Of a stretch of DNA of 64,000 bases, positions 1-64,000 are shown piece after piece. Each line of letters opens with the position of its first letter. The stretch's first letter is position 1. The position numbers and the translations under genes were made by a program. Below the pieces are notes generated by a model, which made no database searches, had not been told where the DNA came from, and saw only the letters and a program-made list of their open reading frames with translations. Source of the stretch: Marchantia polymorpha subsp. ruderalis (taxonomy: Eukaryota; Streptophyta; Marchantiopsida; Marchantiales; Marchantiaceae); assembly GCA_037833965.1 (NCBI GenBank), contig AP031357.1:2562001-2626000 (forward strand). The letters run 5' to 3'.

Positions 1-195
1 CTACCCTTCTCAGAAGAACGATAGAAACAGTGCCATCTCAGATTCATAACCTCATCAGATTTTGTACATCCACGTGGTACATCCTTCTGTTTTGTGTACT
101 GAGATTGGTTGTGACTTCATTACTACGTTTTTAGTTTTTGATTCCAAAATATCAGGTTTAATAAGGAAAAATGAATATATCGACATCTTAGAATC

Positions 196-568
196 TGTAC
201 ACATTAGATTATCAAGGTATTAAACACAAAATATTGGAATCAGTCACGCACTAAAGTACACTATCTGAACATACACACATTAGATAAAATAATAGAATAA
301 GTCACGCACTAAAGCACACATCTTGAACATGCACAGATTACATAATCAAAATATTAAACACAGAATACTAGTCACTCACTCACTAAAGCACACCACATGC
401 ACACATTAGATAATCAAAATATTAAACACAAAATACTAGTCACTCACTAAAGCACACAACATGCACATGCACACATTATATAATCAAAATATTAAACACA
501 GAATATGAGTCACTCACTCACTAAACCACACATTAGATAATCAACAACAATGAGTTACGCGCTAAAGC
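196..568. repeat. AT-rich imperfect tandem array, about six units
   Basis: A unit of roughly 55-80 bp recurs. It begins near 'acacattagataatcaaaat', continues with 'attaaacacaaaatactag', and closes with 'tcactcactaaagcacaca'. Units begin near 197, 275, 333, 400, 466 and 530 and differ by small indels. No reading frame persists through the array. It looks like a local minisatellite; I see no coding or RNA signal in it. Confidence 0.75.
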
Positions 569-615
569 AAACAACATTAACACAAGAGGTTGATTAACAC
601 TATTCACTTAACACA

Positions 616-1249
616 GTTCAACTCTCTGAGCGTCTGCACAAAGAAAAAACTAGATGCTTATGACCTATGATTGTGGAATGAATCATGCCCACATTATGAA
701 CAGAATAGTAGAGAGTTGAGTAAGAATAAAAAACTTGACCTTTTGTTATTATATTTTCACAAAGAAGCACATTTGAGCTAATCATACCATTTAGCAAGCT
801 CATGTAGACTGGTAAACAAAGTAAATACTTATGAAAGATACTGTCCAAGTCGTGTCAAGTGGAGCTTCTAAATGAGTGTAATCACGAACATCATTAACAC
901 AAGAGCTTCCTTATATTTTATCTCAATGATCCACGTTGAAAAAACTGTTCAACTCTTTGAGCGTCTTCAACTTCTTAGCGTCTGCACGAAGAAAAAACTA
1001 GATGCTTACGAACTATGATTGTGGAATGAATCACGTCCACATTATGAATAGAATAGAAGAGAGGTGAGTTAGAATCAAGAATCTTGAACTTCTGCTGTTA
1101 GAGTTTCACAAAGAAGCGCATCTGAGCTTATAACATCATTTAGCAAGCTCATGCAGACTTGTAAACAAAGTAAATATTTATGAAAGATACTGTCCAAGTC
1201 GTGTTAGAACGAGCTTCTAAATGAGTGTAATGAGTGTAATCACAAACGG
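616..1249. repeat. Direct duplication of about 275-300 bp
   Basis: Positions 616-890 and 947-1249 are two copies of one segment. Each starts 'gttcaactct.tgagcgtct', passes through 'aaaaaactagatgctta' and 'ctatgattgtggaatgaatca', and ends 'cttctaaatgagtgtaat'. The second copy has small internal expansions, such as a repeated 'gagtgtaat' and an extra 'cttcaacttcttagcgtct'. The 5' flank 'cattaacacaagag' also recurs at about 573 and 891, so the duplicated unit is slightly longer than the arms given. No gene is visible in either copy. Confidence 0.8.
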
Positions 1250-2192
1250 TTCACATCACTTACACTTCAAGTTTAAGCTCAAAAGAAGTACACTTTGAAA
1301 CCAAGGAAAAAAGACATACCTGATTTGGGCGTACAAAATACCAGATTGCACGGTTTCAAGCTGAAATTCTTCATTTCCTCTACACTTGTGGATAATTTCA
1401 GCACCAATTCATCCCCACGTCCATGTGCTTTGAACCTTGGGTGATCAATACCTTTCACTACGTGACAACTTCATTCATGTACTGCAACTGAACAGAAACA
1501 TAAAATGTTTGTTAGTGTGATTTTAGGAGGAGGAAAAGAACTGGTATTGAAGTCTAAAAAAGTTCCACGTTTGTTGGCTCGGAAAACGTTAACACAAAAT
1601 ACGAAGCAAATAAGTCATCTAAGTCGCGCAGCAGTTGGCAATCTTGGAATTCTAGAACATATCGTTGGCAATCACGTAGCAATCCTCGGAAATCACGTAG
1701 CAGTCAAACCCGTCAAAAAAACAAAAGGAGAACAAGGAGAAATATTCCTATTCCAAATCTTGAAATAGTGAGAAGCAAAATCTATCGAGCACTTACCTAA
1801 CCTTGAAATCTTGAACTTAGAACGTTGCAAAGTAGATTGTTTTTTTTTTTTATAGAGAGTGTCACGTAAAACCATTTCAATGTTGACACATAACACGGTT
1901 AGTAACCGTATTCACTTGTGAGCTGTAATCTTGAATACATGTTTAATTAATACGTACATGCATGCACGTATGTATTAATTTGATTGAGGCATGCCCATGG
2001 GCATGCGCCTGTGCCCTTGTGTAATAACCCACCAAAGGCTAAAACTGCAGTATGGTGGTAAAAAGATCGAACCCACAGGGACAGAGGCAACACACAGAGT
2101 AAAAAGTGTCACGTTTAACAGACTTTTGTAGAGCTTGAATTCTCAGGCGACTGTCACTCCCAGAAATACTGCAGTGCTCGACTCGGAGGCTC
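1250..2192. other. Spacer without recognisable gene
   Basis: Short open frames here (for example 1505-1768 on the plus strand) show no domain and have low-complexity composition. Part of that frame is a small internal repeat around 1660-1705 ('gcaatc.cgtagcaatc'). The stretch includes an 18-bp perfect palindrome at 1989-2006 and a poly(T) run near 1840. I see nothing else to annotate. Confidence 0.6.
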
Positions 2193-2277
2193 GACTCGGA
2201 GGAGGATGCTCGACTCGGAGGATGCACAGTACACGCTGTACTGTGCATCCTCCGAGTCGAGCATCCTCCTCCGAGTC
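2193..2277. repeat. Perfect inverted repeat, 40-bp arms, 5-nt loop
   Basis: The arm at 2193-2232 and the arm at 2238-2277 are exact reverse complements, separated by 'acgct'. The arms are built from a smaller motif, 'ctcgactcggagga', which also occurs twice just upstream (2176-2192) in direct orientation. A (CA)n run follows at about 2284-2302. As RNA or single-stranded DNA this would form an uninterrupted 40-bp stem. It may be a structured terminal region of the adjacent minus-strand element, a microRNA-like hairpin, or a recent slippage or foldback event; the sequence does not decide between these. Confidence 0.9.
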
Positions 2278-3005
2278 ACTCAACACACACACACACACAC
2301 ACCTGAAACTGGCAAAAGCACAACTCGGAGGTCGGTCAGGACCTCCGCTTCGGATTTCAGGGGGAAAGTGTCTCAAAAGTTCACTCAGAGGTTCTGCAGG
2401 TAGTGACTCCCACTCCGGCTTTTACTGCCCTTCCGCCAGGAACTAGCGTAGGGAACCCGGACTGGACTTCCCACTTCGGAACGAAGCCCCTTCATACGCC
2501 GTGGACGTCACCCTCGACTCACATCAAACGCAGGGGGTACAGGCCCGACTGAGAACTTAACTAAGACACAATCCATTAACACACACACACAACCTGAATT
2601 GCAAACCAAGGCTTACACGAAGTAATAAAACTTCACTTTGGCATTCAGGGGAAACTTCCCGTAGGAGTACAATCATGATATGTCACTCGAAGGAGTAAGG
2701 GGGAACTGTTCAAGTCTCTAACTCGCAACCGGCTCTGAGCATCAGAAATCACCCGCAGGTGCAGATCCGCACTACTCAAGTCTCTAACCGGGTACTAGCT
2801 CTGAACATTCAGCCGAAGGCCTTCAACTACAACATACGGTAACTTCGCTATGCTGCAGCTTCTCTACGTGGTGCCAGGACCAAAATGCACAGACACGCCA
2901 AGAAAGTGAGTTCCTGATCTGCACTTCCGAAACTGGAAGAGTCCCAAGGCAAAACGCCTTGATCTACTTTATACCCTCAAAGGTCCTAACTAACACTACG
3001 CTATC
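2278..3005. other. Non-coding tail beside the coiled-coil pseudogene
   Basis: This stretch lies 3' of the minus-strand frame at 3006-5781. It holds (CA)n runs at about 2284-2302 and 2580-2592. A diverged direct repeat, 'caagtctctaac' followed by 'gctctgagcatcag' or 'gctctgaacattca', occurs near 2710 and 2777. It could be the 3' UTR or terminal region of that element. No protein is supported. Confidence 0.4.
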
Positions 3006-5781
3006 CTATCTACTACTCGCAACACTTGCACGAAACCAAACTACACTACTGCACTCTGCAGATCCGGTGCTGCGTCTCCTGTGCGCCGGACTGCCTCGCT
3101 CTCTATCTCTACCTTGCCAATCTTCCGACCGGCTGCGCAAGCCCAGACGCCGGAGGGCTGCAGTCACTTCCGACTCCAAGTGCGCCATAGTGTCGCGCGC
3201 ACCCGACAAGAAGGATTCTAATTTCCTTGCTACTCGCCGCCGACTCCGACTGTCACCCTCCGTCAATGCCGCCGCCCGAAGCTCGAACTCCCTGAGTGTG
3301 ATCTTCTCTTGAGCTGCCACCTCCCAATGGGCGTATCCTTTTAGACAGTGAGTCACCCGCGTCGCCAACTCTTCTCGCGCCCGGCAGCTGCCTTCCACCT
3401 CTGCTAGCTGCATTTCCGCATCCGCGCGCTGCGCCCTCAAATCCGCGCACTCGGATTGCAAGTTGCGCAGCAACTCCTCATCCTCCTTGCGTGTACTTTG
3501 ACTTTCTTCTAAGGCGCGCTTCTGGCGCGCAAGCTCTTCTGCTAAGATGCGGTTTTGTCTCCGCTCTTCCTGCAATTCCGACTCGATCTTTGCCCGTATT
3601 AGCTCGGCATCCGCCTGGTTTTTCGTCGCCGCATCCTCCCTCTGCTGTTGCAAGGTTTGGTATAGCTTCTGCGTGACCGCCAGGTGCTGTCGGAGGGTAG
3701 CGTTCCTATCCTGCAATGTTTTGCACCTAGAGGCCCAGGTGGCCACCTTGCTCCTCGTCCTGCGCTTGACAGTCTCTACGTAAGACTGCGGTTTCCCGGT
3801 ACCCGAGTACTTGGATGTCTTGCGATCCAGATAGCGCAGGAGTGGAACTATCTGCTCGCACAACACCCCTGTTGGCGTTTTCTGCACAGAGTCCGCTTCC
3901 TGCTCTTCCGAGCTCGTCTCATCCTCCGTTTCGAGGATTTCAGTCGCCACCGAATCCCTTGGCGACTCCCTGGAACCTGTGTGCGCAGCAGCTTCCGCTG
4001 CGACTGCCGCTCCACTCCCTGCTAAAATATCCAAGGCAGTGGGGGATCCCACTGCTTAAGCCCCTGTTCCAACTCGATCTTCGGTCTCCGAAGGGGTCGA
4101 CGCCGTAGTGACTTTTGTCACCTTTGCACCGCCCGCTTCTGCTGCCTGCTCTTCCGGCGCGATCTGCGCGGAAGGTGTCTTCGCTGGAGGTGCGTCCGCC
4201 GAAGGCGTCCGCACACTGGTCGCCGGCCCTGTCCGTCTCGCAGTCGGCGAATCTGGCCGACTCTCTGTTGACCGACTCGCAGTCGGCCGACTAGCAGGTG
4301 TCCGACTGGCAGTCGGATACACCCTGCGCGTCTTCACTCCACTTGGCCTGCTTGCTGGCGGCGTTTTCCCAGAAGTGCCTTCCGCCGAAGACGACCCTCT
4401 GAGGGTTGTTGGCTCGTCAGCCAAACTCTCTTCAGCTTCCGGCTTGCTGTCCGGTTCAACGCGCCGCTCCGTCGGCCTTCCTTCCGTTTGTCGACCTTCA
4501 GTCGCCCGACTCGTAGTCGGCCGACTGTCAGTCTGCCAGACTCCGGTCCGGCGTACTCCGCCGGACCGAGTACGCCCGGTCTCCTCAGTACTAGTTGGCA
4601 TTTTGCGTGCCCTCTGTTTCGGTCGGCTGTGAGGCTCGTTGGTTGGCCGACTACGAGTCGGCGCAGCTGGCACTTCCGGCTGCCTGTCCTCATGTCTCTC
4701 ATCCCACTTCCGCTTTCGCGGAACGCGGTCACTTCGACGTTCTTCTGCTGCCCTTGCTGGGGGCGGAGCCGGAGGCGGACTGGCAGGGGCCTCGTCCGGA
4801 TCCGTGTCTACTTCGGCCTCCCGCGAGTATCTACCTGGATAGCTCCGGGTCAGCAGCGGAAACCGTGTCCACTCTGAATTTGTCAAACATCCCATCGTCC
4901 GATAAAACACAATCAGGTAAGGCGAAAGATGATTGAGGGTTCCTCCTCTCTCTTCTTGCGCATGTTGGCGCGTCACCTTCCACAGGAGCCGTGCCCAATG
5001 CACTGGAGCTCCTGACAACACTAGCTCCACAAATCCTACTTGCCAAATTATGCATGTAAGCGGTCTTGGTCGACTGCAATATCTGCAACAATGCAGTCGC
5101 GACATTTCTCCGCAATCGATCTTTGTAATCCCGTGTCCGGAAACCGTTCTTGGGATGCCTGGCAACTTTGAAAAGCTCATTGTAGGAGATTTCTTACTCC
5201 TGGGACACCTTCACGCTATCGGCCTCGAAGAGGAGATACCCTTCCTCGCCGGCACACCTGCCCAACACCTACGCCCAATCACAAATGTCCCACCTCTTTG
5301 GATGTGGACGGAATCCGCGTGAGGGCTTGTGTCTCTCCTGCAGATACTCGCGCACCATCTCCGGACATGTCCAGTTCCAACCCCACAGGAGGAAATCGAG
5401 CTTCAGCCCTATCAGCACATCTTGGAATGCGCGTAGACCGATCTGCGGCACCCTGAGTGGAGACACTCGCAGCTGGGGGACCTTCGACATTGTGTTTCCT
5501 GCACACACAAACGTTCTCCCTTCCGCTCGCTCTCTCACAATCGCCGCTGAGCGTCGGCCGCTCAAGTACTGACTGTTGTCTCTCTCTCTTCTCTCGCGCT
5601 CAAATTCGCTACTCGCAAATTCTCTCCAAGGTCTGTCAAGATCCTTGTGCAACTCGTCTCCGCACTCTCCCCTCTCACTGCAGGTCTCTCCGCCCTTGCG
5701 CGAATTCTTGGAAGCTGGAAATCGCAAAATCAAGAATGAGAGAATGAGACTGGAGAGCAGTCTTTTCTTCTCCGAATTCAA
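3006..5781 (-). pseudogene. Repeat-associated coiled-coil protein, broken frame
   Basis: A single ancestral minus-strand frame of about 925 codons can be followed here. The first part (5781-4834) is interrupted by TAG at 5269-5271 and TAA at 5194-5196. An extra T near 4832 shifts the frame, and the second part (about 4831-3006) is cut by TAA at 4056-4058. The N-terminal third contains a conserved-looking W/F-rich block ('LDFLLWGWNWTCPEMVREYL'). The middle, about 4100-4830, is Ser/Arg/Thr/Pro-rich with many SRPT-like repeats. The C-terminal third, about 3300-4000, is a long heptad-rich coiled coil ('SKVATWASRCKTLQDRNATL', 'RQKRALEESQ'). The start may be the Met at 5781 or the internal one near 5492 ('MSKVPQLRVS'). 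I recall similar proteins as abundant repeat-encoded hypotheticals in a liverwort, but no enzymatic domain is visible and its role is unknown. A gag-like structural role is only a guess. Confidence 0.6.
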
Positions 5782-7169
5782 GATCGTCCAACGTCCTTAC
5801 TGGTTACAATTTACGCAGCCGGCTATACGGCCTAACGGTTCGCCCTTGCATGCTCGAATTCACGTCTCCGCACTGCGCGCATTCGCATGCGTGAATGTTG
5901 AATTCTCCCGCCGCCATCGTCTTCCGGACTCGAGTTCGCCGCAGTGTATACGTCGGCTATGTTGTCTTTTCCTAACCCGACCATCACCGGAGGCGTGTCG
6001 CCGCTGGCGTGTTCCTTATCCGTCGGCGCCTTGCTGGAGGCGCACATCCAGTCGGCGCGAATTACGCCGGCGCGTATTCGTACCGCTTCTTTTGTCCGTT
6101 CTGCCTCGTCCATTGCTGACGGCGCATATCCCGCCGGCGCAAATCATGCCAGCGCATCCGCCTATCAACGCCACGTCAGAGGCGTACATCCGGCCGGCGC
6201 TTTTCTTCTGTTGCGCAGCCGCCAAAGGCGCTTCCGACTCTGAGTTGATTTCCTCCCATGAGCGCGTGATTCAGGCGCATCGCCGAAGGCGTACGGGAGT
6301 CCTTTCCGACTGTGAACCCTAGCGCGAACGGCGCATGTCCGGCTACGAGTTTTCCGATGCTCATAACTTCTTTGTCCCTGATCCATCTCCAACGTTCTTG
6401 GGCTCGTTAGGACGAGCGTCCCGAGCTCTTTCCAATGCAACTTCAATCAATTGGAAATACCGTGTATTCCGATTGTTAGGAAGGTTTCCCTTTCCGCGCT
6501 AGGGGCGCATCGCCGAAGGCGCACTCATGGTCGGAAGCCTTCAGAGGTCCGTGCCGTTCTTCTGACGTCTTTAGCAAAATCTCCTCCGGAGATGTCTGCG
6601 CCGGCAGCGTAGCTTCCTTAAACGCTGGAAGCGCGTGAGTAGAGACACCTCAGAAAAGGAGCTTTTGCCGAAGGCGCCGAAGACATTTGGCGCTGGTACA
6701 TCCGACTTCGCGATTCTTCGTGACCTCGTGACGATCTCCTCAATTCACTCTATTTAACGTACCCTTTTCTAACTACAGACACTGCTTCGGTACTTGTTTT
6801 CTAAAATTGTTTAAATTCTGCAAAAAAAAACAAAAAGCGTGTTACCACACCTTGCTCGGGGGCATACCTCTTGAGGATGTGCCTCCAACTCTAGCTGTCA
6901 ACTTATTGTAAAGGTGAAAACCTGAGCAAACCAGGTAATCAAATTTGCAGCCGTTGCGGTGAGAAGAGAGAAGGCAACACTATAAAACAATATATCCTAG
7001 ACTATATATACTCGTTCACTTCACAAATATTTCAACGAACCTATATTATGATCAATGCATTTCTCACATGATATACAAAGCGTAAGTCTTTTTCCTCACA
7101 ATGTCAACGAGCAAATATCTTGCCAAAGACCTTCTGCCTTGTGTATTTCAATTTTTTTCAATTAGCCGC
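5782..7169. other. GC-rich then AT-rich spacer, no gene
   Basis: From about 5900 to 6730 the sequence is GC-rich and repeatedly shows 'gccggcgc'-type and 'gcgcatcgccgaaggcg' motifs (about 6274, 6504 and 6666). This looks like the degraded 5' leader of the minus-strand element at 3006-5781. From about 6780 to 7169 it turns AT-rich. A 60-bp stretch at 7011-7070 is shared with 30259-30318. No protein-coding or RNA gene could be supported. Confidence 0.45.
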
Positions 7170-7540
7170 CATGGATTTTTTCAAGGAAGCGCCGGAGATC
7201 AAAACCACAAAGATGCTCGATGAATCGACAATTACGCTTCTTGGGCTACGCAAATGCGAGCAATCTTGCGCAAGAAAAAATGTTGGGCAATGATCGCCAT
7301 GTCATCATCATAACAATCGAAACTACAGTGATCAAGGTCATAAGTTTGATTTCCATGAGAATTATTGAGATCAAACTCCTGTGCAGCGATACTCTAACCG
7401 TTTTTGTCAATTATCACAACGTTATTATCTACACGATAGGCATGAAAACAATCACGGTAACATGATATCTTGTTCAACTTCTTCTATTCTAAAGCAAGGT
7501 AATTGCAACAATTGTGGGAAGCATGATCATTGGTCCTATG
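7170..7540 (+). pseudogene. Copia-1 gag C-terminal remnant with interrupted zinc knuckle
   Basis: The plus-strand frame is Asn/His-rich, as in the C-terminal part of Copia gag, and ends in the first half of a CCHC zinc knuckle ('GNCNNCGKHDHW', about 7500-7535). It stops being knuckle-like exactly at 7540, where the minus-strand Copia element begins. Reading on at 11097 supplies the last Cys at the correct CX2CX4HX4C spacing. In-frame stops near 7290 and 7365 and the absence of most of gag mark it as dead. This is the 5' relic of the oldest element in the nest. Confidence 0.7.
7536..7540. repeat. Target-site duplication of Copia-2, left copy
   Basis: The five bases CTATG directly precede the left LTR of the minus-strand Copia element. 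The right LTR is followed by CTATA at 11097-11101. One of five bases differs, as expected for an old insertion. Confidence 0.7.
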
Positions 7541-7924
7541 TGTTAATAATTTTTCAACCTTGCAATGCCCTACTGATCTTGGTAACAACAAATCACCAAA
7601 CGAACAACAAGCTGAACAGAAAAACTGGAAAAAAAATATGAGGCACAAGATATACGTGAAAATCCTCAAACGCGAGGATAAATCACGGGAGCTGCACCAG
7701 TTCACTATGAATCGATCAAAGAGTACAAGTCTTCTTGCAACTACTCTGAGATGCGTTTTCTCTCGCCTCTCTCTCTATTTTATCTAAAAGCGTCTAACCC
7801 TAATTATTAACACATGGAGGTTCCTCACAATAGCATTTTTTCTATTTTGCACACGTGTTCCTATGGGCTCTCACCCCCAAACTCTTGGTATAAAACACTG
7901 CTGAAGGTTGTTTGCACCCCAACA
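7541..7924 (-). repeat. 3' LTR of Copia-2
   Basis: This 384-bp LTR runs from TGTTAATAA to CCCCAACA on the plus strand and is paired with 10671-11096. Shared blocks include 'acaagatatacgtg', 'cgcgagga.aaatcacggga', 'agagtacaagtcttct' and 'tataaaacactgctgaag'. On the minus strand it is preceded by a purine-rich tract (cttcaagtgggagat at 7925-7939), which fits the polypurine tract. The two LTRs differ by many substitutions and indels, so the insertion is old. Confidence 0.9.
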
Positions 7925-8298
7925 ATCTCCCACTTGAAGATAACCGAAGTATCAGCAAACAAACCACTGCAAACCCAAGTAATCTCAAACAACGTGGACG
8001 TAGTCACCTAACCCCTCTCGGTGCGGCTCCAAGCCCATCATCTCTTCAACCATGAAAGCCAACTGAAGTTCAACACAACTTTAGTTTTTGAACAGTTACA
8101 GACTTGATCAACATATCTGCTCGATTTCATACTCCAAAATCTTCTCTAGCAACAAATTCCCATCCTCCAAAAGCGAACGAATGAAATGATATTTTTAATC
8201 AATGTGTTTTGTCCTTGCATGAAAAATTGAATTTTTGGCAAAGTGTATAGCATTCTGGCTGTCACTAAAAAGAACGCAGTCTCTTGCTTCAAATCCAG

Positions 8299-8836
8299 CT
8301 ACTCCAAAAAGCCCTTTAACCAAATCATCTCCTTTGCAGCCTCAGTCACGGCCACATGCTCAGCTTCTGTCGTAGATAGTGTCACTAATTTTTGCAGACG
8401 TGATACCCAACTCACCGCTGTTGAACCCATAGTATAGACATAACTTGTGGTGCTTCGTCGAGTATCCTCATCATCATCATCATCAAGTCTGCATCCACAT
8501 ATTCCTTCACTGTCAACTTGCCCCTTCCAAAACAAAGTGGCAAATTAGTTGTACCTCTCAAATATCGCATAATCCACTTTACTGCTTCCCAATGCTGTTT
8601 TTCTAGATTGCTAGCAAACCTGCTCATAACTCTCATTGCATGAACAATGTCTGGTCTCGTGTTCACCATGGTATACATCAGACTACCAATAGCTGAGGTA
8701 TACGGAACCTTCGCCATGTACTATATCTCTGCATCTTTCTTGGATGATTGCCCCTGAGAAAGTTTGGAGTGACTTCCCAGTGGATTATGCGATATCTAAT
8801 ATGGCAATCTTCACAACTCGCAAAAATATCTCTGTT
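8299..8836 (-). pseudogene. Copia-2 RT end and RNase H, frameshifted
   Basis: The first frame carries the conserved RT-RNase H hinge ('SAIGSLMYTMVNTRPDIVHA', 'YLRGTTNLPLCFG') and the RNase H Asp of 'YVDADL'. A run of five ATG codons (microsatellite at about 8468-8486) then throws it out of frame. The rest of RNase H ('AVSWVSRLQKLVTLSTTEAE', 'AAKEMIWLKGFLE') continues in the next frame down to 8299. The upstream part, 8718-8836, has several stops and joins the start of RT directly to the region after its active site, so the YxDD box is missing. The product would be inactive. Confidence 0.85.
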
Positions 8837-9507
8837 TAATTGATCCCCTCCTTCTGTTGAAAGCTCTTAACAACTAATCTTGCCTTGTACCTTTTCTTGA
8901 CATCACTCTCTTGCTTAAGCCAATAAACCCACTTGTTCTGCAAGGTTTTCTTCCTAGCAGGAAATTGAGCTAACTGCCAAATTCTATTGGGATGAAGAGA
9001 TTCCATCTCTTCTTGCATTGCGGTCTTCCACTTCGTTGACTTAGAAACCTCCAAAGCCTCATCAAAGCATTCTGGTTCTCCACTGTCCGTCAAAATATAT
9101 TTTGGAACCGAAATATATTTCTTGTGTAGTAGTCTTGTGTGGTCCGGCTGTCCTCCTTAGTTCTTTGACAGTTGAGCTAGTCCCTGTCTCTAGAATTAAC
9201 CCATCTAAAACTGTCTCATCTAAAGCTCTCTCCTCTGTCTCAGTGAACCCCTGCTCAAACCCACTGTTATCTGGAAGATACTGTAGCCTAAAATACTCAG
9301 ATGTATCTTCATCCAAATCAGTACTCCTACTGCTCTGTTTGCTATTTTTTTGTCCTTGTACATCAACTTCTCATTGAACACAACGTCTCTGCTTTTGATT
9401 ACTTTCTTGTTCTTGTCATCCCAAAAACAATTACCAAATTCATCTCCGCCGTACCCAATAAAGTTGCACTTCTGTGACTTAACATCAAGCTTGTCCAACC
9501 GAAACAA
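8836..9507 (-). pseudogene. Copia-2 integrase C-terminal region and RT start
   Basis: Two overlapping frames give the typical Copia sequence between integrase and RT. The stretch 'DVKSQKCNFIGYGGDEFGNC' and 'WDDKNKKVIKSRDVVFNE' (9507-9350) is the integrase C-terminal part. 'ALEVSKSTKWKTAMQEEMES' and 'NKWVYWLKQE' (about 9070-8890) open the reverse transcriptase. A frameshift lies near 9300-9080, and the frame ends at TAA at 8836-8838. The DDE core of the integrase is absent. Confidence 0.8.
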
Positions 9508-9766
9508 GATTCCTTTTCAGATTTGAAACATGCCTAACATCTTTCAGACACCATGTGTACCCCTGCGTCGCAATATGAACATCTTCTCTTCCCACAATAC
9601 TACATGGCTTATCATCGCCCAAGTATATTTTCCCAAAGTTCTTGCTACATAGTTCTGCAGAACCTCCCTGTTAGCAGTGACCTAGAATGAAGCACCAGAA
9701 TCAATCACCCATGACTCGGTGTCACCGTTCATAGCAAGAATAAATGCATCATGCACAACATAAATC
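9508..9766 (-). pseudogene. Copia-2 aspartic protease remnant
   Basis: On the minus strand the motif 'WVIDSGAS' (about 9690-9715) is the catalytic DSGA box of a retroviral-type aspartic protease. A TAG follows after one more codon. The downstream 'VTANREVLQNYVA' and 'WCLKD'-like stretch matches the Copia protease-to-integrase linker in several frames. The sequence then jumps straight to the integrase C-terminus at 9507. Confidence 0.65.
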
Positions 9767-10590
9767 TCATGCCCATATTACTCCTCTTTGGTGCTTTGCA
9801 GGTTTGTGACATATGGCACGTCTGACCACAATTCCAACATTCGCCTTCAATGAGCCGAACCTGAGATTTAGCCTTATTTTTCTTGCCTTGGTCATTTGAT
9901 TTGACATGTTCATGTTCTGATTCTGACCATCCTTACTTTGGGTTCTGCCCCTCTGATGCTCAAAACTTAGGGCTGATCTCGAAGTGTCTAAACTTGAACT
10001 ATTGATCGAACCTCTTCTGACCTCCTCAGTAAAAACCAAACTAACAACCTCATTAAGTTTTAACTTTTCTTTCCCTACCGAATTACTGATTGCAGTAATT
10101 GTACCTTGCCACCTCTCTAGCAATTGATAAAGAATCAACAAGGCTTGAACCTCGTCATCAAACATGATAGTGACAGAGGCAAGTTGATCAACAATCGTAT
10201 TGAACTCACTAAGATGTGTCATAAAGGAAACCTCTTTTAGCATAGACAAGTTGAATAGTTTTTCCATAAGATGTACCTTATTCGCAACAGACAGTTGCTT
10301 GTACATCTTTTTCAGCGCTTGCATAAGCCCCACCGTCGCTTTTACCTTCAATATGTTATGGGTGACTAGTTTGGAAAGGGACATGAGAATTACTCCCAAC
10401 GCCTTCCTATTCAAAACGTCCCAATCCTCATTGGACTTTCCTCTTTTCTTCCTTATCTTTACTCAGCAGCGGTTGGTAAAGATACTTCTGATACAGATAG
10501 TCCACTATTTGCGTCTTCTAAATTGTGAAGTCTGATCCGTTAAACTTCTTCATCTTATGCTTGCCATCGGCAGAATCCATAGCTCCCACG
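9767..10590 (-). pseudogene. Copia-2 gag
   Basis: The N-terminus 'MKKFNGSDFTI' (about 10560-10525) is the usual start of this Copia gag family, with a possible upstream Met near 10587. A stop and frameshifts follow. The main open part, 10414-9767, carries the gag core ('LKKMYKQLSVANKVHLMEKL', 'MTHLSEFNTIVDQLAS'). Its C-terminal zinc knuckle is out of frame ('ICHKPAKHQRGV' is its last half). It would have formed the virus-like particle; it is broken. Confidence 0.8.
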
Positions 10591-10656
10591 GCAACCCTAG
10601 CATGTCTAAACCAGATTACACCATAACCTGCCGAACAAATCCTACCGCAACCAGCA

Positions 10657-10668
10657 GCTCTGATACCT
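10657..10668 (-). other. Primer-binding site of Copia-2
   Basis: The minus-strand sequence AGGTATCAGAGC lies three bases inside the 5' LTR (which ends at 10671). It matches the 3' end complement of plant initiator tRNA-Met, TGGTATCAGAGC, with one difference. Confidence 0.85.
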
Positions 10669-10670
10669 GT

Positions 10671-11096
10671 TGTTAATATTTTCTCAACCATGCAACACCC
10701 TACGTATCTTGGGAACAAGAGATGACCAAACAAACAACAAGGAAATACGTAATACAAAAACCGGAAAGAAAAATACAAGTCACAAGATATACGTGGTATA
10801 CCTCAGACGCGAGGAAAAATCACGGGAGTCGCACCAGTCCGCTTTGAATCAATCAAAGAGTACAAGTCTTCTCGCAATCTTTCTGAGATGCGTTTTTTCT
10901 TGCCTCTCTCTCTGTTTTTTCTAAAAGCGTATAACCCTTATTATTGACACACGGAGATCACTCAAAATAAAATTTTTGCTGCAATTTGGTATGCTCCTAA
11001 AGTTGCACACACGAATTGCGGCCACACGTGTATATAGGAGCTCCGCCCCTAAATCCCCAGTATAAAACACTGCTGAAGATTGTCTGCACCCTAACA
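10671..11096 (-). repeat. 5' LTR of Copia-2
   Basis: A 426-bp LTR with ends TGTTAA..TAACA. A TATA-like box reads on the minus strand at about 11031-11037 (CTATATA), next to a CACGTG G-box at about 11026. These fit an LTR promoter driving the minus-strand element. It is longer than the other LTR because of indels in the middle. Confidence 0.9.
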
Positions 11097-11159
11097 CTAT
11101 AAGTGTCGTGAATATCATTTTCAAAATCAATTCAACGCTCTTCAAATTTCCTACAACAC
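11097..11159 (+). pseudogene. Copia-1 gag sliver between two insertions
   Basis: These 63 bases lie between the right end of Copia-2 and the left end of the Gypsy element. Read in plus orientation they continue the frame of 7170-7540. They supply the last zinc-knuckle Cys ('YKC') and then an open gag/protease linker up to the AACAC duplication. They show that both younger elements landed in the same older gene. Confidence 0.65.
11155..11159. repeat. Target-site duplication of the Gypsy element, left copy
   Basis: AACAC at 11155-11159 is repeated exactly at 23824-23828, directly outside the two Gypsy LTRs. A perfect 5-bp duplication shows that the 12.7 kb between them is one insertion event together with its later content. 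Confidence 0.9.
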
Positions 11160-11575
11160 TGTAACACTAGGGTTTAGAAGCTCACTCGAAGATAGAAATG
11201 TAAAATCTGAAGATGAGAGATCCCAACAATGGTTCTCCTCTCCCTTATAGAGTTCTCACCAACAAGTACAATGAGATAAGATCTAATCCCCACCATCCAT
11301 CCCACTCCTAGTAGATGGATGATGTGGCGGATAACCCTAACAAGCACACGGATCGTTGATGTGGCGCACCCAACTAACACACTAACTAACACACTCAATC
11401 CTTACCTACAAGCACACGGATTGCTGACGTGGCACTGTCAACTAACACATCCACTGTGTACCAACCAAGTGCGCGGATCGCTGACGTGGCAACTATGACT
11501 AGTGCACACTAAAGTATCTACATCAATATTTAGAGTAACCTCTACTTTAGTTCTAACTAACTAAAGATGGTTACA
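11160..11575 (-). repeat. 3' LTR of Gypsy-1
   Basis: A 416-bp LTR with ends TGTAAC..GTTACA, paired with 23404-23823. By eye the two differ at roughly two dozen positions plus small indels (about 94% identity). It contains repeated blocks 'gcacacggat.g.tga.gtggc'. The TATA box seen in the other copy is altered here ('cttatagag'). Confidence 0.95.
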
Positions 11576-11592
11576 AACCTCCCTCCTTTTAA
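11576..11592 (-). other. Polypurine tract of Gypsy-1
   Basis: The minus strand reads TTAAAAGGAGGGAGGTT immediately before the TGTAAC start of the 3' LTR. It is the purine-only tract expected to prime second-strand synthesis. Confidence 0.85.
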
Positions 11593-11639
11593 GATGCAAC
11601 GTCCTCGTTGCACATACGTTCAAACTCCTAGACTATCAA

Positions 11640-12452
11640 AGGTGCATTTGCTAAATTTTTAGCTGGTTCCTAAGTTGATTCATACGATGGATAGCCTTTC
11701 CATTGAATCAAATACTCTACTTTGGGATATTTATGACCTCGAATACGTTTCTTGAGTATCTTTTCTACTTCAAACTCCTCATGATCTGCTATCAAGGTTA
11801 AAAGATAAGGTGGTGCTGGTTGGTTGGTGAAATGTTTTGGTCGTGGTACATGTTTTTGCAATCGTGACACATGAAATACTGGATGTATTTTCATATGTGA
11901 CGGAAGTTCCAACTTGTATGACACTTCACCAACACGCTTCAAAACCAAAAATGGACCAATGAACATAGGGTTCAACTTTGGTGTTCCTACAAGAGACAAA
12001 TTCGTTGTAGATAACCAAACATGATCTCCAACCTCAAAAATCACCTCTCTACAATGAGCATCGGCATGCTGCTTTTGCCGATTTTGAGCTATCACCAACT
12101 TTTCCTTGGCCTGATGTAGTACTCGGTGAATATGCTCCACAAATTCGTTGACTGCTACAACTTTGGTCGAAAACTCCTCTCCTTTGGGAAGTCTCATCAA
12201 ACTTGAAGGAGTTATAGGATGAGCTCCATACATAAGAAAAAATGGAGACACTTTTGTTGATGCATTAACAGAATTGTTATATGCAAATTCCACAAGTGGC
12301 AAAAGGTTGTCCCACTCTTCTTGCTCTTCTAATGTGAATGCTCGTAGCATATCCTCTATGGTTCTATTTGCCCTCTCAGTTTGTCCATCAGTTTGAGTGT
12401 GATAGGCTGTTGACATTGCTAGTTTTGTTTTGAAAAAACTAAAGTTTTCCAA
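11640..12452 (-). pseudogene. Gypsy-1 integrase C-terminal half with chromodomain
   Basis: The frame opens just before the third catalytic acidic residue of the DDE core ('YHTQTDGQTERANRTIED', Glu of QTER). It continues through 'FAYNNSVNASTKVSPFFLMY', the 'GDHVWLST' and 'KLNPMFIGPFLVLKRVGEVS' barrel, and 'HPVFHVSRLQKHVP'. It ends in a chromodomain ('FEVEKILKKR', 'VEYLIQWKGYP'). TAG near 11689 replaces the Trp that normally follows in 'YESTWEP', so the last residues of the chromodomain are lost. This is the chromovirus signature; such domains bind modified histone tails and can direct integration. Confidence 0.92.
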
Positions 12453-12770
12453 AATAAACTAGTGAAGTGAGTACCTCTATCCGTGATTAACACTTTGCTT
12501 AAGCCATGATTCACAACAACTGCATCTAGATACAATTGAGCTAGTTGTGGAGCTGTTACTGTTTTTGTGGTTGGCCTGATGTGAATCATCTTGCTCAATT
12601 TGTCCACAAAAACCACCACTGAATCATGTCATAACGAAGTTCTTGGTAACTCACATACAAGATCCATGGTGACATGTTCCCACCGTTGTTCGGGAATACG
12701 AAGAGGCTGTAATAAACCTGCTGGTTTTTGATTACTTGTCTTGTTTTGTTGACAAGCAACCCAACAATGG
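12419..12770 (-). pseudogene. Gypsy-1 integrase N-terminal part
   Basis: From the junction at about 12770 leftwards the frame reads the tail of the HHCC zinc finger ('ACQQNK', 'NQKPAGLLQPLRIPEQRWEH'). The first DDE Asp follows ('VTMDLV') and then TGA near 12633. The next open part is 'VVVFVDKLSKMIHIRPTTKT', with the second Asp in 'LITDRGTHFTS'. A one-base frameshift near 12430-12450 leads into the C-terminal half. The beginning of the zinc finger is missing because of the foreign block. Confidence 0.85.
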
Positions 12771-13277
12771 TACGTTCTCCAGAATGTATGTTGGAGAACA
12801 TGTCTGCTGCACTTGGAGATGACGTAACACTCGCATCATCTCCCAAAACATCCGAGATCTGGGATCATGCAACCCTGTCCCATGTCCAGCGCGTGTGTGT
12901 CCGTGACATGGCCAGCCCGCAATCACCATATCAATATGGCCAATGCGGTCAAGGTCTGGCGCCCCTAGCAACGAAATGTCTGAAGGCAACGCCTTCTGGA
13001 ATCCTCGAACAGTTGATCGCGGCAATAACGAAGGAAAACGCCGCATCAACTGTGCAACATGTCGTGAAGAGACTCGACGTGCAATCTAGTCCTTCTCCAC
13101 ATACAAGTATCTCCGTACGAGAATACCTGACTGCAACACCGCAGCCAAACCTGTGCCGATCCCACCAAAAAGATCCAGCAAACAAACACCCTCTGGGGAA
13201 TACTCCCATGCAATAGGTGTAGTAACTAATGGAGACAATGCGATAGAACCACCAACTAGCCGATCAACTGAAGACAT
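12757..13277 (-). pseudogene. Retroelement C5-cytosine DNA methyltransferase domain, truncated
   Basis: The frame carries C5-methyltransferase motifs in canonical order. Motif I, the S-adenosylmethionine site, is 'CLLDLFGGIGTGLAAV' (about 13184-13137). An acidic residue 'YVEKD' follows at about 13100. Motif IV is 'VIAGWPCHGHTRAG' (about 12926-12885), with the catalytic Cys codon at 12906-12908; the usual PCQ is PCH here. Motif VI is 'ENVP' (12768-12779). TAG at 13086-13088 interrupts the frame, and the sequence ends right after motif VI at the junction with Gypsy-1 integrase. Motifs VIII-X and the target-recognition region are therefore missing. It lies in the same frame as the protease upstream, separated from it only by a TAG. 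An intact protein would transfer methyl groups to DNA cytosine. Subfamily is unclear (motif IV resembles the GxPCQG type rather than the DRM/DNMT3 type). The domain call is firm; the copy is dead. Confidence 0.9.
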
Positions 13278-13943
13278 CTATGGCTCTGCTAGTAAAGAGG
13301 CTTCACTCCAAGACTTTTTCACCAACCTATCAACCACCAACTGTGGTGCCTGGCACAAACTCCACAGTGGAACATCTAAGGGTGAAGTCACCGCCGCTGT
13401 GAAACTCACAACCTCCTCCACATCCTCGTAGAGTGAGGTATCGTCGGCAGACATGTTCTCCTCCAACAAGTCATCGGGCCAGGTAAGCACTCCGCTAAAA
13501 CCCGCAACAGATGCCAAGACCGCTGATGAAGATCCAAGAGGTCGATCCCGAGAAATAAATCTCACTAGCAGCTCGCTCAGACGTACATCTCCGGACTGCC
13601 AACTAGAACGATATGCGGCAGTCTCCGTCCAATAGTCCATCGGAAAGCCCATCGGGTATAACACAACTCCACCAACAAGCATATCATATGACTCTGCTGA
13701 TGTAACCACAACACGAACTCTAAACTGCGAGCTATCATGAGGGTGATCATGCCTCAACTGCACCGCTATGCTCTCCCTGGTCATAAAGTAAGACCTATCG
13801 CTGGCGCCAACAAGGGATGTCTGGATGTGGCATGGGCAAGGTTCCAACTCTGACCTCCGAATACCCAAACTAATGCATGCAGCCTTGCCCAACATCAAGG
13901 GCTGTGCACCAGAATCCAACAAAACTCTGGCTGGGATATACAC
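13278..13943 (-). pseudogene. Aspartic protease region of the methyltransferase-bearing retroelement
   Basis: The frame opens just after the gag stop and starts 'VLLDSGAQPLMLGKA'. That is the catalytic DSGA box of a retropepsin followed by the usual hydrophobic turn; a later 'YDMLVGGVVLYP' fits the second conserved strand ('xILGxxxL' type). The remaining ~110 residues form a linker of unknown role ending at TAG 13278-13280. Gag, protease and methyltransferase share one frame, so this was probably one polyprotein cut by this protease. Confidence 0.8.
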
Positions 13944-15995
13944 CTATCCAGTAGAACTCACTAACCGAAATATACCACTTCGGTTGTCCATCATACATAC
14001 ACCAGGAACAATACTCTCGCGATCAATGGCTGGGCGAGCTGGTAAGAACTCCATCCTCGCCGCTTCGGCCTGCCAAGTCGTCTCCTCGAACAATGTAGAC
14101 GTTGAGGATGAGTCCTCAACCGTATCCTCACGTATCTCGGCACTCGTAGCAGCGACTCTCCCACGCTCACACGATGTGGCTGCTACCCGAAATACTAGAG
14201 CCAAATCAATACCAGAGTCTATCAACTCCGTGGCTGAAAACAATGAAGATCGCAAGACTGAAGTGGCCATCCGCATCACTGCACTAGATGGCACGTTTGA
14301 ATTCACAACAGATGATGTAAGAACCTCAGTTCTCACTCTAGTGTCACTAGGCGGTGCAGGTCTCATAGATGAACTACTACCCACCTCTGACAACAAAAAG
14401 GATTGGGGAAGTCTAGACTGACGTCCACCCTCACCTCTCTTAGGGTCCAACTCCACAATCGCACCACGCGGCTCATAAGTGCGAGCACCATCTCTGGTCA
14501 CTGCAACTGATGCCTCAACCTGTGCTGCACTGGCCAAATAGGAGAAATCCTCTCCCTCGTAAGATGTGGAAGTGCTCGCCCTCATACCAGCCATAGCAGC
14601 AAGCCTCTTCTCCAACTGCTCAATCCAAGCAGCCATAGCGCTCTCTATTGCGGAAGTAGCACTCGCTGCGGTACGCTCAATGGCACCGGTACCTCTACCA
14701 CCTCTACCGCCTCTGCCACCTCGGCTTTGTGGAGCATCACCTCCATGACCTCTACCTCCAGATCTCACCTCAGGATGAAGGTCCAAGCAACGCTCTCGAG
14801 GGTGACCCGGTCGATGACAATGATCCCAAGTCACTTGTGCCGGCTGTGGCCTAGCATGTGGAGTTTGTCCCTCTCGCTCCTGGGGACAATCCTTCCTCAT
14901 ATGACTACCTCCGCATGTCCAACATGACGGTCCCTGTGGTTGGCCCGAAAATGAAGGCAGTGGTGGCCGCGCACTAGGCTCTCTGTGACCTGAAGGATGT
15001 CGTGTATGACCTCCACGACTCCCACTACCACCACCCATGGGGCGAGATTGTGCTGTGCTATGTGGGATACGCAAAGTAGTGGTCGTGTCCCTCGCAAATG
15101 TAGACGTCACCACCCTCTCCTCCACCATGTTAAGCTCAATCTTCTCCAAAAGAGCAAACACATGGGCTAATGTGGGTGATGAGTCGCTCATGAGAGTGGC
15201 ATCACGCACTCTCTGTCCAGAATCCAATATCCGTACTGGACAGCTTGTGCCTCAGTCACACCGTGAGTAACCGAGATTAGCCGTCGAATACGAGTGTATG
15301 CCTCACGAAGACTCTTAGTAGTCTTTCGCTCAAACTCCTGGAGGCTCCTCAACTTCTCTGTCTTCACCCCCGGATAATTCTTCCTCAATCTCTTGAAGAA
15401 CTCAGGAATGGGGCTAAACGAAGTTACGCCACTAGCATCTCCCCTCGTGCTGCCACCAGCAACGCTAATAGTACCGCTGCTGGTACTGGTACTTGTTGCG
15501 CCAACTGCTTCACTGGTACCCTCGCGGATGCTAGTACTCACGCCTCCACTAATGCCAATACTCGCACCTCCACTGGTATCCACACCACCCTGGGTAATGG
15601 ATAAGTAGTTTGGAGATCAATGGCGCCTCCATGCATCAATCTCCGCAGCATAATCTCTGCCAAACTCATGATAATCGTCCATGGGAGGCCCGTCCAAATG
15701 CTGAAATAACCCCTTCCATGCAAAGAAGGGTGTAAACAACGTGGGGTTACGCAGAAACTGCATATCACACCACGTGTCGAACTCCTGAAAAAAATCATCA
15801 AACTCAATGGTGCCCAATGCACCAGAGTAACGTCGAGGGCCCTTCACGGCCCCGTACATCCCGTCCATGTCCCAAATCAATGGGGTTGGAACACCAAACG
15901 ATATCACCACCGAAGACTCTGTGTCTGCAACACTCTAGTCCTCCTCCGCAACAACTGGCACGATAGGTGAAGGTAGCTGATACCTCAACCCACTC
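13944..15995 (-). pseudogene. Gag of the methyltransferase-bearing retroelement
   Basis: The N-terminal part (about 15995-15220) includes the gag-like 'FDDFFQEFDTWCDMQFLRNP' and 'FKRLRKNYPGVKTEKLRSLQ', with TAG at 15935-15937 and TGA at 15617-15619. A one-base shift near 15220 moves into the frame that runs on to 13944. That frame carries 'SPTLAHVFALLEKIELN', a CCHC zinc knuckle 'CWTCGGSHMRKDC' (about 14885-14925) and a second degenerate knuckle ('CHRPGHPRERC'). An RGG-rich stretch (about 14700-14740), a short helix 'AWIEQLEKRLAAMAG', and a Ser-rich linker into the protease follow. Its job would be packaging element RNA. The start is not fixed because the 5' end is degenerate. Confidence 0.75.
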
Positions 15996-15999
15996 CGCG

Positions 16000-16765
16000 T
16001 AAATCCACCGCGGTCCTCAACAGGATCACTAGACTGCTCCGTGATGACGAGACCTCAACTGGCACCACTGCCCGATCTCCACCCAATAACCCTATCCGCC
16101 CCTAACGTCGTGCCGCACTGAGCTACTGTAGCCCTACTAGCTAAGGGGTATGGGCAACCTAACCTATCATCACAGCAAGAAGACTTTCACGTTCTACTGG
16201 TCATCACTCCAGTCTCACCGTGAGAGAAACATAGATAGACCGGCCGGTGATCAAGTCTAGCCTCCTATCGACAGCACACAAGAGTAAAACTACTCCGGAA
16301 ATCAGCGTCACCCCTACACGGGCGCGCACCAAGAAACAAGACTGAAGAGGATCCAAACACAAGAAAACAGCTAGCAACGACTCTCCAGTCTAAAGGAAAC
16401 ACAGCAAAAAACAAGACAACACACAAGGGACATTGCATCGCTTCGCGATCCCGATTTGATCTCCATCGCCCGCCATGAAAGTGGGCCTCCAACGCCTACG
16501 ATGCCATTTTTCATCAAATTGCAAACGACAATTGTTTGAAAACTTTTTCTTTTTTCTTTTTTTTTTCTTCTCTTTTTTTTTCTCCTTCACAGAGGAGTCA
16601 CACTTCCCCTCAACAAACACACTACACACTTAAAGCTCAATATATTGACTACGTCATATATATATTTACAATGCTTTCAACACATCAAGTTTACAGGCAG
16701 TGAGACCAGGTGCAAACTCCCAATCCCTTCAGTATCTCCTTTCTACATGCTACAGTTATTCGCTA
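16000..16765. other. Likely leader of the methyltransferase element, no gene
   Basis: Upstream of the gag frame there is no long open frame. A pyrimidine-rich tract of about 45 bases (16545-16590, poly-C/T with long T runs) is the main feature. On the minus strand it is a purine tract that spuriously encodes a Lys/Glu run. No LTR or primer-binding site could be identified. Confidence 0.4.
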
Positions 16766-17118
16766 TCAATCCTTTTTAAGACTGTCAAGAAATTTCTCTA
16801 GTACAAGAATTTCTTCTGAAAGACAGTCTTGAACATACTGAACATCTCTCAAATGATCAGCAATATCCTTCGGAAGGTCGAGTAACTCATCCTCACATAT
16901 CTTGTACTCTAGGCCGGATTCCTCTAGAAGTTTTTCCACGGCTAGTGCCTCGTCCCAATCTAACCCGGAATCTTTTTCTTCTACCACAACAGTGTTTACC
17001 AAATTCTCTTCTACTTGAGGCTGTACCGTCACCTCTTGCTCGTTCCCTCGCTGCTCACAACCTCCAGTGTTTGGATTTCTGGTATATCACTGTCGTCCGC
17101 TTTTTCTCCAACAGGCAT
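16766..17118 (-). pseudogene. Unrecognised acidic protein, frameshifted
   Basis: From ATG 17116-17118 the minus strand reads 'MPVGEKADDSDIPEIQTLE'. A one-base shift then gives a frame running to 16766 with 'VEEKDSGLDWDEALAVEKLL', 'EYKICEDELLDLPKDIADHL' and 'EEILVLEKFLDSLKKD'. The joined product would be about 115 residues, strongly acidic and helical. I do not recognise a family. It lies within the foreign block of Gypsy-1, upstream of the gag of the methyltransferase element. It may be an accessory frame or a captured exon. The coding call rests only on the composition and the length of the second part. Confidence 0.35.
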
Positions 17119-17160
17119 TTTGCCTTCACACATCAACACTTTACTGTGTACAAGGATTGT

Positions 17161-17458
17161 TCACAGATATTTGTAAACTAAATCTGTAGGGAAAACTACA
17201 AACAGTTGAACTATAAAAACTATTAAAAGATTTTAATAGTTTTAAAGAACTATATACAAATTCACTAGTTAACGTGAATTTGAAACTTTCTACTGCAAAC
17301 TCAGCAAATTCACAGATATTTGTAAACTAAATCTGTAGGAAAAACTTCAAACAGTTGAACTATAAAAACTATTAAAAGATTTTAATAGTTTTAAAGAACT
17401 ACATACAAATTCACTAGTTAACGTCAATTTGAAACTTTCTACTTCAAACTCAGCACTA
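17161..17458. repeat. Tandem duplication of a 149-bp unit, each with a hairpin
   Basis: 17161-17309 and 17310-17458 are almost identical copies. Each contains a perfect 13-bp inverted repeat with a 2-nt gap, aaaactattaaaa / ttttaatagtttt (17216-17243 and 17365-17392). The few differences between copies suggest a recent duplication. No coding frame is seen. Confidence 0.92.
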
Positions 17459-19584
17459 CTGTATTTATCAAAACTGAACGTAATCAAAAGACCTGCATAG
17501 GCCACCTTCGCCTAACGGATCTCCAAACCGGAGGTTGCTGCTATTGGACTATTTCACTATTCCAAACTAAGTCACACCAACTCGACAGTTTAATAATTGA
17601 GATCAGTATACAATATATCCAATATACTGTATTTCCGAATACAAAGTAAATATCCAATATATATACAGAGATATCTACCCACACATTCTTTGTTTTGAAA
17701 CTAGAAGGTGTAGAGTTAGTAGTTCTCCACATATACACCTGTACCACCTAAGGTATAAATTTCCTAGGGAACACCGTCACTCGAATCATTGAAAGTTGCC
17801 GTAAACAATGAAGCGAATGAACTATGTACATCCTAAATGCGTGACAGTCATATTATAAAAGTCACCTTCCAAAATACTTTCTTGACTACGTGCTCCAAAT
17901 CACTGGTCTATATTTACAATTCCGCCATGACCATGCCCATTGCCATCCCGTTCATGTGACATTTACAGGGGATCTGAGCACTGCGCCGTGACTGGTCCTG
18001 TGCTTAGGTCATCTGCACGATACTTTATGCTGCCAGATGTGAAGTTAAATCGGAGCGGGCCTAGGCTAGCTATCTGTCACCCACTAGCATGGAGGCAACA
18101 GCCGCTTCCAGATCACGCAGCACGGGCTTGAATGGAGACGCTGCCAAATTAAACAAAAAAAACTCCCGATACTCCTCAAGTCCTGGTAAGTTCCAAACCG
18201 AAACGTGGAAATCGAGCCGGCTTGAGGCTGAAAAGCGAGGACATATAAAAGGGGAGAAAGTCAGGACTCATCCGCAACTCTGGACAACTGGCACACGCTC
18301 TACGTGAGCGAGCGATAGCTCTCCGTACCAGAGAATCACATCATCGGAGTAGATGTGATCCCATCTCCTCACACCCCTCTTTGGAATCAATCACAGAAAA
18401 CTAAGTCGTGCTTCACACCCTCCTGGCCCCTCTCGCGATCTCGCTCGCTCTACTCTAATCTAAGCGCAGCTGCGGGTGCTGTACAACGATCCAGGCAGCC
18501 CCTCCCACTCCTCCAATTAGCCTAAGAGTAGGATGTATAATGCAGAATCGTACTCCACAAACTCTACAGACAAGCTCCGGTCTGTTGTTGAAGACTATGA
18601 AAGGATGGTCTTAACATAAACTGCACTTCCAATAATGTTGAATCATATCTCAACCAATTAAAGTGAATCGTAAGTTCACGAACGCAGACAGGATTCCTCA
18701 AATCCTCATGTGTAAAATCTACCGGGCTCCAAAATCTCTTCAATTAATCTCGTCAAGTGAAATCGTTGTAACCCTTCCAGTAGGTACCTCTCATCAGATG
18801 GGACTTGTTAAGGTACAGAAGAGAAAAGATCAAAAACCTCATTTGGTACCCGCGAATCCTTAACGACACATAACAACTCTGATTTGCGACTCTAATAGTT
18901 TCTCGAAAAGGTGACAGCTAACCGCTCCAAATATCCACCGCTTGGACACATAAATTACTCCATCTTCACCCTCATCACTCACTCAGAGCACGCCCGCCCA
19001 GGAGAAGACAACAAACAGAAGGAGAGAACAGTCTTCGGAAAAGTCATTTCCGCTCGACAAATGTGATCGACTTATTTGCCCGCACACGACTCGCACGATA
19101 GGATGCAGATACCTTCCCACTTGTGCAAGAGCCCCATTGGCTGCGGACTCCACCGAAAGCTTCTACATCACCGCGCTTGCCACATGCGTCGACACCTCAC
19201 TTGAATCACCTCGCAGTCTTGACATCTAATTTCCGATGACACCACAAATCCAAAGTAGCTTTTGGAGATTGCTTGTAAGTCCTACTTGCAAAAACACCAC
19301 CAGCCGGATCCCTCCTGTGATCAGATCTTATCTGCTTCCGATATCTGGCGGCTCGACGATCACATCGCACACAAACCCGGAGATGACCAAAAAGTACGAA
19401 ACTAAAATCAAAGCAAACACTGCGGACGCCGACAACAATAACAACGCCGACGCCTTCAATCACAAACTCGCACTCTTACTGCAAACCTTAAAACTGTCAC
19501 CAAACTACAGGTTCTAGTGAACAAAATCCTTGAAAAAAAACCCTAATCAACTTCGTCGGCTTCGTGCGACCTCCGACGAGAAAC
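17459..19584. other. Unassigned part of the foreign block
   Basis: No protein domain or RNA gene is recognisable. The segment from about 17930 to 19500 is moderately GC-rich, with scattered short frames that show no conserved motif. It could be LTR or untranslated sequence of the methyltransferase-bearing element, but no paired terminal repeat was found. Confidence 0.4.
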
Positions 19585-19828
19585 CAGTTCTTCGAGTGAA
19601 AAAAACGGAAGATTCTCCACTGGAATTCCCGTCGGCCAATTACCCTACTGGCAACAAACCGTCACCGTCACAAACATGAGTCAAGCCCAACCCACTTCAC
19701 ACTCGGAGAATCCAGGTTGACGCAAAGGGGAAAGTCGCTCTACGCTCCCAACGCTTTCAGGCTCGACTCGAAGAACTAACGTTCTTCGAGCCGTCCCCGA
19801 CTGTATACCCCTCGTGAGCCGAACCCTA
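19585..19828. repeat. Dispersed repeat, copy A
   Basis: It matches 57782-58011 in the same orientation over nearly its whole length, sharing 'cagttcttcgagtgaa', 'actggaatt', 'accgtcaccgtcacaaaca', 'ccacactcggaga' and 'tgaatacccctcg'-like blocks. It contains a 10-bp perfect stem, ctcgaagaac / gttcttcgag (19767-19776 and 19781-19790, 4-nt loop). The repeat ends exactly where recognisable Gypsy-1 RNase H begins, so it marks one edge of the foreign block. It may be the end of an unidentified transposon. Confidence 0.8.
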
Positions 19829-20279
19829 TTTCCACGTCTAAATAAAGTAAGTGCCCAAACTGCGTGAGCCGACTCGTAACTACATGACAGGTTGCCAACA
19901 CGATGGCTAACTCCTCCCATCCTGTCGTGTGATAATTTTGTTCCGCCGCCACCAATTCGAGAATAGAAAGCAACTAGATGTCATCCATCCTCCCATTCTT
20001 GTTGAAGTATGCCACCTACTGTTGTACCTGATGCGTCAGTGGCCAACTTGATAAAACGGTGAGGATCATACCACTTGAGAATAGGTGCGTGTAACAAAGC
20101 ATCTTTCAATGCTTGAAAAGCTAACTCTTGAGCTGTTCCCCATCTCTATTTTTGACCTTTCCCTAACATGGAAGTCAAGTCATAAGCTAAACTAGCAAAA
20201 CCTTTCACAAATCTACGATAGAATCTAGTGAGCCCTAGAAAACTCTTCAATTGAGTTTGATTTCAGGTGCTATCCATTT
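19829..20279 (-). pseudogene. Gypsy-1 RNase H, interrupted
   Basis: A frame shifted relative to the RT reads 'LKSFLGLTRFYRRFVKGFAS' and 'FQALKDALLHAPIL', then the RNase H start 'IKLATDASGTTVGGILQQ' (catalytic Asp in ATDAS). After another shift come 'AAEQNYHTTGWEELAIVLA' and 'FGHLLYLDV', where it breaks off at the dispersed repeat. A TAG near 20143 and a TGA near 19986 occur. The second half of RNase H is absent. Confidence 0.8.
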
Positions 20280-21632
20280 CTAAATGGCATCTATCTTCTC
20301 ACTCATCACTTGAATTCCTGTAGCTGTAACTCTATGACCCAAGTAATCTACTTCTGACTTGCCAAATTCACATTTTGAAGCTTTGGCATACAATTGATTG
20401 TCTCTTAAAACTTGAAGTACCTCTTGTAAATGACTTCTATGATCACTCAAAGTTTTGCTATACACCAATATATCATATAGAAAAACAATGATAGATTTAT
20501 CTAGATAAGGGCGAAAGATATCGTTCATCAATCCCATGAATGTAGCTGGTGCATTAGTGAGACCAAAAGGCATCACTAGATACTCAAAGTGTCCATACCT
20601 AGTACGAAAAGCTGTCTTGTGAACATCTTCATCTGCAATTCGAATTTGATTGTAGCCGCTTCTCAAATCTAGCTTGGTGAAGTACTTCGCTCCTTGAAGT
20701 TGATCAAACAAATCATCCATACGAGGTAATGGATATTTTTTTTTCACCATTTGCTGATTCAACCCGCGATAATCGATACATAGTCTCATGGATCCATCCT
20801 TCTTCTTCACAAAGAGTACTGGAGCTCCATAAGGTGAAACACTTGGTTGAATGAATCCCTTGCTCAACATCTCCTCCACTTGAGCTTTGCATTCTTCCAA
20901 TTCGTTTGGAGCCAAACGATATGAAGCTTTGCAAGTTGGTGTACTTCCAGGTATCACCTCAATCTTGTGATCTACTCGCCTCTTTGGTGGTAATCCTGCA
21001 AGTAGATCATCTGGAAAAACATCTTTATACTCTATAAAAATGTCGTTCAAAGACTCCGGGATGTAAGGTTTGTCCGTGGACCCAATATCTTTTATAAGTC
21101 CAAGGAAACATACATCATCTCTAGAAATGGATGCTATACCCATCACAAAGAGGGGTAAATTCCTATTCTGAGATCTAATTCTATCTCCATAGATCTTCCA
21201 TCCACTACTTGTAATCACTTTTCTTCTCCAATCTACCTTCGGATTATATTGTTCCATCCATGGCATTCCAAGGATGACATCATATCGAGCTAAACGAATT
21301 ACTTTCCATTCAATGCCCTCCTTGTATCTACCTATGGATAATTCTACACTCCGTGATAGTGTTTCTATCACTTCAGTTTGCCCGTTTGGCAATTCAACTT
21401 CTTCACTCACGTCCTTCTTCAGCATCAAACCTAACTTCATAGCAACACTCCTTGATAGAAAATTCTCAGTTGCTCCAGGATCAATTAAAACTCTCACCTT
21501 GTGTACTTCCATGAAACCATCAGTGACAATGAGTTGAGCTTGCTTCTTACTCCTTCCATGAGCTCCCAACCATTGCGTTCTTCCAACCTCGCCTTTTCTT
21601 CGCTTTGTAGAACCAGTAAGGCCGCGAGGCAA
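20280..21632 (-). pseudogene. Gypsy-1 protease and reverse transcriptase
   Basis: A 450-codon open frame. The N-terminal third is the aspartic protease ('[19 protein letters not shown]', with DPGA where DSGA/DTGA is usual; '[11 protein letters not shown]' is its C-terminal strand). The RT follows: '[15 protein letters not shown]', '[20 protein letters not shown]', '[20 protein letters not shown]', '[15 protein letters not shown]'. The active-site box reads 'FLYDILVYS' (20472-20477 encodes YD) where the family has FxDD, so the first catalytic Asp is Tyr. The frame ends at TAG just after 'SEKIDAI', and RNase H continues in another frame. It would copy element RNA into DNA; this copy should be inactive. 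Confidence 0.93.
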
Positions 21633-21699
21633 GATGACTGGTGATCTTCGTTTCTCGAAACTGCTTCCTCCACCTCTTCATACTCTATCCCCTCCATAT

Positions 21700-22788
21700 T
21701 GTTGAACGGTCATCGCTGCATGGGCCGTCCTCCTTGTTGTGTCGGCCAAACTTGGCTATGTGACCCATTTGTCCACATGCATAGCATTGACGATTGTCAC
21801 GAACTCCAGCTCCTCCTTGAACCATTCCGTTATTTGCATAAACTTCTTGCAAATTTGGAACTCCTCATCGCCGAATCTCACCTCCAAATCTTGGTGGTGG
21901 TCCTCTTGTTGGTGCAAAACCTTCTCTACGTCAAAGGTTTCCCAACTCCATCGGTGTTGGACCAGATGAATCTCAAAAATTGCTCACTGGTTCACTGTGT
22001 GTGACACTAAAAGCACCTGAAATTCGTTGAGCAATTGCGATTGCTTCATTCACAGTAGATGGATTGCTTACCATCACCTCCTTTCGAATTCGATACTTGA
22101 AACCTCGTTTGAACACGTCCAAGGCTTCAGCTCCACTCATATCCATGATAGATACTTGAAGATCACAAAATTCTTCAATATACTCATGAATACCTCCTTT
22201 CTGCTTCAGATCCCACAACTTCATTCTTGTCGTTTGAAGAGAATTCACCGCTTGAAAATTTTGCAGAATTCCTTCCTGCATTCCACTCCACGAAATGGTA
22301 GCACCTCGTTCTGAAAGCATTCTCTTCCATGTTGTATACCATGTGAGAGCCTTATTCGTAAGATAAGATCTCATGAACATTCCTACAATATAATCAGAAA
22401 CATGAAAATGGGATAAATGAATATTCATCCTCATAATCCATCCCTCTAACACTCCCATTGCTCTACTCTCTTTGTAAGCTTTCACCTTACAGGATTTTCC
22501 CATTCGAAGCAAAAGATTTGCTTGATCTTCAATATCTTGAAGACGTCTCCTATTTGCCTCTGTTGCATCAATAGGAGTTGAATCTGGCTAAACTTGGGAA
22601 GCTTGAACTTGATGTTCAACTTCCATCTCTCCAACTCTCTCTCTCTCTACTTTCTCACTCTCCAATGCGAAGATTTTATCTTCCATGGCTTGTTGCTTGG
22701 TGTGCCCATCTACTATCGCTTTTCTCAACTCCTTCATCTCTGCCATGATTGCATTGAGAACCTCACCCATATCAATTGATGTCCCCAT
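21700..22788 (-). pseudogene. Gypsy-1 gag
   Basis: One frame runs from ATG 22788. The N-terminal part, down to TAG 22588-22590, is a charged helix ('MAEMKELRKAIVDGHTKQQA'). The main part (22512-21973) is a retrotransposon gag core ('ALTWYTTWKRMLSERGATIS', 'VNSLQTTRMKLWDLKQKGGI', 'IAIAQRISGAF'). TGA at 21973-21975 and further stops follow. A CCHC knuckle ('CYACGQMGHIAKF', about 21745-21790) has lost its last Cys to Phe. It formed the particle shell; it is not functional as it stands. Confidence 0.88.
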
Positions 22789-23390
22789 GCTTTCTCACAC
22801 TCACTCTAATACAAAGTGAGTATAATCACTATGTGACCTCTCAACAAAGGAGTCACAAAAGATGCAGGTGATTCTATCACAGCTCTATAGTACTCCTCTC
22901 CATAATTCCTCACAAGAAAATCTCTCCATATACTCTTCTGTCTATATACTAATATAATCTCTACATAAGTGCTGAATTGAACTGGGACAGGTGGTTCGCG
23001 ATTCAAATCCATGAAACATTCAGTATAGAATGTATATAGTACAATCCCAAGTCTTTCCATAAGTAACTATTGAAGGAATCAGTGGCACTCTTGACTCCAT
23101 CACTCTAGTCATAAAATCTGCAACCCAACAAGCCACAAGGTACATCCAAAAATGATGTTTCTCCATGCAACGAAGGTGAATATCGAATAGGTTAGGAATT
23201 GGCCAGTGCGGTACTGAATTTGTGTCAATCCCATCCATATCTGCAAAACCACAATTTCCCTCCTTCCACCTCTCTCTACATGCAGATGAATGACCTCTGC
23301 CAGCCTCTATACACTCTCAAGACTACATTTCATCATCAATCACTTGCTATTCCATGAGGGGTAATCCTTACTCAAGGAAAAAGCAAGGTC
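22789..23390 (-). other. Gypsy-1 untranslated leader
   Basis: About 600 bp between the primer-binding site and the gag ATG, without a conserved frame. This is the expected position of the leader and packaging region. Confidence 0.7.
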
Positions 23391-23402
23391 GGTCTGATAC
23401 CA
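23391..23402 (-). other. Primer-binding site of Gypsy-1
   Basis: The minus strand reads TGGTATCAGACC one base inside the 5' LTR. It matches the initiator tRNA-Met type site for its first ten bases. Confidence 0.88.
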
Positions 23403-23403
23403 T

Positions 23404-23823
23404 TGTAACGCTATGGTGTAGAAAGAAGCTCACTCAAAGATAGAAAAGTAAACTCTGAAGATGAGAGATCCTAACAATGGTTCTCCTCTCCCTTATATAG
23501 CTCTCACCAACAAGTACAAGATGATAAGATCTAATCCCCACCATCCATCCCACTCCTAGTGGATGGATGACGTGGCGGATAACCCTAACAAGCACATGGA
23601 TCGTTGACGTGACGCACCCAACTAACACACTAACTAACACACTCAATCCTTACCTACAAGCACACGGATTGCTGACGTGACACTGTCAACTAACACATCC
23701 ACTGTGTACCTACCAAGTGCGCGGATCGCTGACGTGGCAGCTATGACTTGTGCACACTAAAGTATCTACATCAATATTTAGAGTAACCTTTACTTTATGT
23801 CTAACTAACTAAAGATGGTTACA
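23404..23823 (-). repeat. 5' LTR of Gypsy-1 with promoter
   Basis: A 420-bp LTR with TGTAAC..GTTACA ends. On the minus strand a TATA box CTATATAAGG lies at about 23491-23500 and is well placed to drive the element. Several TGACGT(G/C) motifs (bZIP/ABRE-like cores) lie on the other strand within repeated blocks. It is followed by the AACAC target-site duplication at 23824-23828. Confidence 0.93.
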
Positions 23824-26190
23824 AACACGTTAAAAAATTCCTAGCACTCGGACGCTATCAACGTTGAGCATTACCTCGATGGTTAGGATGACTATAGTAA
23901 AGTTGGCTTTGAAGAGTGTAACAACATGTCTTTTGACTCTGATCTTATTACTCCAAGGAATGATGATGATGTTGTTTTATTCTCATTTCTCAATCAAGTA
24001 GAATAATATAAATCTCGGATTCTTATAGTGGAGCTTCGTCGCATTTGACCAGGCATAGTTTTTTGCTTTCTGAAATTGAGAAATAAACCAAACATGTTTC
24101 AGTTAGAACCTCAGATAACCAAGTCCTTTCCGTATGTGAAAAAGGCTTTCTAACCTTAAATAATAATAAAATTTCCGATGTTTTTTAATGTTTATAGTGT
24201 TAATCGAAACCTACTTTTTGTAGTTCACCTCATTGATTTGGATTATATAGTCTTGTTCAACTCTGAAAATTGCAATGTATTTGATAAAGAAAATCCACAT
24301 ATGCTACTCCTTCACGATGAACAAGATCCACATAATAGTTTTTACAAGCTTTCCAAGACAAATGGTTTGCTTATGACTCCCCTCACAACATCATCTCCTA
24401 CTCAATTAATCAAGTCTACTGACGTTTGGAATATTGAAGGCCTTCAATACAATTTGCAGACGTAACGCAAGAAGAGCTTTGACATTGACGCATGGGGCAT
24501 GCAAACTATCAAAAACTTCATTTGATGGCTGCCAAGAAATCAACTGCATGCATTGCTCAAATTTGTCACATCAAGTCTCTTTGTACAACTTGTTTCAGGG
24601 CCAAAAAAAGTAGGGACCAAGTGTCAAATCACTCTCACACACAAACCACGCTACCATAATAACAACTTCATTTTGACCTCTGTGGATCTCTTCCTTGTGT
24701 TTCACTTATCAAGTTATCTTGATGTTGAACAATGATTTCACTAGATACACCTAAATCTACTTTCTAAAACAAAAGACTAGACTCTACAATAGTTTCAAGA
24801 ATTCAAGATCTTGATGGATAATAACTTCAATACAAATATTGTTGCTATATGAACAGATCGGGGAGGAGAATATCTCTCGAATGCATATCATGACTTTAGT
24901 GTCCAATCAGGTATTAAACACGATCTCACATATGCTTTTACCCACGCCAAAATGGCATTTTTGAGCAGAATAATACAATCGTACTTGAAATGACTTGTAG
25001 TGTGTTATTATATGCTCAATTGTTTAAGCCTCTCTAGGAAGAGTCAACTAGAACAACACTCTATATACTGAATCAGCTTTCTACTAAAGCCGTTCAGATG
25101 TCCACTCCATTTCAAAGTTTAATTGGTCTTATTTCCAATCTCTAACATTTGAGAGTTTTTGAATGTACTGCTGGTCATCGGCCTTACCATTTGCTTCACC
25201 GATCTTCCTCAGTTGAGTCTCTGTGGTACTCTGAAGATCCACAGTCAGCATCCGCAAATCGAGCTGATCCAAACCTAATACGGGCCCACTGCACTTGCAT
25301 CAACAAAACATTACAGAAAAAATCTCCCATTTGACCAATTCAATATTCTATGATCTTGGAAACCGCCCTCTTACTCGAAGGATTATATTAGTTACTAAAC
25401 CGAAGTGCTTAATAATGCACTAGAATGTCACGATGTAAGAATTATTGATTATTTGAGCACCAAGCTTACATTCGATCGGGCAATCAATATTTGTGAATGA
25501 TATGCATCAATGATTGACGATTTAAATTCTATCAACAAAAATGACACTTGGACTTTAGTTCTACTATCATCCGAGGTGAAAGAAATCACTTGCAAATGAG
25601 TTTTCCAGATGAAGAAATCACAAGAAAATTCTGCATCACAACTCAAGTTTCACCTAGTGGCACAAGGCTTTCAGGAAAAAAAGGTATGAATTATTCTAAC
25701 ACCTTTGTTCCTGTAGTAAAATGGTCGACAGGAAGGAGAATTTTAGCCATAGTTTGCTCTTCTAGGTGACATATTACGCATCTCGATGTAAAAACTCACT
25801 TTTTGAATGGCATTATTACTGAGGACGTATATGTACACCAACCCCCTAGATTTGCAAAAATTGGCGTTGAGAATTTTGTGTGTAAGCTAAATAAAAGTCT
25901 TTACGGGCTAAGGCAGTCTAAGGCATGGTATGAATGCATAGATTAATAGTTACGTTGAGCAGGATGAACTCATAGCAACTCTAAACCAAACCTCTACATC
26001 CTCAAGGAGTACTATTTCATTGTTCTATTGATGTTGTATGTTGATGACATGTATATCATTGATAACAATCTAGAATTTTTGAAATTAAGTCTGATCTTAT
26101 GAGTCAATACGAAATGAGCGATCTGAGAGATCTTAAAAGATATTTAAAAGTAAAATTTGTTAAAAGTCAGTTATGATTTTTTCATGAGCA
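23824..26190 (+). pseudogene. Copia-1 pol remnant (integrase and reverse transcriptase)
   Basis: This is the 3' continuation of the element whose gag lies at 7170-7540. In order: a protease/linker remnant; a GAG-pre-integrase-like segment (24178-24465, ending 'QLIKSTDVWN'); an integrase zinc-finger tail ('SLCTTCFRAKKSRDQ', about 24570-24625); an integrase core piece ('HDFSVQSGIKHDLTYAFTHA', about 24885-24955). Reverse transcriptase follows: 'LVAQGFQEKKGMNYSNTFVP' (about 25655-25715), 'HLDVKTHFLNGIITEDVYVH' (about 25780-25840), 'KLNKSLYGLRQSKAWYE' and the catalytic 'YVDD' at 26037-26048. Stops and frameshifts are dense. It is the most decayed, and by position the oldest, element of the nest. 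No 3' LTR was found. Confidence 0.82.
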
Positions 26191-26990
26191 TTCGGATGCA
26201 ATGTCTGCAACCTTCAGGCCGACTCTCAATTAGTTTTACCTCAGATGGCTTTGCGGTAGCTCATCATGGTTCTAGAAGACTATGATTCTTGCTCATACTC
26301 ATAGCCCAAACACCCTCTCACACAATACCTCAATGTATCACTCTCACTCACACACACATCAACACTCTAAGGTACTGAAAATTGTCACTCTTTCATATAT
26401 GAAACAAATTTCTACATATGAACTCTCCAAACTTGCTTGAGAGGTGCTACTTTACCTCTCTATTTATAATCCTTGAGATATTATCAAAGTAACATGTGGT
26501 AATTTCTCCTAACTCACTTTTCTCTAGATAGGTTTGACACACCCACTATATGTGGCAACATGTCATTGGCCTACCGAAACCTTGTAGAAGTTTCCAAAAT
26601 CCAAGTTTGAAGTGGCGATATGCCATTAGAAACTTTAAAACTTCTAGAAGCTTCCTGGTCACTAAGTCAACATTAGATTTAGTGTATACAATCATCTTTC
26701 ATACATCTAGTCAAACCAATCAAATCCAAGCTTATAGTCAAAAGTCTAATATCTTGGAATCTAGACCTTTGTAAAAGACAAAATAGAAATGCTCACCCCA
26801 ATCTTCTAGAACTTTGCCTATTATTTTGCCAAATATAAACATTATAGCTAAACTTAATCATGACTATATTAACTTAGTTATAATTAACTAATTTAGTCAT
26901 AACTAGCTAGACTTAGCTATGTCTTGGCTAATCATCATTAATCACTTGGCTACTTCTACAACTTAGTACATGTGCAACATCCGGTTCACA
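26191..26990. other. AT-rich spacer, possibly a degenerate LTR
   Basis: No reading frame has recognisable content. On the minus strand a TATA-like box TATAAATAGAGAGG lies near 26452-26466, and a TGTTGCACATG sequence reading from 26979 could be an LTR start. I found no partner copy or target duplication, so this is only a suggestion. Confidence 0.3.
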
Positions 26991-27239
26991 TGTCAGAGAT
27001 TTGATTATTTCTCGATTCAAGCGAGTAAAGTGTACGTGGTTTTTGAGGAGGGAAAAAAAAATTGTTTGACAAGAGGAAGGAGGTGAAGATTTCATTGTGT
27101 GAATTTGTGGTTGGAGTGGTGATAACTTACGTGATTGACTGATTTTTAGCGTAAAATTTCATCCCTGTTACTAGCTCTTTATATCGGATGAGAAGGAGTG
27201 GGAAGGAGTGATGATGTACTCAAAAGGAAATACTCAAAT

Positions 27240-27966
27240 TGGTTCAAAAAATCTTGAAGATCTTGATGAACTTCGACAAGAATTTAAGTTACAAACTATT
27301 CAGCTCACTTTTGCTCATACTTAGATACAGGAGTTGAAAGCTTCACATGAAGCCATGATGATAGAAATGCAAGAGAGTTTAAGTATGATGCTTCATATTT
27401 TCAAAACCCTCATGGATGTCCAGATCAAGACCACATCATTAGCAACTGTTCCTAGTAGCCCAGGATTACATGAAATTTTAGACCTATAGAGTTGAAAATC
27501 AAGTCGTATGACGAGTCTACAAAGATTGCACATATTTATTTTTGACAAGAACAAGAGATTGAAAATGCAAATCAATATTTCCGTAGGAAGAATGTTAAAA
27601 TATCTTTTGTAACCACAAACAGAAAACGAAGATGTGAAAGGTTTTGTCACTAGATTATTAGTTGATACACTACATGTTCACAATCCAAACTTAGACCAGG
27701 CTTTTTGTATCAGAAAAACCGGCACACAATCTCGGACCATTCTTGTTAAGCTTGTCAATCAACCTCAACGTGATATGATCATGGTCAACAAATCTATTCT
27801 CAAAGCACAAAAAATATGGTTGGATTCCAACCTTACTCCATTACAAGTGAAAGCTAGAAGAAATGAACTTGAAAAGTTCAAGGAGTCTCAAATGTTAGGT
27901 TTTGTTGCTTATTTGTGCAATGGTAGAGCTATTGTTACCCAGAAGAGAAGAGAATCATCTACTTAG
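27240..27966 (+). pseudogene. LINE ORF1-like protein
   Basis: The first part (about 27240-27480) encodes a coiled coil ('LEDLDELRQEF', 'ASHEAMMIEMQESLSMMLHI') with stops. The open part, 27634-27966, reads 'GFVTRLLVDTLHV', 'CIRKTGTQSRTILVKLVNQP' and 'KIWLDSNLTPLQVKARRNEL'. This is the RNA-binding (RRM/C-terminal) part of L1-type ORF1 proteins, including the 'LTPxQxxxR' close. Such proteins coat LINE RNA. ORF2 pieces lie just downstream on the same strand. Confidence 0.65.
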
Positions 27967-28179
27967 CAATCCAGTTTGTTGAGGATGTTGGTGTGAAATA
28001 TTTAAGTATTGTCATCATCAAAGTACTTGAGTGTCAATTCAATCTTGGAGAAGGGAGACATCATCATTATCGTGGAGACTTGGGAACACGAGAGTAACAC
28101 TATTGCTCAACTGCAAGGATTCACTTTGATGATGTCAACATGAAACCATAGAAGACAACACGCGAAAAGGTGCATGAAG

Positions 28180-28750
28180 GTATTGCTACTTTCATCAGAT
28201 CTAAATTTATATTTGTCATTCATTTATATCGAAAGTCATATATCATTGGTTTCGTCTTGTGGTTATAGTATCTCATTGCTATCTCGCAATCTGTTCTTTT
28301 GTGCCATCATCCATGTCTAACGACTCCACACATTTTTGCAACCAAAATCAACCATTTCATCGACTCATTAGAGATATACTCAAATATCAAAGCAAAAGAA
28401 ATGTCCTTCTAGCTAGGGACTTCAAAGCTCGCATACGTTTTATCTAATTCACTCAATTCAGTAGCTCTTTAACCTCTTCTACTTTGAAAGAAATTGACGA
28501 TAGTCAATGATCTAGATTCTCTTCTGATCCTTCTACAAATTCTTTGACGGAACATTTTTTGATTTTTGGAGCCACTTATAACTTGAAAGTACTTAATGGA
28601 ATCTCACACTTTTCCAACTTTCAATCCAATACATGTTTTTACTCTTCCGATGCTAGCACAATAGATTTTCTTCTATCCTCCTCTGTTAGTAGTTATCTTA
28701 TCTCTACTTTCAAAGTTCTTGAACCTCAACAGGAGTAGTATCATGCACCT
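28180..28750 (+). pseudogene. LINE ORF2 endonuclease remnant
   Basis: Several plus-strand frames together resemble an APE-type endonuclease. 'NVLLARDFKARI' matches the GDFNAR box with two changes. 'FLIFGATYNLKVLNG' and 'STIDFLLSSS' (the 'IDYILVS' region) follow. The closing 'EYHAPLL' corresponds to SDHAPL. At least three stops break the frame. The nuclease would nick target DNA to prime reverse transcription. Confidence 0.6.
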
Positions 28751-29039
28751 CTCTTGTTTACCGTATCAATATAAAAAACGATTACTTCCACATTCAACCA
28801 ACCTATTCTATCTTTTCCTAAATTTTGCTTATTACCTTGTAAAAGAAATCTTTATGCTACACATGTACAAGATCACCTGAAACACACTAATTTGAGTGAA
28901 GACCCAATTTGGAATTCATAGATTTATTCAAAAACGCTGCATCTAAGTTTTATCTATGGCATAGCATGGAAAGACTAGAGGTTTTTTTATCCCAATCTTA
29001 CTCAATTACAAGTGGAAGCTAGGAAAAAGTAACTTGAAA

Positions 29040-29960
29040 AGGTCAAGTTTCAAGTCTCTCCAACTTTACTTGTATAGAAAGGTTGTTAAACGAAAGTGAG
29101 AATGTAGGTATCAAGCTTGGAGACTTTATTATCAAAGCTCTATTGTATGCAAATGATATCGTCTTACTAGCATGTGATGCTACTAGTTTACAAAAACATC
29201 TTGACACATTAGCAAACTTCTGTATTGAAAATGAGATGGAGGTCAACTTGGAAAAATAAAAAATATCATATTCGTCACATCCAAAAAAAATTTCTGTTAC
29301 AAAGAAATAGAGTCAAAAGAATTGAAGGGTTACAAATACTTAGGCATTGATTTTTCTTTCGATTACAGTTGGGCACATTGTGTGCAAAAGAAAGTAGAAG
29401 CTGGTTACAAAGCTCTCTATTCACTCTTAAATAGATGTAGTTGAGTACATCTTGTATGCTCGGACATTCGAAAGTTTTATTCAAGATTCCAATGTTGCCA
29501 ATGATTTTATAGGGGATCAAATTATAAAGTACTGGTTGTAAAAAGACAGTATGGAAGCGTTTGGAGCAGATTTAGAAGATATTCTTTCAAGAAGAACTCA
29601 GGGTGAAAAACCAAACCCACTATGGCATTCTCATGGCGGAAACAGGTTTTCTTACTATTGAGGCTGAAGCTCTATATTCGAACATCAATTACATTGCACT
29701 GATCAAATCTCTTAGTATTTCTTGACTTCCTCATCAAGCTTTACAAAACACACTTTCCAAAGGATGGTTTTGAGATGTGGTGGGTTGGTAGTCAAAATGG
29801 AATGTGGAGTAACGACATTGCTACATGCAACCATTGGCACTTCGCAAATATCTACATGCAAAAACTCTCAACAATTTTTGGAGCACCAAAATGGAGTTCT
29901 ACAGAATTCATGTAAAATCTATGGTTGTTTATTGTCAATAAGTTAATTTTCTTCCTAGGA
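29040..29960 (+). pseudogene. LINE ORF2 reverse transcriptase remnant
   Basis: The plus strand reads 'GIKLGDFIIKALLYANDIVL' followed by 'DATSLQKHLDTLANFCIENE' and 'MEVNLEK' (about 29110-29260). This is the non-LTR RT active site with YADD changed to YAND. Beyond 29260, frames with many stops keep traces of the post-RT region. A poly(A)-like 3' end was not recognised; the element probably ends near 30.3 kb. Confidence 0.75.
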
Positions 29961-30318
29961 ATTTTACTTTTTTTACTTTATATTATTGCACAACATAGAA
30001 CGGATCTCAAAATTTACAGATGGATTGAGGAAAGACAGGCACATTGACAGAAGTGAACGAGTCTGAAGTGTATGTGATAGCAACACAAAGGACGAAGAGC
30101 ATGTGTGATTAATTTGTATTATATATTGATATTATACTCGCCTTTTAGTATTTAGGTGGCTATATGTAGTAGCTCTACTGCTCCCATAAGGGGTTCTCCC
30201 ATGATTTGTTTTGTGTTTTTTAGACTTTTGACCCTTGGGCTTGATTAATTACCATTATTCGTTCACTTCACTAATGTTTCAGCGAACCTGATTTAAGATC
30301 AGGGCATTTCCAACATCT

Positions 30319-33300
30319 TAGAGCGGCCAGAAATCAACGCACACATGTTGTCCGGATTGAAATTGGAGACAAGGCCAAATCAGGAATGACAACAATCATT
30401 TTTTCAGTGTCCAGTCTTCTGTCACATCCGGTTTTTTTTAACTGCAGATGTAATCGAATTGTCGTTTGGACGAATCGTTCAGTTAGAGATTTACCAGATT
30501 TCTCCAGTTCACATCTGTTAGATACGGTTCAATTTTTTACCCCTTAGATATCTGAAACGAATTTCTCTGCCAAGTTTCCTCCTGGTGTCGTGCTAAGCAT
30601 GTATGTTTCCTGTATGTATGAGCCCTGTTCTTGTTTTACTGTCGCCCTCGTCGATCATCGAGACGACTTATCTCCCTCAAGTCCAAGTATGACGATAACC
30701 TTTGTAAAAATATTGTCCAAGCCAACATGTTTAGAATTGAATCCAGATCGCAACTTCAAGTGGATTTCAGCGGCAGATCACTCTTCCAAATTCCAAACGG
30801 GTCGCCTTCCAGCCACAGTGTTCAAACAGGAACACATCATGCCAATCTAGATCGGCTACAGACTATGTTCATGGGCATTTAGATTGGCCTGAAGGTCCAT
30901 CCTTTCCGAAGTAATCTCTTGCCATGTTTAGGAAGGGATTGATGTCGGATCTGAGAGATGGGCAAGGAGTTTTACCGCAGAGTTCTGCTCCTAGTTTAAG
31001 TCATAAACCGTACTCATTTAAAAACTGCCAGCAGTTTCATGCATCGGTCGTGGCCAGAACTAGCGTCGCTGAGGAAAAGTAGTTCATGTGACCGTGAAAA
31101 ACAGGTCTGATCTGTACAAGGAGTGGGACTAAAACTACCGATCTAGTCTTCAAATCGATCGATATTGCCATTCAGAGGCTGTTTACACCGCATACAGTAC
31201 ATTAGAGCGACGGCGTTTCTATCTCTTCATGTGAGCTGGAGTCTCGCAGTAGCACTGACTGGTAAAGTGTACATGTTATTGTGCACATGTTATTGAGTAC
31301 ATTACTGCATGTTTCACCGAAAGATATTGGTGATCACGAGTAAATCAAGAATCCAGGTCCTAACAGACCAAAAGCAGATCCAGGCCTTTCGACTGTTGAG
31401 TTCGTAAGAACTAGTGTTTGTTCTTTATGGTATTTTTTTTCACTTTTCATTAAATTTCGTGGTTTTAACCCTTGTTTCTTTAGCCTCTAAATCTGAAGAC
31501 CATCGGCAACCTGATGGGACAAAATTTCATGGCTGAATTTTATGTCAGAGTAACGTCGAGGGGATCGATGCTGAAAGCCGACTGGGATAAAACTTTCATT
31601 AGGGCTTCGGTTTTTGTCTAAAACCGACACATCTATTTGAATGAAATATAGATTCTCCTTGGCTTATTGGAAGTGAAACGCGTAACTAGATCAACGAGAA
31701 ACTGAAACCGCCAGTATCTAGGACAGCCAGGCAGACATTATATTTCAGAGCAAGCCACGTCCTTCACTTCTGATATCTACTTTCAAGATCACTGAAATAA
31801 TTACTTCGGAGAAAAAGTCTGGTGGATGATATGTTTGTGAATTTATTCTGCCAGAGGAAGTATGTAAAGAGCAGATTGCTAGAGACCTATGAGCAAACAA
31901 ACTCTCACATTTCAAGGACTCTAAGGCGTGGTTATTAGAGGTGATAACTCAGGAGATTGTGCCACAAAATATTTGAATTTTGCAGAGAATATAGAATGTG
32001 CAATGCGAAACTTAGGATCTGAAATTTGCAGAGAATACACATTGAGCAATACGAAATCTTGGATCTGAAATTTTCTGAACCCTTCGATTCTCCGACATAT
32101 TTTCTCTGAGTGGGCTTGCGTCTAACGAGAATCGTGGAGATGCATATTTCAGATGGAGTACGAAGAAAATTTCACACCTCCACATACTGATCCAAGTACA
32201 ATGTCCATGCCTTCGATAGTTCACCTTGTCCTGATAAGAGTCGAATATCTCCCGGAGACCAAGGTTGCAAAATTTAACAAGATGATCAAGATTTAACAAG
32301 TTTACATCCTACAAGCTACAAGTTCATCTTCTGTCCGACATATTGAGGACCTTGTCAACGAGGCTGTAGTGAGAGATAATATCATATCACAGACTCAAAT
32401 GCAGTCTTGGAGAAAATCTGTATAACTATTTCCAACATTATTTCACAACCAGAGGTAAAGACAGTAATTACTCGCCGTGGGTCAGTATATATACCAATCT
32501 TTGACAAAGTATCTTGACTCTAACCAAAACCCCTTTGAAGAGGATGGAATTAAAGTGGAAAGAACCTACTTAATCGAGAAAAATATTCGGACACCCCGTG
32601 ACTTTTTCCCCATCTTGAACAGATATGCAATGGATATACTTAGACCTTTGACTTTTGAACATCATCTTCGGCTTCTTCTGTAGCTATAAGTCCGGTGGAG
32701 CGATGCATAATATTTTCAAACGCTATATTCAACGCAAGAGATCTGGAAATGTAGGTTCGAAGTAAGACAAACTCTCCTTCAATTTAACACCGGGTTTTCA
32801 TCATTTTGTAACTGTAACTTACGTCGTAAAAGACTTGATTTGGTCCACCAGAATCTAGCCTTCTATTGTTAAGGGTCAGTGAACGGTAGACAGGCAGCAG
32901 AATACTCCACGAGTTATTTTGTGCTTCATACTCATTACACATGATTATGTTTGATCTAATAGATATTTTACAATATATTATATTTATTGTTCTACTATAA
33001 GTAGGAGCGTACGCTAGTTTCACTGTTGTTTTGCTTGTTCTTGCAGCTGTGTGAAGTACTTTCGGACTACTAGTGGTAATGCTCAACAGTTGAAACGGGC
33101 TCTTCTACTTACCGAGCTCACGAGTTTTTAAGTGTGACAGCTACTAACTTATATCTCAAAAGGTCAACCAAGTTCTTCAAATCGACAGAAGGCTTGGTGT
33201 TGCGCTCAACGGTTTGGTATAGAATAGAAACATCTCTTACCATTGTTGAGTGTCCATTTTAGATGTGTCCAGAGAGTTCTTGCCCTATCACTCACAGAAG

Positions 33301-36300
33301 TACAAGTCATAGAGCAAAGCAAGCAATAACAGGAGATAAAAGAAAACTTTACAAATATTTCAATCTACAGATACTTGAGATCGCGATCGAAAACAGAATC
33401 GCTTTAATAGAAGTCAAGGAAATCATCGATCATAGTTGTTAGCGGGGAAAATGGAGAAAGAAAAGTATACTATAGCGTCTATGTAAACCCACTTGTTGAG
33501 GATACCGGCTACACAATCATCTAAGATTCGGATAAGGACAGTATTTCCAGCACGTGAAGAATTTGTCTTTTTTCCCTCTATCCTGTTGTACTCCGTCCAT
33601 AATCAAGATCCAGAGGTGCAGGAAGTGAGGCCGCACAAACTCTTCTTCGCCATTTGTCGTAGGAACTCATGTCGATATTGAGTTGGGCTGCTCAAGGCGG
33701 ATCTGTTGTTGAGAGTAGAGCTAAATATTACACGTTAAGGCAATTTTAGAACAATACAATGCATTAAAACATTTCTAGAGGAGGAAGAGATCATTGTCCA
33801 GCCGCTACATTCTCCTTGTTGACAATTTCATGCTCACGCTTTCATTCATTCATGTTTTCCATATGCACTCATTGTAGAACTCAATCATGTCATGTACAAA
33901 AGCAGAAATTCGACAGAAGTGTTTCAATCTTTTGTTGCATGGTGTCTCTTCCACGTCTGGATGTTCTTTTATGGCAACATGTGTGTAGCAGATGGAGAAC
34001 TTCATGCATGGATGGAATAAACCATTGATTTTCATGTAAGGATAAGACACAAGCTTTTGTAGTGGAGAATGTTTGTAGCACTTTGAAGAGTGTTGGACAA
34101 AGAACGGCAAGTCGTATCGATAACAACACTTCGCTGGAATCCTAGCTCAATCTGTAAATCTGCAATCCCGAACTGTCCTTCAGAACTATCATACTTCCCT
34201 GAAGCCAAAATCTACCCCTCTCTCCTTGAGTGCGCAGAAAACGGGGGAAACGAAAAGGCCTACTTTGATCCTCTGGAAAAGTGTCCAAAGCGCAAAAAGA
34301 CAGCAATTATTTAATAGAAAGAATGATAAAGTATGTGCCATTGATGTGGAATTCGGTCCAGTCGTCTAACTATAGGTAGGGATCCCTGAATATCTTCATG
34401 TGTTTCCCTCCCTTTGTGTACAGATTTTTAAACCCTTCAAGGATATAACGCATGACCTCCCTGGTTGGAAAGCATGATTCCGCATGGAGTGGATGCAAAC
34501 AACCTAAGACAGCTTTCTCGTCAAGCAAAAAGGGGTTGTAATGAATCTGAATATGTTCTACGAAGTCATGATGTTCATCTCGAAACTATTCACTAGCACA
34601 CTTTACAGAGATGGCTAATGGTAGCGACATCATTACATCAGCAGAACCGAACATACAGGAAAAATAGTATAGTAAGAATTGAGGATCTATATGTTCACAC
34701 GGTTATGAACAACCACGACGTTAGCTGGAAATCCAAATTCTGAATCATTGTAAATCTCCATTTTAGCATGAAGATAGTGTACGGCATTCGTTCTTCTTCT
34801 GATCCAGATCTTTGGCTCCACGGACATTTGCTTCCATCATAGATGGTTTCTCATTTTTCTCTTGATGGGACAATCATTGCAACAAATGGTTAACAAAACG
34901 GAAGATGATGTGGAATCTCTAAACAATGCCCCACAACCAACATGATGAACCAGCAGGTTTGAAGCATCTCATGGCAGATCTCTCTATCGAGTCTATGTAG
35001 GTCCTCGACCTACCATGACGGCTACTACATTCTTTACCTCTCGTTCTCACGTCTATCCTCCACATCTTATATTGACCAATCGAACACCTTTTCCAAGGTT
35101 CCTGGGCTTCTTTCGATATTCGCTACGTCCAGTCAAACCATATTCGATCAGATTTGTAAGTATGTGTTACTGTTGAGATCTCTGGACGGAGTCAATAGAT
35201 AATAACGCCTAGTTGACCAAGGGTTTACATGGATTGCATACAAGTTGGAAAGACGATATTCAGGGTGGGCAAAGTTTGTATTCAAAAAATGAAATCGTTT
35301 ATAGAGACATCCGAGAGTAAGAACGGCAGCTGTGATATAACCTACGACGAAAGTTGAAAACATTGCAGATAAAGTTTACACTGTATGGGAAAAAATTTTA
35401 TACGATGACGTTTGTATATATTTGTATACATATCGATCTTCTATCCTTTTGTGGCAAGGTCCTTCATGAAATCAATACTTCACTTTGTCCGTCTATATCA
35501 GTTTTCTGCTATACTGTGTCATAATTATAAATGACAAAACTATCTGATCTGAGCGTATCTTGCAAACTCGGTTCAACTGGTTTCGCTTTCAAGATCCTTT
35601 CTTTTCACTTGCACGATCCCGGTCAACTTATCATATCTATTGTGTTCTTCCAAACTGATTACAATATAAGCAGTGGAGGATCCTCGCCACTAGAGATAGT
35701 CATGTCCATGTGACGTGAGGTAAGTTAAATGTTGGTCATGCTCTGAACTATCACAATTCAAACGTAAAATCTAGGCACTTACCTCCCTGTCTCTCTACAA
35801 ACTCTTTAAACTCTCGCAAGTGTGTATGTGTTCTAGTCCACCTCCACGAGAAACACCGTGCTGCATATCAGAAACAATCTGGTGTCTCTCTACACAACCT
35901 TTCATGAAAAGGTATCATGATGCCTCCACTTCTTGAACTTAGCAGGGAAATGAATGCAAGATGTTAAGGTTATAACCAACCAGGTAGTTATAGTCGTGAA
36001 CCTCGTAGCGCACCAGGCAAACAGCATGATCTCCTCGCACAGCACGCAGACCATTTTGGAAGAACATATTCGTCAGCTCTAGACTGTCTCTAATGTATAT
36101 GATAGAGGAACGTGTTTCCCTCTCCCTCATATATTATGTAAGTTCAACACAACGTTAGCTGCATGAGCATTCACTGTGCTCTCTCAACAAGAATATTGCA
36201 CGAGACTGTCAACGACGTAGCGTACAAAATACACGAAGATAAAGCTACACGGCTACTGTGGATGGAAGCGTTCCATCAACTCCTTGGACGATAACAGTTC

Positions 36301-36799
36301 TCACCTTCTTTCACTTTGAAAGATAGAAAACAAAATTAGAACGGAGACGGACCTTAGGTAGATAAGCTAGAATATCACTTCCGATGACACTGTCACTATG
36401 CCTAAGTATAATAAATACATATTCTGCAACATGAACATGAGTGTCTTCGTCTTCTATACTAAAAGTCGTATGGATGGATATACCATTCATACCAAATTTA
36501 GTCTTTTGAAATTATTAGTCTCTACTGAGGAGTAGGATTTACAGGATTGTGGTGAAGAACATGCAGATAGTGAACTTTCAATATTCTAATTTCAAAAGTC
36601 TTCTATGACACATAGTACATCTACGCATTTGGGGTATTTTCACAGAATTTCCCTAGTGTACTTCAATATCAACAGAAGAAATGTATAAGGAGTTGTGATG
36701 GATTTAATACATAGGGTTTGGATACTGCTTTATGATCCACTCAATGATTCAAGATCTACTTTCATAGACATGTGAACATTGTGAGAAATTTTTTTACAA
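30319..36799. other. Gene-free spacer
   Basis: No coding region with recognisable composition, no tRNA and no repeat boundary were found. The only structure noted is a two-copy ~45-bp tandem repeat at about 31978-32075 ('tttgcagagaata...caat.cgaaa.ctt.ggatctgaaa'). Scattered frames of 60-110 codons look random. Confidence 0.5.
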
Positions 36800-39200
36800 C
36801 ACTACAACAACAACAAATTTTTTTTGGGTTCAGGTTTGCTTAAGACTTCACGATCCGATCCCCATATGTTAAAAAATTCAAATGAATGACATGAGAAGAC
36901 AATTAATAAACATCTTAGACAAGCAATCAAAAAGATTTTGCTATATTTATGGTATAGATTCTTTTAAAGCAAAGCAATGTATAGGCTATATAAATGATGA
37001 AATTTGTTATAAACAAAATGATCAACATGGGAAACACAATTAATTTTTTACAATAGTAAAACTAGATAAAAATTATCAACAAATTTAGTTTTGCATAAAA
37101 ATCGCAATCAATATGTTTAGTATAAATGAATGACATCTCCGTGAATCATTTAGAAAATTAATCTGAATATGTTCAAGTAAATAATCAATACATGCAACGC
37201 AAAATGAAAAGATTTTTTAAGTCTTGTGAAAAACAGCAACAGAATTACTTTGCATAAATGTCAAAATTTGAAAAAAACATCAATTAATATTGAAATGGGA
37301 TTATAGTCACAATGCAGGAAATGCAATAAGGGATTGTTGTACATTTTGCATGATAGTTGTACAACATATGACGAGTGTGAATTTACATGCGTACAGAAAG
37401 ATTAAGCACTAGTTTTTCATATAAATAGAAAATGTACATTAACATGAACATAAATGTTTGTTTTATTATCAAATGACTAAAATATGCATGAATCTTTTTC
37501 TAATTTTGAATAGATCTAAGTTAAAATATATTGATGGATTTTATTATAATTCTAGTGTTCAGAATGTCAAAAAAACATAGGTTGTTGGCATTTGTATCAT
37601 GGATAACCATTTAGTATTTTTCTTTTCTTGAAATTTTTTGTTAATTTCTAATTTTAAATAAATATCAACATCATTATTTTTTAAAAAATTAAACAAATCA
37701 CAACAAATCTGTGCATAGAAATGTGTTAAAACTTAAGCTTGACATCAAATTCATGTACAAAAAACTGAAGACATGACAGAATTAAAGGGCGTAGAATTAA
37801 TTGTTATTATTGTATTGTTAAATTATTTAATTTAAAATTTTCATTTAAAACTGAAAATTTTATCTTTTTCAAAATTAAACTTGATTTTTTAGAAATTTTA
37901 GATTCATATTCTTTTATTAAACTTCAAATATTGATGAAAACAATTTTAAATTATCAAAAGACTTAATTTCTCAAAATGTTGAATAAATTTTTTTATTTTA
38001 AAATTTATTCATATTGAAATCCTATAAAACATGATTATAAAAAATGATTATCTTTATAAGAATAGACTTTAAAAAAATGTGCTGAAATATTTTATGATTG
38101 TTGATACTTTCTCAATGAAAAATAATTTTTATTTTGACAAATGTATCAAGATACAAAGCAATCAGAAAAAATGTATGAAATGAGTATATAAATTTTTTTT
38201 TATTATCTGAATATGAGAAATATATTTCTCATATTTTCATAATAACGAGGAAAATTTTTAAATATACATACATTAAAATTGTATCAATTTTTTATGTCAC
38301 ACAGTTATGAAATGATTTTTTTTAATTAATCACTAAATACATAGAAAAATTAATAAATTGATATATTTTTAAATCATAAGTTTTGTATTAGAATTTATGA
38401 ATTTTTTAGAGAAAAAAATTTCATTAGCAAATTTTGATAGAAATTATTAAATATTTTTTAATAAATATTTTCAGCCCTATTGTATCTTAGTCATATATAA
38501 TACAAAATGTCATATTTTTTAATAAGTTATGTTTTTATTTTGAAACTAGTTAATTTTTCAAGTTAATTTATAAAAAATATTATTTTTTTATTTTTAGAAT
38601 GATTTTCGTGTGTTTTAATTATTTTTATAAGTTTTTGAAATATTAAATTTATTTCCTGTAAAAATAATATTTTAACGAATTATTTATTTTTTATAATTGT
38701 TTTTATTTTTTGATTTAATTTTACATTTTTAAAGGAGTCACTTTTGAATGTCATTTCTTGAATAAAAAACTTAACCACATTACAGTTTAGAAAGTTTTAA
38801 AACATAACAAGCTCGTTCATTCATGGGTTTAATTCAAACAAGTTTTCTAATCTTGTCAAATTTCTTTGTACACAACTTGGCGTCAAAATAAAGAACTACA
38901 ACATTTCTTTGTAGCCATACCAATCTGGATTTTCACATTCACTAATCATTTTCGAGATTCATTGTGTATTTCATAAAACTTTAAAAACACAGGACAGCTG
39001 ATTTCGAGAACGTATTATAATATTCATGATATACAAAGTGATTGTAATGTTTGTTTTTTATAATATTGCTTCATATGTGCATTTAATCTAAGTAACAAAG
39101 CTTAAACATGACTAATATGTGGCGTGAAATCTATCATATTAAGGAAAACATTTGAGTTGTGGAAATTTGGTCAAAAAGCCTGTGAGATGTTACAAGAAGA
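36800..39200. other. Very AT-rich block
   Basis: About 2.4 kb dominated by long A and T runs (for example 37620-38720), with a clear compositional change from the flanks and no open frame. It could be a matrix-attachment-like spacer or a fully decayed repeat. I see no organellar gene in it. Confidence 0.6.
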
Positions 39201-39234
39201 AAATGTAATCCAAACATTCTAATATGATAACTTA

Positions 39235-39775
39235 ATGCATAAACACAAATTACATAGATCTATGACATATTTTGACATGTTTAGGAGTAAGTGAGGAAGA
39301 CCATGCACAAACACAAATTTTGTATCTATGACATATTTTGACATGTTTGTGAGTAAGTGAGGAAGACCATGCACAAACACAAATTTTGGATCTATGACAT
39401 ATTTTGACATGTTTGTGAGTAAGTGAGGAAGACCGCGCACAAACACAAATTTTGTATCTATGACATATTTTGACATGTTTGTGAGTAAGTGAGGAAGACC
39501 ATGCACAAACACAAATTTTGTATCTATGACATATTTTGACATGTTTGTGAGTAAGTGAGGAACACCATGAACAAACACAAATTTTGGATCTATGACATAT
39601 TTTGACATGTTTGTGAGTAAGTGAGGAAGACCGTGCACAAACACAAATTTTGTATCTATGACATATTTTGACATGTTTGTGAGTAAGTGAGGAAGACCAT
39701 GCACAAACACAAATTTTGGATCTATGACATATTTTGACATGTTTATGAGTAAGTGAGGAAGACCCTGTATGTATA
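39235..39775 (-). repeat. 66-bp tandem repeat, eight copies, open in one frame
   Basis: Eight head-to-tail copies of a 66-bp unit ('catattttgacatgtttgtg', 'agtaagtgaggaagaccatg', 'cacaaacacaaattttg'). Because 66 is a multiple of three, the minus strand stays open for 192 codons (39797-39219). It would give a 22-residue repeat 'HGLPHLLTNMSKYVIDTKFV', with Thr or Pro alternating in the second half. Outer copies are the most diverged. A (TA)n stretch lies just beyond at about 39896-39905. Whether it is translated is unknown; the frame may be a by-product of the unit length. Confidence 0.9.
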
Positions 39776-39799
39776 TGCTAAAAATTATCATTTTCACTT

Positions 39800-42700
39800 G
39801 CCTCTCATATAAGTTAGTTCATTCTCATACTTTTTTCTCCAAATCACTAGCGTTGCACACATCAATGTAATGTGGCATCAAATGCTCTCTCTCTATATAT
39901 ATATATGAAATATATTTCTAACTGAATGATTTTCAAGAATATATCCCTTGTAGGTTTTTATTGGATCTTAGAATCATTTTTGTTTTGCAGTTGATCATAT
40001 TTTCAGTTTACTTTTTTGTTTGCTTTTTTGTACAAACATATTTTTTGTTGAAGAACATAGCTCACGAGAAATATCACAAAACTTTGTTGACAAGTGTTTA
40101 GCTATTCCACATTCCAGTATATATGTTATCAGATAACCTGTTTTTTGTACAACCTATGCGATTCTTGAGAGGTTGTGTGCCTCTCGGAACGTCTAGGAAT
40201 GCCTCACAAATTCCTCAGTCATGTCTCCAATTTGACAGCAAATTAAGATTCTGTTGAAGTTGGTGATACTTATGTAGTGAGGCAAAGAAAATGGTATATC
40301 TCATTTGGATCGGTTGGAATCGCAATAGGAAAAGACTCCGACTTGGCGTGAGAACTCATTCGTTTTAAGCGAGAATAAGCCTTCAAACGAACTTATGGTC
40401 GTGGTTTCCTGGTAAGAATGAAAGAGGTGTTTCCGGAATTCCAGTACTCATCCGATTTCTTTTCCTTTCCCTCTTCCTGCAAAAGTAACATCTAGTGGAA
40501 ATGAGACAAGAAAAAATTTGCCTGATATCCCGATGAAACTTGTCCCTAGTTTAACCAACATCCCCCCTAATTTAGACCAGTCACTACCATCTTCAATGAA
40601 AGACGAAAACTCGCAATCGGTGTTAGGAAGGGACCCTACAGAGGTTCATGAGGAGCGTACCACGTTCGCAGTACAAAGGGAATAGCTGTTGAGGTCCCAG
40701 GGAACCGGTCCGAATCTTAAGTAAGTGCAGTCGCTGAAAACGAGCCCCAAATGACGGGTTGCACAATGATTAGGGTTGTGGACTAATCAGCAAAAGCCCA
40801 CGAAGGTCCCACTTCCCCAGCGTTTGTTTCGCATTTCTGTGACATTTTTGCTGTATTACTTCTTTTTTTGGCACCCTTGTTTCGCTGCGGTTTTGTTTTA
40901 CATTTCTCGACTGTCGAGGCTTGTGCTGCAGCAGCAGCAGCGGCAGCCTGGTTTCGGAGCAACATGGCATGGCAGAGACGGCAGAGCTGACTCACAGTGC
41001 AGCGTTGTGGAGTATCAGCGTTCCTTGAAAGTCAAGTTATGATCGGAGTATTGAGCACTCAAGGTATTTATAATCAAGGCATGATGGAAAACACGATCTT
41101 TTTGTTTGAAACGGTTTAGTAACTTTACTAAACCGAACCTCAAAAGTCAGTAACGGACGATGAAGAGTCCGTGTTTTATGACGCCGAATTCTGCTACATT
41201 CCCTTTCAAGTGCTGGGAAAGATGCACAAGACGCTCTAATAGGCTCGTCATCACATCTTGTAGTTGAGAATGCGCGAAGAATCGGCTCATTCGTTCGCGA
41301 CCATCACGTGCTCAGGCGACGGGAGTAGCGGGAGGTTTCGGTTCTTTACCTAGAGTGCGACTTATCACAGCTTTGTTTCCGTTGCATCTGTTTAGGATAA
41401 ATTCTTCGTGATCCTAAACAGTAATCTTCGAAAGGCGACAAGTTGAATCGTGCGGAGCCAATTAGCCAGCGACTGCCGTGGCTTGGCCCGTCAACGAGAA
41501 ACCTCAAGACGGGCCATTATGAGAATGGATTGATATGCTTCAAACATTTCGTCAAGCAGAGGGTGTGCACCAGGAGTCACACAAGGGACATTGACTAACT
41601 CAAACGACTGGGAGATGATTGATTTCCATGTCCCCTTTGCGCTTAAACTCATTATGAAGGGCTTTCTCTTCGAACTTTTGAAAGAGTTGCTTGGCCACCA
41701 GACGGGGTTTGCGACACCGTCTTGCGATCTACTTCGAAGTGTCCAAGAGATGCACCTTGATGATGATTGGAGTGGGCAAGAGCCAGGAGGCGCATGGAGA
41801 TTGATGGTATTCTATAGAGACAACTAGAAGTAGGCCTCATTATCAGCAAATCAATAGCTCCAGTAGGAAGAGCAGGCAAGAACAAATCCTGGCAAGCCTG
41901 TCTTAAATGAGGGGAGCCAGAGGGTATGTGGCCAGAGGATGTAGGTGGGATCCGTCAGCTGGTTTGGTAGCAGCACGAGTATTTTATACTTTCTGTTCAA
42001 GAACAGTTCGGAATAACACACTGGACATTGACTTTCCATTTTAAACCCTCATTCCATAAGCAGGAGTTGGACCCCACCCGTCCTCGCGAGATGGATATGT
42101 GATCGATTGATACCTCGCCCAGCGTGCATGCACTGGACGGTGGTGGTCCACTGTCTATGCGTGAATCGATAGATTCACAACAGGACTGTGAGAACTTACT
42201 AATTAAGCCTACCCCTTCCTCATCCCTAGGACAGGCAAAAAATAAACTTATTCTCGTTGGAGCTCCTGTTCTGCCATATGGACTCTTGGCGCGCGAAACT
42301 TTTCATGTCTAGGACTCTTGTAGATGTAATCCCCTCGAGGTCGAGAGTCGGTGTCCATGAAGAATTTATGATCCAACAAACTTCTTCGGACAAGTACACG
42401 AGGTGGTAGCGCAACATACACTTGACATCCTTAGAAAAATTAGAGGGAACCTACAGTTTGAAAGACACAATCATACACACTACAAGTAGAGCGGTATAGA
42501 CTAGAACAACTAAGCTTATCTACCTTCTGGCCAGAGGAGACGTGCAGTGCATAATGCTGAAGAGTCGAGAGTCCAGGTTGCGCTCTATTCAGCTTCCTCG
42601 AAACTGGAAGTTTATCGGGCCAATCAACTGGATCATATAGTCCAAACCCACGAGGATGTAACGAACCAACTCGAGAGGGCCCATCATCCCGTCATCCCTT

Positions 42701-45700
42701 AAACCCCCCCAACCTCGACAAGCGAAACTCTTGAGATAAGAAAGTAAGTCTCTCCGAAGGGGTGGTACTGTTCTGATGCGATGAGATCGATAGCAGTTGT
42801 TTATAATAATCTGTCTTTTAACGGTGGTACCCTTTCTCAACTACAGCTGTTTAATGCATATGTAAGAGGTGACAGTCTCGTACGAGGAACCAGCGAATTG
42901 CAAGAACATGTGGATTCACGTCGATCCCAGGGAAAAGGACACTGCATCCAAGAGACATTCTCTCGCTCACAGAAAGTTTCAACTTCTTGTGCTCCAGAAC
43001 TCCTGCGGCGTGAAGCCTTTTACCGTGACAGTTAGCAGGACCGAGTCGCCGAAGCGTGGCGTTCTTGTAACGTAAAATGGCGTGACCGGTCCGACATGCC
43101 GAAGAGTGTATCTCAACAAGCAGCAGCGTACGCTCGTGACAGTGACAGACAAGACAGACAAGAACGACAAAGCGTCCTAGTCAGTGACTGGCATCGCGAC
43201 GTCCTTTGTCTCCTGTGACAGCCCGGTGACCGTGGGTCGACGATACCGTATGCCATTCACGTGGTAGCGATCTTCACATGATCGTAGTCGTGGATGCTGT
43301 TATTAGACAAGCTTTATTGCCGTGATTGTGGTAAGCCTTGCTTTAATTTGAGTTGGGCTGGACGTCTGCCTGGCCGCGTCCGAGCGTAGGATCAATCCGC
43401 CTTGTAGTTCTTCGATGAAGATTTGCAGATTATCCTAAGCTTCATTAGCCTAATTTGCTCATGATTAGTGGAAGCCAGATAATGACTCATCGGTCTCTGT
43501 GTGAAGGTATAGCTCTGCACTCGAGTATTTCCCTGAGCCGAAGGGTGCCATGCGGCCCGATGGTTTATGTAGCGGGTTACGTTAAGTTTAGGGCTACTTT
43601 AATTGGTCACGATTTGAGCATGCTCGACCAATCGATAATGGTTAGTCAGAGTAATCAGCAGGAGGATTATGATTAGTTTCGTTCCTCAGGTGGTCTGCAC
43701 AGACGAAAGTACCTGCACAGTGTAACGTAGAGCTCGTAATTTCATGCCTCCATTCTCTGATTCACTCGCATACAGTATATCTTGATGACATTTGAACTGT
43801 AGATCTTGTGTACAAACGTATAGTTCTTCTGCCATACTTTGTTCTGTAGTTAATTTTCAGATTCCTACTGCTCCGTATTCAAACACTCCTGAGGGCTCGG
43901 AGACTGGGACTTTGCTGTTTAGAATGCATGGGTACGTGGTCAAGTTGTTTGCCTGTGCACTGTGTGTCTACCTCATAGACTCTGGATGGTTTTGAGAAAC
44001 TCGGGTTTTTTACGATCGAGGCATGCTGTAATGGGTTTTCGATCGTTCGTTTTCGGATCTAGTCGGAAATGGCGTGGAGACAATCACCGACAATGAAATG
44101 ATCATGAAGATGGCAGAAAGGAATCTTCTTTCCTCGTGTTTTCATTCTGGATCTCTCCTGTGACAAATGTAACTGAATCTTTATCTACCTTCTTATGACA
44201 TGATTGCCTGGTGTAGCATGGAATGACCGACAGTTTGGATGTTATCGTAGAGGAGATGTGAGGAAACACGGTGCAATCAATGAATAAACTTTCCAGCCGA
44301 GCTTTTTTGCGGATGTGAATACTCTAAAGCTATCTAGAAGTGCACTCATCCTTCAAGACACTCAACATAATGCGGGGTGTTCATTGTTGCTATTAAATGA
44401 TTCTTCCAAAGAATGTAGGCCACAAAAGACATCTATACGTCGTGAATACACTCGTGTATGTACGACATCATGCTTCTTCCGTCTGATGACTCGACTTCTC
44501 GGCTTCTCGGCTTCTCGTGCCTCAAGCTTTTGGATATCACCTGAATGATGCAAGATCGTCTTTGCTGCAGCAGTCATTGCGGATGCGCTGAGACCATGTA
44601 AGACATTGACCTTCCCGTCCCCATTTCACCCCTCAGCACAAAGCGACTTCAATCACCTCGTTAAGAACGCACCTTTTGAGTCGAATCAACCTCGTACGCA
44701 TCCATGTCTCATGTGGTTTCTTCAATTGAGCACATTGTGGTCGCACCTTAGATTGGTTCGAGAAATAGCATCTCGAGGAAAAGCAGACAAACCTTAATGG
44801 CGTGGCAATCAGTCTCGAGCAATGAGATGCATGGGGGTTGATTCTTTACTAGGCGAAGAATGGCGTAAAGTTACCCAAACTGCACCACGCCGGACATCAA
44901 ATAAAAGTATTCCATACAAACCTCGCTACCACAGTCATCATACGATCAGCGCATAAATGTTCAGCGGGCGCGGTTAAGAGGTGTGGGTGGACGACGCAGT
45001 ACTAGAGCAGCTGTCGAGGCAAATGGAATTCAATGATTAAAAAAATAATTGTTTTCCACAGCAAATAAGAATGCCGGTATAAGAAAGTGCGGTGAGATGG
45101 CAATTCAGAGGCATGCTATTTATGGTAAGGGTCGTAGACCCGGGAGATTAAGAGGTTTGGGAAAAACGGTATTGCGAACCGAGAGATTTGATATGATCCT
45201 GGCTGGGGACAGGGGATGTCTGGATATAAATAAGAGTAAAATAATGATAAACATGGGGAAATACGTTGAGAGTAATAAAGGTTTGTACCGGGCGGCAAGT
45301 GAGCGAAAGAGGGGGCTGACTGCCTGACTACTGTAGCCGGATGCCTGGGACGAATACACAGTGAAGGGGGACGGGGTACGGAGTTCCTGTACTAAAACCG
45401 CAGAAGAGCGACGGGAGGAACTGCGCAGGAGGCGGACGCACGCTGTTGCATGTTGGATGGCACAGTTGTGCGAGTGCTGCGGTCATGCGCCGAGGGGGCG
45501 GTCATGATCATGCGTATGCGGCCATGGTCGCTGCGGTTTACATGGTACGTGACGTCATCATGGTCGCCATGTCAGCGTGCTCTCGCCTCCTCCTCATGCG
45601 GCGTACAAGTCGGATCTCAGACAGCAAGAGATCTCCCTCCTCTGTGTGTTTTTACCGCCGAGAGGCGCCGAGGCTTGCCTTACCCGGACCCCAGGTCCGA

Positions 45701-47432
45701 GCCTCCCAGGTCCGCTGCATTTACTCGGGGTTTAAACGCCCCTCGTCTTTCTGCATAGCTCGCTGACACGAAATAAGAAAAGCAAAAGGCCCAGACTTCA
45801 CCGCTCCGGCGAGCTCGAGTTACCTCGTCTCCTGTTAAAACGGTCTCCCCCGTTTGGTGCTTCTTTCCGTCGCAGCACTCGCTCATAGCCTTGACCATTT
45901 GTCGATCGTTTCGCTTCTTAGAGAGTGTACAGGCCCAGATCCTTCTCAGATCAGACGATCGCATCAGCGGGATTTCCTTGTAAGGTAGAAGCGGGTCTGG
46001 CTGGCTGCTGGGTTGGCCTGCAGGGCCGGTGATAGGAATGCAGTTGCCAAGCAAATGCAGGTGCAGGGGAGGACGGGGATGTTGTGAAGCAGGAAGAATG
46101 TGGCGGCTGTGAAGGGGGTGACGAGAGGAAGAGGAAGAGCAAGGGACGATGAGTAGGAGCTGCTGCTCCTACGTTGCGTTCGGTTGATTCGAATGGGTTA
46201 TGGTATATGATGAGTAGTTAGATGAGGAGCTGAGCGCGAGAGGGATCAGGTGAGCTCACTTCGATGAGAAAATCACATTCGGCAGCACGAGTGTTGGATT
46301 TTGCCTCCTCGGCTGCGTGAAATCGTCATGATGAGTGTTCTCTGCCGCCGCCGGCTTTCTGATTGATTTACTCGTAATTGCCGTTTTTTTGCTCCATGCT
46401 CTCGCGAGGAATGGGTCCGAAATTTGGTTGTCTAGCGTAGAATAAGGCCGAGGAGATTTGAGAGTCACGGAGACGGGGAAGGGAGAGTGATAAATGGATA
46501 GGCGTTGAGGTCTGCTGGAACAGGCGAGAGACGAGATCCACACCTGGATCGTATTCATGTCGTGAAAGTAGTACGGTATAGATTTGAGGATTTGAAATCG
46601 GCCGGATAACGGCATTGTCAGTGTCGCGCAGCGAGGGAGTCAGCGGGTGATTTCCCAGATCGATAGGGAGATACAGTACAGTGGAAAGCGCGTGATTTGT
46701 ACAACCGAAGCTGGTCTCTCCCAAGCACAACGGGAAGGGGGTGGCATAGACGGTTTTGCACTCGTTTGCGAGCAGTGCAGAATATGTTTCTGATGCAGGC
46801 AATGTGACGTTGTCCACAGATTTTGCGAAGGAGCAGCGGACCTGTGCCCCGTCGTTGCTCTTCTTCTCAGCACGGAGTGGGAATGTCATCAACGGGTAAG
46901 CTTGACCCATCGCTCGAAAGATTTACGTAAGGCATGGTCAATTTGTTGCACCAAGCGTCCCTTCGATGAGATATCAGTTGCAGTGACGGGTCTGTGTAAG
47001 AATTCTTTTCGTCTTGAGGGTATCTATGAATAACGCAATCTGCCAAAGGGCGAGGCACAATTGGCGATGGAGATAATGTGGGGATGAACGTTCTTAGGAC
47101 AACCGGCATGTTTTATCATATCTTCCTTTTTTTCTCATTGAGTTCTATGATTTTTGGAAAGTGACTGGAGATGCTCACCGCTTTGGCCTTTCGTTATCCG
47201 AGCAGGTCGTCAACCGTAGCGAGCGCGGCGTTCAACTCTTGTATGTAATCTCGGCATCACTCATAATTTGGCCAAGAACTTGAACGTGGTCACTTGAACT
47301 TTCAAAGCAGAGCATTCGTTTGATTCACGTTGCTTCGTACGTACTCCGTGAAGGCTCGAAGGACTGAAGTTGAAGTGCCCTCTGGTGAAATGCAGGCATT
47401 GGTGCGGAACTCATGCAGTGTAGTGAAGATCA
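39800..47432. other. Intergenic region upstream of the DUF547 gene
   Basis: No protein family was recognised. GC content rises after about 40.7 kb. Small features are a CAG/CTG run near 40926-40945 and a three-copy 'ttctcggc' run near 44494-44515. Minus-strand frames at 46368-46910 and 46867-47109 have no recognisable domain and lie in different frames. The GC-rich last 2 kb is the likely promoter and 5' UTR area of the plus-strand gene starting at 47433. Confidence 0.5.
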
Positions 47433-50400
47433 ATGCAGAGTTGGAGCTGGGGAAATGTGCCACCTGTGGCGATTGGCAAATTTTCCGAAGACGGCAAGGT
47501 ACTCTCTCCTCTGTGACGTACTCACCGTCATGTTTCATGTTGTCGAGTAAAATATGTCTCCATCTTGTCAGTCGCTGCTCTTTCCTCCTCCTTCACGTTC
47601 CAACAGTAGTTCCTGAGCTTCGTGTTTCGATATGGTCAGGAAGTTGCGCACTGGCGCATGCCCATTGTGTTTCCGGTACTCCTTCCGCTCTCGTCGTGAC
47701 AGACCTGAACGTCAACCCATAGCTGAACTTCGGATTGCTCGGTTTGCAGGGCCACCAAGTTTCACCGGTGTCGACACCGGCATCAACTGAGGGCTCTGAT
47801 GATGGAAAGTTGACACTCAAAGACCGGCGGCTCGCTTTAGAGCAAGAAGTGAGTCATTTTCTTGGCAGTGTCGTTGTGCACTTATTTCGATCTGGCACGG
47901 TTTTCGCTCTTCGTCCGGACTCCGGCAATTTGCATCACGTGCAGTGTACTGACCGGAGGTTATGTGCGTCTCGAATCAGGTTAGCAAGCTACGGAAGAAG
48001 CATGCGCAGGAGGTGAATCTGCACAAGGCCTTGGAGAGAGCTCTGCAGCGGCCCGTCGGAGTTCTGCCCCGTATTCCATCGTATCTTCCTGCAAAGGTCG
48101 GTTCCTCGCATGTCGTTAGTTTAAATGTCGCGTCTGGGTTTGAAGGCTCCGAGTAGAATTGTCGAATGGATGTAGATTGGAGTGCAATGGTGAAGTCAGT
48201 GACCCGATATATAGTTCTTGGTGGCAATACAGATTCAAAAGCTGTTAGCAGAAGTCGCCGTCTTGGAGGAGGAAGTTATTCGATTAGAGGATCATGTCGT
48301 GTACTTGCGCAATGAGCTCAACGATGAAGCTCAACAGGTCAATTCGTGGGGGACGCAGAAGCAGCCCAATAACTTCAATGCTGCGAACAATGCCAAGAGT
48401 CACGTCAACGACTTGAGCAAGCCAAATCACCTGACTAAGATTCGCTTGAAGAAAGATGCATCTGTTCCTGTTAAGGAACCTCCCGTCAAGGAAGTCACCA
48501 AGGAGGTCAAGGATGCGAGTAAATTTTCGTCCACTGGTCGCAAGAAGGCTTCCACCGACTCAAAGGATGCGAAGAAGAGTGATCAACCTGTCGCCAAGCT
48601 GCTCATGTCTTTCAAATCCAACTCTTCAAAGGAGGGTAAGGAGGACAAGAAGGACAGGGATCATAAGAATGAGAAGGATCACAAGGACAATTCCAAGGAG
48701 CACAAAGATGGCAAAGAGTCCAAAGAGAGCTCGAAAGAGCCTGCGAAAACGGTATCGCCCACGAAGAGTACCAAGAGTCCTCGTCGAGCGGGAGCTACAG
48801 GAAAATCTGCCGCCCCAACGCTGACGCCTGCACCCACTGCCGTCACTGCCCGCAAGGCCCCGGTGAGTGAGGTGCTCTCGAGATTCCAAGGCATGCAACA
48901 GCCTTGGAAACCATCAGGGACCAATGCGAAGAACAACAATCTTCTCCGGCAGTTCAATTCGCTCGGTTGGAATGATAAGCAGCCGCATCTCACGAAACAG
49001 CAATCCACATCCAGCCCTCGTTTCAATGCGGGATCTAACAGCTCAGGCAGCTGGCTCGACAGACCGATTTCGGCTCTGCCCAAGGCAGATAGTTCTAGTC
49101 CCCGAGCTGGTGCAAGGAACCCCTTCTCCGGGGGTTCGAACACAAGATTGTGGGAGAAGGAGAATTTGCAGAGCTCTGCAGCAGCGAAAATCGCGTCGAG
49201 AAGTCCCCGAGCCTCGAAACTCGGCTTTAGCGTGGACTTCGAATCATCTAATGTGGATCGCAAGTCTACCATAGCAAGCAAGGTAATTGCTTCCTCTTGA
49301 GGAGTGTAATCTTTTTCAGCGATTTGAAGTAAGATGAGTAAGTAATCAGCCCTCTACGCAGGATTTCATCCTCTGAAATGCTCCGCAGCGCGCTCACGTT
49401 TAGCAGTTTCATTGTGTCCAACGACAGGCCCTTCTGGCGGCAGTTCAACCAGCGAGTAAGATGGCCTTCACAAGCGCCCCAAAAGACGCACCCACTATCG
49501 AACCCAACCGACTGTCCGAGGAGCTGGTGAAGTGCTTAGTCAACATTTATAACAAATTGGCCAAGGTTCCTGCTGCAGATGCGAAGGGCAGTAAATCTGG
49601 GTCGAAAACACCAGTCCACGCCTCTGCTTCTCGGAGCAACGGTCACAAGTCAGGCGAAGACACGGCACCTGTAACTGACTTCTACGGTGTCTGCAAAGAC
49701 CATCCCCGGGATGTTGGTCCTTACAAACACATTCATGAAATTACAGTGGACACAATCGACAGCAGTGGCATTGGCAGCTGTACTGCTCTATACAAAAAGC
49801 TCGGGTATGTCGCTTGCTCTTTAGCAACACATCGGGACCAGAATGATGTTACTTCATGCTCGATTGCTCTCGCAAACTCATATTCTAGACTCAGAAATGA
49901 CAATGTCCTGGTATGTTAAAAGCTCTGTGCAGGGATTGCACAATTATGTGGCATGCTTATTCTAGCTTCATTGGAAAAGTTTCCTTGCCTCGACTGCATA
50001 CCCGTAAGACCTCGCTTATCGGATGTGCAGATCACTGATGGAGCAGCTGGAGAAGGCGGACCTTCAAGCATTATCTCACCACGAAAAGTTGGCATTTTGG
50101 ATCAACATTTACAACGTTTGCATGATGCACGTAAGTGGCAGCCTGTAGTAGCCAATCCTGTTAACTAGATGCTCTTGTGGAGTATCTTGACGTCTGTTTG
50201 CCTTTTTTGGAGGGGGCTTGTGTGTCGTGCTGGTTGTTGATTCTCAAGTGCTCTTCCCTCCAGGCATTTTTGGAGCGCGGGATTCCTAGCAGCCCGTCGA
50301 AGGTGGTTGCTCTCATGCGCAAGGTACGAATGACATGTATTCCCGCCCTTCCATGCTGGAATGAGGACAGCTTAGAGGAGGTTGTGGGGCAATTGCAATC

Positions 50401-51387
50401 AGTGGACAACTTCATTGCTGCAGTGGAAAAGCTCTGATTTCATCGTGAGAAATGTATTGTTCGAGACGTGAATCTCAATGGTGGATTGCTCGATTGCAGG
50501 CAGTTGTGAACGTAGGGGGTTACGTGCTGAACGCTTTGACCATCGAACATTTTATTCTTCGACTACCCTGTCGACCGAAGAATGTCCGAACATCTCCTTG
50601 GCGGCATTTTCAACGCGCCGAGGCCGCCACCCCAACCATGGTGAGTAATTCGAACGCAAACAGCTGTTCACATTCTTGGCCTTGGCAGGAGAATCAGGCT
50701 TTCTCTAGTTACCCTCCACCGAAGTTAAAGTGGCCTCAATGTACTTCAAGCTTAATTGGCTACGGACTGATTTGACTTTCGCCTCGTTCTCCAGGCTTTT
50801 ATGAAAAATGCTGGGATGGAAGAAATTATTGAGCGCAGTGCGTATGGGCTCGATTGGCACGAGCCTCTCGTTACTTTTGGACTCTGCTGCGGCAGCCGAT
50901 CGTCCCCCGCCGTAAGTAATCTCATCCAAAGTAGTCTTTCTCGGAATTTCTGCACCTTTCAAGTCAAACGTGCGCTTCACAAGCTGAACCCTTCATCTAT
51001 TATTCAAACCGGGCTTTCTGTTGAAGCGTATCTGCATCTGCTCTGTGACGGGAGGATGACCAGTTTATGTTTGTTTGTGTACAGCTCCGAGTATATACAT
51101 CGGCTGCTGTAGAGCAAGAGCTGGAAACAGCGAAACGAGAATACCTCCAAGCGGCAGTGGGCGTGAACGCGCAAGACAAGATTTTACTCCCCAAGCTCCT
51201 GGAGTGGTACATGCGCGATTTTGCCAAGGATATGGAGTCCTTATTAGAGTGGGTATGCGGGCAGCTGTCCAGTCCACTTCGAGAAGCCGTCCAAGAATGC
51301 TTAAACCACCCAAGAGAGGGTGTACTGTCACACTCCATCGAAGTGATGCCGTATGACTTCAATTTCCGTTATATTTTCCTGATTTGA
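47433..51387 (+). CDS. Leucine-zipper MIP1-type / DUF547 domain protein, ten coding exons
   Basis: Exons read by splice signals and frame continuity: 47433-47498, 47750-47848, 47980-48096, 48233-49282, 49428-49804, 50031-50130, 50264-50323, 50500-50640, 50795-50911 and 51085-51387, giving 2430 nt and 809 residues. All introns are GT..AG and short (130-330 bp). The start ATG follows in-frame TAG and TGA at 47418-47423. Residues ~45-110 form the ternary-complex-factor MIP1 leucine zipper ('[15 protein letters not shown]', '[14 protein letters not shown]', '[16 protein letters not shown]'). Residues ~120-440 are a Lys/Ser-rich, probably disordered linker. Residues ~560-760 are DUF547 ('[19 protein letters not shown]', '[20 protein letters not shown]', '[12 protein letters not shown]', '[11 protein letters not shown]', '[20 protein letters not shown]'). 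The family is plant-wide and poorly characterised; a scaffold role is inferred from the zipper. No disabling change was seen. Untranslated upstream exons may exist. Confidence 0.9.
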
Positions 51388-54300
51388 TCACATCAACATA
51401 CACATAACCTCACCTTAAGTTCGCTGCAACTTACAATTCATTCCAGGATATATTTCCTACTAACAGGTGTGATACACCATCAACAACAACAGCAGCAGCA
51501 GATGAATCTTAGACTCCACCACGACGAGCAGATTCCCCAATTGTGCAGAGCAATGGCTTGCGAGAATGCCGTGATCCCAGACATCCTTGCTCTGACAACG
51601 CTTCTTCGACAGACGGAGGTCGTGGCAGAGTAGCATTCTGGTCGCGAAAGTGGGATCTTTTTAGTTACCCCACCCGATCGACGACCAGATTGGGAGCAAT
51701 TTCTCCACAGTAGGACTGACTAGTATCAACGCACTGCATCCAAATGCCATTTCAAGTATCTACGGTAGCATCAAGGCTGCCAACTATCAGCTTCAGCACA
51801 AAAATGTATTCAAAAGAAAACCTCATGGTGGGTTCTTCAACACCCCACGATACAATACCGTCACAGTAGCTAGCTTAGCTAGCTCGCCATTTGTTTAAGT
51901 CTTGTATAATTGTAACATTTTTGAATGTTTGTTCGGGATCGTGTTTTAACACCCATTATCTCCTTTCCCAAGTGAATAAAATATCAGTTCTTGTCTCTGC
52001 GCATTCATTGGGCCCCATGGTGATCCCTGATTCCTCGAGTTTTCCGAATGGGCAAATTTAACTCCGAATGTCGTCCCTCTGCCCGAACATGATTGCTGTC
52101 AGGCTCACGCCGAATGAATGCGCCGTACCCTTCGAACCTCGCCAGTCGGTCAACTGCCAACCGAGTAGTCATGTGAGCGCCTCGCTAAGTTTAGACCTCG
52201 GACTGCACTCGTGTACCTCGTTGAGCTCAGTCCTGTCTCTATTCAAATTCAAATCCCCTTCGCCACCTTGCCGTTCGAATCCTTGTCAGGAACGGTCCAG
52301 CGTGACTAGTGGATCCGAACGGATATGCCCCCTCGCTCTCTTTATGAGCGGGCCGGCCATCCGCCTCCCGGAGCACCGCAGGGCCCGTGCCGTCGAGGGC
52401 AGACAAGATGCGTCGCTCTTCGTGCTGCTGCACATGAAGAGTCCCTAGACTTCCTTCCTTCGTGGTTCCGGTTCGGCCGAGGCACCTGGCTCGGAGTCTC
52501 GGACCGAGTTACGGTAGAACCGAGAGCGTGGGCATAGTATGCAGATAATCGTCTCGCGTGCTCCTCTGTGATGGATGACACATTCCTCGAGAGCGCAAGT
52601 AGGACTGCAGAAGTGCGCCATGTCTACCGTGACAGCGAGGACGCCATTGCCTTTGAGGAGCTCGCCGTCGCAGGCGGTGAGCTCCTCGAGGGAGAGAGAA
52701 ATTAGAAGCCACAATCTTGGACTTGTTCTAGAAGACCGATGGGGCCGTGCACGAACTGGGGCGCGTTGGTATGTGTATGCTCGTGAACAACAGTCTGGCA
52801 CTCTTATGGCTTCTGTGACGGTGGACGTGGGTCCCTTATATTCGGAGTTTTTTTCCATTTGATAGTGTGCGATGGTGGTGGAGGTCCAGTCTGTTCGTGC
52901 CTATCCTTGTCGGCCACGCTCGTCTTTCATGTCCATTTCCTTGCTTTGGTTCGGCTGGAGTATTTTTCTTTCCCTCTTTTGGCTCCCTCATCTGCGGCCC
53001 TGGATCATTCCTCATTGAGTTTCAGCAGAGTGAGATCCGCCATGTTATCATGGGGACCTTTCACGCTATGTTGAAGCAGGCATTTTGGGGTTTTCCATTT
53101 TTATTGAAGCATCTTCTTAATGACAATGTGAAGGGATTTTGAACATGGGCTCCTTTATTTTGAGATATGTATCATAGTGATAAAATTAAGCTTTTCCTGG
53201 GATACATATGCACAATCAATCACACGTGAATCTGAATTAATTTGGACGTAACATATACCCTCATGAAATCGTTTGAAAGATAGATATATGATTGGTTTGG
53301 GATTATATATATACACACACATTAGCTGAACGTTAGGAATTGCGTGGGGATATGTAACCACAGCCCTGGATTATGCCACGATAGACTATCATCAGCTAAA
53401 TTAAAAAAAATTCAGAGGTAACTAGTTGCTTCTTTAGCTTAAGAGTTACGTGATCTATGGACTTCAGTATTTTCTAAAAAGAAAGCATGAAATATTACTC
53501 ATAAAATTACTACGATAACATTGGTATCAGTTTCTTTGATACATTTCATAGTTTATAATACTTAGCATCCATCGATTATAAACTCCGTGAAAATGATACT
53601 AGCTCTTAGCTCCATCCTCCCCTTTGAACTTTTCCATGTATGACTTGACTGGCTGTCTTCCAATACTTTTGCTGTATTTGTATTGCGTTATGTATTTATC
53701 TTAGTCTTATCTAGAGGGCCTCTCTTAGTCTATATTGCTTAACAGTTAATGCTTATGTTATTTTGTTTTTATTCTTTGATTTCCCCAGAAGATCAGAGAC
53801 CTCCTATATTTAGTTTGAAGAGTAGTTTGTACTAATTCTTGATGTCTTGACGTAGACAATCATCATCAAAACATGTCCGTTGGGCAGTTAAAGTCCCATA
53901 CCTACGAATTTGAGCTACATTTCACGAAAGACTACCAGCTGCGAATTCTAATACCAATCTGACGTTACGTTCGTGAGTCTAGCATTCCTCTGTCCCGTCT
54001 CTGCGATTAGGTTTTCGTCCAGGAACTGTTGAGTGGCCTTTAAAATGTGTATCCTTGCAGATTGGGTTTGCACAAATACACGCTTCCCCACGAGGTCGAC
54101 AAAGTAGGCGGAGATTTGTGGTTCATTCGTGTAGTGTAAAGAGCCTCCTGCTGTACAACTGAGTCTACTGACAATCAGTCCTCGGCTAGTGTTCAGGCCT
54201 CAGTCTCACCTCCCACCCATGTGGAATGGTAACAGCGCACTTAGTTTCTTTGTTCTGGAATACATGAATACAGGTGTTATAGTGGAAACCTTCTTCTCAC

Positions 54301-55906
54301 TTGCCTACGCTGTGTATGGAGCTCCTGTTTAGGTTCATTCTCGAGTGCTTGATAGTGCAGTTGTTAAGAGTTGAGGTAAGACGTTAGCCATCGCGTCTAT
54401 TGCATATGAAGTATGCATTGTAAGGTTTTGAAATGTCCTTCAATCACAGCATTCATCCTGATCCACAACGCTACCGAAGATATCCTCCAAAAACTGGTCG
54501 CTTAAGCCTTCCAGTTCATTGGCGGTTTTTATCAGCAATGATGAATTATAGCGTATTACATACATAGCACATCCAAAGCTTCTGTTGAAGTTCTTTGACA
54601 GTGTCTCATGTTGGGCACCCAATGGTCGGGGTAATGGGGGTACTGGTGCTCTAATTTCCTCCAGTTTTAATGAGTTCGAAGTCTCTATTTCAGACTTCTC
54701 GATTGACACAAATGACTAACTGGTGCGGCGAGAGTGGTGAAGGTCTGGCCAAGGCCGACTTTCTTACTGTTCTCATTTAGACCTGCGCCAAATTGAACCT
54801 GGATCTTTTGCTTCTTTGTTTTTATGGCTCATATTTCTCCTAAAGCTCAGAACTTCATTGGCGGGAGCACTTAACAACAAGCCTCTCTCACTTGGAAACT
54901 GAGGGTAGGATTGTAATTATAATCTAGATGAGAGCCGAGATTTGACATTTTGTCTCGAATGATCGTTTATGAACGTACATTGAGATCGAAGATTCCCATC
55001 CAGCATTCTGTAAGTCGAAACCTGAACACTGACGACTGTCTGAACATCTAAATTGCAAGTTTCTACACGTGCTGAAACAGCTTTCACAGCTGGCATTGGA
55101 CGGAGGGAGCAAATGAAGTTACTGATGTGTCGCAGTACGACATGATTCAACTAATTAGACCGCAGGCTAGAACAACCCCGACCGTATGCCATCCGACGGC
55201 TTCTAGAGTGTGCGCGATGATCGGCGGGTGAGTTCTTCACGGTCAGATGGGCATTGTGCTGATAGTGAAACACCTCCGGAGTAGAGTTGCTTGATGATGT
55301 ATATACACATATTGAAATTACAATGAACACTTACAATTTGCAATAATGGAGACTTATCACCTGAATATATCTCTAACTGTTGTAATTACTCAACTGCAGT
55401 CTCCCAACAATCGCAGACAATATGGTGACGAGGGATAATCCTGTGGACAGTTAAGTATTTCATTAAGCATCCTCAGGCGGAAATTCCATCGACGGCCTGC
55501 AGCCCCACCGTTAGTGATGTTCCAGTACTATCCGGGGTTATTTCGAGTAGAAAGATGAAATCACAGTTCAGACTCATGATGCTCGTATTTCTCATGGTTG
55601 CGAAGTTCGCAGCCCTGTCCAAGAACTCACGGCCGTTTCTTAGCCAAAATACTCTCCCCAACAGTGACGGACGCTCCCACTCTATAGAGCAAATCAGTAA
55701 CTTATTAGAACATGGCTGACGGTGGCCGTCGAATAGGGTCCCATCGGGTGAATTGAAACCTGTTGGGTCCGTTTAAGAGGTTTGAGTTTCCAAGGGGTCC
55801 CATCAAATCAAATTTCTCGTCAATGGGATTCTGTATTTGATTTTCAAGAAGTTCCATATTTTGGAAAATAATTTTTTTTCTTCATCTACTTGGCCTAAAT
55901 AGAGAG
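51388..55906. other. 3' flank of the DUF547 gene and spacer
   Basis: The first 600 bp is the likely 3' UTR, with an AATAAA signal at about 51975. A CAA/CAG-rich stretch lies at 51480-51500. From about 52.0 to 52.9 kb the sequence is GC-rich with overlapping frames on both strands but no domain. The remainder is ordinary AT-rich spacer; no RNA gene could be supported. Confidence 0.5.
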
Positions 55907-57262
55907 TGATAAAAGGAACTATCTCTTTCTAGGGACCAATCGATATGTTGGAAGGTTGTCACACCTAGGTATTCACGTATTACTTGTGGGCTGGTCAGTT
56001 CGTACAAACGACTACTTCCTGGTCACAATTCTTGAGCATGACCAGATCTTGCAGAATTGCAGAACTCCATCGCGAGGATGGAGTTTTGGGGTGAGCTCGA
56101 TGGATACATCCGACTGAGCTTGTTTAGTTCTCGTTTGGCCCTTTTCCCCCGCATGATATCAGGCTAAATGATAGAGCTTTTCAGTCATAATATTATTGAA
56201 GAGTTTAAAGACGTGATATATATTTCTACATGACCATGGTGCACCGGTGTTTGCAATCCTTTGTGCACAAGCACCACTATCAAAAAACAAAAATTCAGGT
56301 TCAAGTTTGTCTATGCAAAAACAAAAATGCATATGAATACATACAGTTTTATCTCTTTACCATTAATACCAGAAGACACAAAATGTTTTTGAGTGTCGAT
56401 TTTTGGCATTGAGTTCTGAATTGTTATACCTCTAAGCTAATCAGAAAATGGTCATACAGATTTACTAGGAACCCTTGTTTGCAGGTCATAATGAGAATTT
56501 TTTTCCACGTTCTAGCCAACGTCATACTGGATCTTTATTCTTCAATACTTTGTGCACAAGCACCACTATCAAAAAACATATGAGATGATATGGAGAGTGA
56601 TATGCTCAATTTTAGGAAATCAATAGTTTAATCAGGTTCCTAATGAATCTGTATGACCATTTTCTGATTAGCTTAGAGGTATAACAATTAAGATCTCAAT
56701 GCCAAAAATTGACACTCAAAAGCATTTTTTTTTCCCTCTCAAATGAAACCTCTTGTCAGCTTCTAGTATTGATGGTAAAGAGATGAAACTGTATGTATTC
56801 ATATGCATTGTAGTTTTTGCATAGAGAAACTCAAACCTGAATTTCTTGTTTTTTGGTACTGGTGCTTGTGCACAAAGGATTGCAAAATAAAGATTCAGTA
56901 TGACATTGGCCAGAACGTGAAAAAAATTTCTAACTATAACCTGCAAACACGGGTGCACCATGGTCATGTAGAATTGAAATATATATATCACGTCTTAAAT
57001 TTTTCAATAATATTATGCTTGAAAAGCTCTATCATTTAGCCTGATGTCATGCCGGGAAAAAGGCGAAACAAGAACTAAACGAGCTCAATCGGATGTGTCC
57101 ATCCAGCTGACCTTGCGTTGGAGTTCTGCAAGATCTGGTCATGCTCAAGAATTGTGACCGAGAAGTAGTCTTTCGTGAGAACTGACAGCCCACGAGTAGT
57201 TCAAAGTACGTGAAAATATAGCTGTGACATCCTTCCAAATGATCGATTAGTTCCGTCACACC
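55907..57262. repeat. Large imperfect palindrome (foldback element)
   Basis: The left arm (about 55907-56470) and right arm (about 56634-57262) are reverse complements at high similarity. Matching blocks include 'cacaattcttgagcatgacc' (left, 56016) against 'ggtcatgctcaagaattgtg' (right, 57139), the region around 'gaccatggtgcacc', and 'aatggtcatacagatt' against 'aatctgtatgaccatt'. The spacer 56471-56633 holds an extra copy of a segment (about 56479-56575) present in the right arm but deleted from the left arm. No transposase frame is present. It may be a non-autonomous foldback/MITE-like element or an inverted duplication; a transcript would fold into long double-stranded RNA. Confidence 0.88.
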
Positions 57263-57781
57263 TTTTCAGGTTGTTAAAAGCTCTTAAATAGTTGTTTGGG
57301 TTAAAAGGCGCTAGCAGCTTACGAAAATTGTGTAATTAAATTAAATAATGGTGCGTTCAAAGCTTAATAAAATTTAACTACACAATTTCGTTAATTTTTT
57401 ACCTCCTTTCTTAACTCATGAATTTGCAACTTTGAAAATAACAAGATGTAGTTCTGAAATATCAAGATCTTTTGGAAGTTTCTCGATAACAAAATTACAT
57501 TGATAAAATAGTGGATGAATATAAGCAACTTTTGGTGAACATCAACTTTGCCATGCTTTAAATCGTTTGACAAACATATCTCATCTGATTTTAGTGAAGC
57601 TTGGACTAATCCAAACATTAAATTTTTTGATGAAATTCTTCGGAGAATTAGCATGTCTGTCATGCGAATACGTATCGCCATACACTCTACATCGTTGACA
57701 TGCTACTCACATACATATACGCACACATACACACATATAAGGCGCGAGAGAGTACACACTCAAAATGTCACAACTCGAACA

Positions 57782-58011
57782 CAGTTCTTCGAGTGAAATG
57801 AACGGGAGATTCCCCACTGGAATTCTCGTCGGTCGTTTACCCTACTGGTAAAACCGTCACCGTCACAAACATAGTCAAGCCAAACCCACTCCACACTCGG
57901 AGATTGCAAGTCGATGCTCCCGTGCACTACTCCCAACACGTTAGGCTTGACTCGAAGAACTTACGTTCTTCAAGCCGTCCCTGACTGAATACCCCTCGCG
58001 ACCCAAACCCT
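57782..58011. repeat. Dispersed repeat, copy B
   Basis: The same ~235-bp repeat as 19585-19828, in the same orientation. It keeps the inner inverted motif in a diverged form (gaagaac / gttcttc around 57954-57970). Here it lies in plain spacer between a CA/TA-rich microsatellite (about 57708-57740) and AT-rich sequence. Boundaries agree with copy A at both ends, which suggests a defined element. Confidence 0.8.
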
Positions 58012-61000
58012 AAGCTCGATACTATTTTTAGCAAAACATCAAAAACTACATGACATGTCCATTTTCAAACACTGCCATTTTAGAAAACAATTTTTCAATG
58101 CTGAAATGAGAAAAATATCTTCATATATATATTAAAAAATACACCCAATCTCTCGAAAGTGTAATCAAATTTAAATATTTTTGAAGAAAGAAGAGAGTTT
58201 TGTATGTTCTATCCTTATTTTATTTTGATGATAATCCTTATTTTGATGATAATCCTTATTTTGTTGAAATCCAAAACATAAGAAAAATTTCTTGTAAAGA
58301 GATGGCTTCTCATATTCTGTTATAGGGTTGGGGAATGATCATGGAGAGTAGGTAACCATCACCGTTTTTGTTCTTTCAGTTAGTTTGAAATTTGAATTTG
58401 TTGATAGTTATTGTTTTCTTTCTAATTTTTGACTTATTATTTTTGATACAAATGATATTGTGATATTTGAGAGTAATTCATTATGAAATGTTAGAAATTT
58501 ATTCCAAATTCTGTTAAGTAAATCTAGCTATTATCAGTTAGATAACTGCACATAATGGACATAAAACGAGTTGATTGAAAGTCTCCGTAACACAAACTAA
58601 AACTAAATTCACCTCACAAGTTGTTGAATTTACCATCCGTCGCTGGAGTTGTCATGGAAACAAGTATGTTCAATTTGAATGTCAATGTACCATGTTGCAT
58701 CTCTCTTTTCTAAGGGCAGATCGAGGTATCTTAGAGCCAGCATACTATTTTCTGCATCAGAAACTATTGTGTCTTACAATACGCCATGCAAGCTATTCCA
58801 AAGACATGGTTTCGATGTTTCCTCCATATGCATACGAAAGGATCACCATTGACAGTAGCTTGTCCAAGGGGAAAAAGAAAATGAGAGTAGAGAACCGATA
58901 CTCGACGTAAAGAAAAGCAAAATTAATCATGAGATGACTTGTTGCCATGAAGATTGCTGCGACGGAAGTTGAATTTAACAATCACTTAAAAAATGCTTGA
59001 ATATGGTCACGTATTTCGGCAAGGATAATTATATACTTTATGTGCCTAATCTCATGGAAGTAATGACATCTATCTTATGTGCGAACATGAAAGTTCATAT
59101 TATTCTTATCATCCGTGATTAATATTTTCCTTCAATATTTCCCTTTCCTATAATTTCTTTTCATGCTAATGACTATGTTGATAATCTTCTCAAGCTCACG
59201 GGAGTCGTAAGCCTAAAAAATGTAATATCATAACTTTTATCAAGTAAGAAGTCTGATTTCAATCCAAGTAAGATTTTGAATATTGAACTGATTAATGAAC
59301 CCTATATACGTAATGAACTGATTAATCAAAATTAATATGGAGATGATGCGATCATGTAAAGAGAACATTTTCACAATTTCTGAAGCTATCAATTGATTTT
59401 CTACATTTGACATCTTCAACACAAGCTATTTTGTACTTTGCTAAAATCTCTTTGGAAATTGTGAAATATGATGAATTATTTAAATCTAATTATCATTGTA
59501 TTTTTTATTTATTTGTGATTTGAAATTTGAATATTTAAATTAATCAAAAAATGGAAATTTTGAATTGATATGATTGATTATCTTCAAAAAAAAATTTAAT
59601 AAATCTTTTTAATTGATCATTTATCAGAAAAATTTGGATAAAAAATTTGCACAAAATTTAGAATTATATTATTTGCTTCGGCTTTGAGTTTATATACAAG
59701 CAAAGCAGCGCAAACAATCCCTACTTCCTGCATGGTTACTGTTTGGCAAGTTTTTTACTTTGACGCAGTCTATCAGGTCATCTTCAAAGGACCGTGTAAT
59801 AGGCGCTCGGGGGTTGTGCCTTTCCGGGTTTGAAGAAGCTCCGAAGAAAGTCAGGTTAGAGAGTTGTGCTATGACTTTACCCACGCCCTTGGCTTTAATC
59901 TTGTGTGATAAGGTGTGTAGGGTAACACTACAGTACATAGGCCGCCACGCGACTTATTATGCTATAAATTTTTACCGAAATGGTGTCTGTCACAATTTTT
60001 CAAATATGCATTTAGAGTGGTTATTTTTTTTATGCTTGCACATTTTGAATTTTTGACTTCAATATAAATTATATTTTCTTCAAAATCTATTAAAAATTTA
60101 ATCAATATTGAGATAAATGTGATATTTTGAAATTTATGCATAAAAAAAGAGTCAAAATATTTCAATTTCAAACAGAATTTATACTGTGATCAGAATTTAT
60201 GCCAAGAAATTTTTTTTTCTCTAAGCTTTAAAATTGAATGAAAAAAAAAAGCTTATGTAGAAATTTGAAATCATTTGCAATGATTAATTAAATTCTATGA
60301 TGATCTATTTAGATTTTCTTCTATTTGATTTGACAATATCTTCAGTAATGTTGTTCATAACATGGTTGAAAAGAAATAACCTGTAAAATTTGAAGAAGTA
60401 TCAAATATCTTATTTCTAAAAGGTCTAACTTACTTTATGATTTTACCAAATAAACAATGAGTTGCAATAAATGAAAAAAAAGTGAATGTAAATATAAAAG
60501 AAATAAATGACAACTCATATGTGTATTTAGCTTGTCATATTGCCAAATTATAAAAAGCTCCTAGTATAGAATGATTTCCATGTGACATATTAATCGTATT
60601 TCAAAATACTCAGACCTAAATTGCTGAACATTTCCAGTATTCAATTAAAATCTGCCACAACTAAGTTTGATCTTAGGATTTTTGAGACTAAATTTCATGT
60701 TTATGCACATTTCATAAAGTAGTTCGTTACATCCATGATAAATCTAGATAATATATGTGCTGTGACAATCTATTATGAGAAAATGATGACAGCTTGTTAT
60801 CTTTAAGGTTGTTGTTATAAAAAAGTAACTAAAGATGATTATTCGTTAATTATTGAGATGTTCAAACTCATCACATATGACTTATAATTTTTGAATTGTA
60901 GTATATACAAGCATGGTTACCGAGTCGCCTACTTTACCTATTGATTTATTCTTGTATCACTTGACGGGCTCCTTCCCGCCCTCTTTGCAATATTATTCTC

Positions 61001-62602
61001 TTCACTTAGAATTTATACTGCGGAAAAATTTACCACTGGAAAATGTTCTGCAATAACTCAAGGGAGCCGGCGAGGTGCAGTTATGAACTAAGTACGATGT
61101 GCACTTGGGCAAGTCTACTTTACCGGCTATGACATGCTTGCTTCTATCGAGTTGCAGTTATGAAAAGTCCAAAATGAGCAGTTGGACAGTTAATTTTATC
61201 TCGTAATACCACCGATGCTTACACTTATCGAGTGTAAACAGCAGATTGTAATTCCAGATAGTGCACTTGGCCAAGGTCGATCGTGCAAGGAAAAGTAGCA
61301 ACTAATTGCAATCTCATTATACTTTTCATAACCGACGTGTTCCCTCCGGCAGTTGCCTTTCCGCTCTGAAGCACAGATATGAAACACATGCAGTGAATGG
61401 ATCTGTCGAGGGTTCAAGACATTACTAGTCCCAAGTTCTCCACGAGTTCCGCATGGACATGTCAAGTTAAAATTGTGTAAATCATCTCGTGGACGGAAGC
61501 CAAGAATGCCGTCATCATTTTTTCCTCTGTTCCTCATGAGAGCATCTGGATCCAAGGTGCCAGTATGACCAACTCCCTTCTACTTTGTTCCGTAGAAGGT
61601 GTTCAGCTGTATTTCATCAGGCCAACAGACTTTCTCAAGCAAAGCGTTCTGTACAAAACGTACATCTTGAGCCCATGGATGTCTCTCTCAGTTTTCTGCA
61701 CCTAATCGACGATATCAGACGCTCCAAAATGACCTGCCTGACCGCAGCAGAGCCTTACGGCCTCATATTATCTAAATAAATGCGTACACTCATAGAGATA
61801 TAGTTATCTGATACCTTTATAACAAGCGATGGACTTTTCTCACCTCTTTAGTGCCTTCATCTTCAGGTCGGTATAGCTCCGCCCCAGCTGGCGTAAAAAA
61901 TTTGGACTGAAGCAGCCACAGACTGTAGATCTACGGGGGAGTCCAAATGAGACACGGCTTAGCTTGGAGATCTCTGGATCTGTAACCAAATCCGAACGAG
62001 GACCTTGAGGAAGCTGTGCAGTGTGTGTACGAGTACGAGGCAAATCAGAGGGAATATCCTGATGCAGCAGTTTCGCATTGCATGGCTCTCGAGTCCTGAG
62101 GGCTGCCAACACTCCGTAAGGACTTGTGCAGTCCTCACTTCCGCCACTTGGTGGGTTCCTTCTGGATACCTTTCTGGTACCTCTGGGTTCCCCTCTGTGG
62201 CCACGTGGAGTCCATCTCATCAAACACGTGGAAGCTGTGCGAGTTCCCGATAAGAGCTAGTCGTCTTCACCTCTAGGTTGCGCTTTTTGGACTCCATGCT
62301 TCACCGAGTCTGATGGTCCACGCTGATGCTGATGCTTGATGTTCTTAGGCTCGAATCTTGCCCCTTTCTTGGTCTCGAGTCTCGACCCTCGAGTTCTCCA
62401 GGTTTGTGAGTCTGCCCTCTGTCCTCATGCCATTAAAGCATCAGATAATGTGATCTGCTTTCATGGATTTTGTAGATCTGGGAGGAGGAATTCTGTCGAC
62501 TGACTAATTGTCGCCCACAATATGCAGAAGTGATCAATTGCTTGTGCTGGTTGGTTGGTTGGATTGGTCCGGGGAGATTACAGAAAGTGATCGAGGGAAA
62601 GT
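58012..62602. other. Spacer upstream of the AAE3-type gene
   Basis: Mostly AT-rich (notably 59.4-60.9 kb). A minus-strand frame at 59690-59938 ('HKIKAKGVGKVIAQLSNLTF', 'APITRSFEDDLIDCVKVKNL') looks protein-like but is not recognised. The segment near 61.5-61.6 kb resembles a TruB motif (separate entry). The last 600 bp is the probable promoter and 5' UTR of the plus-strand gene. Confidence 0.5.
61196..61600 (-). pseudogene. Possible TruB-type pseudouridine synthase fragment
   Basis: On the minus strand at about 61555-61585 the sequence reads 'KGVGHTGTLDPDAL'. This matches the conserved 'KVGHxGTLDPxA' box of TruB/dyskerin pseudouridine synthases, which contains the catalytic Asp. A TAG lies two codons upstream, and the following residues do not continue the family. 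With only one short motif this may be a pseudogene scrap or a chance match. Confidence 0.3.
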
Positions 62603-62629
62603 GTGGTTCGTTTGATCGAAGTTGGCGCG

Positions 62630-64000
62630 ATGGTCCAAGTTCACACCGTACATAGTTTGCTGAGCAAGGCTGCTGAGGAGCATGGTGACAGTCCAGCTCT
62701 GATCGTTCCCAATGTCTCGAGCCTGTCCCACTCAGAGTTGCACTCCGCGATCGAGAAGACCGCTGTCGCTCTGAGGAGGGCGGGCGTTAAGCCCGGTGAC
62801 CTCGTTTCTCTAGCTTTTCCCAATACTTTGGAGGTGGGTCTTTGCTTTTCCTTCGTGGTCTCTCCGTGTAATTTGAATCTCAACTTTGTAATGTTTCGAT
62901 CGTGGAGGTATGTTTCGCTGAAAGAAATTTTCATGACGTGTAAATTCTTCAGACGAGCAGACAACTTAGGAATGGGTGGGTGGATCTGTCTATGAGAGGG
63001 TTGATGACTGTGGCTAGATTATTTCTCGTATCAGATGGACTTGCATTCACTGACCGAGTCATGCGTTTGTCTTTGCGACATCACCGATCAGCTCAGGACT
63101 GTTTAGTATCTTCATTTACCAGTAAATTCTGTAAGCTAGTTTTCCGCTTCGATGGAAATGACCCATGTAGCAGACAAAGAGGCCAATTTGATTGTACTGA
63201 TTCCCTCTAATTTTAGTTCCTTGAGTTCTTGCCTCTGTGTGTTCATATGGATTCAACCATATACACTACATTGGGACTGATCAGATGGTTGTCTATGGTC
63301 TCAGTTTGTGGTAGTTTTTCTCGCAACCACAAGGGTCCGAGCGATCGCAGCTCCTTTGAACTCCGCTTACACAGAAGATGAATTTGTATTCTACATGGAG
63401 GATGCTGGATCCAAGTTGCTGTTGGTTCCAGGAAAGGAGGGGAACAAGGCCGCTGAGGGTGCAGCTGAGAGACTCAAGTTGCCAGTTGCTGGAGTCCATT
63501 GGGAGAAGGGTGAATCCGGCAGTGGGGAGGTTAGTCTCATCCCAAAAGCCAGGTTGGAAACTGTGTCGGAGGATTCTCCTGGAGATGAGCCCGAGGAGGA
63601 CGATGAGGTTCTCTTTCTGCACACTTCAGGAACTACCAGTCGTCCAAAAGGAGTGCCCCTCACTCACTCCAACCTTGCACATTCAATTAAGAATATTACA
63701 GCAACTTATGAGCTGACACCTGCTGATAGAACCTTGATCGTCATGCCTCTGTTTCACGTTCATGGCCTTATGGCTGGTGTTCTATCAACTCTCAATTCCG
63801 GAGGAGCTGCCATCTTACCTGCTGCTGGTCGCTTTTCAGCGTCAACTTTTTGGAAGGACATGAGAGACGGTGGAGCCACATGGTACACAGCAGTGCCGAC
63901 CATCCACCAAATTCTCCTCGCTCAACACAAGTCCAAACCCGAGGCCGAGTATCCACGTTTGAGATTCATTCGTGCATGCAGTTCCAGTCTTGCACCGGCT
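62630..64000 (+). CDS. AAE3: Acyl-activating enzyme, oxalate--CoA ligase (AAE3-like), 5' part
   Basis: Exon 1 is 62630-62833 (68 codons) and exon 2 starts at 63305 after TCAG, running off the window edge in frame (232 codons visible). The 471-bp intron is GT..AG in phase 0. An alternative in-frame ATG at 62603 would add nine residues. Conserved parts: 'GVKPGDLVSLAFPNTLE', 'RVRAIAAPLNSAYTEDEF', the AMP-binding P-loop 'LHTSGTTSRPKGVPLT' (about residue 173), 'PLFHVHGLMAG', 'ATWYTAVPTIHQIL' and 'RLRFIRACSSSLAP'. These match plant AAE3 and yeast Pcs60 closely. The family joins oxalate to CoA with ATP and is the first step of CoA-dependent oxalate breakdown. The C-terminal domain and any peroxisomal signal lie outside the window. 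A more distant 4CL-like function is less likely. Confidence 0.87.

Follow-up and report, generated by a model that had tools for sequence, protein, structure and literature searches.

The window analysed here, a 64,000-nucleotide stretch of Marchantia polymorpha subsp. ruderalis DNA, holds a dead, chimeric, 3'-truncated member of a multicopy liverwort retroelement family whose intact copies encode a C5-cytosine methyltransferase ahead of the reverse transcriptase (RT). The best explanation, to which we assign a probability of roughly 0.6, is that this is a recently active, split-repeat Ty3/Gypsy-type family that would make a DNMT3-type enzyme at the level of Gag, methylate its own cDNA in cis and steer its insertion by a PHD finger. 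It is puzzling that a retroelement should carry an enzyme of the very type used to silence it, and a young multicopy family in Marchantia would bring the puzzle into a plant with good genetics, where it may be open to laboratory study.

In the same genome, 119 methyltransferase copies were scored out of 648 candidates, and in 27 of these the methyltransferase lies within an open frame of ORF1 length (1324–1365 aa). In intact copies, gag-protease-methyltransferase is followed by a single UAG and, in the same frame, by RT-RNaseH-integrase-PHD finger. The initial annotation had envisaged copies with the methyltransferase between protease and RT; these exist, but with a UAG before the RT and not as one open frame. 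The terminal PHD finger is an addition to the domain order noted at that time. Among ten copies fetched with flanks, ORF1 is open to the end of the methyltransferase in 10/10, followed in every case by a single TAG and an in-frame ORF2 with a PHD tail; ORF2 is open through both stretches in seven and broken in L009, L013 and L025. The RVT_1, RT_RNaseH, Integrase_H2C2 and rve models exceed the Pfam cut-off in L015/L016, while the gag (E 0.026) and RVP_2 protease (E 0.23) models stay under it in the intact copy. Gag-protease followed by RT-RNaseH-integrase with H2C2 and rve is the Ty3/Gypsy (Metaviridae-type) arrangement. Plant Ty3/Gypsy chromoviruses have the order RT-RNaseH-INT and a domain that reads chromatin behind the integrase; the liverwort element resembles them in both respects, but has a PHD finger instead of a chromodomain, a methyltransferase, split repeats and a readthrough-context stop between ORF1 and ORF2.

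The terminal repeats, expected from the initial annotation to be LTRs, are present but split (A1...B1-A2-B2). The 5' end is A without B, and the 3' end is B-A-B in 6/10 copies; with the probe used, the other four show no A and a single or double B. The same LTR at both ends, typical of Ty3/Gypsy elements, is therefore not seen; the six copies instead have the split direct repeats (A...B-A-B) of DIRS/PAT-like elements. DIRS/PAT elements use a tyrosine recombinase and leave no target-site duplication, whereas this family has an rve integrase and 4-bp duplications flanking 6/7 copies, which fits a DDE integrase. In three of the seven copies possessing a pair, the A repeats are 100% identical. The combination of split repeats with a DDE integrase, like the spliced host cargo described below, raises separate questions on replication.

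The UAG is kept in all 26 junction-bearing copies, a non-random set picked from the better-scoring matches that covers two subfamilies (85–88% alike at the junction). It is followed by the leaky context CARYYA in 25 of them and by CAACAA in the remaining one, the frame continuing open into RT. Type I stop-codon readthrough is marked by UAG-CARYYA (PMC5382211, accessible text), a motif that in the Tobamovirus type likewise stands ahead of a polymerase frame, although there within an RNA virus replicase and here at the gag-protease-methyltransferase/RT boundary. From this context we infer readthrough, and since the UAG is conserved in it, the methyltransferase is probably made at Gag level. Most translation would stop after the methyltransferase at the UAG, so that enzyme and Gag would be equimolar in particles, with RT-integrase at a small fraction of that. 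A methylase supplied in this way through a leaky stop would suggest that it works within the particle. There the enzyme may methylate the double-stranded cDNA of the element, or the pre-integration complex, in cis, and a new copy would thus arrive already methylated. The PHD finger of the integrase may read the state of histone H3, its presumed target judging from the proteins it resembles, and so steer insertion. That the element hides from or exploits host silencing, as first proposed, can likewise only be inferred.

Selection bears on whether the enzyme acts in cis. In four between-subfamily comparisons, dN/dS was 0.098–0.172 for the methyltransferase, 0.140–0.146 for the protease and 0.149–0.152 for gag, and by this measure the methyltransferase is under purifying selection. 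An enzyme acting in trans, by methylating host or competitor DNA or by keeping the spread of the element itself within limits that the host tolerates, would also serve copies without it, and per-copy selection should therefore be weak, in contrast to values as low as those of protease and gag. Trans action would suit DNMT3-type enzymes, which are de novo methylases, and Gag-level dosage would presumably also give the cell much enzyme. Slowed transposition is considered as an option in the accessible text of PMC5890265, but overall we regard trans action as unlikely. CpG depletion, with an observed/expected ratio of 0.70–0.72 in ORF1 of three copies against 0.81 for window sequence beyond the element, was set aside as non-discriminating.

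The class of the enzyme is indicated by several comparisons. PF00145 scores 39.4 bits in intact L015 (cut-off 22), and GW[PE]CQ (with the Cys), EN, AHRxR and ERE are constant in a 10-sequence alignment, whose motifs we take to be C5-methyltransferase motifs I, IV (Cys), VI (EN), VIII, IX and X, present in order. Profile matches were strongest to DNMT3A (E 2e-25), followed by DRM2 (6e-11) and HhaI (2e-10), with DNMT1 at about 1. A Foldseek search of the PDB with the predicted model of homologue P0051 (pLDDT 85.7) gave 174 matches at E <= 0.001, the best 50 of which are all DNMT3-family entries. By sequence and predicted fold the enzyme is DNMT3-type, DNMT3 being nearest among solved methyltransferases. 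These results make it improbable that the substrate is RNA (the genomic RNA of the element, or tRNA) and not DNA, an idea raised for SymbioLINE-Dnmt in the accessible text of PMC5890265. Methyltransferases of tRNA(C38) (DNMT2 type) are also matched by profile, but the best at 8e-8 only.

It is similarly doubtful that Gag carries the domain as a catalytically idle module with a structural or DNA-binding role. Among 192 full-length relatives, a crude pattern gives PCQ at motif IV in 100 and ECQ in 34, the rest being scattered or not found, and the window copy reads PCH, as might be expected of an idle domain. Against this stand the constant residues of the 10-sequence alignment, AHRxR in 161/192 and EN[VTAS] in 172/192 relatives, and the low dN/dS of the domain (0.10–0.17).

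The window copy itself runs on the minus strand, and 16051–12759 is, by sequence, the gag-protease-C5-methyltransferase of a Ty3/Gypsy-type element. With the ORF1 of intact copy L015 (1358 aa) as tblastn query, residues 2–282 match the gag part at 15209–16051 (frame -1, 87%), and residues 277–1103 match 12759–15233 (frame -3, 89%), which holds the CCHC knuckles, protease and methyltransferase. The gag CCHC knuckle, protease DSGA, motif I, motif IV Cys and ENVP all lie where the initial annotation had placed them: the knuckle begins with CWTCGG (14924–14907), the aspartic protease active site DSGAQP is at 13899–13916 (DSGA, 13916–13905), motif I is within 13184–13161, motif IV AGWPC is at 12920–12906 (catalytic Cys codon 12908–12906) and ENVP starts from 12779. 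The suggested profile search also bore out a C5-methyltransferase, PF00145 matching the piece 12732–13085 with 36.9 bits (cut-off 22, E 3.6e-9). The continuous frame once proposed is true of ORF1 in intact copies but not of this one, which has a frameshift at about 15209–15233 (where tblastn switches from frame -1 to -3), three in-frame TAGs (13946–13944, 13280–13278 and 13088–13086) and a break within the methyltransferase. The truncated DNMT3-type domain (12759–13214, its start set 10 residues upstream of motif I when the domain was excised) keeps about 152 of some 340 residues before the break at 12759; as a result it retains motifs I, IV and VI only, and no RT is present in the window copy. 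Taken alone, this broken and chimeric copy could suggest a host methyltransferase gene lying by chance beside a gag-protease relic, but this is refuted by the intact copies, with methyltransferase and gag-protease in one open frame in 27/119, and the host DNMT3-like and DRM-like genes lie at separate loci (C6:12459417 and C2:342506).

Beyond the break, 11670–12758 (minus strand) is outside the methyltransferase family and represents the end of another Ty3/Gypsy element, with an integrase core remnant (rve under the Pfam cut-off, 23.7 against 32.6 bits) and SH3_Tf2-1 and Chromo domains above it. Seven bases (12759–12765) are common to both elements, methyltransferase-side matches stopping at query position 202 and integrase-side matches starting at 196. 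The junction is spanned by the window alone and by none of the other 39 scored genome matches (40 scored of 972 candidates), so a chimeric chromodomain-bearing family is unsupported.

Related elements were also found in mosses and green algae; two of the surveys behind this scored only candidates sharing most words. The methyltransferase precedes RT (type I) in Marchantia and Sphagnum relatives and lies between RNaseH and integrase (type II) in Monoraphidium, Cymbomonas and metagenomes; dosage at the level of Gag is therefore no property of the clade as a whole. An additional C-terminal domain in type II relatives gave a best PDB profile match of E 0.44. Retroelement methyltransferases separate from the host DNMT3 and phage sequences sampled: 28 of them lie on one side of a branch (100/99.7) that excludes host DNMT3, with bootstrap unsettled and only 2 host and 10 phage outgroup sequences, the latter from viral contigs. 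A scan of such contigs for viral carriers, a possibility set aside, gave 54 methyltransferase loci, 24–48% identical and most over part of the domain; L057 and L070 match over most of it at 24%. Type I groups together in the methyltransferase tree without outgroups (SH-aLRT 97) but not with them, the AU test (p 0.43) favouring neither outcome, and holds as a clade in the RT tree (100). P0251 was left out of one tree analysis because its methyltransferase match spans two stretches.

The nearest described element, compared by its description, is KnitGypsy-Dnmt3 of Klebsormidium nitens (de Mendoza et al. 2018). According to the accessible text of PMC5890265, it shares with the liverwort element Gypsy domains, a DNMT3-type methyltransferase under purifying selection and a DIRS-like repeat arrangement (Fig. 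4 legend), but its methyltransferase is reportedly in the Pol ORF, whereas that of the liverwort ends ORF1 before the leaky-context UAG. The words PHD, readthrough and Marchantia are absent from that main text. SymbioDIRS-Dnmt3 (likewise DNMT3-type) and SymbioLINE-Dnmt of dinoflagellates also carry a C5-methyltransferase, but use DIRS (tyrosine recombinase) and LINE machinery in place of a DDE integrase with PHD finger. In yeast, SymbioDIRS-Dnmt3, a related retroelement DNMT, methylates CG, while KnitGypsy-Dnmt3 gave no methylation, a result termed inconclusive (same text). The hosts listed there, dinoflagellates and one charophyte, agree with those named in the initial annotation, which anticipated one further, bryophyte case; the host is a bryophyte, but the relatives are more widely spread. 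The matches listed (in one survey, the best 120 of 220) include no sequence under the name K. nitens. Tentatively, and with somewhat less than even confidence, a single ancient capture of a DNMT3-type enzyme may have given rise to a clade of Gypsy elements with PHD finger and split repeats that spans the green lineage from chlorophytes to bryophytes and includes KnitGypsy-Dnmt3. The enzyme would have moved between Pol and Gag positions, the bryophyte leaky UAG would dose it at Gag level per particle so that copies insert pre-methylated, and leaders would ferry spliced host transcripts. If so, the view of the K. nitens case as an independent acquisition, taken in the accessible text of PMC5890265, needs revision.

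The window element reaches past the coordinates first noted, to a 5' terminal repeat A1 of 293 bp (19597–19889, minus strand, as are all leader features) that begins TGTCATG and was located by blastn to other copies; 19890–19586 is 90–93% identical to these, including 12 conserved nt after A1, down to about 19586. The long leader (17267–19585) is mostly without homology to leaders of the other fetched copies, and its stretch 17300–19580 recurs whole once elsewhere (C2:17230639–17232917, 96%). Within it, 17876–18514 matches host locus C3:6434327–6435508 in two pieces that abut exactly (18147/18146), although 534 bp separate them at the host locus. This is probably a captured spliced host transcript, although a scripted check of the borders of the host gap found no GT-AG or CT-AC. 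An older piece (18746–19160) is 81–82% identical to two pieces of C7:15781126–15782275 lying 726 bp apart, with no GT-AG border at the gap. Leaders across the family contain host-transcript pieces, with introns removed in some, and the cargo differs among copy lineages. A leader-encoded protein was rejected, as in L009, L011 and L017 the longest frames within the leader have no Pfam match, and the host frames behind captured pieces gave a match in 0/5 tested. Maize Bs1 and other plant LTR elements that capture host genes also carry spliced host-transcript pieces, but in the liverwort family the cargo is in the 5' leader and varies between copy lineages of one family. Elsewhere in the window, a second relic of the family consists of a partial A followed by a B terminal repeat (57654–58013, minus strand, blastn 80–94%).

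A PF00145 profile search of the same genome returned at least 123 scored matches of 290 candidates, a few of which are host genes, and an intact methyltransferase (MTase) domain used as query returned at least 119 scored matches of 648 candidates, with 89–100% identity; both counts are lower bounds. In 27 of these 119 copies, the match is free of stops within an open frame of 1324–1365 aa. Ten copies were selected because they have a long open frame, and each was retrieved together with its flanks as two stretches. In all ten, ORF1 (gag-protease-MTase, 1351–1365 aa) ends after the MTase and is followed by one TAG and then, in frame, by RT-RNaseH. The order proposed in the initial annotation, with the MTase between protease and RT, is therefore found in intact copies of the family. 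The MTase does not share one open frame with RT, since the TAG intervenes. ORF2 (RT-RNaseH-integrase-PHD finger) is open across both stretches in seven of the ten copies and broken in three (L009, L013, L025). In pieces of the intact copy L015/L016, the Pfam cut-offs were exceeded by RVT_1, RT_RNaseH, Integrase_H2C2 and rve, and by a PHD finger at the C-terminus; the gag and protease models scored below.

The ORF1/ORF2 junction was surveyed at 45 loci (L001–L048 minus the duplicates L005–L007), drawn from the better PF00145 matches and not at random. It is present in 26; the 19 without it are ten 3' halves, L001–L004, and five of L029–L048. The stop is TAG in 26/26 junctions, followed by CAACCA in 24 and by CAACTA and CAACAA in one each. 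In tobamoviruses, UAG followed by CARYYA is known as the Type I readthrough motif (PMC5382211). Over 400 bases around the stop the two subfamilies are 12–15% divergent, and both the pre-stop codon and the seventh base after the stop differ between them; TAG CAA is nonetheless kept. Among 17 metagenome proteins with printed ends, 15 (P0010, P0018–P0030, P0238) end after the MTase without an RT, although a contig end is possible for each. The MTase thus lies on the Gag side of the likely recoding site, and it is probably made at Gag level.

A profile of 10 retroelement MTases, searched against solved structures, matched DNMT3A (2e-25) and DNMT3B (5e-23), with DRM2 (6e-11), HhaI (2e-10), a tRNA(C38) methyltransferase of the DNMT2 type (8e-8) and DNMT1 (about 1) scoring lower. 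The AlphaFold2 model of a related protein (P0051, 368 aa, 79% identical to the L015 domain) had a mean pLDDT of 85.7, and the best 50 of its 174 PDB matches at E ≤ 0.001 were all DNMT3-family entries. The domain is under constraint: four between-subfamily comparisons (Nei-Gojobori, custom script) gave dN/dS of 0.098–0.172, compared with 0.149–0.152 for gag, 0.140–0.146 for protease, 0.256–0.286 for the CCHC-linker part and 0.50–0.92 for the short stretch that follows the MTase. A DNMT3-like gene of the host lies at a separate locus; it is spread over two frames and therefore presumably has an intron. The host also has a DRM-like gene with rearranged motif order.

Full-length copies had been expected to carry LTRs. 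Terminal repeats are present, but they are split (A...B-A-B) and are not plain LTRs. The 5' end consists of A1 (293 bp, TGTCATG) and CTCGAAGAACTC, which is identical in 8/8 fetched leaders and has one base changed in the window copy. At the 3' end, six of ten copies have B(120)-A-B with terminus CACGACA, L020 having an extra partial unit; by this probe A is absent from the 3' ends with one B (L010, L016, L026) and with two diverged B (L028). KnitGypsy-Dnmt3 of Klebsormidium nitens likewise combines DIRS-type split repeats with Gypsy domains (PMC5890265). Direct duplications of 4 bases flank six of the seven copies with both ends visible (exception L023). In three of the seven copies with an A pair, the 5' repeat matches the 3' one at 100% identity (93.4–99.7% in the rest), and some insertions are therefore young. 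As L009/L010 and L019/L020 illustrate, copies can have different numbers of 3' A-B units (B only; B-A-B; B-A'-B-A-B) and still keep the 4-bp duplication, which suggests B-repeat recombination or template slippage.

The leader between A1 and ORF1 is 2–4 kb long and dissimilar in most copies save for its last 0.5–1.2 kb. Five leaders were searched against their own genome. Pieces of host transcripts from several loci were found in L009 (525–4371), L015 (230–4380), L011 (597–4376, element strand) and the window (17876–18514); in L009 and L015 these pieces abut, and the host stretches between them are missing. A script that slides the border over the overlap fitted GT-AG intron borders in six of ten host gaps in these four leaders, all six antisense to the element; no such border was found in the other four, including both window-leader gaps. 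With a chance fit per single gap estimated by us at roughly 0.1, chance is not a likely source of six fits, all in one orientation. Removed introns in antisense orientation would be consistent with a template switch while the plus strand is made. The window leader also contains an exact junction of two pieces lying 534 bp apart at C3:6434327–6435508. Outside matches of the L013 leader in its own genome were all short or weak, and its content occurs at three genomic places (99%); since one leader is found at several places, leader content moves with the element.

Related proteins include some named as Marchantia polymorpha (up to 94%), others from Sphagnum fallax and from the chlorophytes Monoraphidium neglectum and Cymbomonas tetramitiformis, and many unnamed metagenome proteins; Sphagnum troendelagicum, Calypogeia fissa, Marchantia paleacea and Riccia sorocarpa are among the best 120 of 220 matches listed. 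Both MTase and RT matches are present in 107 of 269 collected proteins. The MTase follows the RT in 92 (type II, including both chlorophytes) and precedes it in 15 (type I, including Marchantia, S. fallax and P0251, an ambiguous case with a split MTase match). Trees of 48 rows were drawn from 87 proteins with near-complete domains, using each type I protein and alternate type II proteins and adding two copies from this genome. Types I (8) and II (40) separate in both the RT (SH-aLRT 100) and MTase (SH-aLRT 97) trees. Path lengths in the two trees correlate (r 0.69, as high in 0/2000 permutations), also within type II (r 0.42, no permutation as high). With two host and 10 phage outgroups, a single branch (100/99.7, with a bootstrap that had not settled) sets the 28 retroelement MTases apart from the rest; type I is then not a clade, with the AU test favouring neither arrangement (p 0.43). 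A single capture of the MTase by these retroelements is favoured but not shown, given the small set of outgroups and an in-group gathered by similarity. Four relatives (P0033, P0038, P0043, P0050) have a conserved domain beyond the PHD finger (C-terminal 200–230 aa), marked by DPW and further on by P motifs. This domain resembles a second, degenerate methyltransferase fold; it gave no Pfam match (P0033 and P0038 searched) and no PDB profile match.

The sequences establish the architecture, the conservation of the motifs, the constraint and the youth of copies. As a mechanism, leaky termination may load particles with Gag-MTase, the MTase could then methylate element cDNA, and the PHD finger might guide insertion. 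The best PDB matches of this finger include CHD4, KMT2D, PHF12, DPF2/3, PHF21A and KDM5B, several of whose PHD fingers read unmethylated H3K4. In yeast, SymbioDIRS-Dnmt3 of dinoflagellates methylated CG, and KnitGypsy-Dnmt3 showed no activity, a result its authors call inconclusive (PMC5890265). The main text of that paper does not contain the word Marchantia; PMC12344493 cites it when mentioning retroelement DNMT3 in streptophytes and dinoflagellates, and PMC5784723 counts five methyltransferases in M. polymorpha. No report of a Marchantia, Sphagnum or PHD-Gypsy MTase element was found in the open-access literature searched, passages of some citing papers included.

The window copy runs on the minus strand from A1 (start 19889) through the leader into ORF1 (16051–12759). 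The motifs named in the initial annotation all lie where it placed them, and its MTase call is upheld by PF00145 (36.9 bits on the window piece, curated cut-off 22). The gag-protease-MTase block was also correct, but not its open frame: with one frameshift near 15209–15233, three in-frame TAGs and an MTase domain cut internally at 12759, the copy is dead. At the DNA level, its conserved block (17266–12759) is 91–93% identical to nearer-subfamily copies, compared with 80% for L027 from the other subfamily. When 401 bases across 12759 were searched against the genome (40 matches scored of 972 candidates), the full stretch was found in the window only; the remaining 39 of the 40 were one-sided, covering the MTase side (to probe position 202) or, in five, the integrase side (from 196), and 7 bases are common to both sides at the junction. 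The chromodomain integrase end downstream is therefore another element's. A 149-bp tandem repeat in two copies (96% matches; 17160–17455) spans the leader 3' end of this broken copy. A second relic of the family, with partial A then B (80–94%), lies at 57654–58013. Pieces of a different repeat family (2018–6849; 68–95%) also adjoin the MTase element in L012, L014, L022 and L024, and a Copia-type gag on the minus strand at 9767–10462 (Retrotran_gag_2, E 3.7e-19) belongs to an unrelated element.
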